A stretch of DNA of 64,000 nucleotides, from NCBI GenBank assembly GCA_020721005.1, contig DYNP01000016.1, forward strand, positions 1 through 64,000, given 5' to 3'. The stretch's first letter is position 1, and each line of letters opens with the position of its first letter. Below the pieces are notes generated by a model that was not told where the DNA came from, did not search any database, and worked only from the letters and a program-made list of their open reading frames with translations. Shown here one piece after another: positions 1-64,000 of this stretch. The position numbers and the translations under genes are program-made. The stretch is from Thiomargarita sp. (GTDB lineage Bacteria > Pseudomonadota > Gammaproteobacteria > Beggiatoales > Beggiatoaceae).

Positions 1-54
1 TCTACTCCGGCTAAAGCCTCTACTCCGGCTAAAGCCTCTACTCCGGCTAAAGCC
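1..54. repeat. 18-bp tandem repeat, 3 copies, cut by window edge
   Basis: Three identical head-to-tail copies of TCTACTCCGGCTAAAGCC. It is the same unit as the array at 3165-3308, so matching arrays lie on both sides of the LamG-protein gene. The true copy number is unknown because the window starts inside the array. Confidence 0.9.
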
Positions 55-59
55 TTATT

Positions 60-83
60 TACTTTTGCAAGAGGTCTAGTGAT
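60..83. repeat. left arm of 24-bp inverted repeat
   Basis: This segment is the reverse complement of 3023-3046 with a single mismatch; the first 19 bases (60-78) match perfectly. The TAG stop of the LamG gene (76-78) lies inside the arm. The two arms enclose the whole gene and its upstream region, like the ends of a mobile cassette. I see no target-site duplication outside the arms. Confidence 0.8.
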
Positions 84-2769
84 CTGAGGGGAATCCAATT
101 CCTCCGGGGTCTACAATGCGTCCATCTATTCCAGTACTGTCTCCCAATTCACCGTCTTTAAGGGTGTAAGTGGCTTTGATCACAGGTTGATTTCCTACTG
201 AGGCTAGAGAAAAGGTGACGTTGGGCAGATTGTACCAATCAAGAGTATTTAGATTGCCAGGTACCGTGGGTCCAAATTTGCGGAATAGAAAATTGCGTCT
301 CGGGCGGGTTATGGCATGGTAGTATAGACTGATTTGGGCTTCCGAACAGGCAATTTCAAAATAGATGAGCCCTTGGGGTAAAGGTTTGGTTTTGTCTGGT
401 TGTCCGTAGTTTTCTGCTACATCGGTGTAGACATCACTGATGGCACAAGTTTCGGGCAAAACTTCAAATGTGATGTGACTGTTGGCTACCTTTTCAGGTA
501 AAGTGATCACGTTGGGTTGCAGAGCGTCCAATATCCCATCTCCATTCCCATCTCCTATATTTGGTCCTGAAGAGTCGGGTTCAAATAGGGCATGGCAGAG
601 GGTCGGGGCTGTGATGGTGGCAAGGCCAGTCTGGTCACAATTCCAACGCCAACTGCTGTGAACCCATTCTCGGTCGGGAATGGCGGTCAATTGAACGGCG
701 CTGCCATAGGGAAATACTGCTTGACAGTTGGTGGGACAATCTATGCCCGGACCTTGTATTTTGCCTTGACCGACCACGCCCAAACTGAGCTCGTAATCTT
801 GAAGGACGAAGGTGGCAGTGCAGGTGGTGTCTGCTGAGACCAGCACTTTACCATTGTTTTGACAGACAGGGTCTCCAGTCCAGCCTAGAAATTTAGAGCC
901 GGTGGCCGGAACTGGAGTTAAGGTTATCCAGCGCGGGGTGTTTGCAACCAATAGGCTGCAACTGTTTGAATTTGGCGGGCATTCTATGCCTTCGGGATTA
1001 CTGCTTACCGTACCTTGACCTGTGCCATCTAAGTTGATGTGTAGATTTTTATGGGGCTCAGTGAAACTGCTCACCGTAAAAAAGTAGGTCTCGTCCAGAG
1101 AACCATTATTGGGAATGGTTAAAGTCACAATTTTATTGCCAATGGTGGTGGGCTCAAACAGAAGGGTAAAAGTGGTACTGTTGTCTGCAGGAATTGAGCT
1201 CAAAGTGTCTTGATCTTCAATGCGGAATTCTCCAGCATTGGGACCACTGAGGCGAATTTTTGGATTGCCTGTAAGTAGCAGATCTCGCTGACCCAGGTTG
1301 TCAATGGTGAAGGTGCGACTGATGGGGTAGTCAATGTCAGAGGGACCTAACTCAACGTTGTCTCCATTGGGAATGGGGCTGGCAATTTGTCGAACGTTGA
1401 TGGCTGGGTGAATGGGAATATCTTGAGTCACTTGGGGGGCGTCATTATAGTTGACATTCCCAAGTTGATTGGCAATGATGGTGCAAGTCCCTATACTGAC
1501 TGGAGTTAGAGTGGTTCCAGTGACGGCGCATACGCCTGGAGTGCTGGAGGCTAAGGTGACTGGATTGCCTGAATTTCCTCCGCTGACAGTTAGGACAAAG
1601 GGCAGATCGCCAACTGTAACATGATTTGGAGGAGTAAGGGTAATGCTTTGATCTGCTTTCAGCACTAGAAAACTGCGAGTGACTTGGGGAGCTGCCAAAT
1701 GGGAAGCATCGCCCAGTTGGTTGGCGTTTACGATACAGGTACCTGGTGCCAGTAAAGTGACTGTGTTACCAGAAATGCTACATACGCTGGAACTCGGAGT
1801 GTTGAATACGACAGGATTGCCGGAAGCACCTCCAGTTGCGGAAAGGAGAGCGGTACCGGCAGTGACGAGTTGGTCGGTGGGGGCAAAGTTGATGAGTTGT
1901 CGGGGCAAATTCACTATGGGGAATCCGGACAGTCCCAGGTTGTAGAGTTGAGTGACTTCTGCCGCGGTCAGGGCGCGATTCCAAATTGCCAATTCGTCCA
2001 ACATACCATCCCAATGACGATTATCGGCACCATCACGGGCTCTACCAAAATAAAGGGCAGTGAAACTTACAGCCGAAGTACCTGCTTGGGTACCTAAGGA
2101 ATTTCCATTCACAAAGGTTTCGAGTATTGGAGCACTGGTATTTTTGTTGGAAAACACATGCACTACATGATGCCAACTGCCTTTTGGCAGAGTGGCTGAT
2201 TTGGCACCAGTTTGGCTCACATAAGACGCATAAGTATCACCTCCTCCAATGCCCCAAGATACGCGGTAATTGTTTTTTGCTTCAAAGACAAAAAAACGAT
2301 TACTGCTTTGCGGAACTGCGTTGAGAGGCAGTTTGTGCCACACAGAAATGGTGAAGTGATTGCCAAGGTTTGTGCTGGCAATAGGTACTGTGATGGCGTC
2401 AGCACGCACAGATACCAGATTTAATGCATTATTGACCAGTAAGCCACTGCGATCTGTATTGACAGATCCATTGTTAAAGTAAGTTGCATAGTGGGCGTTG
2501 AAGCCCGATCCTCCAAATCCAGGGCCAGAAGGACTGAAATTGTACAAAAATGTCCCACTGGTTTTGTAGGCACCGTACGACCCATTTGCGCCTGGAGCTA
2601 CATTTTGCAGGCCTCCAAATCCACCCGCTGCAGGTTCAAAGTCGTAGTAAATGAGCAGATTGTTGGTAAGAACTGCCTGTGATTGAATGGGTATTAAAAT
2701 TAAGGTTGGCAATAGCAGTAGACCTGTGATTGCGAAGATTCCAGAAGAAGGAATGGTTTTATGGCGCAT
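76..2769 (-). CDS. secreted LamG-domain multidomain protein
   Basis: 897 residues, predicted exported and extracellular or surface-associated; probably a binding or adhesion protein rather than an enzyme. A signal peptide (about 1-32, hydrophobic core then SQA) precedes a LamG/concanavalin-A-like domain (about 35-280). Two roughly 85-residue Ig-like repeats follow (about 290-455), each with a GGxSGNPV motif and a Cys pair. Then come a choice-of-anchor-D-like segment (about 458-570), two InlB-B-like repeats with GWTGDP and SxWRWNC cores (about 575-735), and a C-terminal choice-of-anchor-U-like region introduced by GDGNGDGILDALQ. The ATG at 2767-2769 has a strong AAGGAG site seven bases upstream. 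The stop codon sits inside an inverted repeat arm, so the C-terminus may have been set by a rearrangement. The exact ligand is unknown. Confidence 0.85.
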   Translation of the reverse strand: MRHKTIPSSGIFAITGLLLLPTLILIPIQSQAVLTNNLLIYYDFEPAAGGFGGLQNVAPGANGSYGAYKTSGTFLYNFSPSGPGFGGSGFNAHYATYFNNGSVNTDRSGLLVNNALNLVSVRADAITVPIASTNLGNHFTISVWHKLPLNAVPQSSNRFFVFEAKNNYRVSWGIGGGDTYASYVSQTGAKSATLPKGSWHHVVHVFSNKNTSAPILETFVNGNSLGTQAGTSAVSFTALYFGRARDGADNRHWDGMLDELAIWNRALTAAEVTQLYNLGLSGFPIVNLPRQLINFAPTDQLVTAGTALLSATGGASGNPVVFNTPSSSVCSISGNTVTLLAPGTCIVNANQLGDASHLAAPQVTRSFLVLKADQSITLTPPNHVTVGDLPFVLTVSGGNSGNPVTLASSTPGVCAVTGTTLTPVSIGTCTIIANQLGNVNYNDAPQVTQDIPIHPAINVRQIASPIPNGDNVELGPSDIDYPISRTFTIDNLGQRDLLLTGNPKIRLSGPNAGEFRIEDQDTLSSIPADNSTTFTLLFEPTTIGNKIVTLTIPNNGSLDETYFFTVSSFTEPHKNLHINLDGTGQGTVSSNPEGIECPPNSNSCSLLVANTPRWITLTPVPATGSKFLGWTGDPVCQNNGKVLVSADTTCTATFVLQDYELSLGVVGQGKIQGPGIDCPTNCQAVFPYGSAVQLTAIPDREWVHSSWRWNCDQTGLATITAPTLCHALFEPDSSGPNIGDGNGDGILDALQPNVITLPEKVANSHITFEVLPETCAISDVYTDVAENYGQPDKTKPLPQGLIYFEIACSEAQISLYYHAITRPRRNFLFRKFGPTVPGNLNTLDWYNLPNVTFSLASVGNQPVIKATYTLKDGELGDSTGIDGRIVDPGGIGFPSDH

Positions 2770-2931
2770 GATTATCTCCTTATAAGGAGTGTTGAATGAG
2801 GGTTTATTACTGAAATTTAGGAAACTAGACGGATGCGCTTCGCAAGAAAACGCTCAGTAATATAGGGCGAAATAGTGTTAGCGTATTGTGCCGTATGAAA
2901 ACACGATAGACAAGGTAATCCCCATTTTTGC

Positions 2932-2979
2932 TTTTATGATGGGTGAACGAGATTAAGAGAGTGGTAAATTTGGGATCAA
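2932..2979. repeat. 48-bp direct repeat, copy 1
   Basis: Identical to 3314-3361 (begins TTTTATGATGGGTGAACGAG). The two copies bracket 334 bp that contain the inverted-repeat arm, a palindromic element and the 18-bp array. This looks like a segmental duplication around inserted repeats. Confidence 0.85.
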
Positions 2980-3022
2980 CATGCGGCGCAATACGTTAAC
3001 GCCATTGCGCCCTATGTTAACT

Positions 3023-3046
3023 ATCAGTAGACCTCTTGCAAAAGTA
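3023..3046. repeat. right arm of 24-bp inverted repeat
   Basis: Pairs with 60-83 in inverted orientation (23 of 24 positions). Together the arms define a 2987-bp unit carrying only the LamG-domain gene. Confidence 0.8.
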
Positions 3047-3053
3047 TGCAATC

Positions 3054-3182
3054 ATGAAAAAATGAGAGTTGCTCCTCAGTTAAGATACGTTGGAGTGGAG
3101 GCTTTAGCCGGTAAGCCGTAGGCATCACCCCACATACACAAATTGCAAGGGCCTACCGCTGGCCGGCTAAAGCCTCCACTCC
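3054..3182. repeat. dispersed palindromic element, about 130 bp
   Basis: The arms are GGAGTGGAGGCTTTAGCCGG and its reverse complement around a centre containing CCCACATACACAAATTGCAAG. The element continues leftward with AATGAGAGTTG...TTAAGATA. A closely similar element lies in the opposite orientation at 56597-56720, and shorter relatives at 6798-6883 and 7743-7891. Confidence 0.8.
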
Positions 3183-3308
3183 AGCTAAAGCCTCCACTCC
3201 AGCTAAAGCCTCCACTCCGGCTAAAGCCTCCACTCCGGCTAAAGCCTCCACTCCAGCTAAAGCTTCTACTCCAGCTAAAGCCTTCACTCCGGCTAAAGCC
3301 TCTACTCC
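3165..3308. repeat. 18-bp tandem array, 8 copies
   Basis: Eight contiguous copies of GGCTAAAGCCTCCACTCC or one- to two-base variants. The unit is one arm of the palindromic element immediately to the left, so the array looks like an expansion of that arm. The frame is open through it (six residues per copy), but there is no start or context for a protein. Confidence 0.9.
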
Positions 3309-3313
3309 TTAGA

Positions 3314-3361
3314 TTTTATGATGGGTGAACGAGATTAAGAGAGTGGTAAATTTGGGATCAA
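3314..3361. repeat. 48-bp direct repeat, copy 2
   Basis: Identical to 2932-2979. It ends 17 bases before the stop codon of the dGTPase-like gene, which suggests that the copy next to the gene is ancestral. Confidence 0.85.
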
Positions 3362-3378
3362 TTTGTAAAGAGTGTTAA

Positions 3379-4551
3379 TCAGTTGAACAGCGAAGTATAC
3401 TCTTTAATGAGACTGCGATCAGTAAGACTGGCTAAGTGGTCAATGATGGCTTTGGCACGCCCTTGGTCTCCTCCCCATTGGGCTTGTAAACGTTGTACTT
3501 CTAGTTGGGCTTCTATGGGCAATAGATAGGGGTCGTTGTTATAGGCTTCATACAGTCTGCGAATGATGTGATGAGCCCGATAAATAATTCGCCGTGCCCG
3601 ATGATGTTGGGCCAGTTGGGTGGAGATGAATTGGCTAAGTTCCAGATGAGGTTCAAAGGCTTGGGCGCTGAGAGTGATCAAAGGTTCGGGTTGCAGGCGA
3701 ACTTCTTCTGGATTTTTGGGCTGCATGGCATCCAGTTGATCTTGACTGGTCTCAATGAGATTATTGAATTGTTCCAGACGCATGGTGTGCAAGGTTTGAT
3801 GAATAATGCGCCTTTGTGAAAGATTGGGCCAGGTCTTCAGTGTTTTTGAATAGTGTTGATCAAAGAGAGTGTATTCTCTAAGTTGTCGTATGCCAAATAG
3901 TTTGGCCCACAGCCCATCTTCCAAATCATGTAAAGTGCAGAGAATGTCCTGAGCCAAGTCTACAATTTGAGCCTCAAGACTGGGGGGAGTAATGTGTTCC
4001 GGTTCTAAAAAACGCAGGGCCACTGGTCCCAAGGTTTTGGCAACTTTAGGGGGACATTGTCTCAATAAGCCCTCTCGAGTATCAAAGGACAGATTGAGTC
4101 CGCGAAACTGAGGGTATTGTTCTTCTAATTCATCGACAATGCGTAAACTTTGGACATGGGGATCAAAGCCTCCATAGCTATTGGCGCAATGATTGAGAAT
4201 GGTCACTCCAGCTACCCCAAAAGGGGGTTGCCCCAGTTCATATCCCAAAGCAATAGCCTCTGCCAAGGTTTCATTCAAGCACAGTTGACGTGCCAAATAG
4301 CGGCAGAAAAAGGCCAGTTCCACAGCATGAGACAGTCGGGTTCGAAATTGTTCTTCTTCTTGGTCTAGGGCAAATCGTGACTTTTGTTCCTGTTGCCGAA
4401 ATGCAGTGGCTTGTAAAATGCGCAACACGTCGTGTTGGTAAAGGTTGTGTTGAACATGAAGGGTAAATAGTGAGGAATGAGACGGATCTTCAGGATATCG
4501 TCTTCCGTCAGAAGATGAGCTAGCAGCGGCGTAGGGAGCTAAATCAGTCAT
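3379..4551 (-). CDS. dGTPase-like HD-fold protein with degenerate active site
   Basis: 390 residues, aligning by eye with dNTP triphosphohydrolases (type 2 dGTPase-like). The framework is clear: RTRLSHAVE (71-79), EAIAL, PPFG, GGF...QSLRI, LNLSFDTREGLL and HDLEDGL. Several residues that bind metal or substrate in the family are replaced. The usual HDLGH reads YELGQ at 104-108, the conserved GH.GE after PFG reads GVAGV, and the usual HN before QSLRI reads PH. His75 is kept. Hydrolysis is therefore doubtful; a structural or regulatory nucleotide-binding role is possible. It is third in aroK-aroB-dgt order, 16 bases after aroB, an arrangement also known in other proteobacteria. No strong ribosome-binding site. 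Confidence 0.75.
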   Translation of the reverse strand: MTDLAPYAAASSSSDGRRYPEDPSHSSLFTLHVQHNLYQHDVLRILQATAFRQQEQKSRFALDQEEEQFRTRLSHAVELAFFCRYLARQLCLNETLAEAIALGYELGQPPFGVAGVTILNHCANSYGGFDPHVQSLRIVDELEEQYPQFRGLNLSFDTREGLLRQCPPKVAKTLGPVALRFLEPEHITPPSLEAQIVDLAQDILCTLHDLEDGLWAKLFGIRQLREYTLFDQHYSKTLKTWPNLSQRRIIHQTLHTMRLEQFNNLIETSQDQLDAMQPKNPEEVRLQPEPLITLSAQAFEPHLELSQFISTQLAQHHRARRIIYRAHHIIRRLYEAYNNDPYLLPIEAQLEVQRLQAQWGGDQGRAKAIIDHLASLTDRSLIKEYTSLFN

Positions 4552-4567
4552 GATGGTGGAGTGAGTC

Positions 4568-5644
4568 TCATAAGGAAACTGTCAGAATTTGGGATAACAG
4601 ATCTGCAGGATAATCATTGCTGATCATTGCTTCCCCCAATTGTTTCAGTAAAACCAAACGTATTTGACCTTGTTCAACTTTCTTGTCCAGTTGCATCAGA
4701 GACAGCAAGGTATCCGCAGTTAACTGACTGGGAAGTTGAGTGGGTAAGTTCATACGTTGAAATAATATGAGCAGGCGGTCTAAATCTTGAGGAGTGACTC
4801 CTCCCAATTGCAGGGACATCCTGGCAGCCAAAACCGTACCAATGGCGACAGCTTCCCCATGTAAAACCGTTCCATAACCCATGGCTGTTTCTACGGCGTG
4901 ACCAAAGGTATGACCCAAATTGAGGATTGCTCGCAGCCCCCCTTCCCGTTCATCCTGCGCGACTACGTCGGCTTTAATTTCACAAGAGCGGGCAATGGCA
5001 ATCGACAGGGCGCCTGGATCTCGTTTCATCAATGCTGAAGCTTGGGTTTCTAACCAGTCAAAAAATGGGGCATCTCGAATTAAACCGTATTTGACAACTT
5101 CCGCCAAACCAGCGCTGAATTGTCGATCATCTAAGGTTTGCAGGGTATCTGTGTCAATAATCACTGCTTGCGGTTGATAGAAAGCGCCGATCATATTTTT
5201 ACCCCGAGGATGATTCACTCCGGTTTTGCCACCTACAGAGGAATCCACTTGAGCCAGTAGGGTCGTAGGCACTTGAATGAAAGGCACACCGCGTTGATAA
5301 CAGGCTGCGGCAAATCCCGTCATATCTCCAACCACTCCACCGCCTAAAGCTATCAAGGTACAGCGTCGTTCAAATTGAGCGGTTAACAGTTGGTCAAACA
5401 GAGGCAGCAGTTGTTCTAGGGTTTTATATTCTTCCCCATCCGGAAATTCATGTACTTGAACGGTATAATTTGCCAGGGCGGGACGCAATCTTTTCAAGTA
5501 CAACGATGATACAGTGGGATTGGTCACGATCATAACCTGTCGACCGGTCACGTGGGGAGAAAATAATTCAGTCCGTCCAAGTAAGGAGGAACCGATCGAA
5601 ATGGGATAACTGCGCGGTCCTAAATCAACTTGTAGAGTTTTCAT
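4568..5644 (-). CDS. aroB: 3-dehydroquinate synthase
   Basis: 358 residues, normal family length. It converts DAHP to 3-dehydroquinate in the cytoplasmic shikimate pathway, using NAD and a divalent metal. Diagnostic segments are [14 protein letters not shown], the [19 protein letters not shown] core, and the metal-ligand region [11 protein letters not shown] with HGEAVAIG. The start overlaps the end of aroK by 20 bases, so the two are probably translationally coupled. Confidence 0.97.
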
Positions 5645-6176
5645 GAAATTCCAATTGTCTCAGTCTTCTAAGGATAGTTCTGACTACTTGTCGTATGGTT
5701 CTATCCCCAGTTTTTATGGTAATGTTAGCGACTTCTTTGTACAAAGGATGTCTTTCCAAAAGCAGTTGTTCTAAACGGGCCCGGGGGTCAGCAGTTTGTA
5801 ATAAAGGACGTTGCCGACTGTGAGCCGTGCGTTCCATTAACTCATTGAGGGAAGCGTAGAGATAGATGACCCAACCGTTACACTTCAAAAGCCTGCGATT
5901 TTCAGGACAAAGTACTGCACCACCGCCCGTGGACAAGATGAGGTTTTGTTCTTGAGTCAGTTCTGCAATAATAGCTTGTTCTCGTTTTCGGAATCCAGCT
6001 TCCCCCTCAAGCTCAAAAATGAGCGGGATGCTGGCGCCCGTACGCTGTTCGATTTCACGGTCGCTGTCCTTGAACGTTTTGTTAAGGATAGGCGCCAAAT
6101 GTCGGCCGATGGTCGTTTTTCCCACGCCCATGGGTCCAACCAAGTATAGATTGGTAGAAAGTCTGTTGCCAGTCAA
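5625..6176 (-). CDS. aroK: shikimate kinase
   Basis: 183 residues. Phosphorylates shikimate with ATP. Visible features are the Walker A GPMGVGKT (14-21), the shikimate-binding DSDREIE, the FRKRE segment, STGGGAV and the lid arginine region RQRPLL. The start is TTG at 6174-6176, supported by TGGGGAAAAAC just upstream; the first ATG is inside the P-loop and cannot be the start. First gene of aroK-aroB-dgt, divergent from the gene at 6216 with only 39 bases between them. Confidence 0.95.
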
Positions 6177-6215
6177 GTTTTTCCCCAGCCGTTATATGTT
6201 ATTTAGGAGAAGTGA

Positions 6216-6620
6216 ATGGATATTAATGAAATTTGCAGTGATGTGGTTCGCAATGTAGATGCTGCCTTAGGATGTGCAGTCGTCGATTTAAACAGCGGAT
6301 TGTTGCTGGGCGTCTCGCATAATGTACCTTATTTTACTCAATCTTACCTTGATGCGGTAGCTGCGGCCGCAGTCGATATGTTTCGCGGTCGAACCATCAG
6401 TGCAGTAGAAGACATGATTGCCAACATGCGAGGCAACAATAAAAAACACCTGATCAAGGAGATGCAAATGACCACTGAAAACACCTATCATTTCATGATG
6501 GTCGTACCCGACAAACCCGACGCTTTAGTCGTGTTAATCACCAGTAAAAAGGCCAATTTGGGTATGGGCTGGTCCTCAATTCGTTTGGCAATTCCCAAAT
6601 TAACCCCCTTGTGTCCCTAA
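6216..6620 (+). CDS. small Roadblock/LC7-like protein
   Basis: 134 residues, soluble. The pattern GCAVVDLNSGLLLGVSHN, then a helix and HFMMVVPDKPDALVVLITSKKANLG, fits a Roadblock/LC7 (MglB-like) fold. Such proteins dimerise and often regulate small GTPases or sense partners. I base this on strand-helix pattern and not on a catalytic motif, so the family is tentative. The ATG has a good TAGGAGAAGTGA site. It is transcribed away from aroK with no GTPase gene next to it. Confidence 0.7.
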   Translation: MDINEICSDVVRNVDAALGCAVVDLNSGLLLGVSHNVPYFTQSYLDAVAAAAVDMFRGRTISAVEDMIANMRGNNKKHLIKEMQMTTENTYHFMMVVPDKPDALVVLITSKKANLGMGWSSIRLAIPKLTPLCP

Positions 6621-6712
6621 ACAATTCCTCTTTAATCAGTAGAGAAAAAAACAGCCAATTCCTCCTCTTAAGAAGTGAATGGTGGGCAACCACAAACCAG
6701 TTGCCAACTCTA

Positions 6713-6780
6713 CTGCTATATAGGGCGCTGCTATATAGGGCGCTGCTATATAGGGCGCAATAGCGTTAGCGTATTGCGCC
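6713..6780. repeat. 15-bp tandem repeat and REP-like palindrome
   Basis: Three perfect copies of CTGCTATATAGGGCG (6713-6757) run into a palindrome with 9-bp arms GGCGCAATA / TATTGCGCC and loop GCGTTAGCG (6754-6780). Related palindromes are at about 2861-2892 and 2985-3011. Confidence 0.85.
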
Positions 6781-6797
6781 GTTAGTTAAAGTACGTA

Positions 6798-6883
6798 GGA
6801 GTGGAGGCTTTAGTCGGTTAGCGGTAGGCCGTTGCAATTTGTGGGGGTGGTGCCTACGGCTGACCGGCTAAAGCCTCCACTCC
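6798..6883. repeat. palindromic element, 86 bp
   Basis: Arms of 32 bp, 29 of them pairing (6798-6829 and 6852-6883), belong to the GGAGTGGAGGCTTTAGCCGG family. The element ends immediately upstream of the open frame of the DUF3050 gene and supplies its first in-frame ATG. Confidence 0.85.
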
Positions 6884-6932
6884 AATGGGGATTTTCCGAC
6901 AACAACCCCATTTTGATGGAGTACCTATTGCT

Positions 6933-7706
6933 ATGTCCACTATTGTAGACAACCCAACTCTCAAAGAGTTGCAACACACTTTAAATCATCACCCAGTTTA
7001 CCAAGCTTTACACTCTTTAGCCGATCTGCGACATTTCATGAACTGCCATATCTACTCTGTATGGGATTTTATGTCATTGGTGAAATATTTGCAAAATCAA
7101 CTCGCCCCCTCCCATTACCCCTGGCTGCCCCTGGGCAATGCAGATACTCGATATTTTATCAATTCCTTGGTACTGGAGGAGGAATCTGACCAAGCCCCAC
7201 CCGAATCTGGCATTCGTTACAGCAGCCACTTTGAACTCTACTGTCAAGCCATGCGGGAAATTGGCGCTGACCCTCAAAATATACTCCTGTTCCTAAACAA
7301 TGTCCAAACTCAAGGAATAGACATCGCCCTTAACTCTCCCCTAATTCCCTTTCCCTCCCAAAAATTCACTCGCACCACCTTTGCTTTTATCGCAACCCAC
7401 CAAACTCACGTGGTCGCTGCTGCTCTAGCGCTGGGTAGAGAACACATCATACCCACCCTATTTCGAGCCTTTTTATCCAGAATGGGCATCAGCCAAACCC
7501 AGGCTCCCACCTTCCACTACTACTTGCGAAGGCATGTTCACTTGGATGAAGACTTTCATGGTCCCCTATCACTGCAAATGTTAGAACAGCTGATTGGGAA
7601 CTCTGAACAAAAGCGGCAAGAGGCGGAACAGGCAGCGGAACAGGCCATGTTGGCGCGGGTACAATTTTGGGACGAAGTGCTGGATTATCTTAAACACAAA
7701 TCCTAA
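6933..7706 (+). CDS. DUF3050 family protein
   Basis: 257 residues. It matches the DUF3050 pattern: HPVYQALHSLADLRHFMNCHIYSVWDFMSLVKYLQ near the N-terminus, then LVLEEESD, an HFELY segment, and HVHLDEDFHGP near the C-terminus. The conserved His and Glu positions resemble the helical heme-oxygenase-like di-metal fold, but the reaction is unknown. The frame is open from 6885, but those first 16 codons come from the palindromic repeat. ATG 6933 is preceded by GGAG and begins where the family begins. Confidence 0.85.
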   Translation: MSTIVDNPTLKELQHTLNHHPVYQALHSLADLRHFMNCHIYSVWDFMSLVKYLQNQLAPSHYPWLPLGNADTRYFINSLVLEEESDQAPPESGIRYSSHFELYCQAMREIGADPQNILLFLNNVQTQGIDIALNSPLIPFPSQKFTRTTFAFIATHQTHVVAAALALGREHIIPTLFRAFLSRMGISQTQAPTFHYYLRRHVHLDEDFHGPLSLQMLEQLIGNSEQKRQEAEQAAEQAMLARVQFWDEVLDYLKHKS

Positions 7707-7742
7707 CAGTAACCTGATTGATAGGCTTACCGTTGCTCAACT

Positions 7743-7891
7743 CCTACGGTTGACCGGCTAAAGCCTCCACTCCAAGGACGACCGGCTAAAGCTTCCACTC
7801 CCTTCCTCCAAATTAACCCCGTAAGATACTTTGGAGTAGAGGCTTTAGCCGGTCATCCTTGGAGTGGAGGCTTTAGCCGGTCAACCGTAGG
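7743..7891. repeat. long inverted repeat between convergent genes
   Basis: 59-bp arms (7743-7801 and 7833-7891) around a 31-base loop. Each arm holds two tandem copies of the GGCTAAAGCCTCCACTCC unit. It lies between the convergent DUF3050 and recJ genes and could act as a bidirectional terminator, though it lacks a T-run. Confidence 0.85.
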
Positions 7892-7945
7892 CCCTTGCAA
7901 TTTGCTCATATAATAAGTTCCCAGCTACACTCCATCCCCTTAAAC

Positions 7946-9676
7946 CTACATCGGTATCACTTCTTCCACAATCAATTGCAAACTTTTAAATCCTCGAAAT
8001 ACGTTAATGTCCAGGCGATACACCAAATACACTTGATTAACTCGCAAGGGCCAATCCGTGTCTAAAGTATTAAACGCCATCGCTTCGATAGGTAAAACAT
8101 GTTGTCCAAAAGGACGCACTGACATTTTAAGGTGCTGCTTTTTAATAACCCGTCGGTCAACCAACTGAAACTCTCCTTCAAATAAAGGTTCTGGAAACTG
8201 TTGTCCCCAAGGCGTGATGGTCTTCAATTGTTCGGCCAGGGCCGCATTAAAATCTTCCGGCTCCAGTCGACCGTCGGTATAGGTAATGCCTTGTAAGTCC
8301 TCTTCACTGAGACACTGACCGACCTGTTGTTCAAAAGTTTGGCGAAATAAATCCAGTTGATCATGAGGCAGGGTCAAACCGGCAGCCATGGCGTGTCCCC
8401 CAAATTTCTGGATCATGTTGGGGAATTGAGTGTTTATATTGGCTAGTATGTCTCGAATATGCACTCCTTCCACGGATCGCGCTGAACCTTTTAATTGGTT
8501 GGAATTGGTGGCAGAAGTGGTGAATATGATGACGGGTCGGTGCAGATGTTCTTTGATCCGAGAAGCCAAAATACCAATCACACCCTCATGCCAATCTTGA
8601 GCGTATAAACAGAGGGTTTTACCCAACTGCCCCTGCCCTTGCAATTCCTCAATCATCTGCAAGGCATCTTGCTGCATTTCGGCTTCCCTGCCCCGTCGTT
8701 CCTGGTTAAAGTCATCCAGTAGTTGCGCATAACGTAATGCGTCCTCTTCTCCCTCGCTAAGCAGGCAATTAATACCATAACTCATATCATCCATGCGCCC
8801 GGCAGCATTTAAACGCGGTCCCAAGGAAAAAGCCAGATCAGCCGCCGTGAGCAGTCCTGCATCTCGTTTTGAAACCGTGATGAGGGCCTTGATCCCATGT
8901 CTACTGTATCCTTGCCGAATACGCCGTAATCCTTGGTCGACCAGAATGCGATTGTTATAATCCAAAGGAACCACATCTGCAACAGTCCCCAAAGCCACTA
9001 GATCTAAAAAATCCCCCATCACCGGTTTGGGAATATGTTTTTGGTCAAACCATTTTTGTTGGTCTAAATGGGCCCGTAATGCGGTCATCACATAAAAAAT
9101 GACGCCTACTCCGCATAAAGCTTTACTGGGAAAGGTATCCTGGGGCTGATTGGGATTGACAATAGCGTCGGCAGGTGGTAATTCTGGGGGAGACAAATGA
9201 TGGTCGGTGATGAGCACCTGCACCCCATGGGACTTGGCCAATTGCACACCTTCCCTGTTGGAAATACCATTGTCCACGGTGATCAACAAGTCGGGATTTT
9301 GGGTTAAGGCCAGTTGCACAATACCCAGAGTTAAACCATAGCCGTGTTTTTCCCGATGAGGAACTAGGTAGCTGACTTGCCAAGCGCCCATTTGTTTGAG
9401 TGCCTTGACTGCCAGAGCACAACTGGTGGCGCCATCGGCATCGTAATCAGCTACTATAAGTATATGTTTCTGCTGGAAAATGGCCTGAGCAAGTAATTCT
9501 ACTGCTTGAGAAATACCGCGCAGACTGCGATAATGATGCAAATATTGAGTTCGATAATCCAATTCTTGCAAAGACTGTAAAGAGCGGGCAGTAAAAATTC
9601 TTTTTAATACAGGATGATAGGTTTCCGGAAAAACCAGTTGATTGAGGGGAGTTCGTAATAGTATAGTTTTGTTCAT
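7946..9676 (-). CDS. recJ: single-stranded-DNA exonuclease RecJ
   Basis: 576 residues, usual length. A 5'-3' exonuclease on single-stranded DNA in recombination and mismatch repair. It shows the DHH-family motifs: VADYDADGATS, LLITVDNGIS, VLITDHHLSP with NPNQP, and the DHHA1 motif GGHAMAAGLTL; GPRLNAAGRMDD is also typical. The frame is open to a TTG at 9703, but the ATG at 9674-9676 starts the conserved sequence better. Last gene of an lpoA-yraN-recJ run. Confidence 0.95.
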   Translation of the reverse strand: MNKTILLRTPLNQLVFPETYHPVLKRIFTARSLQSLQELDYRTQYLHHYRSLRGISQAVELLAQAIFQQKHILIVADYDADGATSCALAVKALKQMGAWQVSYLVPHREKHGYGLTLGIVQLALTQNPDLLITVDNGISNREGVQLAKSHGVQVLITDHHLSPPELPPADAIVNPNQPQDTFPSKALCGVGVIFYVMTALRAHLDQQKWFDQKHIPKPVMGDFLDLVALGTVADVVPLDYNNRILVDQGLRRIRQGYSRHGIKALITVSKRDAGLLTAADLAFSLGPRLNAAGRMDDMSYGINCLLSEGEEDALRYAQLLDDFNQERRGREAEMQQDALQMIEELQGQGQLGKTLCLYAQDWHEGVIGILASRIKEHLHRPVIIFTTSATNSNQLKGSARSVEGVHIRDILANINTQFPNMIQKFGGHAMAAGLTLPHDQLDLFRQTFEQQVGQCLSEEDLQGITYTDGRLEPEDFNAALAEQLKTITPWGQQFPEPLFEGEFQLVDRRVIKKQHLKMSVRPFGQHVLPIEAMAFNTLDTDWPLRVNQVYLVYRLDINVFRGFKSLQLIVEEVIPM

Positions 9677-9742
9677 TGGATCTGTGGAATGAGCTCTCTT
9701 CAAATCAATCCATTTGTATGAAGCAAGTTGAGAATAAATTAA

Positions 9743-10120
9743 TTATTCTACTCGGAAAGCATCGGCTATCCAAAGTAATTGGGGACAGGTTTGAGTGCCG
9801 CTGAGCACGACCACATCAAATCTGCATTCTGACTGTATATATTGAGCATGAGTGCTCAAGTAATGCATAGCAGTTTGAATAATGCGCTGTTGCTTCGGCG
9901 TTTCAATACTGGACAAACCGCCCCCAAAGTAATTGTATTTCCTATAGCGCACTTCTATAAAAACCAGTGTATTCCCTTGTTGCATAATCAAGTCAATCTC
10001 ACCCAGTTGACAACGGTAATTATGGGCAATCGGGTGTAGTCCCTGTTCGCATAAATATCGGTGCGCCACCTGCTCTGCCCATTGACCCAACTGGGTGCCC
10101 GTTGATCGTTTCCTGGGCAT
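9743..10120 (-). CDS. yraN: YraN family (UPF0102) nuclease-fold protein
   Basis: 125 residues. Endonuclease-like fold seen in GEIDLIM...LVFIEVRYRK, with the Glu-x-Asp and Glu-x-Arg/Lys pattern typical of restriction-nuclease-like proteins, and the N-terminal G.WAE..A..YL segment of the family. The cellular role is not established. The ATG at 10118-10120 is used; a TTG two codons upstream is also possible because TAGG lies six bases before it. Located between lpoA and recJ, the usual neighbour being lpoA. Confidence 0.9.
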   Translation of the reverse strand: MPRKRSTGTQLGQWAEQVAHRYLCEQGLHPIAHNYRCQLGEIDLIMQQGNTLVFIEVRYRKYNYFGGGLSSIETPKQQRIIQTAMHYLSTHAQYIQSECRFDVVVLSGTQTCPQLLWIADAFRVE

Positions 10121-10164
10121 TTTCAATTAAGACCTAAACTGAACGGGTGCTCAAAAATTGCCTC

Positions 10165-11973
10165 CTATCTTCCTTGAACCGGGACTGGAATCACAATGGG
10201 TGAAGGCATTTGGATCAACTGCGGTATACCATTTACAAACTGAGCCCATTGCAATTTGTGGCGATGAATTTCTCCCTGTTTATTAAGATACAACTGACCG
10301 GTTTGACCCTCCCATTGCAAACTGTTTTGCTCACCCAGTTGCTGCAATTGAGGCAATAAATTATAGGCATCGATCCCAAACGCATAAACTCGTCTGAGTT
10401 GACGCATTCCCTGAGGAGAACTCGCTTCCAATCCCGCTTGCAACTGTAAAGCTTGGGTGTTGGGAGTCAGTATCCAAGGAATATCCAAAAATAATAATCC
10501 ATCAAGAGCCCGATCATTATTGGGATCAGGAATACCAGCATACACGTGAGAAGTACTATAAACTGGCAAAGTTGCTCCCAAAGATTGGGCCAACAATAAT
10601 CGCAACTGACGAGCTTCCTTTGGAAACGCGACCATAAATACGACATCAGCCTGCACCCCACGGAGCTTGCCGGCCAGTGCCTTAACTTCAGTCTCATAAC
10701 TGAGAGAAGAAACCACTTGTCCTCCTCGTTGTTGCCAAATAGTTTCAAAAGCCTTCAACACCCTGGCGCCCCAACTGTTTTTTGGAACAATGACAAGCGC
10801 CTTACGACGCCCATCTGCAAAAGCCTTTTCCGTTATCGCCTCGACTTCATCTTCCGGAGCCAAACTGAACTGATAAAAATTACCAGTTCTAACCCTATCT
10901 TCCAAAAAATTGAGTCCCAAAGTTGGGATTGGCAAAACAGCCTGTTTTTTAGACAACAAAGCCAACGGCTCTTTCTCCAACGGTCCTACAATAAAATCTG
11001 CCCCCGCTTTCACCGCTTGCTCATATTTACTCAACACATTACTCTCATCTACCCTTTCTGTTTCAACATGGGAACGATCTTGAGTAATCTGTTGAGAAGC
11101 TGCTATAAAACCTTGCCGCACTGCCTCCGCTTGTTCATAAAATTGACTGTCTTTAAGAGGAAATAACAACACAATTTTCTGAGGCAATGCCGTTGGAGAA
11201 ATCCCTTCCTGGAGAAGATTTTTTGCCACTATGGCCTTTGCAGGATGATTGGGATACCGCAACTGCCAATCGTTGATTGCCTGAGTCAAGTATTTAGGTT
11301 GCACATTTTTAGTCAACAATGCTAAAGTTAGCCAACCCGCTGCCCAAAATTCCGGCTGCCTCTGTAACTCTTGCGTCAACTGCTGAGCACTCAAAGAACT
11401 CAGGCCTTGCCAGAGAGCCCGTTGATTAGCCGACAATTCAGCAGGTGACTGTTTGACTTGTTCAAGTTGACGCCATTCCTGCAAAGCAGGCACTATCTGC
11501 CCTTGCGCCAACCTTACTTTAGCCTGCAATTGGCGATACTGAATTTGCAAAAGTTCTGGCAAACTGCTGATTTCAATCCCTTTTAAACGAGTACTGGCCG
11601 GCTCTATGCGCTTTTCTGCCAGATCGATCTCCGTTTGAATAAAAGCCAAGGGAATCTCTAACCCAAAACTTTGAGTCAAATTGAACTGCGCCAACTCCGC
11701 CTTGGCTAACTCCAACGAACCCGCCTTCAGAAAAGCCTGAATAGCCGAAACTTGATACCCTTGTTTGGTCGGAGGCACTTTAGAAGCTGCCAATTGTTGG
11801 TAAGCTTTTGCGGCTTCTAAGTATTTACCTTGCTCTTCCAATTGCTTAGCCGGTGCCGCTGGATCTGGAATGCTTTCCTCAATAAGAGAAGGTTCAGTGG
11901 GCACAGTGCTGCATCCTCCCAATACCCACAACAACAACAATAATGTCCAAAAAGTACGCAATGGTCTTGTCAT
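10165..11973 (-). CDS. lpoA: penicillin-binding protein activator LpoA
   Basis: 602 residues. Outer-membrane lipoprotein that activates PBP1a in peptidoglycan synthesis. The signal peptide ends in lipobox LGGC (Cys21). The N-terminal half (about 35-255) is helical, TPR-like; the C-terminal half (about 265-590) is a periplasmic-binding-protein fold (KIVLLFPLKDSQFYEQAEAVRQGF, DFIVGPLEKE, VYAFGIDAYNLL). Divergent from rsmI across 46 bases, the classical gammaproteobacterial layout, and followed by yraN. Confidence 0.93.
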   Translation of the reverse strand: MTRPLRTFWTLLLLLWVLGGCSTVPTEPSLIEESIPDPAAPAKQLEEQGKYLEAAKAYQQLAASKVPPTKQGYQVSAIQAFLKAGSLELAKAELAQFNLTQSFGLEIPLAFIQTEIDLAEKRIEPASTRLKGIEISSLPELLQIQYRQLQAKVRLAQGQIVPALQEWRQLEQVKQSPAELSANQRALWQGLSSLSAQQLTQELQRQPEFWAAGWLTLALLTKNVQPKYLTQAINDWQLRYPNHPAKAIVAKNLLQEGISPTALPQKIVLLFPLKDSQFYEQAEAVRQGFIAASQQITQDRSHVETERVDESNVLSKYEQAVKAGADFIVGPLEKEPLALLSKKQAVLPIPTLGLNFLEDRVRTGNFYQFSLAPEDEVEAITEKAFADGRRKALVIVPKNSWGARVLKAFETIWQQRGGQVVSSLSYETEVKALAGKLRGVQADVVFMVAFPKEARQLRLLLAQSLGATLPVYSTSHVYAGIPDPNNDRALDGLLFLDIPWILTPNTQALQLQAGLEASSPQGMRQLRRVYAFGIDAYNLLPQLQQLGEQNSLQWEGQTGQLYLNKQGEIHRHKLQWAQFVNGIPQLIQMPSPIVIPVPVQGR

Positions 11974-12019
11974 ATCCGTGATTGTCCTATCAAAATACCC
12001 TTAATAAGGAGAGGGTGAA

Positions 12020-12865
12020 GTGTCATCTACAAAAGGTATACTATATGTGATTGCCACTCCAATTGGCAACCTCCATGATTTCAGTCCACGAGCTTGCCGT
12101 CTATTACAAGAAGTCCACCTCATCGTGGCTGAAGATACACGCCACAGCCGTTATCTGTTAGCCCATTTCAACATCAGCACCCCTTTACAAGCGCTACATC
12201 AACACAATGAACGACACGCTATTGAGCTGTTACTACCTCGCTTATTAAGGGGAGATAATATTGCCCTGATCAGTGATGCAGGAACTCCTCTTATTAGTGA
12301 CCCCGGACGCCTACTGGTGGAAGCTGCGCATTTACAGCACATTACGGTCATTCCCATCCCGGGTCCCTGCGCTTTGATCAGTGCCCTGTCCGTGGCTGGA
12401 TTAAACACCGATCAATTTGTATTTGAAGGATTTTTACCCTCCAAACACCTGGCTCGTCAAAAAAGGTTAGAAGAACTCAAACCAGAAACTCGTACGCTGA
12501 TTTTTTACGAAGCCCCCCATCGACTCCTCGAATGCCTACAAGACATGCTCACTTCATTTGGTGATCAACGCATTCTAGTATTGGCCAAGGAACTCACCAA
12601 AATCTTTGAAACCGTCTATCGAGGACCTATAATCGAAGTCATCAATTGGCTGACTACTCTCCCAGAACGTCAAAAAGGAGAATTTGTTTTAGTCGTCAAA
12701 GGAGCAGAACCTGTAGAAATTGAATCACTCAGTTCCGAAGTGCAACACATCTTCAAAACCCTCCAACAAGAACTCCCCCTGAAACAAGCCGCCCGATTAA
12801 CCAGCCAATTGACTGGAGTTTCCAAAAACAAATTGTACGCACTCGGTTTGGAACAACAACCTTAG
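12020..12865 (+). CDS. rsmI: 16S rRNA 2'-O-ribose C1402 methyltransferase
   Basis: 281 residues. SAM-dependent methyltransferase of the tetrapyrrole-methylase fold acting on C1402 of 16S rRNA. Motifs: ATPIGNLHDFSPRA, VAEDTRHS, ALHQHNE, LISDAGTPLISDPG, PIPGPCALISALSVAGL and FYEAPHRL. The start is GTG (12020-12022), decided by AAGGAG at 12007-12012 eight bases upstream. Confidence 0.97.
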   Translation: MSSTKGILYVIATPIGNLHDFSPRACRLLQEVHLIVAEDTRHSRYLLAHFNISTPLQALHQHNERHAIELLLPRLLRGDNIALISDAGTPLISDPGRLLVEAAHLQHITVIPIPGPCALISALSVAGLNTDQFVFEGFLPSKHLARQKRLEELKPETRTLIFYEAPHRLLECLQDMLTSFGDQRILVLAKELTKIFETVYRGPIIEVINWLTTLPERQKGEFVLVVKGAEPVEIESLSSEVQHIFKTLQQELPLKQAARLTSQLTGVSKNKLYALGLEQQP

Positions 12866-12919
12866 ATCATTATCAACCAAACCGGCCCTCTGAATCAACC
12901 ACAAATTCACAAAATAGCC

Positions 12920-14002
12920 ATGACTACTGACAACTCCCTCACCCTCATCAGAACCCGTATTGACGAACTTGACCAACACATCCAAGAATTGATCACCCAA
13001 CGTGCCCAGTTAGCCAAGGAAGTTGCCAAAGCCAAGTACGCGGAAGAAAGCCAACCTCACTTCTATCGTCCCGAACGAGAAATGGAAGTTCTCCACAAAG
13101 TCATCTCTCGCAATCAAGGACCTTTATCCAATCAAACCCTCATTCGGATCTATCGTGAAATCATGTCCGAATGTCTAGCCCTCCAAAAACCCCTGACCAT
13201 TGCCTTTTTGGGACCCGAAGGCACCTATTCCCAAGCCGCTGTGCAAACACACTTTGGCCACTCCATACAACCTCTACCTTTACCCACCATAGAAGAAGTA
13301 TTTCGAGAAGTCGAAGCCAACAATGCTGATTACGGTGTAGTCCCAGTAGAGAATTCCACCGAAGGAGGTGTCAATCAAACCCTAGACTGTTTTATCTACA
13401 CCCCCTTAAAAATCTGCAGTGAAATTGACTTGCCCATCCATCATCATCTCCTTTCACGATCAGAAAATCTGAACCAACTGACCCACATCTATGCCCACCA
13501 ACAATCCCTAGCCCAATGCCGACTTTGGCTCGACACTCATCTTCCCAACATCCAAAAAATTCCCGTCAACAGCAATGCCCAAGCCGCCCAACGCGCAGCT
13601 CAAGAACCTTCATCTGCCGCCATTGCCGGTCAAATAGCCGCTGACCTCTATCAATTGTCTCTACTGGCTAAACGCATTGAAGACCGCGCCAACAACACCA
13701 CCCGTTTTGCAGTCATGGGCAAACAAGACGTTCTCCCCACTGGGAAAGACAAAACATCTTTACTACTCTCCAGTCCCAATCGATCCGGTGCCCTGTACCA
13801 ACTCCTAGCCCCCTTTGCCAACCATCATATCAGTATGACTCGTATCGAATCCAGACCCGCTAAACAAGGTATCTGGGAATATATCTTTTTTGTCGACATA
13901 GAAGGGCATTTGGAAGATCCCGCTGTGGCCAATTCCCTAAAAGAACTTGAAACCCACACCTCCCTGATCAAACACTTGGGCTCATACCCGCGGTCTCTGT
14001 GA
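12920..14002 (+). CDS. pheA: bifunctional chorismate mutase/prephenate dehydratase
   Basis: 360 residues; makes phenylpyruvate from chorismate for phenylalanine synthesis. An N-terminal chorismate mutase domain (about 1-90) has RTRIDELDQHIQELI, RAQLAKEVAKAK and YRPEREMEVL. The prephenate dehydratase domain (about 93-280) has FLGPEGTYSQAA, PVENSTEGGV and the catalytic NNTTRF. The C-terminal ACT domain (about 285-360) has SGALYQLL and the ESRP motif that binds phenylalanine for feedback inhibition. No attenuator was recognised. Confidence 0.96.
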   Translation: MTTDNSLTLIRTRIDELDQHIQELITQRAQLAKEVAKAKYAEESQPHFYRPEREMEVLHKVISRNQGPLSNQTLIRIYREIMSECLALQKPLTIAFLGPEGTYSQAAVQTHFGHSIQPLPLPTIEEVFREVEANNADYGVVPVENSTEGGVNQTLDCFIYTPLKICSEIDLPIHHHLLSRSENLNQLTHIYAHQQSLAQCRLWLDTHLPNIQKIPVNSNAQAAQRAAQEPSSAAIAGQIAADLYQLSLLAKRIEDRANNTTRFAVMGKQDVLPTGKDKTSLLLSSPNRSGALYQLLAPFANHHISMTRIESRPAKQGIWEYIFFVDIEGHLEDPAVANSLKELETHTSLIKHLGSYPRSL

Positions 14003-14072
14003 TAATTTCCAACTCTTCTATTGTCTGCGTAACTCTAAAATTTTGTCAAAATCACTCGCAAGTCAGTACTCA

Positions 14073-14090
14073 TTGTCATGCCACTGTAAT
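14073..14090 (+). promoter_or_regulatory. Pho-box-like site upstream of phoX
   Basis: TTGTCAT-GCCA-CTGTAAT has the 7-4-7 architecture of a PhoB box (CTGTCAT N4 CTGTCAT), with two mismatches. A possible -10, TAAACT at 14101-14106, lies ten bases after the second half-site, as expected for PhoB-activated promoters. The gene served encodes a phosphatase. Confidence 0.6.
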
Positions 14091-14138
14091 ACTGACTTCC
14101 TAAACTGCCTGATGACTCAATCGGAATTTAGGAATCAA

Positions 14139-16283
14139 ATGACCATGAAACATGACAATAAGAAGTATATCGCTATGCTTGGCAACAATGACGAACATCT
14201 TGTGCATAATCCTGCGAATAATCAGCATTTTGATGCCATTTTGCAGGCAACTGTGCATCGGCGTCTCGTACTTAAAGGTGGACTTGGTGCCATGGTAGCC
14301 ACTCTATTTGCGCCCTTAACACTGACTGGCTGCAATGATGATGATGACTCTATCACCCATACTGCCAAACCCAATGAAACAACGGCAGGCAACAACGATA
14401 TGGGGCTACTGGGTTTTAAAGCAGTTCCCATCAGCACCGCTGACACGGCTGTAGTACCCGAGGGATATGCGACACAGGTGATTGCTGAATGGGGACGCTC
14501 AATTAGCACTCCTGATTTACGCTACGACCTGCCATTCAACAATGCGGAACAACAACTGGATGCAATCGGTTCTCATCATGATGGCATGCACTTTTTTCCC
14601 ATCGAAGGCAATTCACCTGACCATGGTAGCTCTAAAGAGGGACTATTGGTCATCAATCATGAATATATAGAACCTCGCTATATGCACCATTCTGCAGTTG
14701 GACAAGCCCTATCACGAGATGATTTCCCCATTTATCAACAGGATGCACAAAATTTGCGTCGCAGCGAAGATGTGTTAACTGAACTGTATGGACATGGTGT
14801 ATCCGTGATTAAAATCCAACAACAAGCCGATGGTCAATGGCAAGTCAGTGCTGATAAATTAAATCGACGTATTACTGGATTAACAGTTATGGAAATCTCC
14901 GGTCCAGTGCGTGGCAGTGATTGGGTTAAAACCAAATACAGCCCAGATGGGACTAAAACTCGTGGTACCTTGAATAACTGTTCCCATGGAGTAACCCCAT
15001 GGAATACTTATTTGACCTGCGAGGAAAACTGGGCAGGCTATTTTCGCAACCGAGCCCAGAAAACCGATGACCAGCCCCGCGAACACCAACGTTATGGAGT
15101 AACTTATGACGTCAGTCGCTATGGTTGGGAATTGGCCGACACACCCGGCGAACAAGAGGCTTATGCGCGTTTCAATGCAGCCCCCACAGGTCCTGACGCC
15201 ACCTCTGACTATCGCAATGAGCCAAACTGTTTTGGTTGGGTCGTAGAATTTGACCCATTCGACCCCAACAGTGTGCCTGTAAAACACTCTCAATTGGGCA
15301 GATTTGCACATGAGGGCGTAATTTTTCACCCAGCAATTGAAGGACAACCTCTGGTTTGCTATTCCGGAGATGACGCAATGAACGAATACATTTATAAATT
15401 CATCTCCGCCGAACCCTATTATAAAGCCACCGCCAGTGGACATTTACTGGACCAAGGTACGCTGTATGTGGCAAAATTCAACGCAGATGGCAGTGGAGAA
15501 TGGCTGCCATTGGTATGGGGACAAGGTCCCTTGCAACCTACTCTTGACACAAATGAGACTGCTGACTGTCCCTGTTTTAAAGACCAAGCTGACGTGTTAG
15601 TGAATACCAGACTGGCCGCTGATCGTGTTGGCGCCACCAAAATGGACCGTCCAGAATGGGGCGCAATTGATCCCAAAACTGGCAGAGTGTACTTTACACT
15701 GACCAACAATGCCAGTCGTGGCAGTGATAACAGTCCCATTGACACTGCCAATCCACGCCCTAACAATCGTTGGGGACACATTATTCGCTGGACTGAGGCC
15801 AGTAATGACCCCAAAGCAACCCAATTCAACTGGGATATTTTCATCTTAGCTGGACCTCAAGATGACTCTGATTTTGCAAACAAATCTCTGGATGAGCAAC
15901 AAATATTTAACAGTCCTGATGGCCTCTGGTTTGATCCTGAGGGCAGACTCTGGATCCAAACTGACACCAGCGAAAGCCTCATGAATCGCGGTGACTATGC
16001 ACAATTTGGCAATAACCAAATGCTGGCTTGTGATACCCAGCATCAGATTTTGCGACGTTTTTTCACCGGACCAATAGGACAAGAAATTACCGGTGTAACA
16101 GCCACCCCTGATCAAAAAAACATGTTTATCAATGTGCAACATCCGGGGGCAACCCTCAGCACTGATGACTTTGCAAGTGGCAATTTGGCTGGCAAGGGCA
16201 ATTGGCCTTTGGGAGGAAATAACTATGCTCGCTCTGCCACGGTAGTTATCACCAAAAACGACGGTGGCGTTATAGGCTCGTAA
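14139..16283 (+). CDS. phoX: PhoX family alkaline phosphatase (DUF839)
   Basis: 714 residues from this start. Exported calcium- and iron-dependent phosphomonoesterase that frees phosphate from organic esters. A twin-arginine signal (HRRLVLKGG then a hydrophobic stretch to TGC) directs folded export. PhoX landmarks: VINHEYIEPRYM, NNCSHGVTPWNTYLTCEENWAGYF with the conserved Cys, FGWVVEFDPFDP, GRFAHEG, YSGDDAMNEYIYKF, RPEWGAIDPKTGRVYFTLTNN and EITGVTATPDQKNMFINVQHPG. The frame is open back to a TTG at 14043, but ATG 14139 has AGGA five bases upstream and lies after the Pho-box-like site. The TGC within the signal might alternatively be a lipobox. Confidence 0.93.
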   Translation: MTMKHDNKKYIAMLGNNDEHLVHNPANNQHFDAILQATVHRRLVLKGGLGAMVATLFAPLTLTGCNDDDDSITHTAKPNETTAGNNDMGLLGFKAVPISTADTAVVPEGYATQVIAEWGRSISTPDLRYDLPFNNAEQQLDAIGSHHDGMHFFPIEGNSPDHGSSKEGLLVINHEYIEPRYMHHSAVGQALSRDDFPIYQQDAQNLRRSEDVLTELYGHGVSVIKIQQQADGQWQVSADKLNRRITGLTVMEISGPVRGSDWVKTKYSPDGTKTRGTLNNCSHGVTPWNTYLTCEENWAGYFRNRAQKTDDQPREHQRYGVTYDVSRYGWELADTPGEQEAYARFNAAPTGPDATSDYRNEPNCFGWVVEFDPFDPNSVPVKHSQLGRFAHEGVIFHPAIEGQPLVCYSGDDAMNEYIYKFISAEPYYKATASGHLLDQGTLYVAKFNADGSGEWLPLVWGQGPLQPTLDTNETADCPCFKDQADVLVNTRLAADRVGATKMDRPEWGAIDPKTGRVYFTLTNNASRGSDNSPIDTANPRPNNRWGHIIRWTEASNDPKATQFNWDIFILAGPQDDSDFANKSLDEQQIFNSPDGLWFDPEGRLWIQTDTSESLMNRGDYAQFGNNQMLACDTQHQILRRFFTGPIGQEITGVTATPDQKNMFINVQHPGATLSTDDFASGNLAGKGNWPLGGNNYARSATVVITKNDGGVIGS

Positions 16284-16339
16284 TAAGCCTCATCTTGCCT
16301 AACGACATCCATTCTGTTGACAAATATCAAGTTATAAAC

Positions 16340-16365
16340 CTGCCAGGTCTTTTAAGACCGGGCAG
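16340..16365. terminator. hairpin between convergent phoX and kinase genes
   Basis: Arms CTGCCAGGTCTT (16340-16351) and AAGACCGGGCAG (16354-16365) pair at 11 of 12 positions around a two-base loop. No T-run follows. Convergent position suggests a bidirectional terminator. Confidence 0.55.
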
Positions 16366-16408
16366 AATTCTCCATACCCCACCCCTCATCAACAATAAAT
16401 TCACCTGC

Positions 16409-18439
16409 TTAAGAAGCCATCAGTCCCATCCCAAGACGCTTTAAACAAACCTCCACTATTTCCCCAATCTGCTCCAATTCCATCCGTTTTGCCAATTGAA
16501 AAACCTTCTGAGCAAAAGGTGCAATATTATTGTCTTTCTGCTCCAATTCCACCATAAACTCCATAATCCCATACATATCTCCCATCTTCACCAACTCTTC
16601 CAAAAAACGCAACTGATAACCTGTGGGAATTTTATCCCAGTCTCCAACCACTTCTTCCCCATCAGGAGAAATTCCCTCTGCTTGATACACCCAACTCAAT
16701 CCCAATTGAGACTGTAAACAATTCAACAAAATACCACTGTTAATTGGCTTGCTGATAAACGCATCACAACCCATTTCCAAACTGCGTTTTTGCTCAAAAT
16801 CAAACACACTGGCTGAAACTGCCACAATTTTCACCTGCCTCATTTCTGGCAATTGCCGCAAACAACGCGTAGTCTCCAACCCATCCAGCCCTGGCATCAC
16901 CAAATCCATCAAAATGATATCCGGACGCCACTCAATCGCCTTTTGAACAGCCGAATACCCATCCACTGCCTCAGCCAACTCAAATCCTAATGGTCCCAAT
17001 AAATGTTTCAATAATGAACGATTGTCCACCCGATCATCCACCAATAAAATCCGATAATTGGATCGATGGGCAGGTCGAACAAAACCCATAATCCTTTTCA
17101 CATTTTGCCTAACTTCTTCTAACTTAACTAAATTTGAAGTGTCAGTCAACACCAAACTAAATTCAAACAATGTGCCTTGATCTGGGACACTGTAAACCTG
17201 CAAAATTCCCCCCATCAATTCAATCAAGCGTTTTGAAATGGACAACCCCAATCCAGTGCCTCCAGAATGATACACTTTATAACTCACTTGTTGGAAAGGC
17301 AAAAAAATTTTGGCCAAATCTGCTTTTGCAATTCCAATCCCTGTATCTTCCACTTGAAAAGTTACCCGGTAATTTGGAATTTGTTCCACGGAAAACTCTT
17401 TTTTCAAGGGAACATTAAAAGTAGCTGGATCGTTGACTTCACAACTGCCCACACTCAACACCACTTGACCCTTGGAAGTGAATTTAATCGCATTACTTAA
17501 TAAATTGATGAAAATTTGTCGCAGTCTATTCTCATCTCCATAAACTATTTTAGGTAAAATACTTAACCTATTATAAATAAATACCAATTTTTTTTGTTCT
17601 GCGGTAATTTTCAACAATTCAAATACTGCAAATAAAAGTTGTTCTAAATCAAAATGACTGGGATGAAATTCAATGCGTTCCGCCTCGATTTTAGATAAAT
17701 CCAAAATATCATTAATTAAATTCAACAAATAATCTCCATTACGATACACAATTTCAATCGCTTCTTGATGAACTGTTGACAAATTCTGATCTTGTCTTAA
17801 AATTTGGGTAAATCCTAAAATACTGTTCAAAGGCGTTCGTAACTCATGACTCATGTTAGCCAAGAAAGTTGATTTGGCTCGACTGGCCATTTCTGCCGTC
17901 TCCTTAGCTTGCTGTAAAGCCAAAGTTGTTCTCTTATGAGCTTCTAACTCTTCTCGCAAAATAGTTTCTACTTTTTGCCGCTCAATGATTTGCAATCGCA
18001 ACTCATTACGTTCCTGATACAAAGCCTGCTCTAACAAAGCTGACTCAGTAACATCCACAATGGTCAGCAATAAAACAGCTTCAGCATAGTTGCAACGTTC
18101 AACTTGTAAATTGAAATAATGATCAGTTTGATCCTTGTAATGATGAATTTTATTAATAATTAAAGGTTGGCTTTGTTCAGGGGTAGTCAAAGTTTGCAAT
18201 AGGTCTTCATACCCAATCAAGACTGGGAAAATTTCCGTGATCAGTTGACCGGCCAACTCCATATTAACTTCTTCATTTAACCATTCCCTTAGACCAGCAC
18301 TGTGTCCTAAGATGGTTAAATTTCTACCAATCAAAGCATAACCTGCTTCCTGTGAATGTAACATGGTAAATTGGGGTTGGAAAAATTGAGTTAAAAAAGC
18401 AAATTTATTCAAGGCAAATTCAGTGAAATTAAAAGTCAT
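16409..18439 (-). CDS. hybrid sensor histidine kinase with receiver domain
   Basis: 676 residues, cytoplasmic (no membrane segment). Order: a PAS-like sensor (about 25-135), a coiled coil (about 135-190), HisKA with phospho-acceptor His in [14 protein letters not shown] (about 198), HATPase with [15 protein letters not shown] and [10 protein letters not shown], a receiver with DD and [11 protein letters not shown] (phospho-acceptor Asp about 511), and a 100-residue tail without a clear Hpt His. Signal and output partner are unknown. A TTG at 18454 could add five residues. Divergent from an acetyltransferase gene. Confidence 0.92.
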
Positions 18440-18495
18440 TATAGTGGAATTCAATAATTAAATCCAAATACCCTTAAAAAATTACTTATTGGCGC

Positions 18496-19023
18496 ATGTT
18501 GATGTCCTCACAATTGAAAATTTCTCCCTGTACTCTCTCCCATTTTGAATGCCTTCTCCATTGTCCAACTCAGTTCAAGTCCCGATTTGGTTACACAGTT
18601 CCCAGCCCCTTTGTAGAAAGCACCATTCTTGAACTTGGTCACCGATACCTGTTCCACCATCCAGAAGTCAATCCATGGTGGATACACCTTTTTACTTATC
18701 AAGACAGCTTAGTTGGACTGGGGGGTTACAAGGGTCCCCCTAACCATTATACTGAAGTGGAATTGGGTTATGAAATCAGTCATCCCTATCGTAATCAAGG
18801 ACTGGCAACCTTAGCAGTCCAAGCGTTGTGTCAAAAAGCTTATGCTCAACTCAACTCAGTCAAAATCATTGCCCACACTCTAGCCATAAAAAGTCCATCC
18901 ACTCAAGTATTGACCAAATGTCATTTTCAAGTTATATCCAGAATTCAAACTACCGAAGAAGGAGAATTATGGAAATGGCAACATTGCGGAAAACAAGGGA
19001 CCGAAAAAATTTTCCCCTTTTAA
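18496..19023 (+). CDS. GNAT family N-acetyltransferase
   Basis: 175 residues. Acetyl-CoA-dependent transferase fold: GLGGYKGPP strand, ELGYEISHPYRNQGLATLAVQAL with the acetyl-CoA-binding (R/Q)xxGxA loop, and NSVKIIAHTLAIKSPSTQVLTKCHF near the end, as in RimJ/RimL-type proteins. The substrate cannot be inferred. Starts 57 bases from the divergent kinase. Confidence 0.88.
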   Translation: MLMSSQLKISPCTLSHFECLLHCPTQFKSRFGYTVPSPFVESTILELGHRYLFHHPEVNPWWIHLFTYQDSLVGLGGYKGPPNHYTEVELGYEISHPYRNQGLATLAVQALCQKAYAQLNSVKIIAHTLAIKSPSTQVLTKCHFQVISRIQTTEEGELWKWQHCGKQGTEKIFPF

Positions 19024-19027
19024 TGAC

Positions 19028-19064
19028 TAAGACCTGCTAAATGTTTAAAATCCAGCAGGTCTTA
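19028..19064. terminator. hairpin between convergent genes
   Basis: A perfect 11-bp stem, TAAGACCTGCT and AGCAGGTCTTA, with a 15-base loop follows the acetyltransferase gene and faces the end of the recQ-like gene. No T-run, so efficiency is uncertain. Confidence 0.55.
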
Positions 19065-19125
19065 CCAAATTAAGCCTATAAATTGAAATGGATAACTTTT
19101 AAGATAATTTAGCCCCCGGGCTCTC

Positions 19126-21228
19126 TCATGAATCTGAACTGGCAGTTGCCAACACAAAAGGAAATACTAAACCGCTACCAGCCCGTCTTAACAAGGCGCT
19201 CACTACAGTCAAAGTCCAACCAGAATCCACAATATCATCTATCAACAAAACCGGTCCTCTAACATCAACACCGTCTTCCACTGTAAACGCCAAAGCCAAA
19301 TTATGAGCTTGTTGATAACCATTCTGTCTGGTTTTTTGAGCCACTTTTTTTCGAATTTGTCGAACCACTCTCCGAAATGGCAATTTTAACCCCTCAGCCA
19401 CTTGCTCTGCAAAATTGGCTACCAATTCCGGTCGTCCCAAAGAAGGCACACAAGTAACCCAAGTAGGATAGGGTTCTGGATGCCACTGTTGAACAATCAA
19501 TGCAATTGTGGCGGTTACTAACTGCTCATCAAAACAATCGGTTTGCTGCTTGCCATTTTTAACCAATTCTCCCCATTTTCCACTGCCCCAAATACATAAA
19601 GCTCGTCCCGGTTGAGCTTGTAATTCCACAGGGATTTTTCCTTGCCAGCCCTCTTTAATCAAGGCATCTCCCGGCCACTGTCGACGGGGTTCAATAATTT
19701 GAATTCCACCCGTTTCCAGAAATCTTTTAGCTCGTTCCAACAATTTTCCAGAAAAACTTTTCGAAAACAGCGGTTTCTTCAAACAATTCGCACATCGACT
19801 GCAAGGGACCACTTTTACTTCATCCAATTCCCTCACCAAAAAAGCCATCAAACATTCTGAAGTATTTGCATATGCCAACATCCGTTGTTGTTCTTGCCGC
19901 CGAATGGCTCGTAAAACTGCTATTTTCTCTCTATCGATCTGATAATTAACAGGATTTGCATGCCAAAGATGCCCACGTTTACTGACCGGGGCAGGAATTT
20001 CTGTGCTCAAAATAGTTAGAATTTTTTCCAAGTGACTGATTCGCAAATTGACCCTTTGTGTCAACAATGACACAGTCAAGCCCTCTGCTGACTCATTTAA
20101 AGTTTCCCACACGGCTTCTATATCGTCAGGTTGTGGAAGTGTGGTTTCTATAAAATAATCTATAATTGCTTGATCTTCATCACCTCCTAATAAAATGCCA
20201 TATGCATTGGTTAGGGAACGCCCAGCTCTACCCACTTGCTGATAATAATGGATCACAGAGCCTGGACGTTGATAATGAACCACAAATCCCAAATCCGGTT
20301 TGTCAAATCCCATGCCCAGAGCAGAAGTGGCTACCAAAGCTTTCAACTGGTTATTCAATAAGGCTTGTTCCAATTGTTCCCGATTACCCTTCGAGTCTGC
20401 ATGATAGGCTTCCACCCTGGTGCCACAGTCTCGCAACCATTTTGCTATTTGTTCAGCGTCCCTAACGGTCAGTACATAGATAATGCCACTTCCGGGCAAA
20501 CGAGGCAGTTGCTCAGCCAGCCAAGCCATACGTTCCGCTGGTCCTGGCAGGTGAATAACTTGAAGACGCAAACTTTCTCGAACCAGGGAACCTCTCAAGA
20601 TGATTAGTTGATAACCGAGCTGTTTTTGAATATCAGTAACTACCCGATCGTTGGCAGTGGCCGTGGTGGCCAATACCGGAATGTTCAGTGGCAATAGTTG
20701 TAAAATGCGCTTAATTCGTCGATAGTCTGGCCGAAAATCATGTCCCCAATCCGAAATGCAATGGGCTTCATCCACCACAAATAAACCAATGCGATCCACT
20801 ACAGGTAACAACATCGCTTCTCGAAACTCATCATTCGCCAAACGCTCAGGAGAAATCAAAATAATATCCACCCTATCCTGTTCCAATTGGGACTTGATTT
20901 TGCTCCATTCTTCCTGATTGGACGAGTTCACGGTCACAGCTCGAATGCCCAAACGCTCAGCGGCCTCAATTTGATTGCGCATCAAAGACAATAAGGGTGA
21001 AATCAACAAACTGGGACCTTTTTGTTGCCTGCGTAACAAGTAGGTGGCTAAAAAATACACCATACTTTTGCCCCAACCGGTCCGTTGCACTACCAGTAAT
21101 CGGGCTTGTCTTAATACTAAATGTTCAATTGCTTCCCATTGATCGGGACGAAAATTGGCATCAGGATTATTTAACGCCTGACGCAACAACAACACTCCCT
21201 GGGCTCTCAACTCTTCTTCAACCCGCAA
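19126..21228 (-). CDS. RecQ-like helicase fused to a phosphoribosyltransferase-like domain
   Basis: 700 residues. Superfamily 2 helicase domains (about 25-350) with Walker A RTGWGKS (49-55), DEAH at 153-156 in VVDEAHCISDWGHDFR, TATA, and motif VI HYYQQVGRAGR. A zinc-type cluster CSRCANC lies near 473, as in the RecQ zinc domain. The last 170 residues are not HRDC: they show a type I phosphoribosyltransferase pattern, with the PRPP loop VLLIDDIVDSGWT near 660-672 and WVTCVPSLGRPELV before it, as in ComF-like proteins. The start is TTG with AAGGGGAAAATT upstream. The helicase call is firm; what the transferase domain does is unknown. Confidence 0.92.
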   Translation of the reverse strand: MRVEEELRAQGVLLLRQALNNPDANFRPDQWEAIEHLVLRQARLLVVQRTGWGKSMVYFLATYLLRRQQKGPSLLISPLLSLMRNQIEAAERLGIRAVTVNSSNQEEWSKIKSQLEQDRVDIILISPERLANDEFREAMLLPVVDRIGLFVVDEAHCISDWGHDFRPDYRRIKRILQLLPLNIPVLATTATANDRVVTDIQKQLGYQLIILRGSLVRESLRLQVIHLPGPAERMAWLAEQLPRLPGSGIIYVLTVRDAEQIAKWLRDCGTRVEAYHADSKGNREQLEQALLNNQLKALVATSALGMGFDKPDLGFVVHYQRPGSVIHYYQQVGRAGRSLTNAYGILLGGDEDQAIIDYFIETTLPQPDDIEAVWETLNESAEGLTVSLLTQRVNLRISHLEKILTILSTEIPAPVSKRGHLWHANPVNYQIDREKIAVLRAIRRQEQQRMLAYANTSECLMAFLVRELDEVKVVPCSRCANCLKKPLFSKSFSGKLLERAKRFLETGGIQIIEPRRQWPGDALIKEGWQGKIPVELQAQPGRALCIWGSGKWGELVKNGKQQTDCFDEQLVTATIALIVQQWHPEPYPTWVTCVPSLGRPELVANFAEQVAEGLKLPFRRVVRQIRKKVAQKTRQNGYQQAHNLALAFTVEDGVDVRGPVLLIDDIVDSGWTLTVVSALLRRAGSGLVFPFVLATASSDS

Positions 21229-21360
21229 AATTTTCCCCTTCTCCTCACCAATTCACTCACTTTCCACTGACAAGGACAAAATTGAATACTCCAACTCCTT
21301 TCCAAAAGAAAAAATCTGCTCTGCTTCTTACTTCAAAATAGAAGTAAAAAGCAGTTATCC

Positions 21361-21768
21361 CTATCTGTGCTTGAATTTCTTGCATCCCCCCAATGAGCAA
21401 TCGGTGCTTTCAGAACCACCATTCTCATTTTCCGAATTCAAGGGCTCTTCAGGCAAAAAATTATTTTCCTCAGTCATAGAATCATCAGTTGTAGAATCAC
21501 TTGCATCCAGCGCTCTTTCTCTAAAAACCCGTTCCCTTTCACGCTCGCGAAGATATTCCTCATGTATTCTCCACAATTCTAGATCCAAGTCCCATCCTGA
21601 TTGTTCGGGATAACTATCCACATAAATCATTCTTTCTTCTTTCAATAATTGAGATTCACTTTTTGAAGGATAACGACTTGATTCCCCATAAGTTGGATCA
21701 ATGATCACCTGACAACCGAGCAGTCCAAACCCTAAACTTCCGAATAAACTCCATCGTAACACGTTCAT
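21361..21768 (-). CDS. small acidic lipoprotein of unknown function
   Basis: 135 residues. A short signal ends in the lipobox GLLGC (FGLLGC near residue 18), predicting a lipid-anchored envelope protein. The rest is charged and low-complexity, with an Arg/Glu-rich helix (EEYLRERERERVFRERA) followed by an acidic tail rich in Ser, Glu and Asp and three closing Cys-containing residues. I do not recognise a family. ATG 21768 is preferred over 21783 because GGGAG lies eight bases upstream of it. Confidence 0.7.
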   Translation of the reverse strand: MNVLRWSLFGSLGFGLLGCQVIIDPTYGESSRYPSKSESQLLKEERMIYVDSYPEQSGWDLDLELWRIHEEYLRERERERVFRERALDASDSTTDDSMTEENNFLPEEPLNSENENGGSESTDCSLGGCKKFKHR

Positions 21769-21803
21769 AACCCTAACTCCCATTTGAAAAATATCACCCT
21801 ATT

Positions 21804-22442
21804 TCACACCCAAAAAGCTGTTTTAGTCATGATTTTGGCTGCCCGTCCCATTAACCAACTTAATGGTTTAGGGAACAGGAGACCACCTGATTGCATAGCC
21901 GCCTCGGCATGGCGTCCTTCATCTGCCTTAAGTTGTTGTAAAATAATTCGACTTTTTTCATCTTGAGCAGGCAATTTCCGCAAATGCTCATCCAAATGTT
22001 TAACCACTTGGCGCTCCGTTTCTGCCATAAACCCCAAACTCCAACGATCTCCCAACAAAGCCACTCCAGCTCCTATTCCCAAGGAGCCCAGATACCAAAG
22101 TGGATTTAATAAGCTGGCATGTCCATCCAATTCATCAATACGTTTTTGACACCATAATAAATGGTCATTTTCCTCTCTGGCTGACTGCTGTAATAAACTG
22201 TGAATTTTAGCCTCTCTTGCCAACACAGCCTGTCCTTGATACAAGGCCTGTGCACAAATTTCTCCCGCATGATTCACTCGCATCAAACGCCCAGACAAAC
22301 GCTTTTCTGCACCATTCAAATCAGCCTCTTCCACCATATCTGCTGGACTGTCCCGTGTGCTTAACAAAGGTTGTCCCAATAAAGTACGTAGACCTTGGTC
22401 AAAATGTACCACCACTCGATCTAAAGCGGTCAACTGCTGCAT
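21804..22442 (-). CDS. coq7: 2-octaprenyl-3-methyl-6-methoxy-1,4-benzoquinol hydroxylase (Coq7)
   Basis: 212 residues. Di-iron monooxygenase that adds the C6 hydroxyl in ubiquinone synthesis. The ligand motifs of the ferritin-like fold are all present: RVNHAGEICA, EENDHLLW, MAETERQVVKHLDEH and DEGRHAE. A good TAGGAGGATTTTAT site precedes the ATG. It complements the ubi genes at 31-34.5 kb and points to an aerobic hydroxylation route. Confidence 0.95.
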   Translation of the reverse strand: MQQLTALDRVVVHFDQGLRTLLGQPLLSTRDSPADMVEEADLNGAEKRLSGRLMRVNHAGEICAQALYQGQAVLAREAKIHSLLQQSAREENDHLLWCQKRIDELDGHASLLNPLWYLGSLGIGAGVALLGDRWSLGFMAETERQVVKHLDEHLRKLPAQDEKSRIILQQLKADEGRHAEAAMQSGGLLFPKPLSWLMGRAAKIMTKTAFWV

Positions 22443-22598
22443 ATAAAATCCTCCTAACTATTGAATTAAAAAGGGTATTTTTCACTTCAAGTGACAGTCA
22501 GTGGTCACTGATTGATGTGTCGATATAGTATTACATGTAGTAAAACTGGCATAGAAGGGGTAAAATAAAATCAAGGTATTTTTTTTGGTTGGAGAGGC

Positions 22599-25457
22599 TT
22601 ATTTGCCTTCTTCATTTGGTGACAGTCCCTGACAAAACCAACGCCGAATCAGTTCCACTTGAAAACAATATCCTTGATGAGGTATCGCCTCAATCAATTC
22701 CCGTTGTAATAAGTGAGTGAGACTGGTGTTTAGAACAGTTTGGTTAATAGTGAGTTGTTGCAGTAATTGTTCCGCATTGAGCTTTTTCCCTTCTCCGGCA
22801 GCCGCTAAATGACGCAGTATGGCGAGTCCGTTGGCATCGATTTGATTATTGGCGATGTCGGCAAAAAAGAAGCGTCCATGTTGCAGGGATCCTGGAATGG
22901 CGGCTTCAATGTCGTCACATTGGACCCAATGACGAGTTCCCAAGTCTTGTTTGTTTTTTAATGATACGATTTCTGAGCATACCAATTGCGTTAAAGCGGG
23001 GTGACAGCGAGTGATTTGGATGAGTCGTTGCTTGGCTGCAGGGTCATAAGAGAGACTGAAGTCCTTAACGGGTTGTTCAATGAGTTGGTATGCTTCTTTG
23101 AGTTGTAAATAGCTGATGTGGAGTGTTTGTACATTGATAAGGTAACTTGCCCAGCGTTCAAATTCGTCAATAGTATGAGATCCGGAGAGTAAAATTTTCA
23201 TCCGGGGACGGTGTTGAATGAGGTGTCGAAACATACCCAAGATGGATTCTTCGTCCAAAAGACGTTTTTGAAAGACGTGTTCCAAGGCGCTGAATTCGTC
23301 GAGAATCAGTAATAGAGCTTGAGTGCGGTCGATCTGGTCTTCGACTTGATCCAGCCATTCGTCAAAGAGGGTGAAAGGGTCTTCGGCTAAGGTTTCTTTG
23401 TTAAGTGCAGGGAATTTGAGTTGTCGATGGCGCAGGGCTGAGGTGGCCATGGCCCGACTGATGTTGTATAAAAATCCAGTGTAGTTTTTGGCTAAAGAGG
23501 TGGGTCCTTGCAGATCGACAAATAAGGGTATGATGGTGGAGGGCAGGAGTTTGCCCAGGTTGTTGAGTAAGGAGGTTTTGCCAGTGCGCCTTTGTCCATA
23601 GAGTAGCAAGGGAGGACAACGGATGTCTAGGAGTAATTTTTCAATGCGTTCACTGACGTCACTGCGCCCGACAAAAATTTCTTGGTGTTCAGTTAGAGGA
23701 ATGCCAACCACATAGGGGTTACTGATTTCTTGACGGCTTTCAACGGCTCGAGTGAGGGTTTGTAGGTGGTCGGCGATGGTGGTTCGCCAAGTTACGGCAA
23801 TGGGTTGAAAACGCAGGGCATAAGGTTCGGAGGAGCGAGTGAGTTCCCGAATGAGACCGTCTAATCTTTCTTCAACTGCATCTAAGGCGAGCCGCTGATT
23901 GTAGGTGCTTTCTTGGGCAAGGGCAGCTTCGACGTCTCGACTGACTCGACTTAAACTGCGCAGTAAGGCACTGACTTGACTCATGAATTCGCCGGTGGGT
24001 AAACTGCGATAGGCTAAACTGATAGATTTGATTTCAGTGAGTTGTTCAAGACGTCTGGCGTCCAATTCAATTTGAGCGTGTTGAGCTGCCCACCTCTGGG
24101 AGGTATTACTGAGGTAGTCTAAGGCTTGTTGACCGATTTGGGGATGATGTTCGGTGACGATGACGAGATAGTTTTCGAGTCCAAACAGGGGAAGATACTG
24201 ATATTCATCCCAAAATGCGGAATGCCAATACAGCCGAGAATAGATGGGAATTTTTTGTTCATCGGTTTTTTGCAAGAGTAGATTCCAAGCGGCAGTGATG
24301 GGGTAAGATAGGATGGGCCGCCACCAAATGAAACTGAGTCCCAATAAAGCGGTGATGAGAACGATGAGGATTAAAATGAGGGGGACTGATTCTACTTTCA
24401 AGATCAGTACGAAAAAAAAGTAAGCGCCGGCGCTGCCAAATAGTCCAGCAATGAGTCCAGCTGAGGGGTTGGCAATGCGTTTAGCCAGTACATAAGGGAA
24501 GGAGAATAGCAGTAGATAGAGAATGGCATTTTCAATTCCGCCTTGTAGGGCTTTCAGGGGCAGGGCAAGGTAGGGAAGGTCATAGAGGTTGTTTTTGAGA
24601 AAGGTGAGCGGTCCCAGTATTAAACTGAAGGTAATTCCGCAAATGAAAGCGGTTTTCCAGTGTCCAGTGTGGAGCAGGGCAATGCAGAATAGGGATATTC
24701 CAAACAGTAGGGTGGTGAGACTGTCATAGGCAAAACTGAAGAGGATGCCATTTTCCAGGAGGGTGGCCATGGTATAGGCAAGGGTGCCAACGGCGAGCAT
24801 GATGAGGGCAATGGTTAGACCGCTGACGGCAATGCCAATGGCTATGCTGCCGATTTGTTGGTAGAGCGGTTGGGAATTGGCATTTTTAGTGGTCCCCATC
24901 ATGACACTGCCGGCAATGCCAGCGACTAGAATGCCCAAATTTACGATGAGTAGGGTGGAGAATTGAGGAGGGTTTAAGTCCGTGGTGGTAAGAAAGTCTT
25001 GGGGGGCCATGAATACAGTGAGGATGGCGATATTTTTTTCCATGCTGAAAATGATGTCCCCGGTGAGAACTAAAGGTAGGCTCAGGAGTAGGGTTCCAAG
25101 GGTGCTGATGAGGATGCCGAAGGGTAGGGAGACTATGAGACTGCCTAACAACCCGCCAAAAATGCCGAATAGTAAGCCGTATAAACTGGTCAGTACTACA
25201 GTGTCAGTGGGCAGTTGAAAGAGGGAGAGCAGAAGGGTGAGCAAGAGGCTGATGGAGAGGGGAGCGATGAGGTGGCTGGTGGTCAATAAGGTGAGGAGTT
25301 GAGGATTTTTCCATTGGGGTCCAGTTAAATCCGCAAGGGCAACGTTGGAAGACAGGTGGGGATCGAGGTGTTGGAGATATTGTCGCCAAGCTGAGGGTCT
25401 AAAGAGGAGCCAGCCTAGGATTAACCAATGGGTTAAAAACAGATTTTGAGGGCGCAT
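22599..25457 (-). CDS. membrane-anchored STAND-like ATPase
   Basis: 952 residues from the ATG used here. The N-terminal 400 residues hold about ten hydrophobic segments. A helical cytoplasmic linker follows, then an ATPase module opening with IFVGRSDVSERIEKLL, Walker A YGQRRTGKTS (about 625) and Walker B ALLLILDEFSALE. A region ending in a winged-helix-like segment (NAEQLLQQLTINQ...LLQRELIE) closes the protein. The FVGR-GKTS-DE pattern fits AAA_16/STAND signalling ATPases. The frame is open back to a TTG at 25583, which would overlap the upstream ATPase gene by 17 bases; neither start has a convincing ribosome-binding site. The partner is surely the adjacent ATPase; the process is unknown. 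Confidence 0.8.
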   Translation of the reverse strand: MRPQNLFLTHWLILGWLLFRPSAWRQYLQHLDPHLSSNVALADLTGPQWKNPQLLTLLTTSHLIAPLSISLLLTLLLSLFQLPTDTVVLTSLYGLLFGIFGGLLGSLIVSLPFGILISTLGTLLLSLPLVLTGDIIFSMEKNIAILTVFMAPQDFLTTTDLNPPQFSTLLIVNLGILVAGIAGSVMMGTTKNANSQPLYQQIGSIAIGIAVSGLTIALIMLAVGTLAYTMATLLENGILFSFAYDSLTTLLFGISLFCIALLHTGHWKTAFICGITFSLILGPLTFLKNNLYDLPYLALPLKALQGGIENAILYLLLFSFPYVLAKRIANPSAGLIAGLFGSAGAYFFFVLILKVESVPLILILIVLITALLGLSFIWWRPILSYPITAAWNLLLQKTDEQKIPIYSRLYWHSAFWDEYQYLPLFGLENYLVIVTEHHPQIGQQALDYLSNTSQRWAAQHAQIELDARRLEQLTEIKSISLAYRSLPTGEFMSQVSALLRSLSRVSRDVEAALAQESTYNQRLALDAVEERLDGLIRELTRSSEPYALRFQPIAVTWRTTIADHLQTLTRAVESRQEISNPYVVGIPLTEHQEIFVGRSDVSERIEKLLLDIRCPPLLLYGQRRTGKTSLLNNLGKLLPSTIIPLFVDLQGPTSLAKNYTGFLYNISRAMATSALRHRQLKFPALNKETLAEDPFTLFDEWLDQVEDQIDRTQALLLILDEFSALEHVFQKRLLDEESILGMFRHLIQHRPRMKILLSGSHTIDEFERWASYLINVQTLHISYLQLKEAYQLIEQPVKDFSLSYDPAAKQRLIQITRCHPALTQLVCSEIVSLKNKQDLGTRHWVQCDDIEAAIPGSLQHGRFFFADIANNQIDANGLAILRHLAAAGEGKKLNAEQLLQQLTINQTVLNTSLTHLLQRELIEAIPHQGYCFQVELIRRWFCQGLSPNEEGK

Positions 25458-25566
25458 GGGAATAAAGGTGGGGAGAGGGGCTTGGTTGACGGTGAGGAAA
25501 TACGTAGAGTGCAGAAAGGAGGTCGCATTGAAGAGAATCTGCACTCTTGATAAGCAGTGAGTTGGA

Positions 25567-26454
25567 TTATGGTTTTTTCCCAAGCAGATATGAGTAGGGA
25601 GTTATGCGTTTTATGGCTTCAGTACGCCATTGATTGCCTGAACTTTGTTCTTCCAAGGCGATCAGTTTTGAGTGGCAGATAATTTGCATTAGGGCTGGCC
25701 AACGTCCACTTTTTTGTAGTACCCAATGAGTTTCTTCTTCAGTAAAGGGAAGTGGGGAATGGTTGAGGAAGTTGAGCGCTTCGGCATCTGTAAAAGGACC
25801 TAGGTTAAAAACGTGCCCAAAAATGTTGAAAAAGGGAGAGGGTTTGTTGTCATCAAGCATGATTTTTTCGGGAGATTCTTTGGCAGTCAGTAAGAATCCA
25901 ATTTTGCCTTTTTCACAATTGCTTCCCAAAAAACGCATGCCCCACCAAAATTGTTCGTCGAGTTCAGGTGCTGCAAGACCAGCACTGATTTCGTCGAGTA
26001 AAATTAGGGTTGGAATTTCTAAATAAAGTTCAATGACTTCGGTGAAACTGGCCAGGTCGCAAGGGGCTGGGACTGGCATGTCAAGTTCGTTTAAAATATG
26101 GCGCAATACTCCCTCTTGATGGCACATGCGGGGGTCTTGAAAGTCGATAAATACCCATTGGTAACCGGGGGCTAGCCAGTCATTGCGTTGATCGGGTCGC
26201 AATTCTTCTTTAGGGGTGTCAATAATACGTCTCAAATAATGCAGTAGTGAGGTTTTACCACTGCGTTTGGAGCCTACAATGGCAATGTGTTGTAAGGGTA
26301 GATGTTTCCAAACGTCGAAAACACGTTTGAGAATGTAATCTCGGCCAAAAAATTGACAGGGTTGGGTAATAGGAGGACCAATGACAAAGGGACTGCGCTG
26401 CCAACTGGTTAAGGAAATCGGTAAAGTTGAAACAGTGGTGAGAAATGAGTCCAT
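25567..26454 (-). CDS. AAA_16/STAND-like ATPase, companion of the membrane ATPase
   Basis: 295 residues, soluble. FFGRDYILKRVFDVWKHL leads into Walker A VGSKRSGKTSLLHYL (about 61-70), Walker B PTLILLDEISAG (about 148), and a sensor-like FLLTAKE. The fold matches the ATPase part of the downstream gene, so the pair may be paralogues acting together, perhaps as a hetero-oligomer. ATG has AAGG eight bases upstream. It is the first gene of the pair and divergent from the secreted protein at 26603. Function not recognised. Confidence 0.82.
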   Translation of the reverse strand: MDSFLTTVSTLPISLTSWQRSPFVIGPPITQPCQFFGRDYILKRVFDVWKHLPLQHIAIVGSKRSGKTSLLHYLRRIIDTPKEELRPDQRNDWLAPGYQWVFIDFQDPRMCHQEGVLRHILNELDMPVPAPCDLASFTEVIELYLEIPTLILLDEISAGLAAPELDEQFWWGMRFLGSNCEKGKIGFLLTAKESPEKIMLDDNKPSPFFNIFGHVFNLGPFTDAEALNFLNHSPLPFTEEETHWVLQKSGRWPALMQIICHSKLIALEEQSSGNQWRTEAIKRITPYSYLLGKKP

Positions 26455-26602
26455 AATGGTTACCTTGGTTTTTCAGAAAACTGGCCATGCGGTGTTTTTT
26501 AAGGCGATATTTCACCATTTTATGGTAGAATTTGCTAAACTTAAGATACCGGCCTTGTTGTGTAAGGTGTTCGGATTTGGTTAAATTGATAGGAGTATTA
26601 CC

Positions 26603-27310
26603 ATGTTTAAGTTTATTTCATTACTACTGGGCTTGATGTTAGGGAGCCTTTCTGTGCAAGCGGTTGAATTGGATACGGTGGTTATTCATTCCAATACGTC
26701 TGCTTTTGCAGCGGGACAACTTTTAGACAGTGCCAAGGCTTTAGACTTGTCTAAGAACGCTGAGATTACGGTGGTTTTTCCCACCGGAGGAGTTCAAACT
26801 GTGCAGGGACCTTACCGCGGTTATCTCACAGATCCCCGGTCTAAACAAACACCGGATACTCAATTGGTGACTACTTTATCCACATTTATTCAAAGTAATC
26901 CGTTACTTCGTGGACAGTTGCCTCCCCCAGAAACTTTATGGATGGTGGATGTGAGTGCCAATGATCGTCATTACTGCCTTATTTCCTCTAATGAGGTAAC
27001 TTTATTGCGTTCAGAAAACCAAAGTCAAACTGCGGACAGTCTCCTGATCAAGAATAAACGGACTGAGGAATTTGCGGAAAATATGTGGCCAGCCCATCAG
27101 GAAACCTTGAACTGGCCAAGTGGTTTACCTATCGTATACGGGGATACTTATACCGTAGAATTGAAAAATCGTCAATCTGGGGCCAAGTTCAAGAAGTTGA
27201 TATTATATCAACTCCCCAGCAATTTGCCCACCAGTTCTCATAAAGTAGTGTGGATGGTAGGACGAGGCTGCACTCCTCAAGCGAGTAGATTGTTAGCCAG
27301 CTTGAAATAG
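26603..27310 (+). CDS. exported protein of unknown function
   Basis: 235 residues with a clear Sec signal peptide (MFKFISLLLGLMLGSLSVQA, cleavage after QA). The mature part has an N-terminal beta pattern (ITVVFPTGGVQTVQGPYRGYL) and conserved-looking Trp and Cys residues (ETLWMVDVSANDRHYC, KVVWMVGRGCTPQA). Two Cys could form a disulfide. I recognise no family. A good GATAGGAGTATTACC site precedes the ATG. It is divergent from the ATPase pair, 148 bases away, and may be its periplasmic input or effector. Confidence 0.8.
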   Translation: MFKFISLLLGLMLGSLSVQAVELDTVVIHSNTSAFAAGQLLDSAKALDLSKNAEITVVFPTGGVQTVQGPYRGYLTDPRSKQTPDTQLVTTLSTFIQSNPLLRGQLPPPETLWMVDVSANDRHYCLISSNEVTLLRSENQSQTADSLLIKNKRTEEFAENMWPAHQETLNWPSGLPIVYGDTYTVELKNRQSGAKFKKLILYQLPSNLPTSSHKVVWMVGRGCTPQASRLLASLK

Positions 27311-27325
27311 TTTTATCGCGGTAAA

Positions 27326-27358
27326 GGGGATAACACTCTTCAAAGGAGAGTTATCCCT
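27326..27358 (+). terminator. stem-loop after the exported-protein gene
   Basis: GGGATAACACTC and GAGAGTTATCCC pair at 11 of 12 positions around a short loop, 16 bases after the stop codon. The T-run is poor (TTAATCC), so termination strength is uncertain. Confidence 0.5.
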
Positions 27359-27390
27359 TAATCCTTAAAAATCAAAAGGCAAAAGTTTTC

Positions 27391-28206
27391 ATGAAACCCC
27401 TATTTGCCCATCTTCATTATTATGATCCCCGAGTTTACCAAATAAGCATATTAAGTACTTTACTCATTTATGGGTTATTCTTTCTTGATTTTGACGTTAA
27501 TCCATGGGCTATTATTTTGATTCCAAGTACTGCGATACTAACTCAATACGCCTATCATCGCTACCTCTCCCTTCCTATTTTTGACGCAAAAAGCCCGCTG
27601 ATTTCTGCCCTGTCTCTCTGCCTATTGCTGCGTACCAACAGTATAACCCTGCTCCTATTGGCCCCCATCATCACCATTTCCAGTAAATTTCTTTTCCGCT
27701 GGAGAGAAAAGCATCTCTTCAATCCCACCAATTTTGGCTTGGTCACTTTGCTCCTGCTCACCGAGCAAATTTGGGTCTCCCCAGGTCAATGGGGAAATGG
27801 GACCTTGTTGGCTCTGTTATTTGCCGGTTTAGGCAGCTGGGTCATCTACCAAGCCAATCGAGCCGACATCACTCTAGCGTTCCTAATATTCTACGCCATT
27901 ATACTATTTGGACGCGCCTCTTGGCTGGGCGATCCTTTGACCATTCCCCTACATCAATTGCAAAGCGGAGCCCTGCTACTATTTGCCTTCTTCATGCTTT
28001 CCGATCCCAAAACCACGCCTGATTCCCGAGCCGGGCGCCTGCTGTTTGCCCTGCTCGTTGCCTTGGGCGCCGCCTTTGTCCAATTTTGGCTTTATCGCAC
28101 GAATGGGTTATTATGGTCACTGGCTTTTTTTTCGTTACTTACCCCAATTATCGACCGGTTACTCCCTAACCAACCTTATCAATGGCCAATCCACAAGGAA
28201 AAATAA
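27391..28206 (+). CDS. RnfD/NqrB-like membrane protein
   Basis: 271 residues, about eight to nine transmembrane helices. FNPTNFGLV and the C-terminal GALLLFAFFMLSDPKTTPDSRAGRLLFA resemble the flavin-site region of RnfD/NqrB, which carries quinone- or ferredoxin-linked electron flow. The usual S/T-G-A-T flavinylation context reads QSGALLLF, so a covalent FMN site is doubtful. None of the other Rnf or Nqr subunits is nearby. It ends one base before the DUF2330 gene, so they form an operon. Confidence 0.8.
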   Translation: MKPLFAHLHYYDPRVYQISILSTLLIYGLFFLDFDVNPWAIILIPSTAILTQYAYHRYLSLPIFDAKSPLISALSLCLLLRTNSITLLLLAPIITISSKFLFRWREKHLFNPTNFGLVTLLLLTEQIWVSPGQWGNGTLLALLFAGLGSWVIYQANRADITLAFLIFYAIILFGRASWLGDPLTIPLHQLQSGALLLFAFFMLSDPKTTPDSRAGRLLFALLVALGAAFVQFWLYRTNGLLWSLAFFSLLTPIIDRLLPNQPYQWPIHKEK

Positions 28207-28207
28207 T

Positions 28208-29530
28208 ATGAAACACAGTCTATGGGCGGTTTTACTGCTCATCTACTACTCTAATGTACACAGCTTTTGTGGCTTCTATGTTGCCAAAGCAGACACTCAA
28301 CTTTTCAACAAAGCCTCTCAAGTTGTGATAGTCCGACAAGATGACAAAACTGTACTCACAATGGCTAATGATTTCAAAGGCGATCCCCAAGAATTTGCCA
28401 TTGTCATCCCGGTCCCCACTTTTATTGAAGAAGGTCAAATTCACATTGGGGACAAACAAATCATCAACCATCTTGACAATTATACTGCTCCTCGTTTGGT
28501 CGAATATTTTGACGACGACCCCTGCCGAGTTTACCTTCGAGAGGCCGGACCTGCCATGTCCGCCGCTCCTAAAAGTGAAAGTTCAGATATGATTCGCTCC
28601 AAAAAAAATAGCCATGGAGTCACCATAGAAGCCGAATATACCATTGGAGAATATGATATTCTCATTCTCTCTGCTCAACAAAGTGACGGGTTGGAACAGT
28701 GGTTGATCGAAAATGACTACAAAATTCCCAAAAAAGCCAACCAAGTCCTGGACAGCTACATTCGACAAAATGTCCGATTTTTCGTAGCCAAAGTCAACTT
28801 AACAGAACACTCCAAACTGGGCTTCTCTTATCTACGTCCCATCCAAGTTGCCTATGAATCTCCCAAATTTATCCTGCCCATTCGTTTGGGAACACTTAAT
28901 GCTGACGGAGATCAAGAACTGTTTATCTACACTCTGACTCAAAAAGGCCGCGTAGAAACCACCAACTACCGAAATGTCAAACTCCCCAGCAATATGGAAC
29001 TGCCCCTATTTATCAAAAAGGAATTTCCCGACTTTTACCGGGCGCTGTTTGAAGAACAAGTCCGCAAACAATCCATGCGAGCCGTTTTCCTAGAATATGC
29101 CTGGGATATGAACTGGTGCGACCCTTGCGCCGCCGATCCTCTTAGCGTAGAAGAATTACAAGAGCTGGGCGTATTTTGGTTAAGAGACCGACGCCCAGAC
29201 AATTGGGCGGAATTGGATGTATTTGTTACCCGCCTCCACCTCCGTTACAATGCAGACACCTTTCCCGAAGACCTCATCTTTCAAGAAACTTCTGATCGAG
29301 AAAATTTCCAAGGCCGCTACATCGTCAGGCATCCTTGGGAAGGAAAAGAAACATGTGACGAAGCCAAACAGTATCGTCAACAACTGGGAGTACGTTATGA
29401 AGGAGAAGCCCGACGATTGGCCGACCTCACTGGTTGGGACATCCAAAAAATCCGTCAAAAAATGAAAATTCCAGAAGAAGGAACTCCAGACTCCAAAACC
29501 TGGTGGCAACGACTCTGGCACCGAAATTAA
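28208..29530 (+). CDS. exported DUF2330 protein
   Basis: 440 residues. Sec signal peptide (MKHSLWAVLLLIYYSNVHS) and then CGFYVAKADTQLFNKASQVVIVRQDDKTVLTMANDFKGDPQEFAIVIPVP, the hallmark N-terminal block of DUF2330. Later Cys residues (NWCDPCAADP) may form disulfides. The function of the family is unknown. ATG 28208 follows AAGGAAAAATAAT and sits one base after the stop of the RnfD-like gene; the frame open further upstream is just overlap with that gene. The pairing suggests an envelope redox or membrane-linked role. Confidence 0.88.
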   Translation: MKHSLWAVLLLIYYSNVHSFCGFYVAKADTQLFNKASQVVIVRQDDKTVLTMANDFKGDPQEFAIVIPVPTFIEEGQIHIGDKQIINHLDNYTAPRLVEYFDDDPCRVYLREAGPAMSAAPKSESSDMIRSKKNSHGVTIEAEYTIGEYDILILSAQQSDGLEQWLIENDYKIPKKANQVLDSYIRQNVRFFVAKVNLTEHSKLGFSYLRPIQVAYESPKFILPIRLGTLNADGDQELFIYTLTQKGRVETTNYRNVKLPSNMELPLFIKKEFPDFYRALFEEQVRKQSMRAVFLEYAWDMNWCDPCAADPLSVEELQELGVFWLRDRRPDNWAELDVFVTRLHLRYNADTFPEDLIFQETSDRENFQGRYIVRHPWEGKETCDEAKQYRQQLGVRYEGEARRLADLTGWDIQKIRQKMKIPEEGTPDSKTWWQRLWHRN

Positions 29531-29698
29531 CCCTCTTAAATGACATGCTTGCCCCTCAACTGCTAGGTTATGCCAGGTGATAACCTAACCTGCCTTTTTC
29601 CGCGCAGCACATGTAGAATGGGCTGACCAACGAGAAGCCCATCAATCGCCCAGAACCACCCCCTACCCCTCCTTGCAAAGGAGGGGGGAAGTAAACAA

Positions 29699-29828
29699 CC
29701 CCCCTTTTTTCCAAGGGAAGATCAAGAATAGCCCCCCCTTTTTTCCAAGGGAAGATCAAGAATAGTCCCCCCTTTTTTCCAAGGGAAGATCAAGAATAGC
29801 CCCCCCTTTTTTCCAAGGGGGGGGTTGG
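29699..29828. repeat. 33-34-bp tandem repeat, three full copies plus a partial
   Basis: Units at 29699-29731, 29732-29765 and 29766-29799 each read C6-7 T6 CCAAGGGAAGATCAAGAATAG. A partial fourth copy runs into a G-rich tract. The CCTTTTTTCCAAGGG core can self-pair. Confidence 0.9.
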
Positions 29829-29835
29829 GGGGGGT

Positions 29836-29887
29836 AAGCGCATGTAGGATAATCCTCACTGTTGATCAGCCTATCCTACATGCGCTT
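29836..29887 (+). terminator. 16-bp stem-loop followed by T-run
   Basis: Perfect 16-bp arms AAGCGCATGTAGGATA (29836-29851) and TATCCTACATGCGCTT (29872-29887), a 20-base loop and then TTTC. It could stop read-through from the DUF2330 operon and insulate the promoter just downstream. Confidence 0.65.
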
Positions 29888-29898
29888 TTTCTTCCACT

Positions 29899-29939
29899 TT
29901 GACCTAGATCAAGGCACATTCCAATTTCTCTCCTATACT
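29899..29939 (+). promoter_or_regulatory. FNR/ANR-type class II promoter
   Basis: TTGACCTAGATCAA (29899-29912) matches the FNR consensus TTGAT-N4-ATCAA at nine of ten specified bases. A -10-like TATACT lies at 29934-29939. If transcription starts seven bases later, near 29947, the box is centred at about -41.5, exactly where FNR binds in class II activation. Confidence 0.7.
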
Positions 29940-30041
29940 AATATTCGATATTGACTCTAACCCAACAAGTCAATTGGTTAACTCAAAACCATTCTTGCAG
30001 TAACTCAGCCTTTACACAACAATTTTAGCCTAGGAAACAAT

Positions 30042-30467
30042 ATGAATAAAACCCTTATTGGATGTGCAACCGCCCTTTCCCTCCTGATCATGCCCTTTGC
30101 CCAAGCCGCCACTATCTGTGACGTGAAAAGCAATCTCAATGAAGCTCGTGCCAGTTTAGTAGCCCTCCTGGATTCCACTGACAAAACCCAACACGAGGCT
30201 CTGAAAACCGCCATCAACACAGCTTCAACTGCAGTTGAAACTGCTATTGCTGACCTTTTGAAGGAAAAAGCGGGCGATTCCCAACTGACCAAATTGAGTG
30301 AAGTGTGGACGGAATTCAAAACCACTCGGGAAACTGAAATCATTCCCGCGATTGATTCTGGAAACGTAGCTAAAGCCAAAGAGTTAGCCACCACCGTACA
30401 AGCCGAACGCGTCAAATCCATGGCAACTTTAGTCACCGAACTGGGCGGAGACAAGTGCACCGACTAA
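30042..30467 (+). CDS. small exported helical protein, predicted FNR-regulated
   Basis: 141 residues with a Sec signal (MNKTLIGCATALSLLIMPFAQA). The mature part is almost all amphipathic helix (NLNEARASLVALL, HEALKTAINTASTAVETAIADLL, VAKAKELATTVQAERV), consistent with a four-helix periplasmic bundle. It has one Cys near each end (ICDV, KCTD) that could form a disulfide; no CXXCH, so not a c-type cytochrome. CTAGGAAACAAT precedes the ATG. The upstream FNR-type promoter suggests expression under low oxygen. Family not recognised. Confidence 0.82.
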   Translation: MNKTLIGCATALSLLIMPFAQAATICDVKSNLNEARASLVALLDSTDKTQHEALKTAINTASTAVETAIADLLKEKAGDSQLTKLSEVWTEFKTTRETEIIPAIDSGNVAKAKELATTVQAERVKSMATLVTELGGDKCTD

Positions 30468-30488
30468 ACCCATAACCCTGGCTTGAAA

Positions 30489-30517
30489 CCACCAGATCGG
30501 CTCCACCGATCCGGTGG
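30489..30517. terminator. hairpin between convergent genes
   Basis: CCACCAGATCGG and CCGATCCGGTGG pair at 11 of 12 positions around a five-base loop. It lies between the exported-protein gene and the rhodanese gene, which converge here. Confidence 0.6.
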
Positions 30518-30527
30518 CACTTGTCCC

Positions 30528-31013
30528 TTAACCATGAGCTTTTAATTTTGGCGCCAACTGATCAGCTCGAACCTTAGAAATCAACAAGTTATCCGCACTA
30601 TCAACATCAATCAATTCCCCCTGCCCATTCCGCAACGGCAACTCAAAATCATTCCATCCCTTAATCCCCGTTTTTAAAGACCACACCTGCTGATATCCCA
30701 TAATTGACAAAGTCAAAGCAGCCAACACACTCCGATTGCCAGAGCGACAAATCACCACAACTTTCCGATCCCTAGCCTTCACCAATTCTGGCACTGTCTC
30801 CTCAAAACCATACTCACAAGCCTGCTCCAAAATACCTCGAGGCACATTTAGAGAATTGGGAATGTGCAACTGAGCAAACTCATAATTTTCTCGCACATCC
30901 AACAATATAGGTCCGGGCACCTGTTCCAACCAAGGCTGCACATCCCAAGGAAACACCTCTTGGACAACCTGTAAACCTTCTGTGATCAAATCTTGATAAC
31001 GTTTCATATTCAT
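30528..31013 (-). CDS. rhodanese-like domain protein
   Basis: 161 residues, one rhodanese domain. LLDVRENYEFAQLHIPNSLNVP and the active-site loop CRSGNRS (Cys followed by a six-residue loop) indicate sulfurtransferase or sulfur-carrier activity. About 30 extra residues on each side are of unknown role. It is 24 bases downstream of ubiB in the same direction, so it may be the last gene of the ubi operon. ATG 31011-31013 or the ATG two codons later could be the start. Confidence 0.88.
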   Translation of the reverse strand: MNMKRYQDLITEGLQVVQEVFPWDVQPWLEQVPGPILLDVRENYEFAQLHIPNSLNVPRGILEQACEYGFEETVPELVKARDRKVVVICRSGNRSVLAALTLSIMGYQQVWSLKTGIKGWNDFELPLRNGQGELIDVDSADNLLISKVRADQLAPKLKAHG

Positions 31014-31037
31014 GCCTGCTCATTGTTATAACCAAGC

Positions 31038-32711
31038 TCAATCAACATTTTTTGCAGTGGACAACGCCAATAACAACAAAAAACATCCCGCTCCCCCCAA
31101 CACAATGCCCAACAACGGCATATTCCACAATTTCCAAGCCTGCAATGACAATATCAAACTGGCACTGAATAACAAACTGCTGCCAATCACCACCCATTGC
31201 AAACGTTTTTGTTGATGATGAATTTCCCCTTTCAACTCCACAAGTCCTTGATGCAACTGCTTTAAACGTTCCGATTGAGTCTGTTGTTGCACCAAACTTT
31301 CATGGACCAACAATGGTAAATCTGGCAACTTTTCTGCCCACAAAGGCAAATTACTGCGAATGCCTCGAAAAAATGCCCGAAATCCCACCCGCTCATCCAT
31401 CCAACGTTCCAAATAAGGCTTAGCCGTTTTCCAAAGATCCAAGTCGGGATACAATTGTCGACCTAACCCCTCAATATTCAACAATGTTTTCTGTAACAAT
31501 ACCAACTGGGGTTGCACTTCCATATTGAAACGGCGAGCCGTCTGAAACAAACGCAATAACACCAATCCAAAAGAAATTTCCTTTAACGGCCTGTCAAAAA
31601 TAGGCTCACACACACTCCGAATAGCTCCTTCAAATTCTTCCACTCGTGTATTTGGAGGTACCCATCCCGAAGACACATGCAATTCTGCCACTCGATGATA
31701 ATCGCGTCGAAAAAATGCCAAAAAATTGGCGGCCAAATAATGCTGATCCTGTTGACTTAACGTGCCCATGATCCCAAAATCCACCGCAATATAGTGGGGA
31801 CGCCCTGGCTGACTCACATCCACAAAAATATTCCCCGGGTGCATGTCAGCATGAAAAAAATTATCCCTAAACACTTGAGTGAAAAAGATTTCAACTCCAG
31901 ATTCGGCAAGATATTTAAAATTAGTCCCCTGTTGTCTTAAAGTTGCTATATCACTGATGGGAACACCATGAATTCTCTCCATCACCAAACAATTGGGATG
32001 AGTATAATTCCATTCCACTTCGGGAATATACAACAGATCCAATTGATTGAAATTGCGTCTCAATTGTGTGGCATTGGCTGCCTCCTGCATCAGATCCAAT
32101 TCATTGTACAAATTCTTTTCAAATTCTGCCACCACTTCTCGCGGTCTCAAGCGACGCCCCTCGCTCCAATAACGATTGGCAATGTCAGCAAATAAATACA
32201 ATAATTCAATATCTTTGCGAATCCGCGGTTTAATTCCCGGGCGCACAATTTTAATCACTACCTCACGCCCATTGTGCAAACGGGCTGCATGGACTTGGGC
32301 AATGGAAGCGGCTGCCAACGGTTGCTCATTAAATTCGGAAAATACTTCTTCCAGAGAATGACCATAGGTGCGTTCGAGAATTTGACGAGCCAATTGCCCA
32401 TCAAAAGGAGGCACCCGGTCTTGTAATCGGGCCAATTCCACCGCCACATCATCTGGCAACAGGTCTCGACGAGTGGATAAAATTTGCCCGAATTTTACAA
32501 AAATAGGTCCCAATTCTTCCAAAGCCAAACGAATGCGCATGCCTCGAGACAAATGTTTGGGGCGCAACCAATATCCTGGGGTTAAATAGCCCAGTAAGTG
32601 CAAGGGACCAAAGAGCTTTGTGGATAAAATCAATTCATCCAGACCATAACGCACAATCACTTGGTAAATGCCAAATAAACGAGTAATTTGCCGAATAGGT
32701 AAATGCAACAT
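31038..32711 (-). CDS. ubiB: ubiquinone biosynthesis kinase-like protein UbiB
   Basis: 557 residues. Atypical ABC1/ADCK ATPase needed for ubiquinone synthesis, probably acting at the membrane on the Ubi complex or lipid intermediates. The family KxGQ motif reads [15 protein letters not shown] (K73-Q76). [21 protein letters not shown] and VDFGIMG give the kinase-like core. Two C-terminal transmembrane helices ([17 protein letters not shown] and the following segment) anchor it. Three bases separate it from ubiJ. Confidence 0.96.
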
Positions 32712-32714
32712 GAA

Positions 32715-33302
32715 TTAGGCCATCAGCCGTTGAATTTGTTGAGAAAGTCTTTCCACATCATCCCTTAATATAGCCACTTCATTTAGAAAATCTTGCATTT
32801 CAGCCTGACCAGGCAAGTAATGAACTTCTTCCTGTAAATATTCAACCCAATTGCGTTGTAAAGTGGAAAATTGGTGTTGGGCATACTGTTGTCCTTGGTG
32901 GTGCCAACGAGACAGAGTATGAGCAGGCCAATCGCCCAAAAAGCGGGAACATTGTTCCTCCCAATCAATTTCTAAATGTTTTAGGATGTGCACAAAGCGT
33001 TGTAAAGTATGGACTTCTCCTTCTATATTTAACATTTTTTGTTGAGCCAACGGTTGTTCAGATTGTAGCAATTGGCGCAATAAAGTGAAGGGAGGCGCGC
33101 TGACTCGAACATCAGCGGGACCTTCATAATCAGTCAGCAGAATGACTCCTTGTTGATCCGGGAATATGGAAATGGTCATGTTCAAACCTTGCAGTTCCAC
33201 TTGGATGATTTTGCCCACCAGCGGTTCTAAAGCAGCTAAACTGACCGGGTCCCATTGCAAGGATTGGTTCAGTATTTTTTCAAAGGGAGTTAAGAGTTTC
33301 AT
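32715..33302 (-). CDS. ubiJ: ubiquinone biosynthesis accessory factor UbiJ (SCP2 domain)
   Basis: 195 residues. An N-terminal SCP2-like lipid-binding domain (about 10-105: LNQSLQWDPVSLAALEPLVGKIIQVELQGL) and a helical C-terminus (DDVERLSQQIQRLMA) match UbiJ, which binds ubiquinone intermediates in the soluble Ubi complex. It overlaps the RDD gene by four bases and leads into ubiB, so coupling within one operon is likely. Confidence 0.9.
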   Translation of the reverse strand: MKLLTPFEKILNQSLQWDPVSLAALEPLVGKIIQVELQGLNMTISIFPDQQGVILLTDYEGPADVRVSAPPFTLLRQLLQSEQPLAQQKMLNIEGEVHTLQRFVHILKHLEIDWEEQCSRFLGDWPAHTLSRWHHQGQQYAQHQFSTLQRNWVEYLQEEVHYLPGQAEMQDFLNEVAILRDDVERLSQQIQRLMA

Positions 33303-33757
33303 TGCGCCTCCTTCATGAGTTGGGATAAAGGTATTTGGGATTCATCTCGCAAAATGACCACGGTGCGGGCCATTTTATCATGCCAGCCTTGTTTACGAGT
33401 ATCGCGCAAAATCCATAAAAAACCCAGTCCCAATGGTATCGCGGAAATAAAATAGCCAAGGTAACGAAGCAAGGCTTGGAGAGGAGTGATTGCAGTGTAA
33501 GTGGTGACTTGCACTATTTCACAGTTAAACAATAGTTTACCTGGGGTGGCTGCACAGCGTATCCAATAGAGAATAATGATAAGAGCTGCCAACAGGTCAT
33601 TAACTAAAAACAGTTGCCAGGGTGATTGCTCAATTTTTTCAATGGAGAAATAATCCAATCCATAATTCAGAATCAGAAACAGGGTGCCCAGCAGCGATGA
33701 GTCAATAAATAGGGCAGCCAGTCGGCGCCAAAAACCTGCATAAGTTATTGAAGTCAC
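33299..33757 (-). CDS. RDD family membrane protein
   Basis: 152 residues, three to four transmembrane helices. The RDD signature is in [18 protein letters not shown], with the conserved Arg and Asp, and [11 protein letters not shown] follows in the usual place. RDD proteins have been linked to transport or ion exchange, but no role in ubiquinone synthesis is established. It overlaps ubiE and ubiJ by four bases on each side, so it is fully embedded in the ubi operon. Confidence 0.88.
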
Positions 33758-34500
33758 AGTTTAAATCCTCGATGTACTGCCACTATGCCACCGCTCAAAT
33801 TATGACAGTCACAGCGTTCAAAACCGGCCTGTTCCAAAAGAGATAACAGTTGTGCCTGGTTGGGATGCATCCGAATGGATTCTGCTAAATAACGGTAACT
33901 GTGAGCGTCTTTGGCTATCAGTTGCCCCAATTTGGGTAAAATGTTGAAAGAATACCAGTCATACAAGGGTTTAAGAGGTTTAATTTTCAATTCTGAGAAT
34001 TCCAAAATTAATAAACGCCCTCCAGGTTTTAATACTCGAAATAGTGAGTGTAAAGCGGCTTCTTTGTCAGTGACATTGCGCAATCCAAACGCCAGGGTGA
34101 TCAGGTCAAAACTGGCGTCTGCAAACGGCAGTTGTTCGGCATTGACTTGGGCATAGTGCACCAATATGCCTTGGTTAAATAAACGTTCTCGACCCACTTG
34201 TAACATGCTTGCATTGATATCCGCCAGTACTACTTGACCGGTGGGGGCTACTTTTTCTGCCAATTTTAACGCCAAGTCTCCAGTACCGCCGGCCAAGTCC
34301 AATACGATTTCTCCGGGACGTGCTTGAGCCAAACTGAGGGTAAATTGTTTCCAACAGCGGTGAATGCCCAATGACATCAGATCGTTCATGAGATCGTAGC
34401 GAGGGGCAACTGAGGCAAATACTTGGGTTACTCGTTGCACTTTTTCGTGAATGGGAACTTGAGTAAAGCCAAAGTGGGTGGTTTTTTTGTCAGAAGTCAT
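33754..34500 (-). CDS. ubiE: ubiquinone/menaquinone C-methyltransferase UbiE
   Basis: 248 residues. SAM-dependent C-methylation of demethyl-quinol intermediates. Signatures: [21 protein letters not shown] motif [40 protein letters not shown] and the C-terminal [11 protein letters not shown]. First gene of ubiE-RDD-ubiJ-ubiB(-rhodanese). Confidence 0.97.
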
Positions 34501-34575
34501 AATGTGGTTTCCAAGTTAAGTTTGGAGCCTGGGCTAAGTGAGTGTTTAAATCAGTTACAGGTAAATATATGCCAT

Positions 34576-34618
34576 AAAAAAACCGCTGAGTCTTTTACCA
34601 GGGCTCAACGGTTTTTTT
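34576..34618 (-). terminator. bidirectional Rho-independent terminator
   Basis: A7-CCGCTGAG ... CTCAACGG-T7 forms an eight-pair stem (one G-T) with A and T runs on either side. On the minus strand it ends the tectonin transcript just before ubiE. Confidence 0.85.
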
Positions 34619-34726
34619 GCCAGGGTTGCAATGTGTCAGTTATATGGGATGATAGACCACACCTTTTTATATTACCCATCATTTGATATCGGTGGGCACT
34701 TGATAAAAGTGATTATCCTAACTGAA

Positions 34727-35431
34727 TCAGTAATCGGCACAATCCAATTGTACTAAGGTACCCGGCACTTGTTGCCAGGCTTGACCCGTCCAACGGAATA
34801 CCAGATTTTGGGCATCAATGCTCCATACCGTTCCCTTCACGCCGACACACACTTGTTTGGCGCTGCCTTCTACCCGTTGCCAGCCTTGGGGACCGCCCCA
34901 CCGGTAAACATGGTCATTGGCACTGGTGCCCCAGATGTTGTTGGCATCGGCAACGTCGACTTGTTTTAAAACTCCAGGAATTTGTACCCAGCCTTGATTG
35001 GCATCGTAGGCCCAGATTTCGTTTTGTGGGTTAACGCCCCATACGGTGCCATCTGCTCCGACTGAGATTTGGGAAAATTTACCTGCCAATTGTTGCCAAC
35101 CATTGCCAGTCCAACGGAAAACGTCATTTTTGGCATCCACGGACCAAATGTGATCCTTGTTCCCAACGTCCACTTGTTTGGCACTGCCGGGAATTTGAAT
35201 CCAATTGTTATTGCTGTTCTCATAGGCCCAAACTTCATCTTTGGCATTGACTCCCCAAACGGTACCGTCAGTGGCCACGGAAACTTGTTTCAATTGGCCT
35301 TCTATCCGTTGCCAATCAATACCTATCCAGCGGAAAACCTCGCCATTGGCATTGACTCCCCACATTAGTTCGGCGTGTACCCCAGGCGCCATACTGAATA
35401 TAAAACATCCTAATAAGGCTAATTTTTTCAT
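34727..35431 (-). CDS. secreted six-repeat tectonin-domain protein
   Basis: 234 residues. Sec signal peptide (MKKLALLGCFIFSMAPGVHA) and six tandem repeats of about 35 residues, alternating (V/I)WGVNA...VFRW and WAYE..., each ending in a KQVDV or SQISV strand. This predicts a six-bladed beta-propeller of the tectonin type, known as lectins that bind sugars or methylated glycans. ATG 35431 has AAGGA six bases upstream and starts at the signal; the frame is open 16 codons further. A strong terminator lies downstream, so it is probably monocistronic. Confidence 0.92.
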   Translation of the reverse strand: MKKLALLGCFIFSMAPGVHAELMWGVNANGEVFRWIGIDWQRIEGQLKQVSVATDGTVWGVNAKDEVWAYENSNNNWIQIPGSAKQVDVGNKDHIWSVDAKNDVFRWTGNGWQQLAGKFSQISVGADGTVWGVNPQNEIWAYDANQGWVQIPGVLKQVDVADANNIWGTSANDHVYRWGGPQGWQRVEGSAKQVCVGVKGTVWSIDAQNLVFRWTGQAWQQVPGTLVQLDCADY

Positions 35432-35560
35432 GTAAATTCCTTCTGAAACTTGGTGTGATAAAGTATATAAGCATATCATGAATGACTTGTGAATTCAACG
35501 AATTTTAGTAGGCGTGTTGAAATACTATGCAGGCGTGATGAAATGGACCGTCAATAATAC

Positions 35561-36454
35561 TTAATCAGCAGGAAATACTCCAGTAGACAGATAACGATCT
35601 CCTCGATCGCAGATAATAACCACGATCACTGCATTTTCCAGCTGTTGCGCCAGTTGTAACGCCGCAGCCACTGCACCTCCAGAAGAGATGCCGGCAAAAA
35701 TGCCTTCTTGAACTGCCAAGGCTCGAGTGGTTGATTCGGCGGCGGCTTGATCGATGTCTATCATCTGATCAACTTGTCGGGCATCAAAAATTTTGGGTAA
35801 ATACTCTGGAGTCCAACGTCGAATGCCGGGAATGCTAGCGCCTTCTGCAGGTTGAACTCCGACAATACGTACTGCAGGGTTCACTTGTTTCAAGTAACGA
35901 GAAACTCCCATAATTGTGCCTGTGGTGCCCATGGCACTGACAAAATGAGTGACTCTGCCTTGAGTATCTCGCCAAATTTCCGGTCCCGTGTTTTGATAGT
36001 GAGCCAGTGGATTGTCAGGATTGTCAAATTGATTGAGAATTTTGCCTTGCCCCTCACGTTCCATCTGCAATGCCAAGTCCCGAGCTGCTTCCATGCTGCC
36101 TTCCTTGGATACCAAGACCAGTTGCGCCCCAAAGGCTTTCATCAACATGCGTCGTTCTACGCTCATATTTTCCGGCATAATCAATGACAAACGATACCCT
36201 TTCATTGCGGCCACCATGGCCAAGGCAATGCCAGTATTCCCACTGGTTGCTTCTATCAAATGATCACCGGGTTGAATTTCTCCGCGCATTTCTGCCTGTT
36301 GAATCATGCTCAAAGCGGGTCGATCTTTAACTGAACCGGCGGGATTATGTCCCTCCAATTTGGCCAAAATCACATTGGAAGAATTGCCGGGTAACCGTTG
36401 CAAACGAATCAATGGGGTATTGCCGACACACTGTTCAATAGTGGGATATTTCAT
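35561..36454 (-). CDS. cysM: cysteine synthase B (O-acetylserine sulfhydrylase)
   Basis: 297 residues. PLP enzyme making cysteine from O-acetylserine and sulfide or thiosulfate. PLP lysine K43 in NPAGSVKDRPA, the substrate loop EATSGNTGIALA, GTTGTIMGVSRYLK and GISSGGAVAAAL are all present. The SVKDRPA form and short length favour CysM over CysK. Confidence 0.93.
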   Translation of the reverse strand: MKYPTIEQCVGNTPLIRLQRLPGNSSNVILAKLEGHNPAGSVKDRPALSMIQQAEMRGEIQPGDHLIEATSGNTGIALAMVAAMKGYRLSLIMPENMSVERRMLMKAFGAQLVLVSKEGSMEAARDLALQMEREGQGKILNQFDNPDNPLAHYQNTGPEIWRDTQGRVTHFVSAMGTTGTIMGVSRYLKQVNPAVRIVGVQPAEGASIPGIRRWTPEYLPKIFDARQVDQMIDIDQAAAESTTRALAVQEGIFAGISSGGAVAAALQLAQQLENAVIVVIICDRGDRYLSTGVFPAD

Positions 36455-36502
36455 GCAGTTGCCTTATCAGTCAAAATAATATCTTAAAATCATCATCTTA
36501 GC

Positions 36503-36964
36503 TTATAACAATTCCTTAGCCAAGATGAGACCATGTTCCTTACCGTGTTGTCCATCAAGATAGTAATTTTTACGTATACCAATCTGATTAAAACCCATCT
36601 TCAAATACAAATGTAAAGCAATCTGGTTGGACATGCGCACTTCCAAAAATACAGTTTTCACTGCCTCTTGATAGGCAATATCGAGCAAATGTTGCAATAA
36701 ACAAGTCCCATAGCCAATTCCTTGATAATAGGGATGAATACAAAGATTGAGCACATGAGCCTCTGCTGCACCCACTGACAATAATCCGTAACCAATCACT
36801 TGCTCATCAAGCACCAGGACCCAAGCCCGATAACCCACTCTTAAACAATCTGCAAAAATTTGCTCACTCCAAGGAGAAATTTGAGTCACCTTTTCAATTT
36901 CCAAAATAGCAGTCAAATCAGTAAATTGCATGGTTCTCAATTGAAGGTTGGGGGAACTGTCCAT
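36503..36964 (-). CDS. rimI: ribosomal protein bS18-alanine N-acetyltransferase
   Basis: 153 residues, GNAT fold. GYGTCLLQHLLDIAYQ binds acetyl-CoA and LEVRMSNQIALHLYLKMGFNQIGIRKNYY is the RimI C-terminal signature. The start ATG at 36962-36964 overlaps the stop of the preceding gene by one base (TAATG), which fits translational coupling; a longer open frame to 37012 lies inside the preceding gene. Confidence 0.92.
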   Translation of the reverse strand: MDSSPNLQLRTMQFTDLTAILEIEKVTQISPWSEQIFADCLRVGYRAWVLVLDEQVIGYGLLSVGAAEAHVLNLCIHPYYQGIGYGTCLLQHLLDIAYQEAVKTVFLEVRMSNQIALHLYLKMGFNQIGIRKNYYLDGQHGKEHGLILAKELL

Positions 36965-37905
36965 TAGGGCAATTGTTGAAAAGTGGAGTGAATAAATTGC
37001 AAATCCTGCCAAGATCGGCGTTTTTCCGAAGGCCGTCGCAATAAATAGGCCGGGTGATAAGTGGCAATCAAGGGAATATTTTGGTAATACAATTGCTGTT
37101 GCCGCAATTGACCAATAGGAGTATTTTTAGCCAACAAATGTTGTGCCGCCACTGCCCCCAATGCAACAATCAATTTGGGTTGAATCAACTGAATCTGCTG
37201 TTGTAAAAAGGGGGCACATTGCTTCATTTCTTCCTCCTTGGGATTGCGATTTTGGGGTGGACGACATTTGACCACATTGGCAATGTAAACCTGTTCTCGC
37301 TGTAAATTAATAGCATACAACATGGCATTTAATAAACGCCCCGCAGGCCCTACAAACGGCAGTCCTTGGGCATCTTCTTCCTCCCCGGGTCCTTCACCCA
37401 CAAACAGATAATCTGCATTGATGTTGCCAGTCCCAAATACCGTTTGAGTGCGACCTTGACACAATTCACAAGCCGTACAATGAGCGACTCGTTGTTGCAA
37501 ATCCTGCCAAGCCAAGGCAGCATCTGCTGGAGATAAAGTAAAATTTGTTGACAGCAAAGGGGAGGAGGATGAGGAAGAAGAGACCGTCATAGGCACAAGT
37601 TGAGTGGGAAGGGGAACAGTCGGCTTGGCAGTTGGAGGACAAGCAGTTTGGGAATCAATGGCGGGAAATTCCTCCTCTAGAACTGCTGAGTGAGGAGGAA
37701 TGTTGAAAGTATCAGAATCAGCAGTCGGTAATGGATTGCCAGCAATTGCATGCACAGGACCCTCTTCCCCATCATGCTCCATGGGAACCTGGGTTTCAGC
37801 CACCGGCAGGAGAAATAAAGCAGATTCCCGTCGTACCCAAATTGGAATGCCCATGGCTCGTAAATACTGAGCATGTCGCGACGTGAGGTCCTGTGAATAA
37901 GTCAT
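36964..37905 (-). CDS. uracil-DNA glycosylase, Fe-S family 4 type
   Basis: 313 residues. The C-terminal 190 residues are the catalytic domain: GEGPGEEEDAQGLPFVGPAGRLLNAML, NVVKCRPPQNRNP, and ATYHPAYLLRRP. Four Cys (two in HCTACELC, one in KCRPPQ, one in KQCAPF) fit the iron-sulfur cluster of the family. It removes uracil from DNA in base-excision repair. The N-terminal 125 residues are Pro/Ser-rich, with a run of serines, and look unstructured. AGGTG precedes the ATG; it is four bases downstream of leuA. Confidence 0.92.
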   Translation of the reverse strand: MTYSQDLTSRHAQYLRAMGIPIWVRRESALFLLPVAETQVPMEHDGEEGPVHAIAGNPLPTADSDTFNIPPHSAVLEEEFPAIDSQTACPPTAKPTVPLPTQLVPMTVSSSSSSSPLLSTNFTLSPADAALAWQDLQQRVAHCTACELCQGRTQTVFGTGNINADYLFVGEGPGEEEDAQGLPFVGPAGRLLNAMLYAINLQREQVYIANVVKCRPPQNRNPKEEEMKQCAPFLQQQIQLIQPKLIVALGAVAAQHLLAKNTPIGQLRQQQLYYQNIPLIATYHPAYLLRRPSEKRRSWQDLQFIHSTFQQLP

Positions 37906-37909
37906 ACCA

Positions 37910-39454
37910 TTACACCTGTTGCACCACTTGGGGATGCTGACGATGAGTCACGGTCAAAAGTTTGTTGAGCGCATTAAGATAGGCTTTGGCAGAGGCGATC
38001 ACAATATCAGTATCCGCACCTTGACCGTTGACCACGCGCCCTTCTTTTTCCAAACGCACCCCCACTTCGCCTTGAGAATCAGTGCCATTGGTCACATTGT
38101 TGACCGAGTATACCAGCAACGTGACTTGACTGTTGATCAACGCCTCAATAGCCTTAAAAGTGGCGTCTACAGGGCCGCTGCCTTTGGCACCCACCGATTG
38201 TTCTACGCCATTGATATTAAGAGTGATCTGAGCATGAGGAGTTTCCCCCGTTTCTGAACACACTTTTAGGGAAACTAATTTAACCTCTTCATGTTCAGAC
38301 GTCAAGGTATCCGTGATCAGCGCTTGAAGATCCTCATCATAAATCTCATGCTTTTTATCCGCTAATTCCTTAAACCGTCCAAAAGCCGCATTGACCAATT
38401 CTTCCGAATTCAACTCGATATTTAAACTTTTTAAACGGTCTCGAAACGCATTGCGTCCCGAATGCTTGCCCAGCACCATCCGATTGGCATGCCAGCCCAC
38501 ATCTTCAGCCTTCATGATCTCATAAGTTTGACGATGTTTGAGAATACCATCCTGATGAATACCCGATTCATGCGCAAAGGCATTCGCGCCCACAATCGCC
38601 TTATTCGGTTGCACTGGGAATCCAGTGATATTAGAGACCAATCTGGAACAAGTGAGAATCTGAGTCGTGTCCACGTCCGTATGGCAAGGAAAAATATCTT
38701 TGCGAGTCCGAATCGCCATCACCACTTCTTCCAAAGCAGCATTGCCCGCCCGTTCCCCTAACCCATTGATAGTGCATTCCACCTGTCGAGCACCGTTCAT
38801 AACTGCGGACAAGGAATTGGCAACAGCCAGACCCAGATCATTATGACAATGGACCGAAAAAATAGCCTGATCTGAATTGGGAATTCGTTCGAGTAAAGTG
38901 GCCATCAACTGTCCAAATCGATCTGGTAATTTATAACCCACCGTGTCGGGAATATTGACAGTGCGAGCCCCGGCATCAATCACCGCCTCTATGACTCGGC
39001 ACAAAAAATCAATCTCCGAGCGTCCCGCATCTTCTGGGGAAAATTCCACATCGTCCGTATAACGACGTGCCTTTTTAACCGCATGCACCGCCTGGGCTAA
39101 CACTTGGTCCGGCGCCATCTGCAGTTTCTTTTCCATATGAATCGGAGACGTGGCCAAAAAAGTATGAATCCGAAATTGGGCCGCTCCTTTAAGAGCTTCT
39201 GCAGCCCGTTCGATATCCTTATCTAAGGCACGTGCCAATCCGCAAACTACAGAGCCTTTAACCGTATTGGCAACGGCTTGGACGGCTTCAAAGTCACCCA
39301 CACTGGCGATAGGAAATCCCGCTTCAATCACATCTACGCGGAGTTTTTCCAACGCTTTGGCAATACGAACTTTTTCCTCCTTGGTCATGGAAGCGCCGGG
39401 ACTCTGTTCTCCATCTCTTAGAGTCGTATCAAAAATAATTAATTTGTCAGTCAT
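37910..39454 (-). CDS. leuA: 2-isopropylmalate synthase
   Basis: 514 residues. Condenses acetyl-CoA with 2-ketoisovalerate, the first step of leucine synthesis. [15 protein letters not shown] (9-23) and the metal-binding HxH in [15 protein letters not shown] mark the TIM-barrel; [13 protein letters not shown] lies in the linker and the C-terminal part is the leucine-feedback domain. AAGGGA precedes the ATG. No leucine-rich leader peptide was found in the 356 bases upstream; that space is taken by the island-edge repeat. Confidence 0.97.
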
Positions 39455-39810
39455 GGTAATTCCCTTCTTTTAGAGAATAATAGGCCACAGAAAGGGCCCC
39501 ACGTTATTTGGGGAGTTATAAACTCAAGGATTAAATCAGATGAGTATAGAGGACTGCGGAAAGATAGCTGTGATTAACTGTTGTGCCCGCTGTGGGGCAA
39601 CAATCGCAGCATTAAGAAGGGAGGGAGGAAAAAATCGCACCACCCTACCTGCCCAAGGTCGGCATTAGATATGCTAATTTGAAGGTAGGTGGTATTCATA
39701 AATAAGAGTAGAGATGAAAAAATTAAAAGTTATAAATAATGATAGCGACTATTTTACAATTTGCAACCCTTGTCAACTGAAAAACAATTAAAAGGGTTTA
39801 TGGACGGCAT
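39455..39810. other. intergenic region upstream of leuA with island-edge repeat
   Basis: Contains a small CCCCACG...TGGGG hairpin near 39497-39514, which could belong to the leuA leader. Most of the rest is the left copy of the long direct repeat. No gene recognised. Confidence 0.6.
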
Positions 39811-39900
39811 TCACTCTTTCCACTTCCATACGTGCCTTTTGCAAGGTAACAGGAGCATTTGGTGGTAGGTTGGGGCAAATGTCTTCAGCATACTTTCTGC
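39515..39900. repeat. island-edge direct repeat, copy A
   Basis: Homologous in direct orientation to about 56313-56530 plus 56926-57090. Shared blocks include a GCCCGCTGTGGGGCAACAATCGCAG hairpin region, a CACCACCCTACCT...AGGTAGGTGGT stem (39638-39693) and the 3' end of the TOPRIM-like gene. The two copies bracket the toxin, ATPase remnants and NRPS operon. Confidence 0.85.
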
Positions 39901-40188
39901 CGTACGAAACCAGGTTTCAATGTTTTTGGCGGGAATCAGAACAACGATTTTCTCTGCTTTCGACAGCGGTTCAGTCAGAGTATTCGTCAAGGTGTTGAGA
40001 CGATCCTCGTAAGCATGTTCGTCCTTTTCGTCAGCATCCGTGACAACGACCAGTATAACATTCTCGCACTTAACTTGACGACGATGGGCCGTTATGAATT
40101 TAGCAAACTGTTCCCGCACATATTGTTCTCCCGAACCTCTCCCCAATGGGGCAATCTTCCGCGTGATTTTGTTAGCTTCAAATTCCAA
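39811..40188 (-). CDS. TOPRIM-like (DUF4276-type) protein, probably truncated
   Basis: 125 residues. VILVVVTDADEKDEHAYEDRL (D51, D53) and VVLIPAKNIETW (E91-W93) look like the acidic strand motif and IExW element of TOPRIM-fold proteins that pair with ATPases in OLD-like or related defence modules. The usual N-terminal part with the first catalytic Glu is missing. No ATG is available: the frame opens at TGA 40198 and the first start codon is TTG at 40188. I read it as a decayed or partial gene. The last 31 codons and downstream sequence are duplicated at 57005. Confidence 0.55.
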   Translation of the reverse strand: MEFEANKITRKIAPLGRGSGEQYVREQFAKFITAHRRQVKCENVILVVVTDADEKDEHAYEDRLNTLTNTLTEPLSKAEKIVVLIPAKNIETWFRTAESMLKTFAPTYHQMLLLPCKRHVWKWKE

Positions 40189-40577
40189 TTTTTCCCATCA
40201 ACAAGTTGATGTTATCCAGTTCCATTTCAAAATTGACAAAATTTCTGAAATTGTGAATATAGATTTTTTTAAGCATGCCAGAGTGCTTTTCGCAAGGTTA
40301 TTAGTGGGTTTAATTCATTATGAACAGATAGCTAAAATGATGGGGGTAAAGCAAACCTTTTGTCAAGGGGGCGATGTTGATTGATGAAGATTGATAGGCT
40401 ACAGAGTAATGATGGGGGATGATTAATTCTTTGTCACCCAGTTGCTTATTCTACACGGGCTGGCAAAAAAAATAAAACCTCGTCAGGTTTGGAAAGTGAC
40501 GAGGTTTTTGGAAGATGAACTCAGCAAAAAATGACGGTTGCCATTGGTTACCATTCCTTGGCGGTTCGAAAGGGCTA
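40189..40577. other. intergenic, no gene supported
   Basis: Apart from the terminator unit at 40437-40517, nothing recognisable. An open frame on the plus strand (40094-40384) lacks a ribosome-binding site and overlaps the TOPRIM-like gene. Confidence 0.5.
40437..40517. terminator. terminator unit, copy 1 of a duplicated 80-bp sequence
   Basis: Perfect 12-bp stem AAAACCTCGTCA (40474-40485) and TGACGAGGTTTT (40497-40508) flanked by A and T runs, so it works on either strand. The same 80 bases recur at 41357-41436. It terminates the toxin-antitoxin transcript. Confidence 0.85.
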
Positions 40578-40739
40578 CTATTCATCTCTTCTCTGAAGAA
40601 ATTTACCTGCCTCTGTGGTCCCGCCAGAAGTAGTTTTTGACAACTGCATCTCCTCACGTAGCTGTTGAGCTAACTGTTGGGCACGCTTACGTGATTCGGG
40701 AGACATTTTTTCGCGTAATAACTGGTAAGGTTTAGTCAT
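40578..40739 (-). pseudogene. truncated HigA/XRE-type antitoxin
   Basis: 53 residues. It begins MTKPYQLLREKMSPESRKR and continues AQQLAQQLREEMQLS, which resembles the N-terminal stretch of XRE-family antitoxins that follow RelE/HigB toxins. The helix-turn-helix expected next (ELRxxxxLTQ...) is absent; instead KTTSGGTTEAGKFLQRRDE and a stop follow. The ATG overlaps the toxin's stop codon by eight bases, as in intact toxin-first modules. A terminator 70 bases further leaves no room for the missing domain, so this is a true truncation, unless the short form is a functional variant. Confidence 0.65.
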
Positions 40740-41097
40740 CATAATCATTTTCCTCGGTTAAAGTCTTTAAATGTTCATCATATAGCTTCTCGGCGATAGG
40801 TATAAACTCCTTATACCAATCATCATTACCAGCTTTGTTGCCACCTATGAGTAAAATAGCTATACGTCTTGGATCAAGGGCATACAAAATTCGATAAGGT
40901 TGACCTTTGTGTTGAATCCTTAATTCGCGCAAACGTGAATGCCTTGAACCTTGAATTTGTGAACTATAAGGGTATTTAAGTTGGGGACCAAATTCTATAA
41001 GTAAATCTACTATCGCATCAATACTTTCTTGTTCTCCTTCATTCAGATGGTCCCACCACTGTCCAAATTCATCGGTGTATTCGACTTCAAAACTCAA
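40732..41097 (-). CDS. RelE/HigB-type toxin
   Basis: 121 residues. FEVEYTDEFGQWWDHLNEGEQESIDAIVDLL, SRHSRLRELRIQHKGQPYRILYALDPRRIAILLIGGNKAG and DDWYKEFIPIAEKLYDEHL match the RelE/ParE (HigB-like) family, ribosome-dependent mRNA interferases. The basic catalytic surface (RELR, YRILYA, R) is intact. Start is TTG (stop codon one codon upstream), with AAGGA about ten bases before. Its partner antitoxin appears truncated. Confidence 0.88.
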   Translation of the reverse strand: MSFEVEYTDEFGQWWDHLNEGEQESIDAIVDLLIEFGPQLKYPYSSQIQGSRHSRLRELRIQHKGQPYRILYALDPRRIAILLIGGNKAGNDDWYKEFIPIAEKLYDEHLKTLTEENDYDD

Positions 41098-41513
41098 AGG
41101 TTATATTCCTTCTTAATGTTAAAAATTAGTTTAGCTTAAGGTGGACAAAAATTCAAGTGTGTAATTGAAGTAGAGCAACCATTCTTCTGCCCAGTCAGAA
41201 GTGGATTGAATTGAGGTGGTCATGTTTTATAAGGTCATTTGGGTTAACTGAGATTGTATCATAATAAAGATTCCAGAGAGACGAATCAACTCTTAAACCT
41301 CCGTGGAAATTTAGGAAAGAAAGAATTTAATTGTCACTCTAATGAGTCATGGGTGGCCCAGTTGCTTATTCTACACGGGCTGGCAAAAAAATAAAACCTC
41401 GTCAGGTTTGGAAAGTGACGAGGTTTTTGGAAGATGGGAAGGGAATTGTGGAAGAAATGGGCAGTTACCGTTACCCATAGTCATAGCCACTCTACACTAG
41501 CCCAATTGAGTCG
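41098..41513. other. intergenic with second terminator unit
   Basis: Holds the promoter side of the toxin gene and the second copy of the 80-bp terminator unit. A 30-codon frame (41131-41223, minus) has no ribosome-binding site and is not called. Confidence 0.5.
41357..41436. terminator. terminator unit, copy 2
   Basis: Nearly identical to 40437-40517; stem at 41393-41404 and 41416-41427. It lies after the ATPase fragment on the minus strand. Direct duplication in this orientation frames the toxin module as a 920-bp unit. Confidence 0.85.
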
Positions 41514-42053
41514 CTAATAGCAAATTTTTTGAGTAGTTGCAGAAAAAGGGAAAAGACCACTGTTATCAACGCTGGGATACATGGTTCCAGATGCCGATGT
41601 ACACAGTTTAAGCCCATACACCATTGGTGACCATATTTGCCCGCCTGGTTGAACTTTTTTGGAGGAAAGTTTTTGTTTAACTGTTTCTAGTTGAGAAAGT
41701 ACCGATGGATCAAGCAATAATTGTTGTTTGGATGTCACTTTTTGTTGAAATTCGCTAATGAGATTAGCCAAGGAAGAAACCTGGTCCAAAGTCAATTCGG
41801 TTTCCACGACGATTTCATTGCAAATGATCCCACTGGATTCTTCTTCAAAGTCGATGAGGGGAACTTTTGATCTGAACCGATTTGAATGTTTTGAAAAGAG
41901 TTTTCTTAAGAGAGACAATATAGAGGTTTTGCCACTGCCATTGACACCGGTCAGTACAATCAGGTCTAAGGCTTTGCCGTTAGAATCGGTAAAGTCCAAT
42001 TCTAAGTCGTCAAACATTTTGTAATTTTTGACAGTTAATTTTCTAATTTTCAT
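41514..42053 (-). pseudogene. N-terminal fragment of an OLD/RecF-like AAA ATPase
   Basis: 179 residues. It starts like a RecF/OLD-type ATPase: MKIRKLTVKNYKMFDDLELDF and Walker A LTGVNGSGKTS (34-44). The rest of such proteins (Q-loop, signature, Walker B and usually 200-400 more residues) is missing; the frame ends after YGLKLCTSASGTMYPSVDNSG. It probably represents the front part of an ATPase whose TOPRIM-like partner or domain survives at 39811. Confidence 0.7.
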
Positions 42054-42401
42054 GTGATCAGTGATTTGTAATAGTTTGAATGATAGGGTGGTTTTGCTAA
42101 AACGTCAGTCCGATAAGATGGGCTGAGCCAATGGGAATCCAATCCTACAATGTGCTTTTGCTGATATCACCCCATAGAGAAAGACAGTAACATAGGACGC
42201 AAGGGCTTTGGAAATGTAACCTTTATCACCAAACAGTTTACCTTTGTAGATACAAATAGTTATCTCTTTGATTATATTGAACTCATGTTATTTTAACATT
42301 TATTACTAATCCTCATAGTGATCCCCCATTTTTTTATAAAAAATGTAACGGTTTCCCATAGCGGATTTTGACTTGACCAAAATACAAATAACCTATTCCA
42401 C
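42054..42401. other. intergenic, nothing recognised
   Basis: A+T-rich. It includes GATGGGCTGAGCCAATGGGA near 42116-42135, similar to a fragment near 29620, but no gene, hairpin with T-run or known site. Confidence 0.5.
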
Positions 42402-44543
42402 TCAGGATAAATCCTGATCAGTTGAATCACTGATGGCCAGTGATTTTTTATTTAAATCAATAGATTCTGATTTAGACAGCTCTGGTATCTCATTGTTTTG
42501 GTGTTTAACTAAAGGCAATAAAGTATTTCCCAATCCTGCAAAACAACTCAAATAAAATAGAGCCATACTTGTCGCAATACCAAAACTCAACAAATATACC
42601 CCACCAATAATTACCACTCCCGGCACAACACTGATCAGGTAATTTCTATCCATTGTTTGTTCAAATTCATCAACAAATTGGAAAAGGGAAGTGAGATGTT
42701 TTAGCGTGCCATCGACAAAAATGATTTGTGCTGTATCGGTTGCTGCCGTAGAAGCCCCTTTCAGCGAAATTGAGACTTGTGCTGATTTCAAGGCAATCGC
42801 ATCGTTGATGCCATCCCCAATAAAACAAACAAAACGCCCTTGGGCTTTCAATTGGTTGACATGATCGGCTTTGTTTTCTGGCAATACTTCGGCAAAATAA
42901 TGGTCAATGCCCAATGTTTCTGCCATTTTGCGGGTTGGGATTTCGTGGTCGCCAGAAATGATATAAAGTTGTATTTTTCGCTGTTTAAGAAAACGAATGA
43001 TTTCTTCAATTTCAGGGCGAATGCTTGGCTGCATTTCTAACACACCTGCCAATTTATGATCCACTGCCACATAAATCAGGGAATGACTTTCGGTGTCGGC
43101 CTGTTGTTGAATCAGATCAAGTTCAGGTGGCATGGTTATGCCTTCTCGCTGTATAAAACGCACACTGCCCACACGAATAATCTGAGTTTCCACGACCACT
43201 TTAATGCCATAACCCACTTCATAAGCGGCTTCATCCAGTTGTGGAATATCAATCTGTTGTGCTTGTGCGGCGGTGATAATTGCTTTAGCAATCGGGTGCG
43301 GTTGGCGGTATTCGGCGGCGGCGGCATAACGTAACACTTCAACTTCAGTAAATGCATCAAAAGTGTGAATTTTACTGACAATAGGTTGTTCTAAGGTTAA
43401 AGTGCCTGTTTTATCAAAAATAATCGTATCGACTTGTTTTAACGACTCAAATACTCGTCCATCTTTCACTAAAATCTGATGACGCGACATAATTTGTAGG
43501 TAACTCAATACCGTTAACGAACCTGCAGGCGCCATAATTCCCCCCAAATTTGACCACAGCACTGCAATGGCTGCATTGGGCCCTAAAATCGGCAATGTGA
43601 GTGCGCTTGCACCCACAGTCACCGGTAAAAAACGGTCAGCAACCACTCTACCGCGTGTCATCAAAGTTTCTTTATAATTTTGGGTTTGATTTAACACTTC
43701 ACCAATTTTAGCGGCCATGGTGGCATCGCCTGCTTGCGACACTTCGATGACTAAACGTCCTGATAACAAGAGCGTTGACGCATAAACCGATTCACCAATT
43801 GTTCTCTCGACGGCTTCGCTTTCTCCGGTCAATAAATGCTGGTCAACTCGTCCTTCGCCGGACTGAATAGAACCATCAACAGGTATCACTTCTCCGGCAT
43901 TGACAATGACTAAATCGCCGACTTGTAATTGATGGAAATCAATTTGAATTTCAACCCCATCACGCAATAGCCATACTTGTTGTGGATGGCCACTGAATAC
44001 ACGAATTAATTGCTGTTGTGAATCGGATTCTAAGCGATTAATAATGCCCGCAAAAAAACCACCAATCACCCCCGTAAAAGCCGCTAAGAGCAAATTCCCC
44101 GTCACAATCATGCCCAGGGTCACAATTAAACCAATTAAATAAACACTGAGATAATGTCCGCGTTTAAAATCTTTATGAATCAGTTTAAAGGTTTCTTTTG
44201 ACAAATACAGCACAGCTGCTGCGCCAATTAAGGTAAAAGTAGGCGAGAAACTTCCCAACAAAGCAAGCCCCATCGCCCCTAAAGACAATTGCATATCACG
44301 CTTACGTTCACGTTCTTGGGCCTCTAATAAGGCGCGTTGCTTTGGATCAATGTCGAGTTGCAACTGTTGTCGTCCCTCGGCACGCAATGCATCCCGAATA
44401 TCGTGTAATAAATGACGTTTTCTTTCTTTTGCGGGCGATACTTCAGAAATATTTATCGTATTTTGTGGAGTCAATTCTTTTGTAGATTTTTGAATTTTCC
44501 ACAGACCAAATGCGCCACCGATTAAGATTATTTCAATAATCAT
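42402..44543 (-). CDS. P1B-type ATPase lacking the CPx motif
   Basis: 713 residues. Complete catalytic chassis: LTGESEAVE (about 237-245), phosphorylation site DKTGTLT (about 377), the P1B-specific HP motif in RQPHPIAKAI, and GDGINDAIAL (about 580). The transmembrane metal site normally read as CPC-A-L is MAPAGS (337-342), so both cysteines are Ala. There is no N-terminal heavy-metal-associated domain; an N-terminal hydrophobic helix and charged linker replace it. The substrate is therefore probably not Cu or Zn/Cd by the known ligands. The ATG overlaps the NRPS stop (ATGA), so it is coupled to the synthetase and may export or import its product or ion. Confidence 0.9.
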   Translation of the reverse strand: MIIEIILIGGAFGLWKIQKSTKELTPQNTINISEVSPAKERKRHLLHDIRDALRAEGRQQLQLDIDPKQRALLEAQERERKRDMQLSLGAMGLALLGSFSPTFTLIGAAAVLYLSKETFKLIHKDFKRGHYLSVYLIGLIVTLGMIVTGNLLLAAFTGVIGGFFAGIINRLESDSQQQLIRVFSGHPQQVWLLRDGVEIQIDFHQLQVGDLVIVNAGEVIPVDGSIQSGEGRVDQHLLTGESEAVERTIGESVYASTLLLSGRLVIEVSQAGDATMAAKIGEVLNQTQNYKETLMTRGRVVADRFLPVTVGASALTLPILGPNAAIAVLWSNLGGIMAPAGSLTVLSYLQIMSRHQILVKDGRVFESLKQVDTIIFDKTGTLTLEQPIVSKIHTFDAFTEVEVLRYAAAAEYRQPHPIAKAIITAAQAQQIDIPQLDEAAYEVGYGIKVVVETQIIRVGSVRFIQREGITMPPELDLIQQQADTESHSLIYVAVDHKLAGVLEMQPSIRPEIEEIIRFLKQRKIQLYIISGDHEIPTRKMAETLGIDHYFAEVLPENKADHVNQLKAQGRFVCFIGDGINDAIALKSAQVSISLKGASTAATDTAQIIFVDGTLKHLTSLFQFVDEFEQTMDRNYLISVVPGVVIIGGVYLLSFGIATSMALFYLSCFAGLGNTLLPLVKHQNNEIPELSKSESIDLNKKSLAISDSTDQDLS

Positions 44544-47500
44544 AATAAGTTTTCCTGAGTATTTTTATTCATTGTATTTGCCATGGCCTGTGTTAATAAA
44601 GAGGCTAACTCTGCCACATAAGGTTGAGTCAACATAGTGATATGTCCGCCTGAGGTTTCGATAATTTGTACCGTTTGGGTAGAATATAATTGCCAACCCC
44701 AATCAAGACTATTTGGGCGTTCAGTTTCATTAGGAATTTCTTTAGCTTTGACCAAAATAATAGGGCAATTAATTTGATAATTCGGTCGATAATAAGCATG
44801 GTTACGAATCATCGTTTGGTAAATGGCCACAAGATGTTTTAGTTCTTCGACTGGCGTTTGAGGCGCGAACATCCCCGCGATTTGCACGTGTTCCATGACT
44901 TGTTCATAACGTTTATAACTATCTGATTCTGCCGCGATTTCTGCTTCAGTCAAATCGATTTGGGTATTTTTCAATTCCTCAACAATCTTAACCACACTCC
45001 ACAGGGCTTCTACTTCGGTTAATTCGGCAGTGGGTTCGGGGTTTATTTGTGGGGCAGTTGTATCTAGGATAATGAGACATTGTATTTTTTCGCCTTGTTT
45101 TTCCAATTGATGCGCCAGAGCTAAGGCGACACGTCCTCCTGCGGAATGACCTGCAAAACGATAGGGACCATTGGGCTGCTGTTTGCGAATGGCTTGTAAC
45201 AGCAAGGCGGCGTGTTGTTCTACACTATCAGGCATGGGGCATTCCCCATGCAATCCTGGTGTTTCCAAGCCATATAGGGGCTGATCAATGCCGAGATGAC
45301 AGGCTAAAGCGTGCAAATACAAAACATGGCCGCCGGCACCAGGCAGACAATACAATGGCGGTTGGCTGCCTTGGATTTGTATCGGGACTAGACAACTGTG
45401 TTGTGTATTATTTTGTTGTAGATGCTGTGCCAATTGAGCAATCGTTGGGCTACTGAACAAGACTGCTAAAGGCAGTTTTTGCTGCCAATGTTGCTGAATA
45501 TGGCTCATAAGTTGAACCGCAAGCAGTGAGTGTCCGCCCAGTTCAAAGAAGTTATCACGAATGCCAATCTTTTGAATATTCAGCACTTTTTGCCAGGTTT
45601 GAATTAATTGTAACTCAGCTTGATTACGCGGAGTTTCTTGATTGCTTGTGATATGGCTTTTTTCAGGTTCAGGCAAAGCCTTACGGTCAATTTTACCATT
45701 CGGTGTTAAAGGCAATTTATCCAAAATGGTGAAATAAGTCGGTACCATATAATCAGGTAATTTCACTTTTAAAACTTCACGTAAATCGCTAATATCCGCG
45801 TTTTTATCTGCTAAAACAAGATAAGCCGCTAAAGATTTATTGCCGTCTTTCTCATGTAAAATAACAATGGCATCTTTTATGGATTCTTGCTGGGTTAAAA
45901 TGGCTTCAATTTCGCCCAATTCAATGCGAAATCCCCGCAATTTAACTTGATGGTCAATTCGTCCTAAATAGTCTAAATTCCCATCAGGCAACCAACGGGC
46001 TAAATCACCTGTTTTATAGACCCGTTCGGTTTTGCCGAATAATTCTAATTCAACGAATTTCTCGGCGGTTAAATCGGGGCGATTGAGATAGCCTCTGGCT
46101 AGTCCATCGCCTGCAATGCACAATTCGCCTGCAATGCCGATGGGGACGGGGTGATTTTGCGTATCTACGATATGAATTCGGGTATTGCTCAAAGGTTTAC
46201 CAATTAAACTGGGCTGTTCTGGGGATTGAGTTGCATTATGTGCGCTTGACCAAATGGTTGTTTCTGTTGGTCCATAAACATTCCATAATTGCTCACTTTG
46301 TTGCAATAATGCTTGCCCTAAATTTTCGGGTAATGCTTCGCCACCACATAAGATGGTTAATGGTCTATTTTGTTGCCAATTATTATCTAATAACAATTTC
46401 CATGTTGCAGGTGTTGCTTGCATTAAACATATATCATATTGTTGCAATAAAACTTGCAGTTTTTCTCCATCACTTGCCGTTTCTCGGTCTGTTAAAACAA
46501 TACCCATACCTGTTAAAAGCGGCAGATAAAGTTCTAATCCAGCAATATCAAATGATAGCGTAGTAACTGCCAATAAGTAACTATTTAATTTTGATTGAAG
46601 TCGCAATTGCATGTCGTGTAAAAAATTATGCAATGCTTGATGCTCAATCATTACTCCTTTAGGCCGTCCCGTAGAGCCTGAAGTAAATAACACATAAGCC
46701 AAACTGTCTGAATTTAAAGCTAATTCTAAATTCTTAGTGGATTGTTGCGCGAATCTTTCCCAATTATCTAAGCATAAAATATCCGCTTGATGTTCGGGTA
46801 AAGTATTTTGTAATGAGGTTTGGGTTAATAGCACCGAAACGCGGCTGTCTTCCAACATCCACGCCAATCGTTCCTGGGGATAATTCGGGTCTAAGGGCAC
46901 ATAAGCTCCGCCTGCTTTTAAAATGCCTAATAAACCAATCACCATTTCTAAAGACCGCTCAATACAAATGCCGATCAGTGTATCCGATTGAACGTGATAT
47001 TGATTTTTAAGAAAATGTGCCAATTGATTGGCTTTTTCATTTAATTGGACATAAGTTAAACTTTGCGCTTGGAAAATAACCGCCGTGTTATTCGGAGTGG
47101 CTTTAACTTGTTGCTCAAATAAATCAACAATGGTTTTGTCTTTGGGATAATCGGTTGTGGTGTTATTCCACTGTTGTAATTGCTCAATTTCTGTGCTGGT
47201 TAATAGCGGTAATTGTTGTGGCTGAGTATGGCTATCTGCTTGGCTAATACCTTCCAATAAATTCGCTAAATGCTGTAATAAGCGTTCCATTTGAGCAGCA
47301 TCAAATTTTTCGCTTTGGTAGCTTAATCGAAAATGCAGTTGTTGTTTAGCATGGACAGCTAAAGTCAGCGGATAATTGGTTTGTTCTATGGAATTAACGT
47401 TTTTAATTTGCAGAGTTTGGGTAGCCTCGCTAAGTGCTTGTTCATCGACAGGATAGTTTTCAAACACTAAAATACTGTCAAACAAAGCGATGCCGTTTGG

Positions 47501-50500
47501 CACTTCACTCCAACGTTGGATTTCTGCCAGTGGGGTGTAGGCGTAGTGTTGGTCTTGCTGTTGTTGCTGCTGGAGTTGTTGGAGCAGTTGCGTCAGGTTC
47601 AAGTTATCCAGTTGAACGCGCACGGGTAAGGTATTGATAAATAAACCAATCATGCGTTCAATGCCTACAACAGGAGCGTGTCGGCCTGCGCTGGTTGCTC
47701 CAAATACGATGTCTTGCTGCCCACTGTAGCGGCTTAGTAGTAATGCCCATGCAGCTTGTACAAGAATGTTCAGAGTTACGCGGTGTTGTCGTGCTCGTTG
47801 GGTTAAGCATTCGCTCAATGCAGGGCTGCAACTGTAGTTTACGATGCCTTGACTGCCTTCTATGTTGCTTGTTGAGAACTTTTGAGGCAATGGTGTGGGT
47901 GCTTCAAAGCCTTGTAATTTGCGTGTCCAGTAAGCTTCTGCGGCTTGTGAGTCTTGCTGCACAAGCCAACGGATGTAATCTTGATAAGGGCGCACAGGTG
48001 GCAATTGTGCTTGTTTACCTTGCCGTAGGGCTTGGTAGCTTCGGAAAAGTTCTTCAAATAAAATCGGTAAACACCAACCGTCCGTTAGAACATGGTGGGA
48101 ATCCCAGTATAAGGTGTAGTCGTTTTCGTTGTGACGCTGCAAGGTTAAGTGCATTAACGGAGCTTGATTGAAATCCGTACAACGCGCTTTGGCTTGTTGG
48201 CGAGCAGCATTAATATTTTCTGAATCTTCTAATTCTAACCAAGGCAATTTGACTTGTTGCAAGACTAATTGCAATGGTGGAGTATATTCAGTTAAAAAAG
48301 CAGTGCGTAAAATTGCATGACGGTCAACTAAAATTTCCCATGCCTGTTTGAGTAATTTAGCGTCTAATTGCCCAGCGATTTCTATTTGTAATTGGGTGAT
48401 ATAGGTATCGCTATCTGGGGCGTAAAGACTATGAAATAACATACCTGCTTGCATTGGAGTCAACGGGTAAATCGCAGCAATATTTTGCGGATATTGTTGG
48501 GCAAGTTCATCCAGTTGTGTTTGCGTTAAATTGGCTAATAGGAAATCTGATGGCGTATAGCCGCTATGGTATTGGCAATGTTCAATTAAGGCTGTGAGGT
48601 GTTGTTGATAGCTTTGACTCACTTTCTCAAGACTATTATGACTCAAATAGCCACTGCTAAATGTTAAGTTTAATTGCCCATTAATAATGCTACCGTTAAT
48701 GTCAAGAATATGTTCGCTTTGAATGCGGTCGCTGACGCTTTGCCCCGTTGATTCTTGGGTTAATTGAAACAGATTATCAGGTGTATTGCCTGCGTCCATT
48801 TGCCCAAGATAATTAAATAATACTTGCCCTTGTGGCAAATCTTGTTGTTGCAAATAGCGCAAAACACCGTAGCCAATGCCATCATGAGGAATTTGGCGTA
48901 ATTGTTCTTTAATTGCTTTTAATTGCGTACCAAGATTTGTTGTATTGGGTAAATTTAATGGCACGCTATATAAAGCAGTAAACCAACCAACGGTACGAGT
49001 TAAATCTAAATCAGGAAATAGCTCATGGTTACGGCCATGACTTTCTAAGTCAATTAAATGCTCATGCTGTCCTGTCCATGCCTGCAATGTTTGCATTAAG
49101 GCGGTCAGCAGCAAGTCGTTGATACGAGTGCGATAAGCCGCAGGGGCTTGATCGAGTAGGCGTTGTGTCCAGTTGCTGTCCAAGCATAAATTGTGATGCT
49201 GCGTAAGGCGTGGCGTTAGATAGTCGATGGGATAAGCAACTTGTAAAGTGGGGAGTTGCTGCCAATAAGCACGGTCAGCATCATGCCAATTTTGTAAATG
49301 CTGATTCCATGCGCGGACACTGCTGGTTTTAGCAGGTAATTGAATCGGTTGTTGTTCTACTGCTTGTTGATAAGCATTCGCTAAATCTTCCAAGAGAATG
49401 CGCCATGAAACGCCATCAACCGCAAGATGATGAATACACCACAGTAAACGGCTTTCGCTGCCGCAATCAAAACGCACTAAACGGGTAATTGGTCCTGTTT
49501 GTAAATTTAGACTGGTTTGCCAATCGGTTGCGCGTTGTGCTAAATCATTTAAATTAATTAGCGTTTCTTGATGATAGGATGGTGTGTTTTCAATTTCATC
49601 TCGATAGTATTGCTGCCAATTATTTTCACTTAATTGATAGCATAAACGCAAAGCATCGTGATGCGAGATTAAATAATGCAAAGCTCGTTTTAAAGCAGCA
49701 TTATCTAAAGTGTTAGGAATTTTGATTAACACCGCTTGATTAAAATGCCATGCTTCTTCATATTGCGCGTTTAAGAAATAAGTTTGAATGGGATGTAAAG
49801 GAACATCGCCTTGTAACAGCCCTTGTTCTGCTGTGATTACCGCTAAAGGTTGCACCTGCACGGCGGCCAACTCAGCAATGGTCTGGTGTTGAAACACATC
49901 ACGCGGACTGATTCCCAACCCTGCTTGTCGCGCACGCGCAACAATCTGTAAACTTAAAATTGAATCTCCGCCTAACTCAAAGAAATTATCATGAACACTA
50001 ATGGTTTGACGCTTCAGTAAAGTTTGCCAGATGATAGCAAGTTGCTGTTCTGTTTCATTACGCGGCATAATGAAATCAGCAGTACTGAGTATTTGTTCAG
50101 GCTCAGGTAAAGCTTTACGGTCAATTTTACCATTCGGCGTTAAAGGCAATTTATCCAAAATGGTGAAATAACTTGGCAGCATATAATCAGGTAATTTTGC
50201 TTTTAAAGCCTCGCGTAAACCGCCAATATCCGCGTTTTTATTTGCTAAAACAAGATAAGCCGCTAACGATTTATTGCCATCTTTCTCATGTAAAATAACA
50301 ACCGCATCTTTTACTAATTCTTGCTGGGTTAAAACGGCTTCAATTTCGCCTAATTCAATGCGGAATCCCCGCAATTTAATTTGATGGTCAATCCGCCCTA
50401 AATACTCTAAATTCCCATCAGGCAACCAACGGGCTAAATCACCTGTTTTATAGACCCGTTCGGTTTTGCCAAAAATTTCTAATTCAACGAATTTCTCAGC

Positions 50501-53500
50501 GGTTAAATCGGGGCGATTGAGATAGCCATTGCCAACTTGCACGCCACCAATATGAAGCTCGCCTGTAATGCCTATTGGTTGACATTGATTATGTGCATTT
50601 AAAATATAAACCTGTGTATTGGCAATAGGCTGTCCAATGGGTACTATATTATTTTTAATGTTTAAATCACATCGCCATGCTGTTACATCAATGGCTGCTT
50701 CAGTAGGTCCATATAAATTATGCAATTGTGTTTGATAAAAATAGTGATATGTTCTTTGCATTAGCTCGAGAGGTAATGCTTCTCCACTACAAATAATATG
50801 GCGCAAACTCGAGCAATGATTGATTGTAATAACTTCAATAAAAGCACTGAGCATCGAAGGGACAAAATGCAACACAGAAATGCGCATTTCTTCAATTAAA
50901 TCAAGCAAATAATTAGGGTCTTGATGTCCTAGTGGTTTAGCAACAACTAATTGTGCGCCGGTAATTAGCGGCCAAAAAAATTCCCAAACTGAAACATCAA
51001 AGCTAAAAGGTGTTTTTTGCAAAACTTTATCATTAGAGGTTAATCGATATTCAGATTGCATCCAGAGTAAACGGTTTTGCAAACCACGATGATGATTAAT
51101 TGCTCCTTTCGGTTTCCCCGTAGAACCCGACGTATAAATCACATAAGCTAAACTTTCTGGACTTAAAATTAAATCTAAATTCTTAGTAGATTGTTGTGCG
51201 AATCTTTCCCAATTATCTAAACATAAAATATTGGCTTGATGTTCGGGTAAAGTATTTTGTAATGACGTTTGAGTTAATAGCACCGAAACACAGCTATCTT
51301 CCAACATCCACGCCAAGCGTTGTTGGGGATAATTTGGGTCTAAAGGCACATAAGCCCCGCCTGCTTTTAAAATACCTAATAAACCAATCACCATTTCTAA
51401 AGAACGTTCAATACAAATGCCGATCAGTGTATCCGATTGAACGTGATATTGATTTTTAAGAAAATGTGCCAATTGATTGGCTTTTTCATTTAATTGGACA
51501 TAAGTTAAACTTTCTTCTTGAAACACAACAGCAATATTATTGGGCGTTGCTTTGACTTGTTGCTCAAATAAATCAACAATGGTTTTATCTTTGGGATAAT
51601 TTACTGCGGTATTATTCCAGTGTTGGAGTTGTTCAATTTCTGTTGGGGTCAGTAATTGATGACGATAAATCGGTAATTCTGGAGCTTGTAATAATTGGGT
51701 TAATAAATGGGCAAAATGATGGCTTAATCGCTCAATAGTTGATAATTGAAATAAATCAGTCGCATATTCCCATGAACAATCCAAATGTCCTTCTTGCTCA
51801 CTGACGCTTAAGGTTAAATCAAATTTAGCGGTTAAATTCTCTTGTGCCAATGATTTAATGCTTAAATTCGGCAATTGAAAATTCGTTGAATCAGGTGTGT
51901 TTTGCAGCACAAACATCACTTGAAATAACGGCGCATGACTCAGGGTTCGCGTTGGATTAACCGCTTCAACAACTTGCTCAAAAGGCGTGTCTTGGTGCGC
52001 GTAAGCGGCTAATGTGCTGTGGCGAGTTTGTGTTAATAGCTCATTAAAATTGGTGTTGGCATCAATTTGAGTGCGCAAAACTAAGGTATTAACAAAAAAG
52101 CCAATTAATTCTTCGGTTTGTTGCTGGGTGCGATTTGCAATTGGGCTGCCAATTAAAATATCATTTTGACCGCTGTAACGATGCAATAACACATTGAATG
52201 CGGACAATAAGGTCATGAAAACAGTACATCCATTTTTTTGGCTAAATTGCTGTATGTTTTGACTTAATTCTTTTGACAATTGAGTTTGCAAATGATTGCC
52301 GCGATAACTTTGCATGGCAGGACGCGAAAAATCAGTCGGCAATTCTAATAACTCAGGCGCATTGGCTAATTGGTTTTGCCAATAATGCAGTTGTTGCTGT
52401 AAGATTTCGCCCGATAACCAATTTCTTTGCCATGTCGCATAATCGGTGTAATTAATGCTTAATGGTTTTAATTGGGTTTCTGGATTAGAATAAAAAGCCA
52501 TCCATTCCCGAATTAAAACTCCCATTGACCAACCATCGCTAATGATATGGTGCATATTGAATAATAAAACATAATTGTCTGCACTGAGTTTTAATAATTC
52601 AACTTGCAATAATTTGCCTTGAGCTAAATTAAATGGTTTGCTGGCGTGTTGCTGGGCTAAATGTTGAATTTGCGCCTGTTGCTCTATTTCGGGCAAATGG
52701 GTTAAATCGGTGATTGTGAGTGGGTTATAAGTCGCCAATTCAATAACGCTGGCTTCCCCATTTATGCTGGGAAAACTGAGGCGTAAACTTTGATGGCGAG
52801 CCACTAAAGAAATCAAACTTTGTTGCAATTTCTCAAGGTCTAAATCGCCCGTTAATTGCAATGTCGCAGGCATATTGTAAGTGGCTGATTCACCTTCAAG
52901 TTGCGCCAAAAACCAAAGCCGTTGCTGGGCATAAGACATGACCAAAGTTTGCTTATCTGTTTGCGGAATAATCGCAGGTAATGTTGTGCCACGTTGTTGC
53001 TGAATCAGCCAATCAGAAAAGTCACTTAAAACAGGCTTATCAAATAATTGCCGCAATGGAATTTCAATTTCAAAATTATGGCGAATGCGAGCAATTAATT
53101 GGGTCGCTAATAAAGAATGTCCACCCAATTCAAAGAAATTCACCGCACGACTGTTAATTTCACAGCGCAATACTTCTGACCATAAATTCGCCAATAAATG
53201 GTCGGTTTCATTGCGTAATGGTCGGTTTTCCGTGCTGGTATTGATTAAATCAGGTTCAGGCAAAGCCTTACGGTCAATTTTACCATTCGGCGTTAAAGGC
53301 AATTTATCCAAAATGGTGAAATAACTTGGCAGCATATAATCAGGTAATTTTGCTTTTAAAGCCTCGCGTAAACCGCCAATATCCGCGTTTTTATTTGCTA
53401 AAACAAGATAAGCCGCTAACGATTTATTGCCATCTTTCTCATGTAAAATAACAACAGCATCTTTTATGGATTCTTGCTGGGTTAAAACCGCTTCAATTTC

Positions 53501-56143
53501 GCCTAATTCAATGCGGAATCCCCGCAATTTGATCTGATGGTCAATCCGTCCTAAATATTCTAAATTCCCATCAGGCAACCAACGGGCTAAATCGCCTGTT
53601 TTATAGACCCGTTCGGTTTTGCCGAATAATTCTAATTCAACGAATTTCTCAGCGGTTAAATCGGGGCGATTGAGATAGCCTCTGGCGAGTCCATCGCCTG
53701 CAACATACATTTCGCCTGCTACACCAATAGGCATCACCTGCTTGTTAGCATCCAGAACATAAACTGATAAGTCTGCTAAAGGCTGACCGACAACGCTTTT
53801 ACCGTATATGAAATCAGGTGAAATATAACAATACGTTACATGTACAGTTGTTTCTGTGATGCCGTACATATTGCTTAATGTTGGTGTATGGGCTGCATAT
53901 TTTTCAAACCAAGCTTGTAACATTGCAGGCTCTAATGCTTCGCCACCAAAAATAACATGACGTAAATTATTTAAACGAGTTTTCGTTTGTTGATCTGCAT
54001 CAATTAACTGACGAAATGCTGAAGGCGTTTGGTTTAATACGGTAACTTGATGTTGTGTTAAAAACGTATGAAAATCACTAGGTGAACGACTTAGCCAATA
54101 AGGTACAATTAATAATTGACCACCATACAATAATGCACCCCATAGTTCCCATACTGAAAAATCAAACGCATAAGAATGAAACAGTGTCCAAACATCTTTA
54201 TCATTAAATTGATAAATAGAGTCTGTTGCTTTATATAAGCGAGTAACATTGTGATGAGTAATTAGACAACCTTTCGGCTTCCCAGTAGAACCCGATGTAT
54301 AAATCACATAAGCCAAACTTTCTGGATTTAAAGCTAATTTTAAATTCTCAATAGATTGCTGCGCGAATCTTTCCCAATTATCTAAGCATAAAATATCAAC
54401 TTGATGTTCGGGTAAAGTATTTTGTAGTGAGGTTTGGGTTAATAGCACCGAAACACGACTATCTTCCAACATCCACGCCAAACGTTGTTGGGGATAATTT
54501 GGGTCTAAAGGCACATAAGCTCCACCCGCTTTTAAAATGCCTAATAAACCAATCACCATTTCTAAAGACCGCTCAATACAAATGCCGATCAGTGTATCCG
54601 ATTGAACGTGATATTGATTTTTAAGAAAATGTGCCAATTGATTGGCTTTTTCATTTAATTGGACATAAGTTAAACTTTGCGCTTGGAAAATAACCGCCGT
54701 GTTATTCGGAGTGGCTTTAACTTGTTGCTCAAATAAATCAACAATGGTTTTGTCTTTGGGATAATCGGTTGTGGTGTTATTCCACTGTTGTAATTGCTCA
54801 ATTTCTGTTGGGGTCAGTAAAGATAATTGGGCAATAGGCAATTCTGCTTGAGCAAGCACTTGTTCTAATAAAAATAAAAATCGAGACTGAAATGCTTTAA
54901 TATCTTCAATCGTAAAAAACGCATGATTAAATACGAAATCGCATTTAATATCTTGATTACGGTGAAACTCACGAATAAATAACGTTAATGGGGTTTGTGA
55001 AGCATTATTTAAAAAATTAACAGCATATCCACTTGTTTTGCCAAAACTAAAATTATGATCGTGTTTTTCGTATGAAACACTAATATCATATAAACGTTCA
55101 TGGATAATATTTAAACCAACTGCACGACCAATTTCACTAACAGGACAGCGTTGATGACGATAATTAGCTTTTAGTTTTTTACTAATTTGTTGGATTAGTG
55201 CAACAAAAGTACTACTCAAATGACAAGAGAATAGTGCAGGACTAATGCCTGTAAAAAGACCTACTGTATTTTTAAATTGTGCATTTGCTCTATTTTGTAT
55301 AGGCAGACCAAAAATAACCTCTTGTTTTTGTGAAACACGAGAAAAATAAACCGTTAATACGCCTAAAAATACATGAAAGATACTCACTTGATGATTATGC
55401 GCTAATGAAGCTAGCTTCTGATAAAACGCATGAGATAAATATAAAGACTCACAACTGCTATAATCTTTATCAGATAAGTTTTGAGACTTTAATAATGATT
55501 CAGTGGGGAGTGAAAATTCTTCTTGCCAATAGTGTCGATTTTTGATAAAGGTTTTTGATCCAATGTAATCAAGATCTTGCTGAATAAAATCAACATAAGA
55601 TGGGGCTTCTATTGGTGGAAATTTATTTTCACTTAATTTGCTATAAATATCAGCAAGCGATTTGTTCAGTAATGCACCCGCCCAGCCATCAAACATAATA
55701 TGATGATATTTAATAAAGATATAAAACAATGTTTCTGAGCATTTTAGTAATTTATAACGAAATAATGGCTTACCTTGCAAATCAAACGGCGCAATAAATT
55801 GTGCCTGCATCCACGCCAAAGCGGCCGCTTCAGGATTTTCCGCCTGAGAAAAATCCTGCATTTCTACCGTGACTGACACCTGCGGCAAAAATTGCTGCAT
55901 CGGCACACCATCCTCATTTAGTGTGTCTGTCAATACCAAGCGTAGCGCATCATGTTTTTGCACTAATAAAGCAATGGCCTGTTGAAATAAATCAGGATCA
56001 ATCGTTCCTGCTAATTTGACATAACCACCCACATTATATAGTGGCAGTTCAGGATGTAATAACTGGTCAAACCAGATTTCACGTTGGGAAGAAGTAAGAG
56101 GATATAAGGTTGTTTCGGCAGTATAGGATGCAGAAGAAGACAT
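44540..56143 (-). CDS. three-module nonribosomal peptide synthetase, predicted Thr-D-Ser-Gly
   Basis: 3867 residues. Domain order with rough positions: C1 (10-440, HHIMFDG), A1 (455-965), T1 (about 1008, LGGHSLL), C2 (1065-1490, HHIISDG), A2 (1505-2015), T2 (2056, LGGDSIL), E (2118-2555, HHLAVDGVSW, NYLGQ), C3 (2565-2970, HHVLTDG), A3 (2985-3490), T3 (3536, LGGHSLL), TE (3600-3850, GHSAGG, LDTT, GGHITML). Specificity residues read by eye are DFWNIGMVHK (Thr), DVWHISLIDK (Ser) and DILQLGVIWK (Gly). The LGGDS carrier before E is typical. C1 on the first module implies an acyl or aryl cap on Thr; no cap-forming genes or MbtH protein are in the window. TE releases or cyclises the product. Product unknown. 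Confidence 0.95.
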   Translation of the reverse strand: MSSSASYTAETTLYPLTSSQREIWFDQLLHPELPLYNVGGYVKLAGTIDPDLFQQAIALLVQKHDALRLVLTDTLNEDGVPMQQFLPQVSVTVEMQDFSQAENPEAAALAWMQAQFIAPFDLQGKPLFRYKLLKCSETLFYIFIKYHHIMFDGWAGALLNKSLADIYSKLSENKFPPIEAPSYVDFIQQDLDYIGSKTFIKNRHYWQEEFSLPTESLLKSQNLSDKDYSSCESLYLSHAFYQKLASLAHNHQVSIFHVFLGVLTVYFSRVSQKQEVIFGLPIQNRANAQFKNTVGLFTGISPALFSCHLSSTFVALIQQISKKLKANYRHQRCPVSEIGRAVGLNIIHERLYDISVSYEKHDHNFSFGKTSGYAVNFLNNASQTPLTLFIREFHRNQDIKCDFVFNHAFFTIEDIKAFQSRFLFLLEQVLAQAELPIAQLSLLTPTEIEQLQQWNNTTTDYPKDKTIVDLFEQQVKATPNNTAVIFQAQSLTYVQLNEKANQLAHFLKNQYHVQSDTLIGICIERSLEMVIGLLGILKAGGAYVPLDPNYPQQRLAWMLEDSRVSVLLTQTSLQNTLPEHQVDILCLDNWERFAQQSIENLKLALNPESLAYVIYTSGSTGKPKGCLITHHNVTRLYKATDSIYQFNDKDVWTLFHSYAFDFSVWELWGALLYGGQLLIVPYWLSRSPSDFHTFLTQHQVTVLNQTPSAFRQLIDADQQTKTRLNNLRHVIFGGEALEPAMLQAWFEKYAAHTPTLSNMYGITETTVHVTYCYISPDFIYGKSVVGQPLADLSVYVLDANKQVMPIGVAGEMYVAGDGLARGYLNRPDLTAEKFVELELFGKTERVYKTGDLARWLPDGNLEYLGRIDHQIKLRGFRIELGEIEAVLTQQESIKDAVVILHEKDGNKSLAAYLVLANKNADIGGLREALKAKLPDYMLPSYFTILDKLPLTPNGKIDRKALPEPDLINTSTENRPLRNETDHLLANLWSEVLRCEINSRAVNFFELGGHSLLATQLIARIRHNFEIEIPLRQLFDKPVLSDFSDWLIQQQRGTTLPAIIPQTDKQTLVMSYAQQRLWFLAQLEGESATYNMPATLQLTGDLDLEKLQQSLISLVARHQSLRLSFPSINGEASVIELATYNPLTITDLTHLPEIEQQAQIQHLAQQHASKPFNLAQGKLLQVELLKLSADNYVLLFNMHHIISDGWSMGVLIREWMAFYSNPETQLKPLSINYTDYATWQRNWLSGEILQQQLHYWQNQLANAPELLELPTDFSRPAMQSYRGNHLQTQLSKELSQNIQQFSQKNGCTVFMTLLSAFNVLLHRYSGQNDILIGSPIANRTQQQTEELIGFFVNTLVLRTQIDANTNFNELLTQTRHSTLAAYAHQDTPFEQVVEAVNPTRTLSHAPLFQVMFVLQNTPDSTNFQLPNLSIKSLAQENLTAKFDLTLSVSEQEGHLDCSWEYATDLFQLSTIERLSHHFAHLLTQLLQAPELPIYRHQLLTPTEIEQLQHWNNTAVNYPKDKTIVDLFEQQVKATPNNIAVVFQEESLTYVQLNEKANQLAHFLKNQYHVQSDTLIGICIERSLEMVIGLLGILKAGGAYVPLDPNYPQQRLAWMLEDSCVSVLLTQTSLQNTLPEHQANILCLDNWERFAQQSTKNLDLILSPESLAYVIYTSGSTGKPKGAINHHRGLQNRLLWMQSEYRLTSNDKVLQKTPFSFDVSVWEFFWPLITGAQLVVAKPLGHQDPNYLLDLIEEMRISVLHFVPSMLSAFIEVITINHCSSLRHIICSGEALPLELMQRTYHYFYQTQLHNLYGPTEAAIDVTAWRCDLNIKNNIVPIGQPIANTQVYILNAHNQCQPIGITGELHIGGVQVGNGYLNRPDLTAEKFVELEIFGKTERVYKTGDLARWLPDGNLEYLGRIDHQIKLRGFRIELGEIEAVLTQQELVKDAVVILHEKDGNKSLAAYLVLANKNADIGGLREALKAKLPDYMLPSYFTILDKLPLTPNGKIDRKALPEPEQILSTADFIMPRNETEQQLAIIWQTLLKRQTISVHDNFFELGGDSILSLQIVARARQAGLGISPRDVFQHQTIAELAAVQVQPLAVITAEQGLLQGDVPLHPIQTYFLNAQYEEAWHFNQAVLIKIPNTLDNAALKRALHYLISHHDALRLCYQLSENNWQQYYRDEIENTPSYHQETLINLNDLAQRATDWQTSLNLQTGPITRLVRFDCGSESRLLWCIHHLAVDGVSWRILLEDLANAYQQAVEQQPIQLPAKTSSVRAWNQHLQNWHDADRAYWQQLPTLQVAYPIDYLTPRLTQHHNLCLDSNWTQRLLDQAPAAYRTRINDLLLTALMQTLQAWTGQHEHLIDLESHGRNHELFPDLDLTRTVGWFTALYSVPLNLPNTTNLGTQLKAIKEQLRQIPHDGIGYGVLRYLQQQDLPQGQVLFNYLGQMDAGNTPDNLFQLTQESTGQSVSDRIQSEHILDINGSIINGQLNLTFSSGYLSHNSLEKVSQSYQQHLTALIEHCQYHSGYTPSDFLLANLTQTQLDELAQQYPQNIAAIYPLTPMQAGMLFHSLYAPDSDTYITQLQIEIAGQLDAKLLKQAWEILVDRHAILRTAFLTEYTPPLQLVLQQVKLPWLELEDSENINAARQQAKARCTDFNQAPLMHLTLQRHNENDYTLYWDSHHVLTDGWCLPILFEELFRSYQALRQGKQAQLPPVRPYQDYIRWLVQQDSQAAEAYWTRKLQGFEAPTPLPQKFSTSNIEGSQGIVNYSCSPALSECLTQRARQHRVTLNILVQAAWALLLSRYSGQQDIVFGATSAGRHAPVVGIERMIGLFINTLPVRVQLDNLNLTQLLQQLQQQQQQDQHYAYTPLAEIQRWSEVPNGIALFDSILVFENYPVDEQALSEATQTLQIKNVNSIEQTNYPLTLAVHAKQQLHFRLSYQSEKFDAAQMERLLQHLANLLEGISQADSHTQPQQLPLLTSTEIEQLQQWNNTTTDYPKDKTIVDLFEQQVKATPNNTAVIFQAQSLTYVQLNEKANQLAHFLKNQYHVQSDTLIGICIERSLEMVIGLLGILKAGGAYVPLDPNYPQERLAWMLEDSRVSVLLTQTSLQNTLPEHQADILCLDNWERFAQQSTKNLELALNSDSLAYVLFTSGSTGRPKGVMIEHQALHNFLHDMQLRLQSKLNSYLLAVTTLSFDIAGLELYLPLLTGMGIVLTDRETASDGEKLQVLLQQYDICLMQATPATWKLLLDNNWQQNRPLTILCGGEALPENLGQALLQQSEQLWNVYGPTETTIWSSAHNATQSPEQPSLIGKPLSNTRIHIVDTQNHPVPIGIAGELCIAGDGLARGYLNRPDLTAEKFVELELFGKTERVYKTGDLARWLPDGNLDYLGRIDHQVKLRGFRIELGEIEAILTQQESIKDAIVILHEKDGNKSLAAYLVLADKNADISDLREVLKVKLPDYMVPTYFTILDKLPLTPNGKIDRKALPEPEKSHITSNQETPRNQAELQLIQTWQKVLNIQKIGIRDNFFELGGHSLLAVQLMSHIQQHWQQKLPLAVLFSSPTIAQLAQHLQQNNTQHSCLVPIQIQGSQPPLYCLPGAGGHVLYLHALACHLGIDQPLYGLETPGLHGECPMPDSVEQHAALLLQAIRKQQPNGPYRFAGHSAGGRVALALAHQLEKQGEKIQCLIILDTTAPQINPEPTAELTEVEALWSVVKIVEELKNTQIDLTEAEIAAESDSYKRYEQVMEHVQIAGMFAPQTPVEELKHLVAIYQTMIRNHAYYRPNYQINCPIILVKAKEIPNETERPNSLDWGWQLYSTQTVQIIETSGGHITMLTQPYVAELASLLTQAMANTMNKNTQENLL

Positions 56144-56248
56144 AAAATCAAAAAAACTCCGTTAGGGAATAGTATGTATTTTTTTTGTCAGTGACTTAAA
56201 TCATGTCTTATTATCGCATAATTCTTAAACTGTGAGCAAGAGCTATAC

Positions 56249-56278
56249 TTTAAAGGTTAATTTAAGCACTTTTGTCAA
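56249..56278 (-). promoter_or_regulatory. candidate promoter of the NRPS operon
   Basis: On the minus strand TTGACA (56278-56273), an 18-base spacer and TTTAAA (56254-56249, four of six matches to TATAAT) lie about 100 bases upstream of the NRPS start. No Fur, Zur or FNR box was recognised around it. Confidence 0.35.
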
Positions 56279-56312
56279 TAAGCAAGTCCTAAGCCCATAT
56301 TAATTAACTGGG

Positions 56313-57090
56313 CAATTGTAAATTTAAGGACTAAGTCGGCTGGGTGTAGGAAACTAAGGAAAGATGGCTGTGATTAACTGTTTTGCCCGCTGTGGGGCAA
56401 CAATCGCAGTACTAAGAAGGGAGGAAAAAAAGCACCACTCTACCTGCTTAAGGTCAGCATAAGATATGCTAATTTGAAGGTAGGTGGTGTTCATGAATGA
56501 GAATAGGGATAAACAAATGAGAATTGTTAACTCACTTTACGCACATAATCTAAAGTGGAGGCTTTAGCCGGCGTGAGGGCTTTAGCCGGTACGTTGGAGT
56601 GGAGGCTTTAGCCGGTCAGCCGTAGGCATCCCCCCACATACACAAATGGCAAGGGCCGGCCGGCTAAAGCCTCCACTCCAACATATCTTAACCAATGGGC
56701 AACTCTCATTTTTTCATAGATCGCATATTGAAACCCATCTTATTGGGATTAAACCTCAAAGGTTAGGTTGCTCACCCAGTTATATAGGGCTAAGTTAATA
56801 TAGTTAACCGACCTTACACAGGTAAGACTTTGCAGAATGAAAAATCAAAGACTTACGTTTTAGGGCTTATTTTATAACTTATTGATTCTTCATAGTCGAT
56901 AGCTTCTTTTTGCGTAACGTGAGTTGTTAATAATGATAGCGACTATTTTACAATTTACAACCATTGTCAACTGAAAAACAATTAAAAGGGTTTATGGACG
57001 GCATTCACTCTTTCCACTTCCATACGTGCCTTTTGCAAGGTAACAGGAGCATTTGGTGGTAGGTTGAGGCAAATCTCTTTAGCATATTTT
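56313..57090. repeat. island-edge direct repeat, copy B (interrupted)
   Basis: Homologous to 39515-39900 up to 56530 and again from 56926; the middle is a 395-bp insertion absent from copy A. Same orientation as copy A, about 17 kb apart. Confidence 0.82.
56531..56925. mobile_element. MITE-like insertion, 395 bp
   Basis: 15-bp terminal inverted repeats AACTCACTTTACGCA (56531-56545) and TGCGTAACGTGAGTT (56911-56925), 14 of 15 pairing. GTT lies directly outside both ends, and copy A has a single GTT at the empty site (39729-39731), which supports a 3-bp target duplication. No transposase. A GGAGTGGAGGCTTTAGCCGG palindrome (about 56555-56720) is nested inside. Confidence 0.78.
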
Positions 57091-57097
57091 TTGCCGC
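57005..57097 (-). pseudogene. remnant of the TOPRIM-like gene
   Basis: About 31 codons, ending SMLKTFAPTYHQMLLL-like (here NMLKRFASTYHQMLLL) then PCKRHVWKWKE and a stop, nearly identical to the end of the gene at 39811. Upstream sequence does not match. It abuts the 3' end of gnd. Confidence 0.75.
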
Positions 57098-57189
57098 AGG
57101 CAAAAGGAGAGGCACTTTTATATACTGTAAAAGGACTGATATCACTTTACAGAAAAATACAGTTTTTTGAACAGTAATCAAGGGTTGCC

Positions 57190-58641
57190 CTACACTTGAT
57201 AAGTCGTGGAAGTCACTTTCCCCCCCTGACCAGTCCAATCTGTATGGAAAAATTCCCCAACGGGCCGATCAATTCTCTCATAAGTGTGAGCCCCAAAATA
57301 GTCCCGTTGTGCCTGTAACAAATTGGCTGGCAATTGTTGACTGCGATACCCATCGTAAAAGGCCAATGCTGAGGAAAAAGCAGGCATGGGAATACCCATT
57401 TTTATCGCTAAAATCATTGTCTTACGCCAACCTAGCAGGGCTTTCCGAATCTCAGCGGCAAAAAATTCATCCAATAACAAATTTTCCAATTGAGAATTTT
57501 GACTGAAAGCTTGTTTAATTTTACCCAAAAATTGGCTGCGAATGATACAACCTCCGCGCCACATGAGGGCAATTTCTCCATAATTCAATTGCCAATGATA
57601 TTCCCGAGCAGCCTGACGCAATAACATATAACCTTGAGTGTAGGATATGATCTTGGAGGCATACAAAGCATCCTGGATATCTTTAACCAAACTGGGAATT
57701 TCCTGTTCAGTGGGGAATACACTGGGAGGCTCTTCAAAATAGGAAGCTGCTTTAAGGCGCTCATCTTTAAGAGCCGATAGGGAACGTGCAAACACTGCCT
57801 CTGTAATTAAAGTCAAAGGCACCCCCACTTCCAAAGCTTCGATTCCAGTCCATTTGCCAGTGCCTTTTTGACCTGCAGAATCTCGTATCTTATCAATCAA
57901 TGGTTGACCATCTGAATCTCGGAATTTTATAATTTTACCAGTTATTTCAATTAGATAAGATTCTAAAACTCCCTGATTCCATTCGGCAAACACTTCATGC
58001 AATTCAGCCACGGATAAGCCCAATCCTCTTCGCAGCAACTGGTAAGCTTCAGCAATTAATTGCATGTCTCCATATTCAATGCCATTGTGCACCATTTTGA
58101 CATAGTGGCCTGCCCCGGCTTCCCCAACCCACTGACAACACGGTTCTCCTTCGACCTTGGCCGCAATGGCTTGTAAGATAGGCTTAACTTGTCCCCAAGC
58201 TGCTGGATTGCCCCCCGGCATGATGGAAGGACCAAAACGAGCCCCTTCCTCCCCTCCGGAAATTCCTGTACCCACATATAAAATACCTTTTTCAGTTAAA
58301 AATTGGGTTCTGCGATTGGTATCCAGGTAATGGGAATTACCACCGTCTATGAGAATATCTCCGGGCTCTAGCTGAAGCAGTAATTGTTCAATGAATTGAT
58401 CAACCACGGTCCCAGCCTTGACCATCAGTATGATTTTACGCGGTTTTTTCAAATGGGCCACCAATTCTTCAATGGAATGAGCCCCCATAACTAAAGTATT
58501 TTTGGCAGGTCCCTGCAAAAATTCAGTGGTCTTTGCCGAGGTACGATTGTAAACGATGACCCGAAAACCATGGTCATTAAGGTTGAGGACAAGGTTTTGT
58601 CCCATGACAGCAAGTCCAATCAGTGCAATGTCAGCAGTCAT
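57190..58641 (-). CDS. gnd: 6-phosphogluconate dehydrogenase, decarboxylating
   Basis: 483 residues. Oxidises 6-phosphogluconate to ribulose-5-phosphate and CO2 with NADP in the pentose phosphate pathway. DIALIGLAVMGQNLVLN gives the Rossmann start, ISGGEEGARFGPSIMPGG and KMVHNGIEYGDM carry substrate residues, and GQKGTGKWT is the C-terminal family signature. AGGATAACCAAT precedes the ATG at 58639-58641; the frame is open 22 codons further into the space after moaB. Confidence 0.96.
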   Translation of the reverse strand: MTADIALIGLAVMGQNLVLNLNDHGFRVIVYNRTSAKTTEFLQGPAKNTLVMGAHSIEELVAHLKKPRKIILMVKAGTVVDQFIEQLLLQLEPGDILIDGGNSHYLDTNRRTQFLTEKGILYVGTGISGGEEGARFGPSIMPGGNPAAWGQVKPILQAIAAKVEGEPCCQWVGEAGAGHYVKMVHNGIEYGDMQLIAEAYQLLRRGLGLSVAELHEVFAEWNQGVLESYLIEITGKIIKFRDSDGQPLIDKIRDSAGQKGTGKWTGIEALEVGVPLTLITEAVFARSLSALKDERLKAASYFEEPPSVFPTEQEIPSLVKDIQDALYASKIISYTQGYMLLRQAAREYHWQLNYGEIALMWRGGCIIRSQFLGKIKQAFSQNSQLENLLLDEFFAAEIRKALLGWRKTMILAIKMGIPMPAFSSALAFYDGYRSQQLPANLLQAQRDYFGAHTYERIDRPVGEFFHTDWTGQGGKVTSTTYQV

Positions 58642-58706
58642 ATTGGTTATCCTATTTGGGTGTTCTGGAGGGGAAGAATGAGTTGAGGATAACTGATTGA
58701 AAATCA

Positions 58707-59228
58707 TCAGGTCTCTAGTAATCTAGGCATGAGTTCTACAAAATTACAGGGACGAGTACGATAATCCAATTGGGGTTGTAAAATATGGTCCCAAGCGGTC
58801 TTGCAAGCGCCTGAGGAGCCCGGTAGGCAGAAGATGTAGGTGCCGTTCGCAACACCTGCCAATGTACGTGATTGTAGAGTTGAAGTTTTGATTTCTGAGT
58901 AGGAAATGGAGCGAAACAGTTCCCCAAAACCAGCCAATTCTTTGTCCAAGAGCACTTGAATGGCTTCTGGAGTGCCATCTCGGCCAGTGACGCCAGTGCC
59001 ACCGGTGGTGATGATGGCATTGATTTGAGGGTCGGCGATCCATTGGGACACTTGGGCTCGAATTTGGTAAATGTCATCTGGCACGATATTTTTGGCAGCT
59101 AACTGATGGCCAACTTGGGACAGTCGGTCTACCAACAGACGCCCAGAGGTATCATTCTCTTCGGTTCGGGTGTCAGAAACAGTGAGAATGGCGATGTTAA
59201 GGGGAATAAATTGACGAGAGTCAGACAT
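58707..59228 (-). CDS. moaB: molybdenum cofactor biosynthesis protein MoaB
   Basis: 173 residues. MogA/MoaB fold that binds molybdopterin; AILTVSDTRTEENDTSG, INAIITTGGTGVTGRDGTPEA and FCLPGSSGACKTAWDHIL are diagnostic. In many bacteria MoaB is inactive in adenylylation and its role is unclear. It is 65 bases upstream of gnd in the same direction. No other molybdopterin genes are here. Confidence 0.94.
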   Translation of the reverse strand: MSDSRQFIPLNIAILTVSDTRTEENDTSGRLLVDRLSQVGHQLAAKNIVPDDIYQIRAQVSQWIADPQINAIITTGGTGVTGRDGTPEAIQVLLDKELAGFGELFRSISYSEIKTSTLQSRTLAGVANGTYIFCLPGSSGACKTAWDHILQPQLDYRTRPCNFVELMPRLLET

Positions 59229-59372
59229 GTTATGAGCCTTTGGGTGTTTTTTTCGATGGGGAATTCAAACCGGATTTTAAGGTGGTTAAATTTTTTAGGA
59301 CAAGAGTTTTGTTAATATAAACAGTAAATCATTTTTTATAATTTCAAATCATAGTCTCAAATTAAATTGGGA

Positions 59373-61400
59373 TTAAGGCATTTTGTTCAGCATTTTTCTG
59401 CGTTTGTTAAGGGTGTTTTTTCGAAGTAAAGTGCGAATTTCTGACAACAATTTGTCTTTTTGATAGGCGCCTTTTTGAAAGATATTTTGCACGTAATGGT
59501 TAAGTTTGTCTCTATCCTCATGGGTGATGTCTTTGGCCGTGAGTACAACGATGGGAATGGTGCGCCAAACTTCGTGCTCATGAAGATGGGTTGCGAATTC
59601 AAAGCCATCCATTTCTGGCATCATAAGGTCCAATAGAATGAGATCGGGTTGAAATTGAGTCAGTTTTTCGAGAGCGATGCGACCATTTTCGGCAGTAACC
59701 ACTTCACATCCCGCCTTTTTGAGCACGGTAACCATCATTTGGCGCGTGGTCGGCTCATCTTCAACTAACATGATTTGGGGCACTTGGGAATGGATATGAT
59801 ATTTATTCAAAACAGTGTTCAATTGTTCCCGATTAACCGGTTTGATCAGATAGTCAGCTGCCCCCAAGGAATAGCCCAGTTGTTTTTCTTCAACCATGGT
59901 GACCATGATGATGGGAATTTCAGCAAGTTCGGGGTCTGTTTTTAGGGCAGAAAGTACCATCCAACCGTCCATCCCGGGCATCATGACATCCAGGGTGATG
60001 GCGTCGGGTCGTAATTTGCGAGCCAGTCTCAATCCTTCATCTCCACCGGAGGCCACTGCCACTTGATAGCCCAATTTGCTCAAGTGGTTGTGGAAAAGTT
60101 CTCGAACGGCTGGATCATCATCGATGACTAAAATAATACCTTGAGCAACTGTTTCTTTTTCAAGTTCTTGAATGTCGCTACTTTTAGCTGAATTGACTTT
60201 CTGGGTTGGGGTTACCTGGGTTGGGATATGAAAGGTGAAAGAACTGCCGTAGCCGAACTGACTACTGACTTGGATGTGGCCTCCCATCATTTCGATAAAA
60301 CGTTTGGTGATAACCAGTCCCAAACCGGTTCCGCCATATTTTCTTGTGGTTGATGCGTCAGCTTGGGTGAACGCTTGAAAGAGTTTGTCAACTTGATCTT
60401 GGGTCATGCCAATTCCGGTGTCAGTGATTTGAAATTGAATGGTTTCCGGTTGGAGTGATTGGGAATTGCGGATGACTTGGAATTGGATAGTGCCGTGTTC
60501 GGTAAATTTAGAGGCATTGCTCAATAAGTTAAGTAGGCATTGCCGAAGTTTGGTGAGGTCAGCGTGAATGGGACCGAGGTTGGGAGGATAGTGGGTGGTA
60601 AGGGTATTATTTTGTCTGTCTATGAGGGGCTGAACGGTGGTGAGAACTTCTTTTAGCATGTCATTGAGGTCAAAAGTTTCGGTGTAGAGTTCCATTTTGC
60701 CGGCTTCAATTTTGGAAATATCGAGTACATCATTGATGAGACCGAGTAGATGTTTGCCTGCGGCGTGAATTTTTCTGAGGTCGGCAGCAAAATTGTCTTG
60801 TCCGATGTCCTCAGCATCCTCTTGAAGCATTTCACTGTAGCCAATTATAGCATTCAAAGGGGTGCGCAACTCGTGACTCATGTTGGCGATGAATTGGTTT
60901 TTGGTGCGATTGGCAGTTTCCGCCAATTCCTTGGCTTGGAGTAATTCTTGACTGTGTTGTTCTAATTCATTGGCGTAATCAAGGAGTTGATTCTCTCTCT
61001 CGGAAAGAGTGCTGGCCATGGCTTTAAAGGCGATGGCAAGTTGTCCCAATTCGTCTTTGCGTTGATCATCGAGTTGAATATTGAAATTATTGTCCCCAAC
61101 CCGCCTCATAGCGATGAGGAATTGGGTGAGTGGTTTGGTGATGTGTCGGTGCATGACGATGTAGAGAATTCCCAAGGTAATGCTGAGGGCGCCGAAACTG
61201 GCAGCGATAATCAATTGGGCAATGAGCCCAGCCGGGCGGCTCAGATGGGGTTCTGAAACGGTGATGATCTGGTGGACGAGTAGGTAATATCCGAGTACGG
61301 CAATACTCACAATGACCAAGCTGGTCCACCCGGCGACCTTTAGCAGGGTAATATAGGTTAGGGAATCCTGGGTTTTGAGGGTGTGGAGTTGTTTTAGCAT
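59373..61400 (-). CDS. membrane hybrid histidine kinase with two receivers
   Basis: 675 residues. Two transmembrane helices (about 22-45 and 58-82) with almost no periplasmic loop, then HAMP (about 85-140), a short coiled coil, HisKA with His in [14 protein letters not shown] (about 173), HATPase with [15 protein letters not shown] and [10 protein letters not shown], and two receiver domains with [11 protein letters not shown] (about 470) and [11 protein letters not shown] (about 593). The tiny periplasmic part suggests sensing in the membrane or by a partner. It is 11 bases downstream of the RNB gene. Confidence 0.93.
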
Positions 61401-61411
61401 GAGGCTGGTCT

Positions 61412-63454
61412 TTAAGGACTGAGTACTTTGAGACGAATGTAGCTGGTTTTGATCCGAATTTTGTCAATAACAGCGAGGGTGGTTTTGCCAACTTGGATGC
61501 CTTGATTGTTTTGAGCACCTGGATTACTTTGGGGGGCGATCAAGAGGGCTTCAACACACCAGGGTTGAATTTCCACTCGATAGCCGCTTTTAACTGGTTC
61601 TATGGGTATGACTTCTAGGGGTTGGTTGGCCGTGGCCCATTGATATTTTAAATGATGGGCAAACCAGCGTTTTTTGGATTCGTTCTCAATCGCCCTGGCC
61701 TCACGGGCAGTGCGTTCAACGGTGGCTAATACTTTGAATAATTCTTCTTGGTTGTAGGGACAGGGTTGTCCCAACAGGTGTGCGAGTAGTTGGCGTTGGA
61801 TAACGAGGTCGGCAAATCGGCGCAAAGGGGATGTGAGTTGGGTATAAACGGTGAGTCCAAGTCCACTGTGGTTACTGGGCTGTAAGGAGAGACTGGAAGC
61901 TCGCAGCAGTTTGCGGATTTTTTGGAATCCCAAGGGGTCTGTGATGAGTTCGGGGGTAATAGGCTCTAAAGGAGGATCTTGAATGCGATAGATGATGGGA
62001 ACTTGATGGATTTGGGCATAATGAGCGGCGATGTAATTTCCTAAAATCATCATTTCTGCAACGAGTAGGCGACTTTGGGAATCTTTATTAATCAGGGTGA
62101 GTTTGGTCTGCCCCTGTTGCACGGTAATTTTAAATTCTGGACGTTGGAGATTGAAAGCTCCTGCCGCGGCTCGTCTGCTTTGCAGTTGTTGGGCACAGCG
62201 ATAAAGGTCTTGAAGAGCCTGGGCAGTGGAATCGTGCCCTTGAGCGATGAGTTCATCAGCCTGGCTGTAATGAATTCGTTGGGCAACACGGATGGCTTCT
62301 CGACTGATTTGACTGCGGATCAAATCTCCATGGTCATTTACCCAGGCTCGAATGACGATGGAGGGACGAATTTGTTGAGCACTGAGACTGACTCGTTCAC
62401 AAGAAATCGATTCAGGCAGCATGAGCACGGTTTGAGTGGGGAGGTAAACGGTGGTCCCCCTCCGCATAGCTTCTTTGTCTAATGGGTCTCCTCGATGAAT
62501 GAGGGAAGCTGGGTCGGCAATGGCAATGGTGAGACACCAAAGAAGTTCTTGTCGTTCAATGGCTAAGGCATCGTCGACTTCTCGGGTCTCTTCATCGTCA
62601 ATGCTGAACAGTAATTCGGTAATACTTTGAGTTTCAGCAGGTAACCAAGGGGGAATGAGTTGAGCGGCGTCGAGAACTGGAGTGGAAAATTCGGGTTTTA
62701 ATCCGGCGATTACAAGGTCTCGATCTGTGTCGGGGGGAAGACGTCCCAGTTTTAGGAGGACTTCAAATGCCAATTCGCGGGGGGTGATTTTCAGGGAAGT
62801 GGCGGAACGAGTGAGGAGTTCTTCTAACCATTTGTCGGTATCACCCCGCAATAACCAGGCTTCTAAGCGTTGAATGAAGGGGACGATCTCCTCTTTTATG
62901 GGCCATTGAGGACTGTTATCCTGATCCTCAACGAGAGAGGGCAACGGCAGTTTTTGCCACCATTCAGTGGTCAGAGTATATTCTTGGGCTTTGGCATGTT
63001 CTTTCTTGCGTTGATTTTTCAGTTCTTGAACCTGTTCCACCGTACGAGGTTCCCAGGTTTTGCCGCGTCGTTTGAAATGAGTACGGTCCTTAGCCAGTGC
63101 TTTCCATAGAGCCAGTAGGTGTTCTGGGGTAATTTCTCCACCAAAATAGAGGTCAGCTAAGTCATCCATTTCGGAAACATTGAGTTCTAAAGCACTCTCC
63201 CAGAGCAATGAGATGTCGATTTTTTCATGTAGAGTTTGAACAATGGTTTGGAGTTCGGCGAGTTTGAGGGGCCAGTCTTGGAGGTGTCGCGCATGCTGGT
63301 TGTGTTGCCATAAGAGCTTGTCTTCAGACAGTTTAATGTCACGATTTTTCTCGTTTAGGGCTTGAATTTTATGTTTGGCTCGTTTGCTAATGCAGATGAG
63401 AGTGGCTTCGTCTTCTTCTTGCGCGGTCCAGATTTGGCCTTCAAATTCGGTCAC
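61412..63454 (-). CDS. RNB-domain ribonuclease (RNase II family)
   Basis: 680 residues. The catalytic RNB domain (about 270-560) shows [18 protein letters not shown] with the metal-binding aspartates, [17 protein letters not shown] and [24 protein letters not shown]. An unusual 250-residue N-terminal region, largely helical, precedes it, and a short S1-like end follows. It degrades RNA 3' to 5'. The start is probably GTG at 63452-63454, with AAGGAAACCCC upstream; an ATG at 63514 in the same frame has no ribosome-binding site. Confidence 0.88.
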
Positions 63455-64000
63455 GGGGTTTCCTTTTGAATGGGTGAAAGGGGGGAGTTGGGTTAGCGTG
63501 GTGTAACTCAACATTTTGCAATTTTTGTTGGGTTATGGCGCAAACAATGCGCTTAACTCAATTTGTCAATTTTGGTAAGGAGGGGTTAGAACTGCCTCCT
63601 ACTACTTTTTTAGAGGAGAGTAGTTCGATGGGTTGCCCTTCCTTGGTAAAGGAGATCGATGGGCTTCCCGTGGGTCAATCCATCCTACCGTATATAGGTG
63701 ATTTTGGTGGTCTGAATCAGAATTTACAGGGTTAACAGAATACTCCAGATCTATTCTGAAAATTCTATAATTCTGTGAATTCTGGTTTAGAGATGAATAT
63801 CCCTCCTTGATAAGGAGGGTTAGGGGTGGTTAATTAGCAACCTGTGAACCACCCCCTGCCCCTCCTTGATAAGGAGGGGAGATTAATGGATTGCCCCTCC
63901 TTGATAAGGAAGGGAGATTAATGGATCGCCCTTCCTTGATAAGGAGAGAGATTAATGGATTGCCCCTCTTTTATTAGGAAGATTGATGGGCTTTCTGTTG
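63455..64000. other. intergenic repeat region at right edge
   Basis: No gene supported. It has a GGGTTATGGCGC...GCGCTTAACTCAA imperfect palindrome (about 63529-63562), scattered GATGGGCTTCC / GATGGGTTGCC motifs and the tandem array listed separately. Confidence 0.6.
63859..63990. repeat. 35-bp tandem repeat, three copies plus degenerate fourth
   Basis: Units at 63859-63893, 63894-63928 and 63929-63962 read CCCCTCCTTGATAAGGAGGG then AGATTAATGGATTG. Each begins with a palindrome CCTCCTTGATAAGGAGG. A single extra copy of the palindrome is at about 63809-63827, and a relative is near 29670. Confidence 0.9.

Follow-up and report, generated by a model that had tools for sequence, protein, structure and literature searches.

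Type-1 P-type ATPases are taken to be metal or potassium pumps, and a standard profile labels the P-type ATPase described here "heavy metal translocating". The protein is encoded in a 64,000-nucleotide stretch of Thiomargarita sp. DNA, the whole of which is referred to below as the window. Its gene overlaps the end of an NRPS gene, and the protein carries none of the usual P1B metal sites in membrane segment M4. The question raised by this locus is what such a pump transports and whether the synthetase beside it supplies the substrate.

The NRPS–ATPase gene pair

Both genes are located on the minus strand, with the NRPS upstream of the ATPase (Table 1). The 3′ end of the NRPS gene reads TTATGA, and the start codon of the ATPase is the ATG within these letters. 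The overlap described in the preliminary description is thus present in the sequence, and the coupling of the two genes claimed there is supported. The GC-content of the pair (0.393 and 0.419) is lower than that of the flanks (0.454 and 0.461), making the pair AT-richer than either side. Fifteen neighbouring ORFs of the window were scanned, and no other transporter was found among them. They are mostly housekeeping or unrelated genes and include 2-isopropylmalate synthase, uracil-DNA glycosylase, 6-phosphogluconate dehydrogenase, MoaB, a hybrid histidine kinase and an AAA fragment. Given the ATGA overlap and the lack of another transporter among the scanned neighbours, the three-module NRPS and the ATPase look like a two-gene operon with translational coupling.

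Table 1. Positions in the window of the gene pair and of the ATPase and NRPS features discussed in the text.
Feature	Position	Strand	Basis
P-type ATPase, 713 aa, P1B fold, without metal site	42402..44543	-	ORF list, Pfam, profiles, model, structure search
NRPS, 3867 aa; 4 condensation-type, 3 adenylation and 3 carrier stretches, 1 thioesterase	44540..56143	-	
ATGA overlap of NRPS stop (TGA) and ATPase start (ATG)	44540..44543	-	
NRPS thioesterase domain, residues 3596-3839	44627..45358	-	
DKTGT phosphorylation motif, codons 377-381	43401..43415	-	
M4 kink in the model, W-S-N-L-G-G-I, codons 330-336; Gly334 = D-43	43536..43556	-	model and spacing
Ala-Pro-Ala, codons 338-340, in the helix that follows the kink and outside the CPC position	43524..43532	-	

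Downstream of the ATPase gene, a Gp49-type toxin-like ORF and a 179-aa AAA fragment (40732-42053, minus strand) look like remnants. Tectonin-domain matches were found in a 250-aa protein encoded at 34727-35479 on the minus strand.

Motifs and fold of the ATPase

The motifs of the P-type superfamily are all present in the window ATPase, with TGES at residue 239, DKTGT at 377, HP at 416 and GDGxND at 576. Every catalytic motif and the HP motif are therefore kept, as had been described, and a Pfam search likewise found no metal-binding N-terminal domain. Such a domain is common, although not universal, in P1B heavy-metal ATPases. The TIGR01525 profile of the heavy-metal subfamily scores the protein at 370.6 bits, above its cut-off of 346.25. 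The score of the TIGR01657 profile for P5B polyamine pumps (91.9 bits) is below the cut-off of 618.25, and the P5 and P4 models score the protein far under their cut-offs.

The AlphaFold2 model of the protein has a pLDDT of 86.3 and a pTM of 0.82. The closest structures to this model (VIA-align) are P1B pumps, the first six comprising cadmium, copper and zinc pumps with Z from 28.6 to 24.2. The leading matches are 7qbz (Z 28.6, 594 residues, rmsd 9.8), 8q74 (Z 28.4, 593 residues, rmsd 5.7) and 7r0g (Z 28.2, 608 residues, rmsd 7.2), and the fold covers residues 75-687 of the window ATPase.

Register of the M4 site

The M4 proline lies exactly 43 residues before the phosphorylated aspartate (position D-43) in E. 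coli CopA, ZntA, KdpB and MgtA, and the same spacing is found in L008, the CPC pump of the window genome. In the window ATPase, D-43 is Gly334, and Leu333-Gly334-Gly335 (D-44 to D-42) occupies the CPC slot. A CPC, SPC, TPC or CPH metal site is absent from M4, which contains no Cys, His, Asp or Glu at all; the segments listed for the protein hold one Cys (667) and no His.

The preliminary description had placed Ala338-Pro339-Ala340 in the position of CPC. The tripeptide exists and the metal site is indeed missing, but APA is located at D-39 to D-37, four to six residues past Gly334. In the AlphaFold2 model, M4 is broken at 330-336 and helical again at 337-354, which places APA after the kink, on the second half-helix. 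Both the gapless D-43 spacing and the model argue against APA as the equivalent of CPC, and this assignment was rejected. A gapped HMMER alignment of the window ATPase to a CopA sets APA near CPC, which may explain the register given originally.

Extent and diversity of the clade

The window genome encodes seven P-type ATPases of the same kind and one CPC pump, three weaker matches having been left out. At E 1e-100 or better, the window ATPase is matched in 27 of 57 related genomes (its own included), with up to 13 matches per genome, and all 27 belong to the bacterial family of the window, Beggiatoaceae. With so many relatives, the window pump is not an isolated oddity. In the class as a whole, where at most three candidates were scored per genome, matches at 1e-85 were obtained for 9 of 369 genomes, of which six belong to other bacterial families. 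When species genomes were scanned with the M4 region, 80 loci were obtained; they come from Beggiatoaceae, Thiothrix, Methylococcaceae, Chromatiaceae and, sporadically, other bacteria, with many MAGs among them. The clade is expanded in Beggiatoaceae and patchy elsewhere.

Site residues were counted in 178 distinct P-type ORFs of the fetched loci (locus numbers are given below with the letter L), consisting of 175 family rows and three non-family pumps with Pro at D-43. Pro is absent at D-43 in 174 of the 175 family rows, the exception being L043, and D-44 and D-42, the two cysteine positions of CPC, are without Cys in all 175; in L210, Cys is found at D-43. The residues at D-43 are Gly (105), Ala (17), Lys (16), Ser (13), Thr (12) and others, and they differ strongly between subclades. 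In the tree, a branch with an SH-aLRT of 100 separates 47 family rows from nine control pumps. Judged by sequence, the family is a distinct clade of P-type ATPases without the M4 proline and without the CPC cysteines. Across 87 aligned members, DKTGT, HP and the G-D-N-D residues of GDGxND show no variation, and the members therefore look like working ATPases.

The APA tripeptide is not a property of the clade. Its letters occur anywhere in the D-46 to D-30 range in 3 of the 178 ORFs, and at D-39 to D-37 in the window protein only. It had been considered that APA might prove widespread among homologues with an ordinary metal substrate; at that place it was found in no other protein examined. 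The near relatives of the window ATPase have L-G-x at the site and no APA, and the tripeptide is therefore no marker of a role tied to an NRPS. In the alignment column where the window protein has Ser342, 68 of the 87 aligned members have Pro, so that Pro339 looks like a private shift. Arg occupies D-39 in 44 of the 87 members and, speculatively, could bind carboxylates.

Linkage to NRPS genes

Of 109 family ATPases in Beggiatoaceae, 12 have a condensation domain no more than 8 kb away, always on the strand of the ATPase, and the other 97 have none within this distance. The wider scan gave 10 of 66 further family ATPases, with the same strand in 8 of 10. The condensation-domain gene is the immediate neighbour in 5/109 and 5/66 cases, respectively. 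NRPS-rich genomes hold more of these ATPases, which a flat expectation (3.7%) ignores; the expectation was therefore made genome by genome, and this weakens the excess, the flat expectation giving smaller P values. The 27 genomes hold 263 scored condensation domains; in one genome (G032), 40 of 56 candidates were scored and the expectation uses 56, and genome sizes are rounded. The window was excluded from the test because it had been found through its NRPS. Without it, 11 of 108 ATPases have a condensation domain nearby versus 4.7 expected (P 0.007), or 10 of 107 (P 0.017) if two L092 ATPases sharing one NRPS are counted once. For the window's own clade, the values are 4 of 17 versus 0.75 expected (P 0.005). 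The NRPS excess near family ATPases is real but moderate. No NRPS lies close to L045, which is the nearest relative of the window ATPase in the larger tree.

Seven NRPSs found beside family members differ in domain composition. The window NRPS is of the type with four condensation domains and a thioesterase, and that of L044 has a single adenylation domain and a thioesterase. The NRPS of L038 contains two methyltransferase stretches, that of L052 a sulfotransferase and a thioesterase, and that of L056 a methyltransferase and a terminal reductase; these three are truncated by the end of a stretch or contig. A formyltransferase is present in L155 and a nitroreductase-type insertion in L182. In addition, the Methylobacter member L157 is flanked by a modular PKS and a phosphopantetheinyl transferase.

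Other biosynthetic neighbours

An NRPS is not the exclusive partner of these ATPases: most members have none nearby, and many other biosynthetic genes adjoin them. The neighbours analysed were the 87 nearest same-strand genes within 150 bases, encoding at least 110 aa and cut to 500 aa, and the controls were 87 genes from the same loci at a distance of at least four genes. The PF08241 methyltransferase family accounts for 15 of the 87 nearest neighbours versus no more than one of the 87 controls (Fisher P 1.5e-4 with one assumed). This comparison concerns PF08241 alone, and no methyltransferase family reached two members in the listed controls. L086 and L087 are the same ATPase counted twice; if both methyltransferases are among the 15, the count becomes 13/85 (P 5e-4). 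The 25 commonest families of the nearest neighbours also include PLP decarboxylases, TPP enzymes, enolase-superfamily enzymes and AMP-binding enzymes (three each), as well as thioester reductase-type, histidine-specific methyltransferase, TauD and sulfotransferase families (two each). The control list contains two AMP-binding proteins and singles of many families. The L068 ATPase is followed by a carbamoyltransferase. Some members lie among ordinary genes, L041 in a nuo operon and L069 beside a Maf-like gene (by eye).

Two sets of loci give hints at substrates. In L067 and L103, which are near-identical by descent, Leu-Asp-Asp stands at the site, and a PLP decarboxylase and an aminotransferase are encoded directly after the ATPase. 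The best model for the L067 decarboxylase is diaminobutyrate decarboxylase, at a score of 389 well below the cut-off of 900, and the aminotransferase is over the cut-off of the diaminobutyrate transaminase model. A sulfotransferase gene is found within five genes of 5 of 16 members with Lys at D-43 versus 6 of 159 others (P 0.001); since three of the five sulfotransferase seeds came from Lys loci and 11 of the 16 Lys members belong to one subclade, this link is a hint only.

Comparison with known transporters

The window ATPase resembles the P1B heavy-metal ATPases (TIGR01525; CopA, ZntA) in fold, catalytic motifs, HP motif and a profile score over the cut-off. It differs from them in lacking a CPC-type M4 site, the M4 proline and the metal-binding N-domain, and its family is on a separate tree branch and is found beside biosynthetic genes. 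The P5B polyamine and P4 lipid ATPases are P-type pumps for organic substrates and show that the P-type cycle, which the window ATPase shares, can serve such substrates; they are distant from it by sequence, their models scoring far below cut-off, and they keep the M4 proline. ABC- and MFS-type exporters of NRPS products are likewise encoded by a transporter gene inside the NRPS operon, but represent an unrelated protein family with a different energy cycle.

The FUPA families of P-type ATPases reportedly go back to Chan et al. 2010. FUPA families 25, 27 and 32 are described as prokaryotic type-1 families with type-1 topology and extra N-terminal segments, the function of several being unknown, and one member of family 27 is reported to insert copper into oxidases (PMC3924187). 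Compared by these descriptions only, the uncharacterised type-1 FUPA families might include the clade (PMC3924187). Searches of the open literature, with listings mostly at abstract level, returned no P-type ATPase family of this kind described as metabolite transporters.

Proposed function and alternative explanations

The lack of a Cys/His metal site in M4, the coupling to the NRPS and the recurrence of NRPS-linked relatives favour a non-metal transport role. To this extent the new role suggested in the preliminary description holds; APA as its defining, NRPS-marking feature does not, and the scope is broader, as the relatives adjoin many other biosynthetic enzymes. Our leading explanation, to which we give slightly less than an even chance, is that family members are dedicated pumps for specialised metabolites and that the window ATPase pumps the product of its NRPS. 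The protein keeps the phosphorylation cycle of P-type pumps and the P1B fold, whereas its substrate site at the M4 kink has been rebuilt without metal ligands. Many members of the clade would transport small specialised metabolites, their genes lying next to those of the enzymes that produce the substrate. For the window ATPase, this would mean that the peptide set free by the NRPS, probably a tripeptide, leaves the cytoplasm through ordinary E1/E2 cycling of the pump; both the metabolite as substrate and export as the direction are what we infer. Weighing against this explanation are the majority of members with no NRPS nearby, L045 among them, and the members that lie among ordinary genes. 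A more sweeping version, which we hold with greater doubt, would make the whole branch a group of pumps for natural products or amino-acid derivatives. These pumps would have been recruited into biosynthetic operons with the M4 kink retuned to product chemistry, two acidic residues being found beside a diamine-type pathway, Lys beside sulfotransferases and Gly beside NRPSs.

If the clade moves organic products, it would constitute a new class of primary active metabolite transporter. It would also serve as a marker for poorly known biosynthetic loci of giant sulfur bacteria, and its natural series of rebuilt M4 sites would bear on how P-type ATPases change substrate.

Metal transport could have been retained, in which case the protein would be an atypical P1B ATPase providing or removing a metal tied to a metallophore or to metal-dependent biosynthetic enzymes. 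The P1B fold and the TIGR01525 score of the protein agree with this, and one published NRPS metallophore cluster includes a heavy-metal P-type ATPase, whether or not akin to the clade (PMC12210259). The ligands one would look for are missing, both at the CPC positions of the 175 family rows, where Pro at D-43 is also lacking in 174, and in M4 of the window protein, whose listed segments hold a single Cys and no His. Many of the linked pathways, by eye, are not metallophore-like, and we consider a metal substrate improbable. Also unlikely is a general auxiliary role, in which all members of the clade would move the same substrate (for example a simple ion, a lipid or a counter-ion) in aid of many pathways, and not the pathway products. 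Ions, lipids and polyamines are all known substrates of P-type ATPases, and such a role would account for the very diverse neighbouring enzymes, but the strong differences at D-43 between subclades fit different substrates better.

The association with biosynthetic genes might, finally, involve no functional link, with often-moved ATPase genes landing in variable regions where biosynthetic clusters gather. The AT-richness of the window operon relative to its flanks, the patchy occurrence outside Beggiatoaceae, a transposase-like ORF adjoining L045 (by eye) and the moderate size of the NRPS excess are in line with such hitchhiking. The common strand in all 12 Beggiatoaceae NRPS cases, the start/stop overlap in the window and the enrichment of enzymes at the nearest same-strand gene, as compared with genes four or more away in the same loci, speak against it and make it a rather unlikely account. 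The explanation preferred here remains a pump for the product of the adjoining enzymes.

Unusual members of the clade

The lone family member with Pro at D-43 (S-P-G) is encoded on contig C79 of the window genome (L043:6186-10870, plus strand). Its ATPase gene is preceded by two homologous genes, one of them for a beta-ketoacyl synthase, and an AMP-binding enzyme is encoded farther upstream. Another member, on contig C76 of the same genome (L041:8771-11395, plus strand), is fused in frame to a NuoE-type 2Fe-2S thioredoxin-like domain (residues 727-874), and the fusion adjoins genes resembling nuoD, nuoF, nuoG and nuoH (by eye). Among 31 genomes with a NuoE match, the best match lies in an 886-aa frame in the window genome only, the frames of the other 30 being 159-201 aa long.

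In L179, L202 and L205, a family ATPase with F-G-N at the site is accompanied by a CPC-type P1B pump within a few genes. A small homologous membrane-type protein of about 140-210 aa is encoded within five genes of the family ATPase in L043, L066, L067, L076, L088 and L113.
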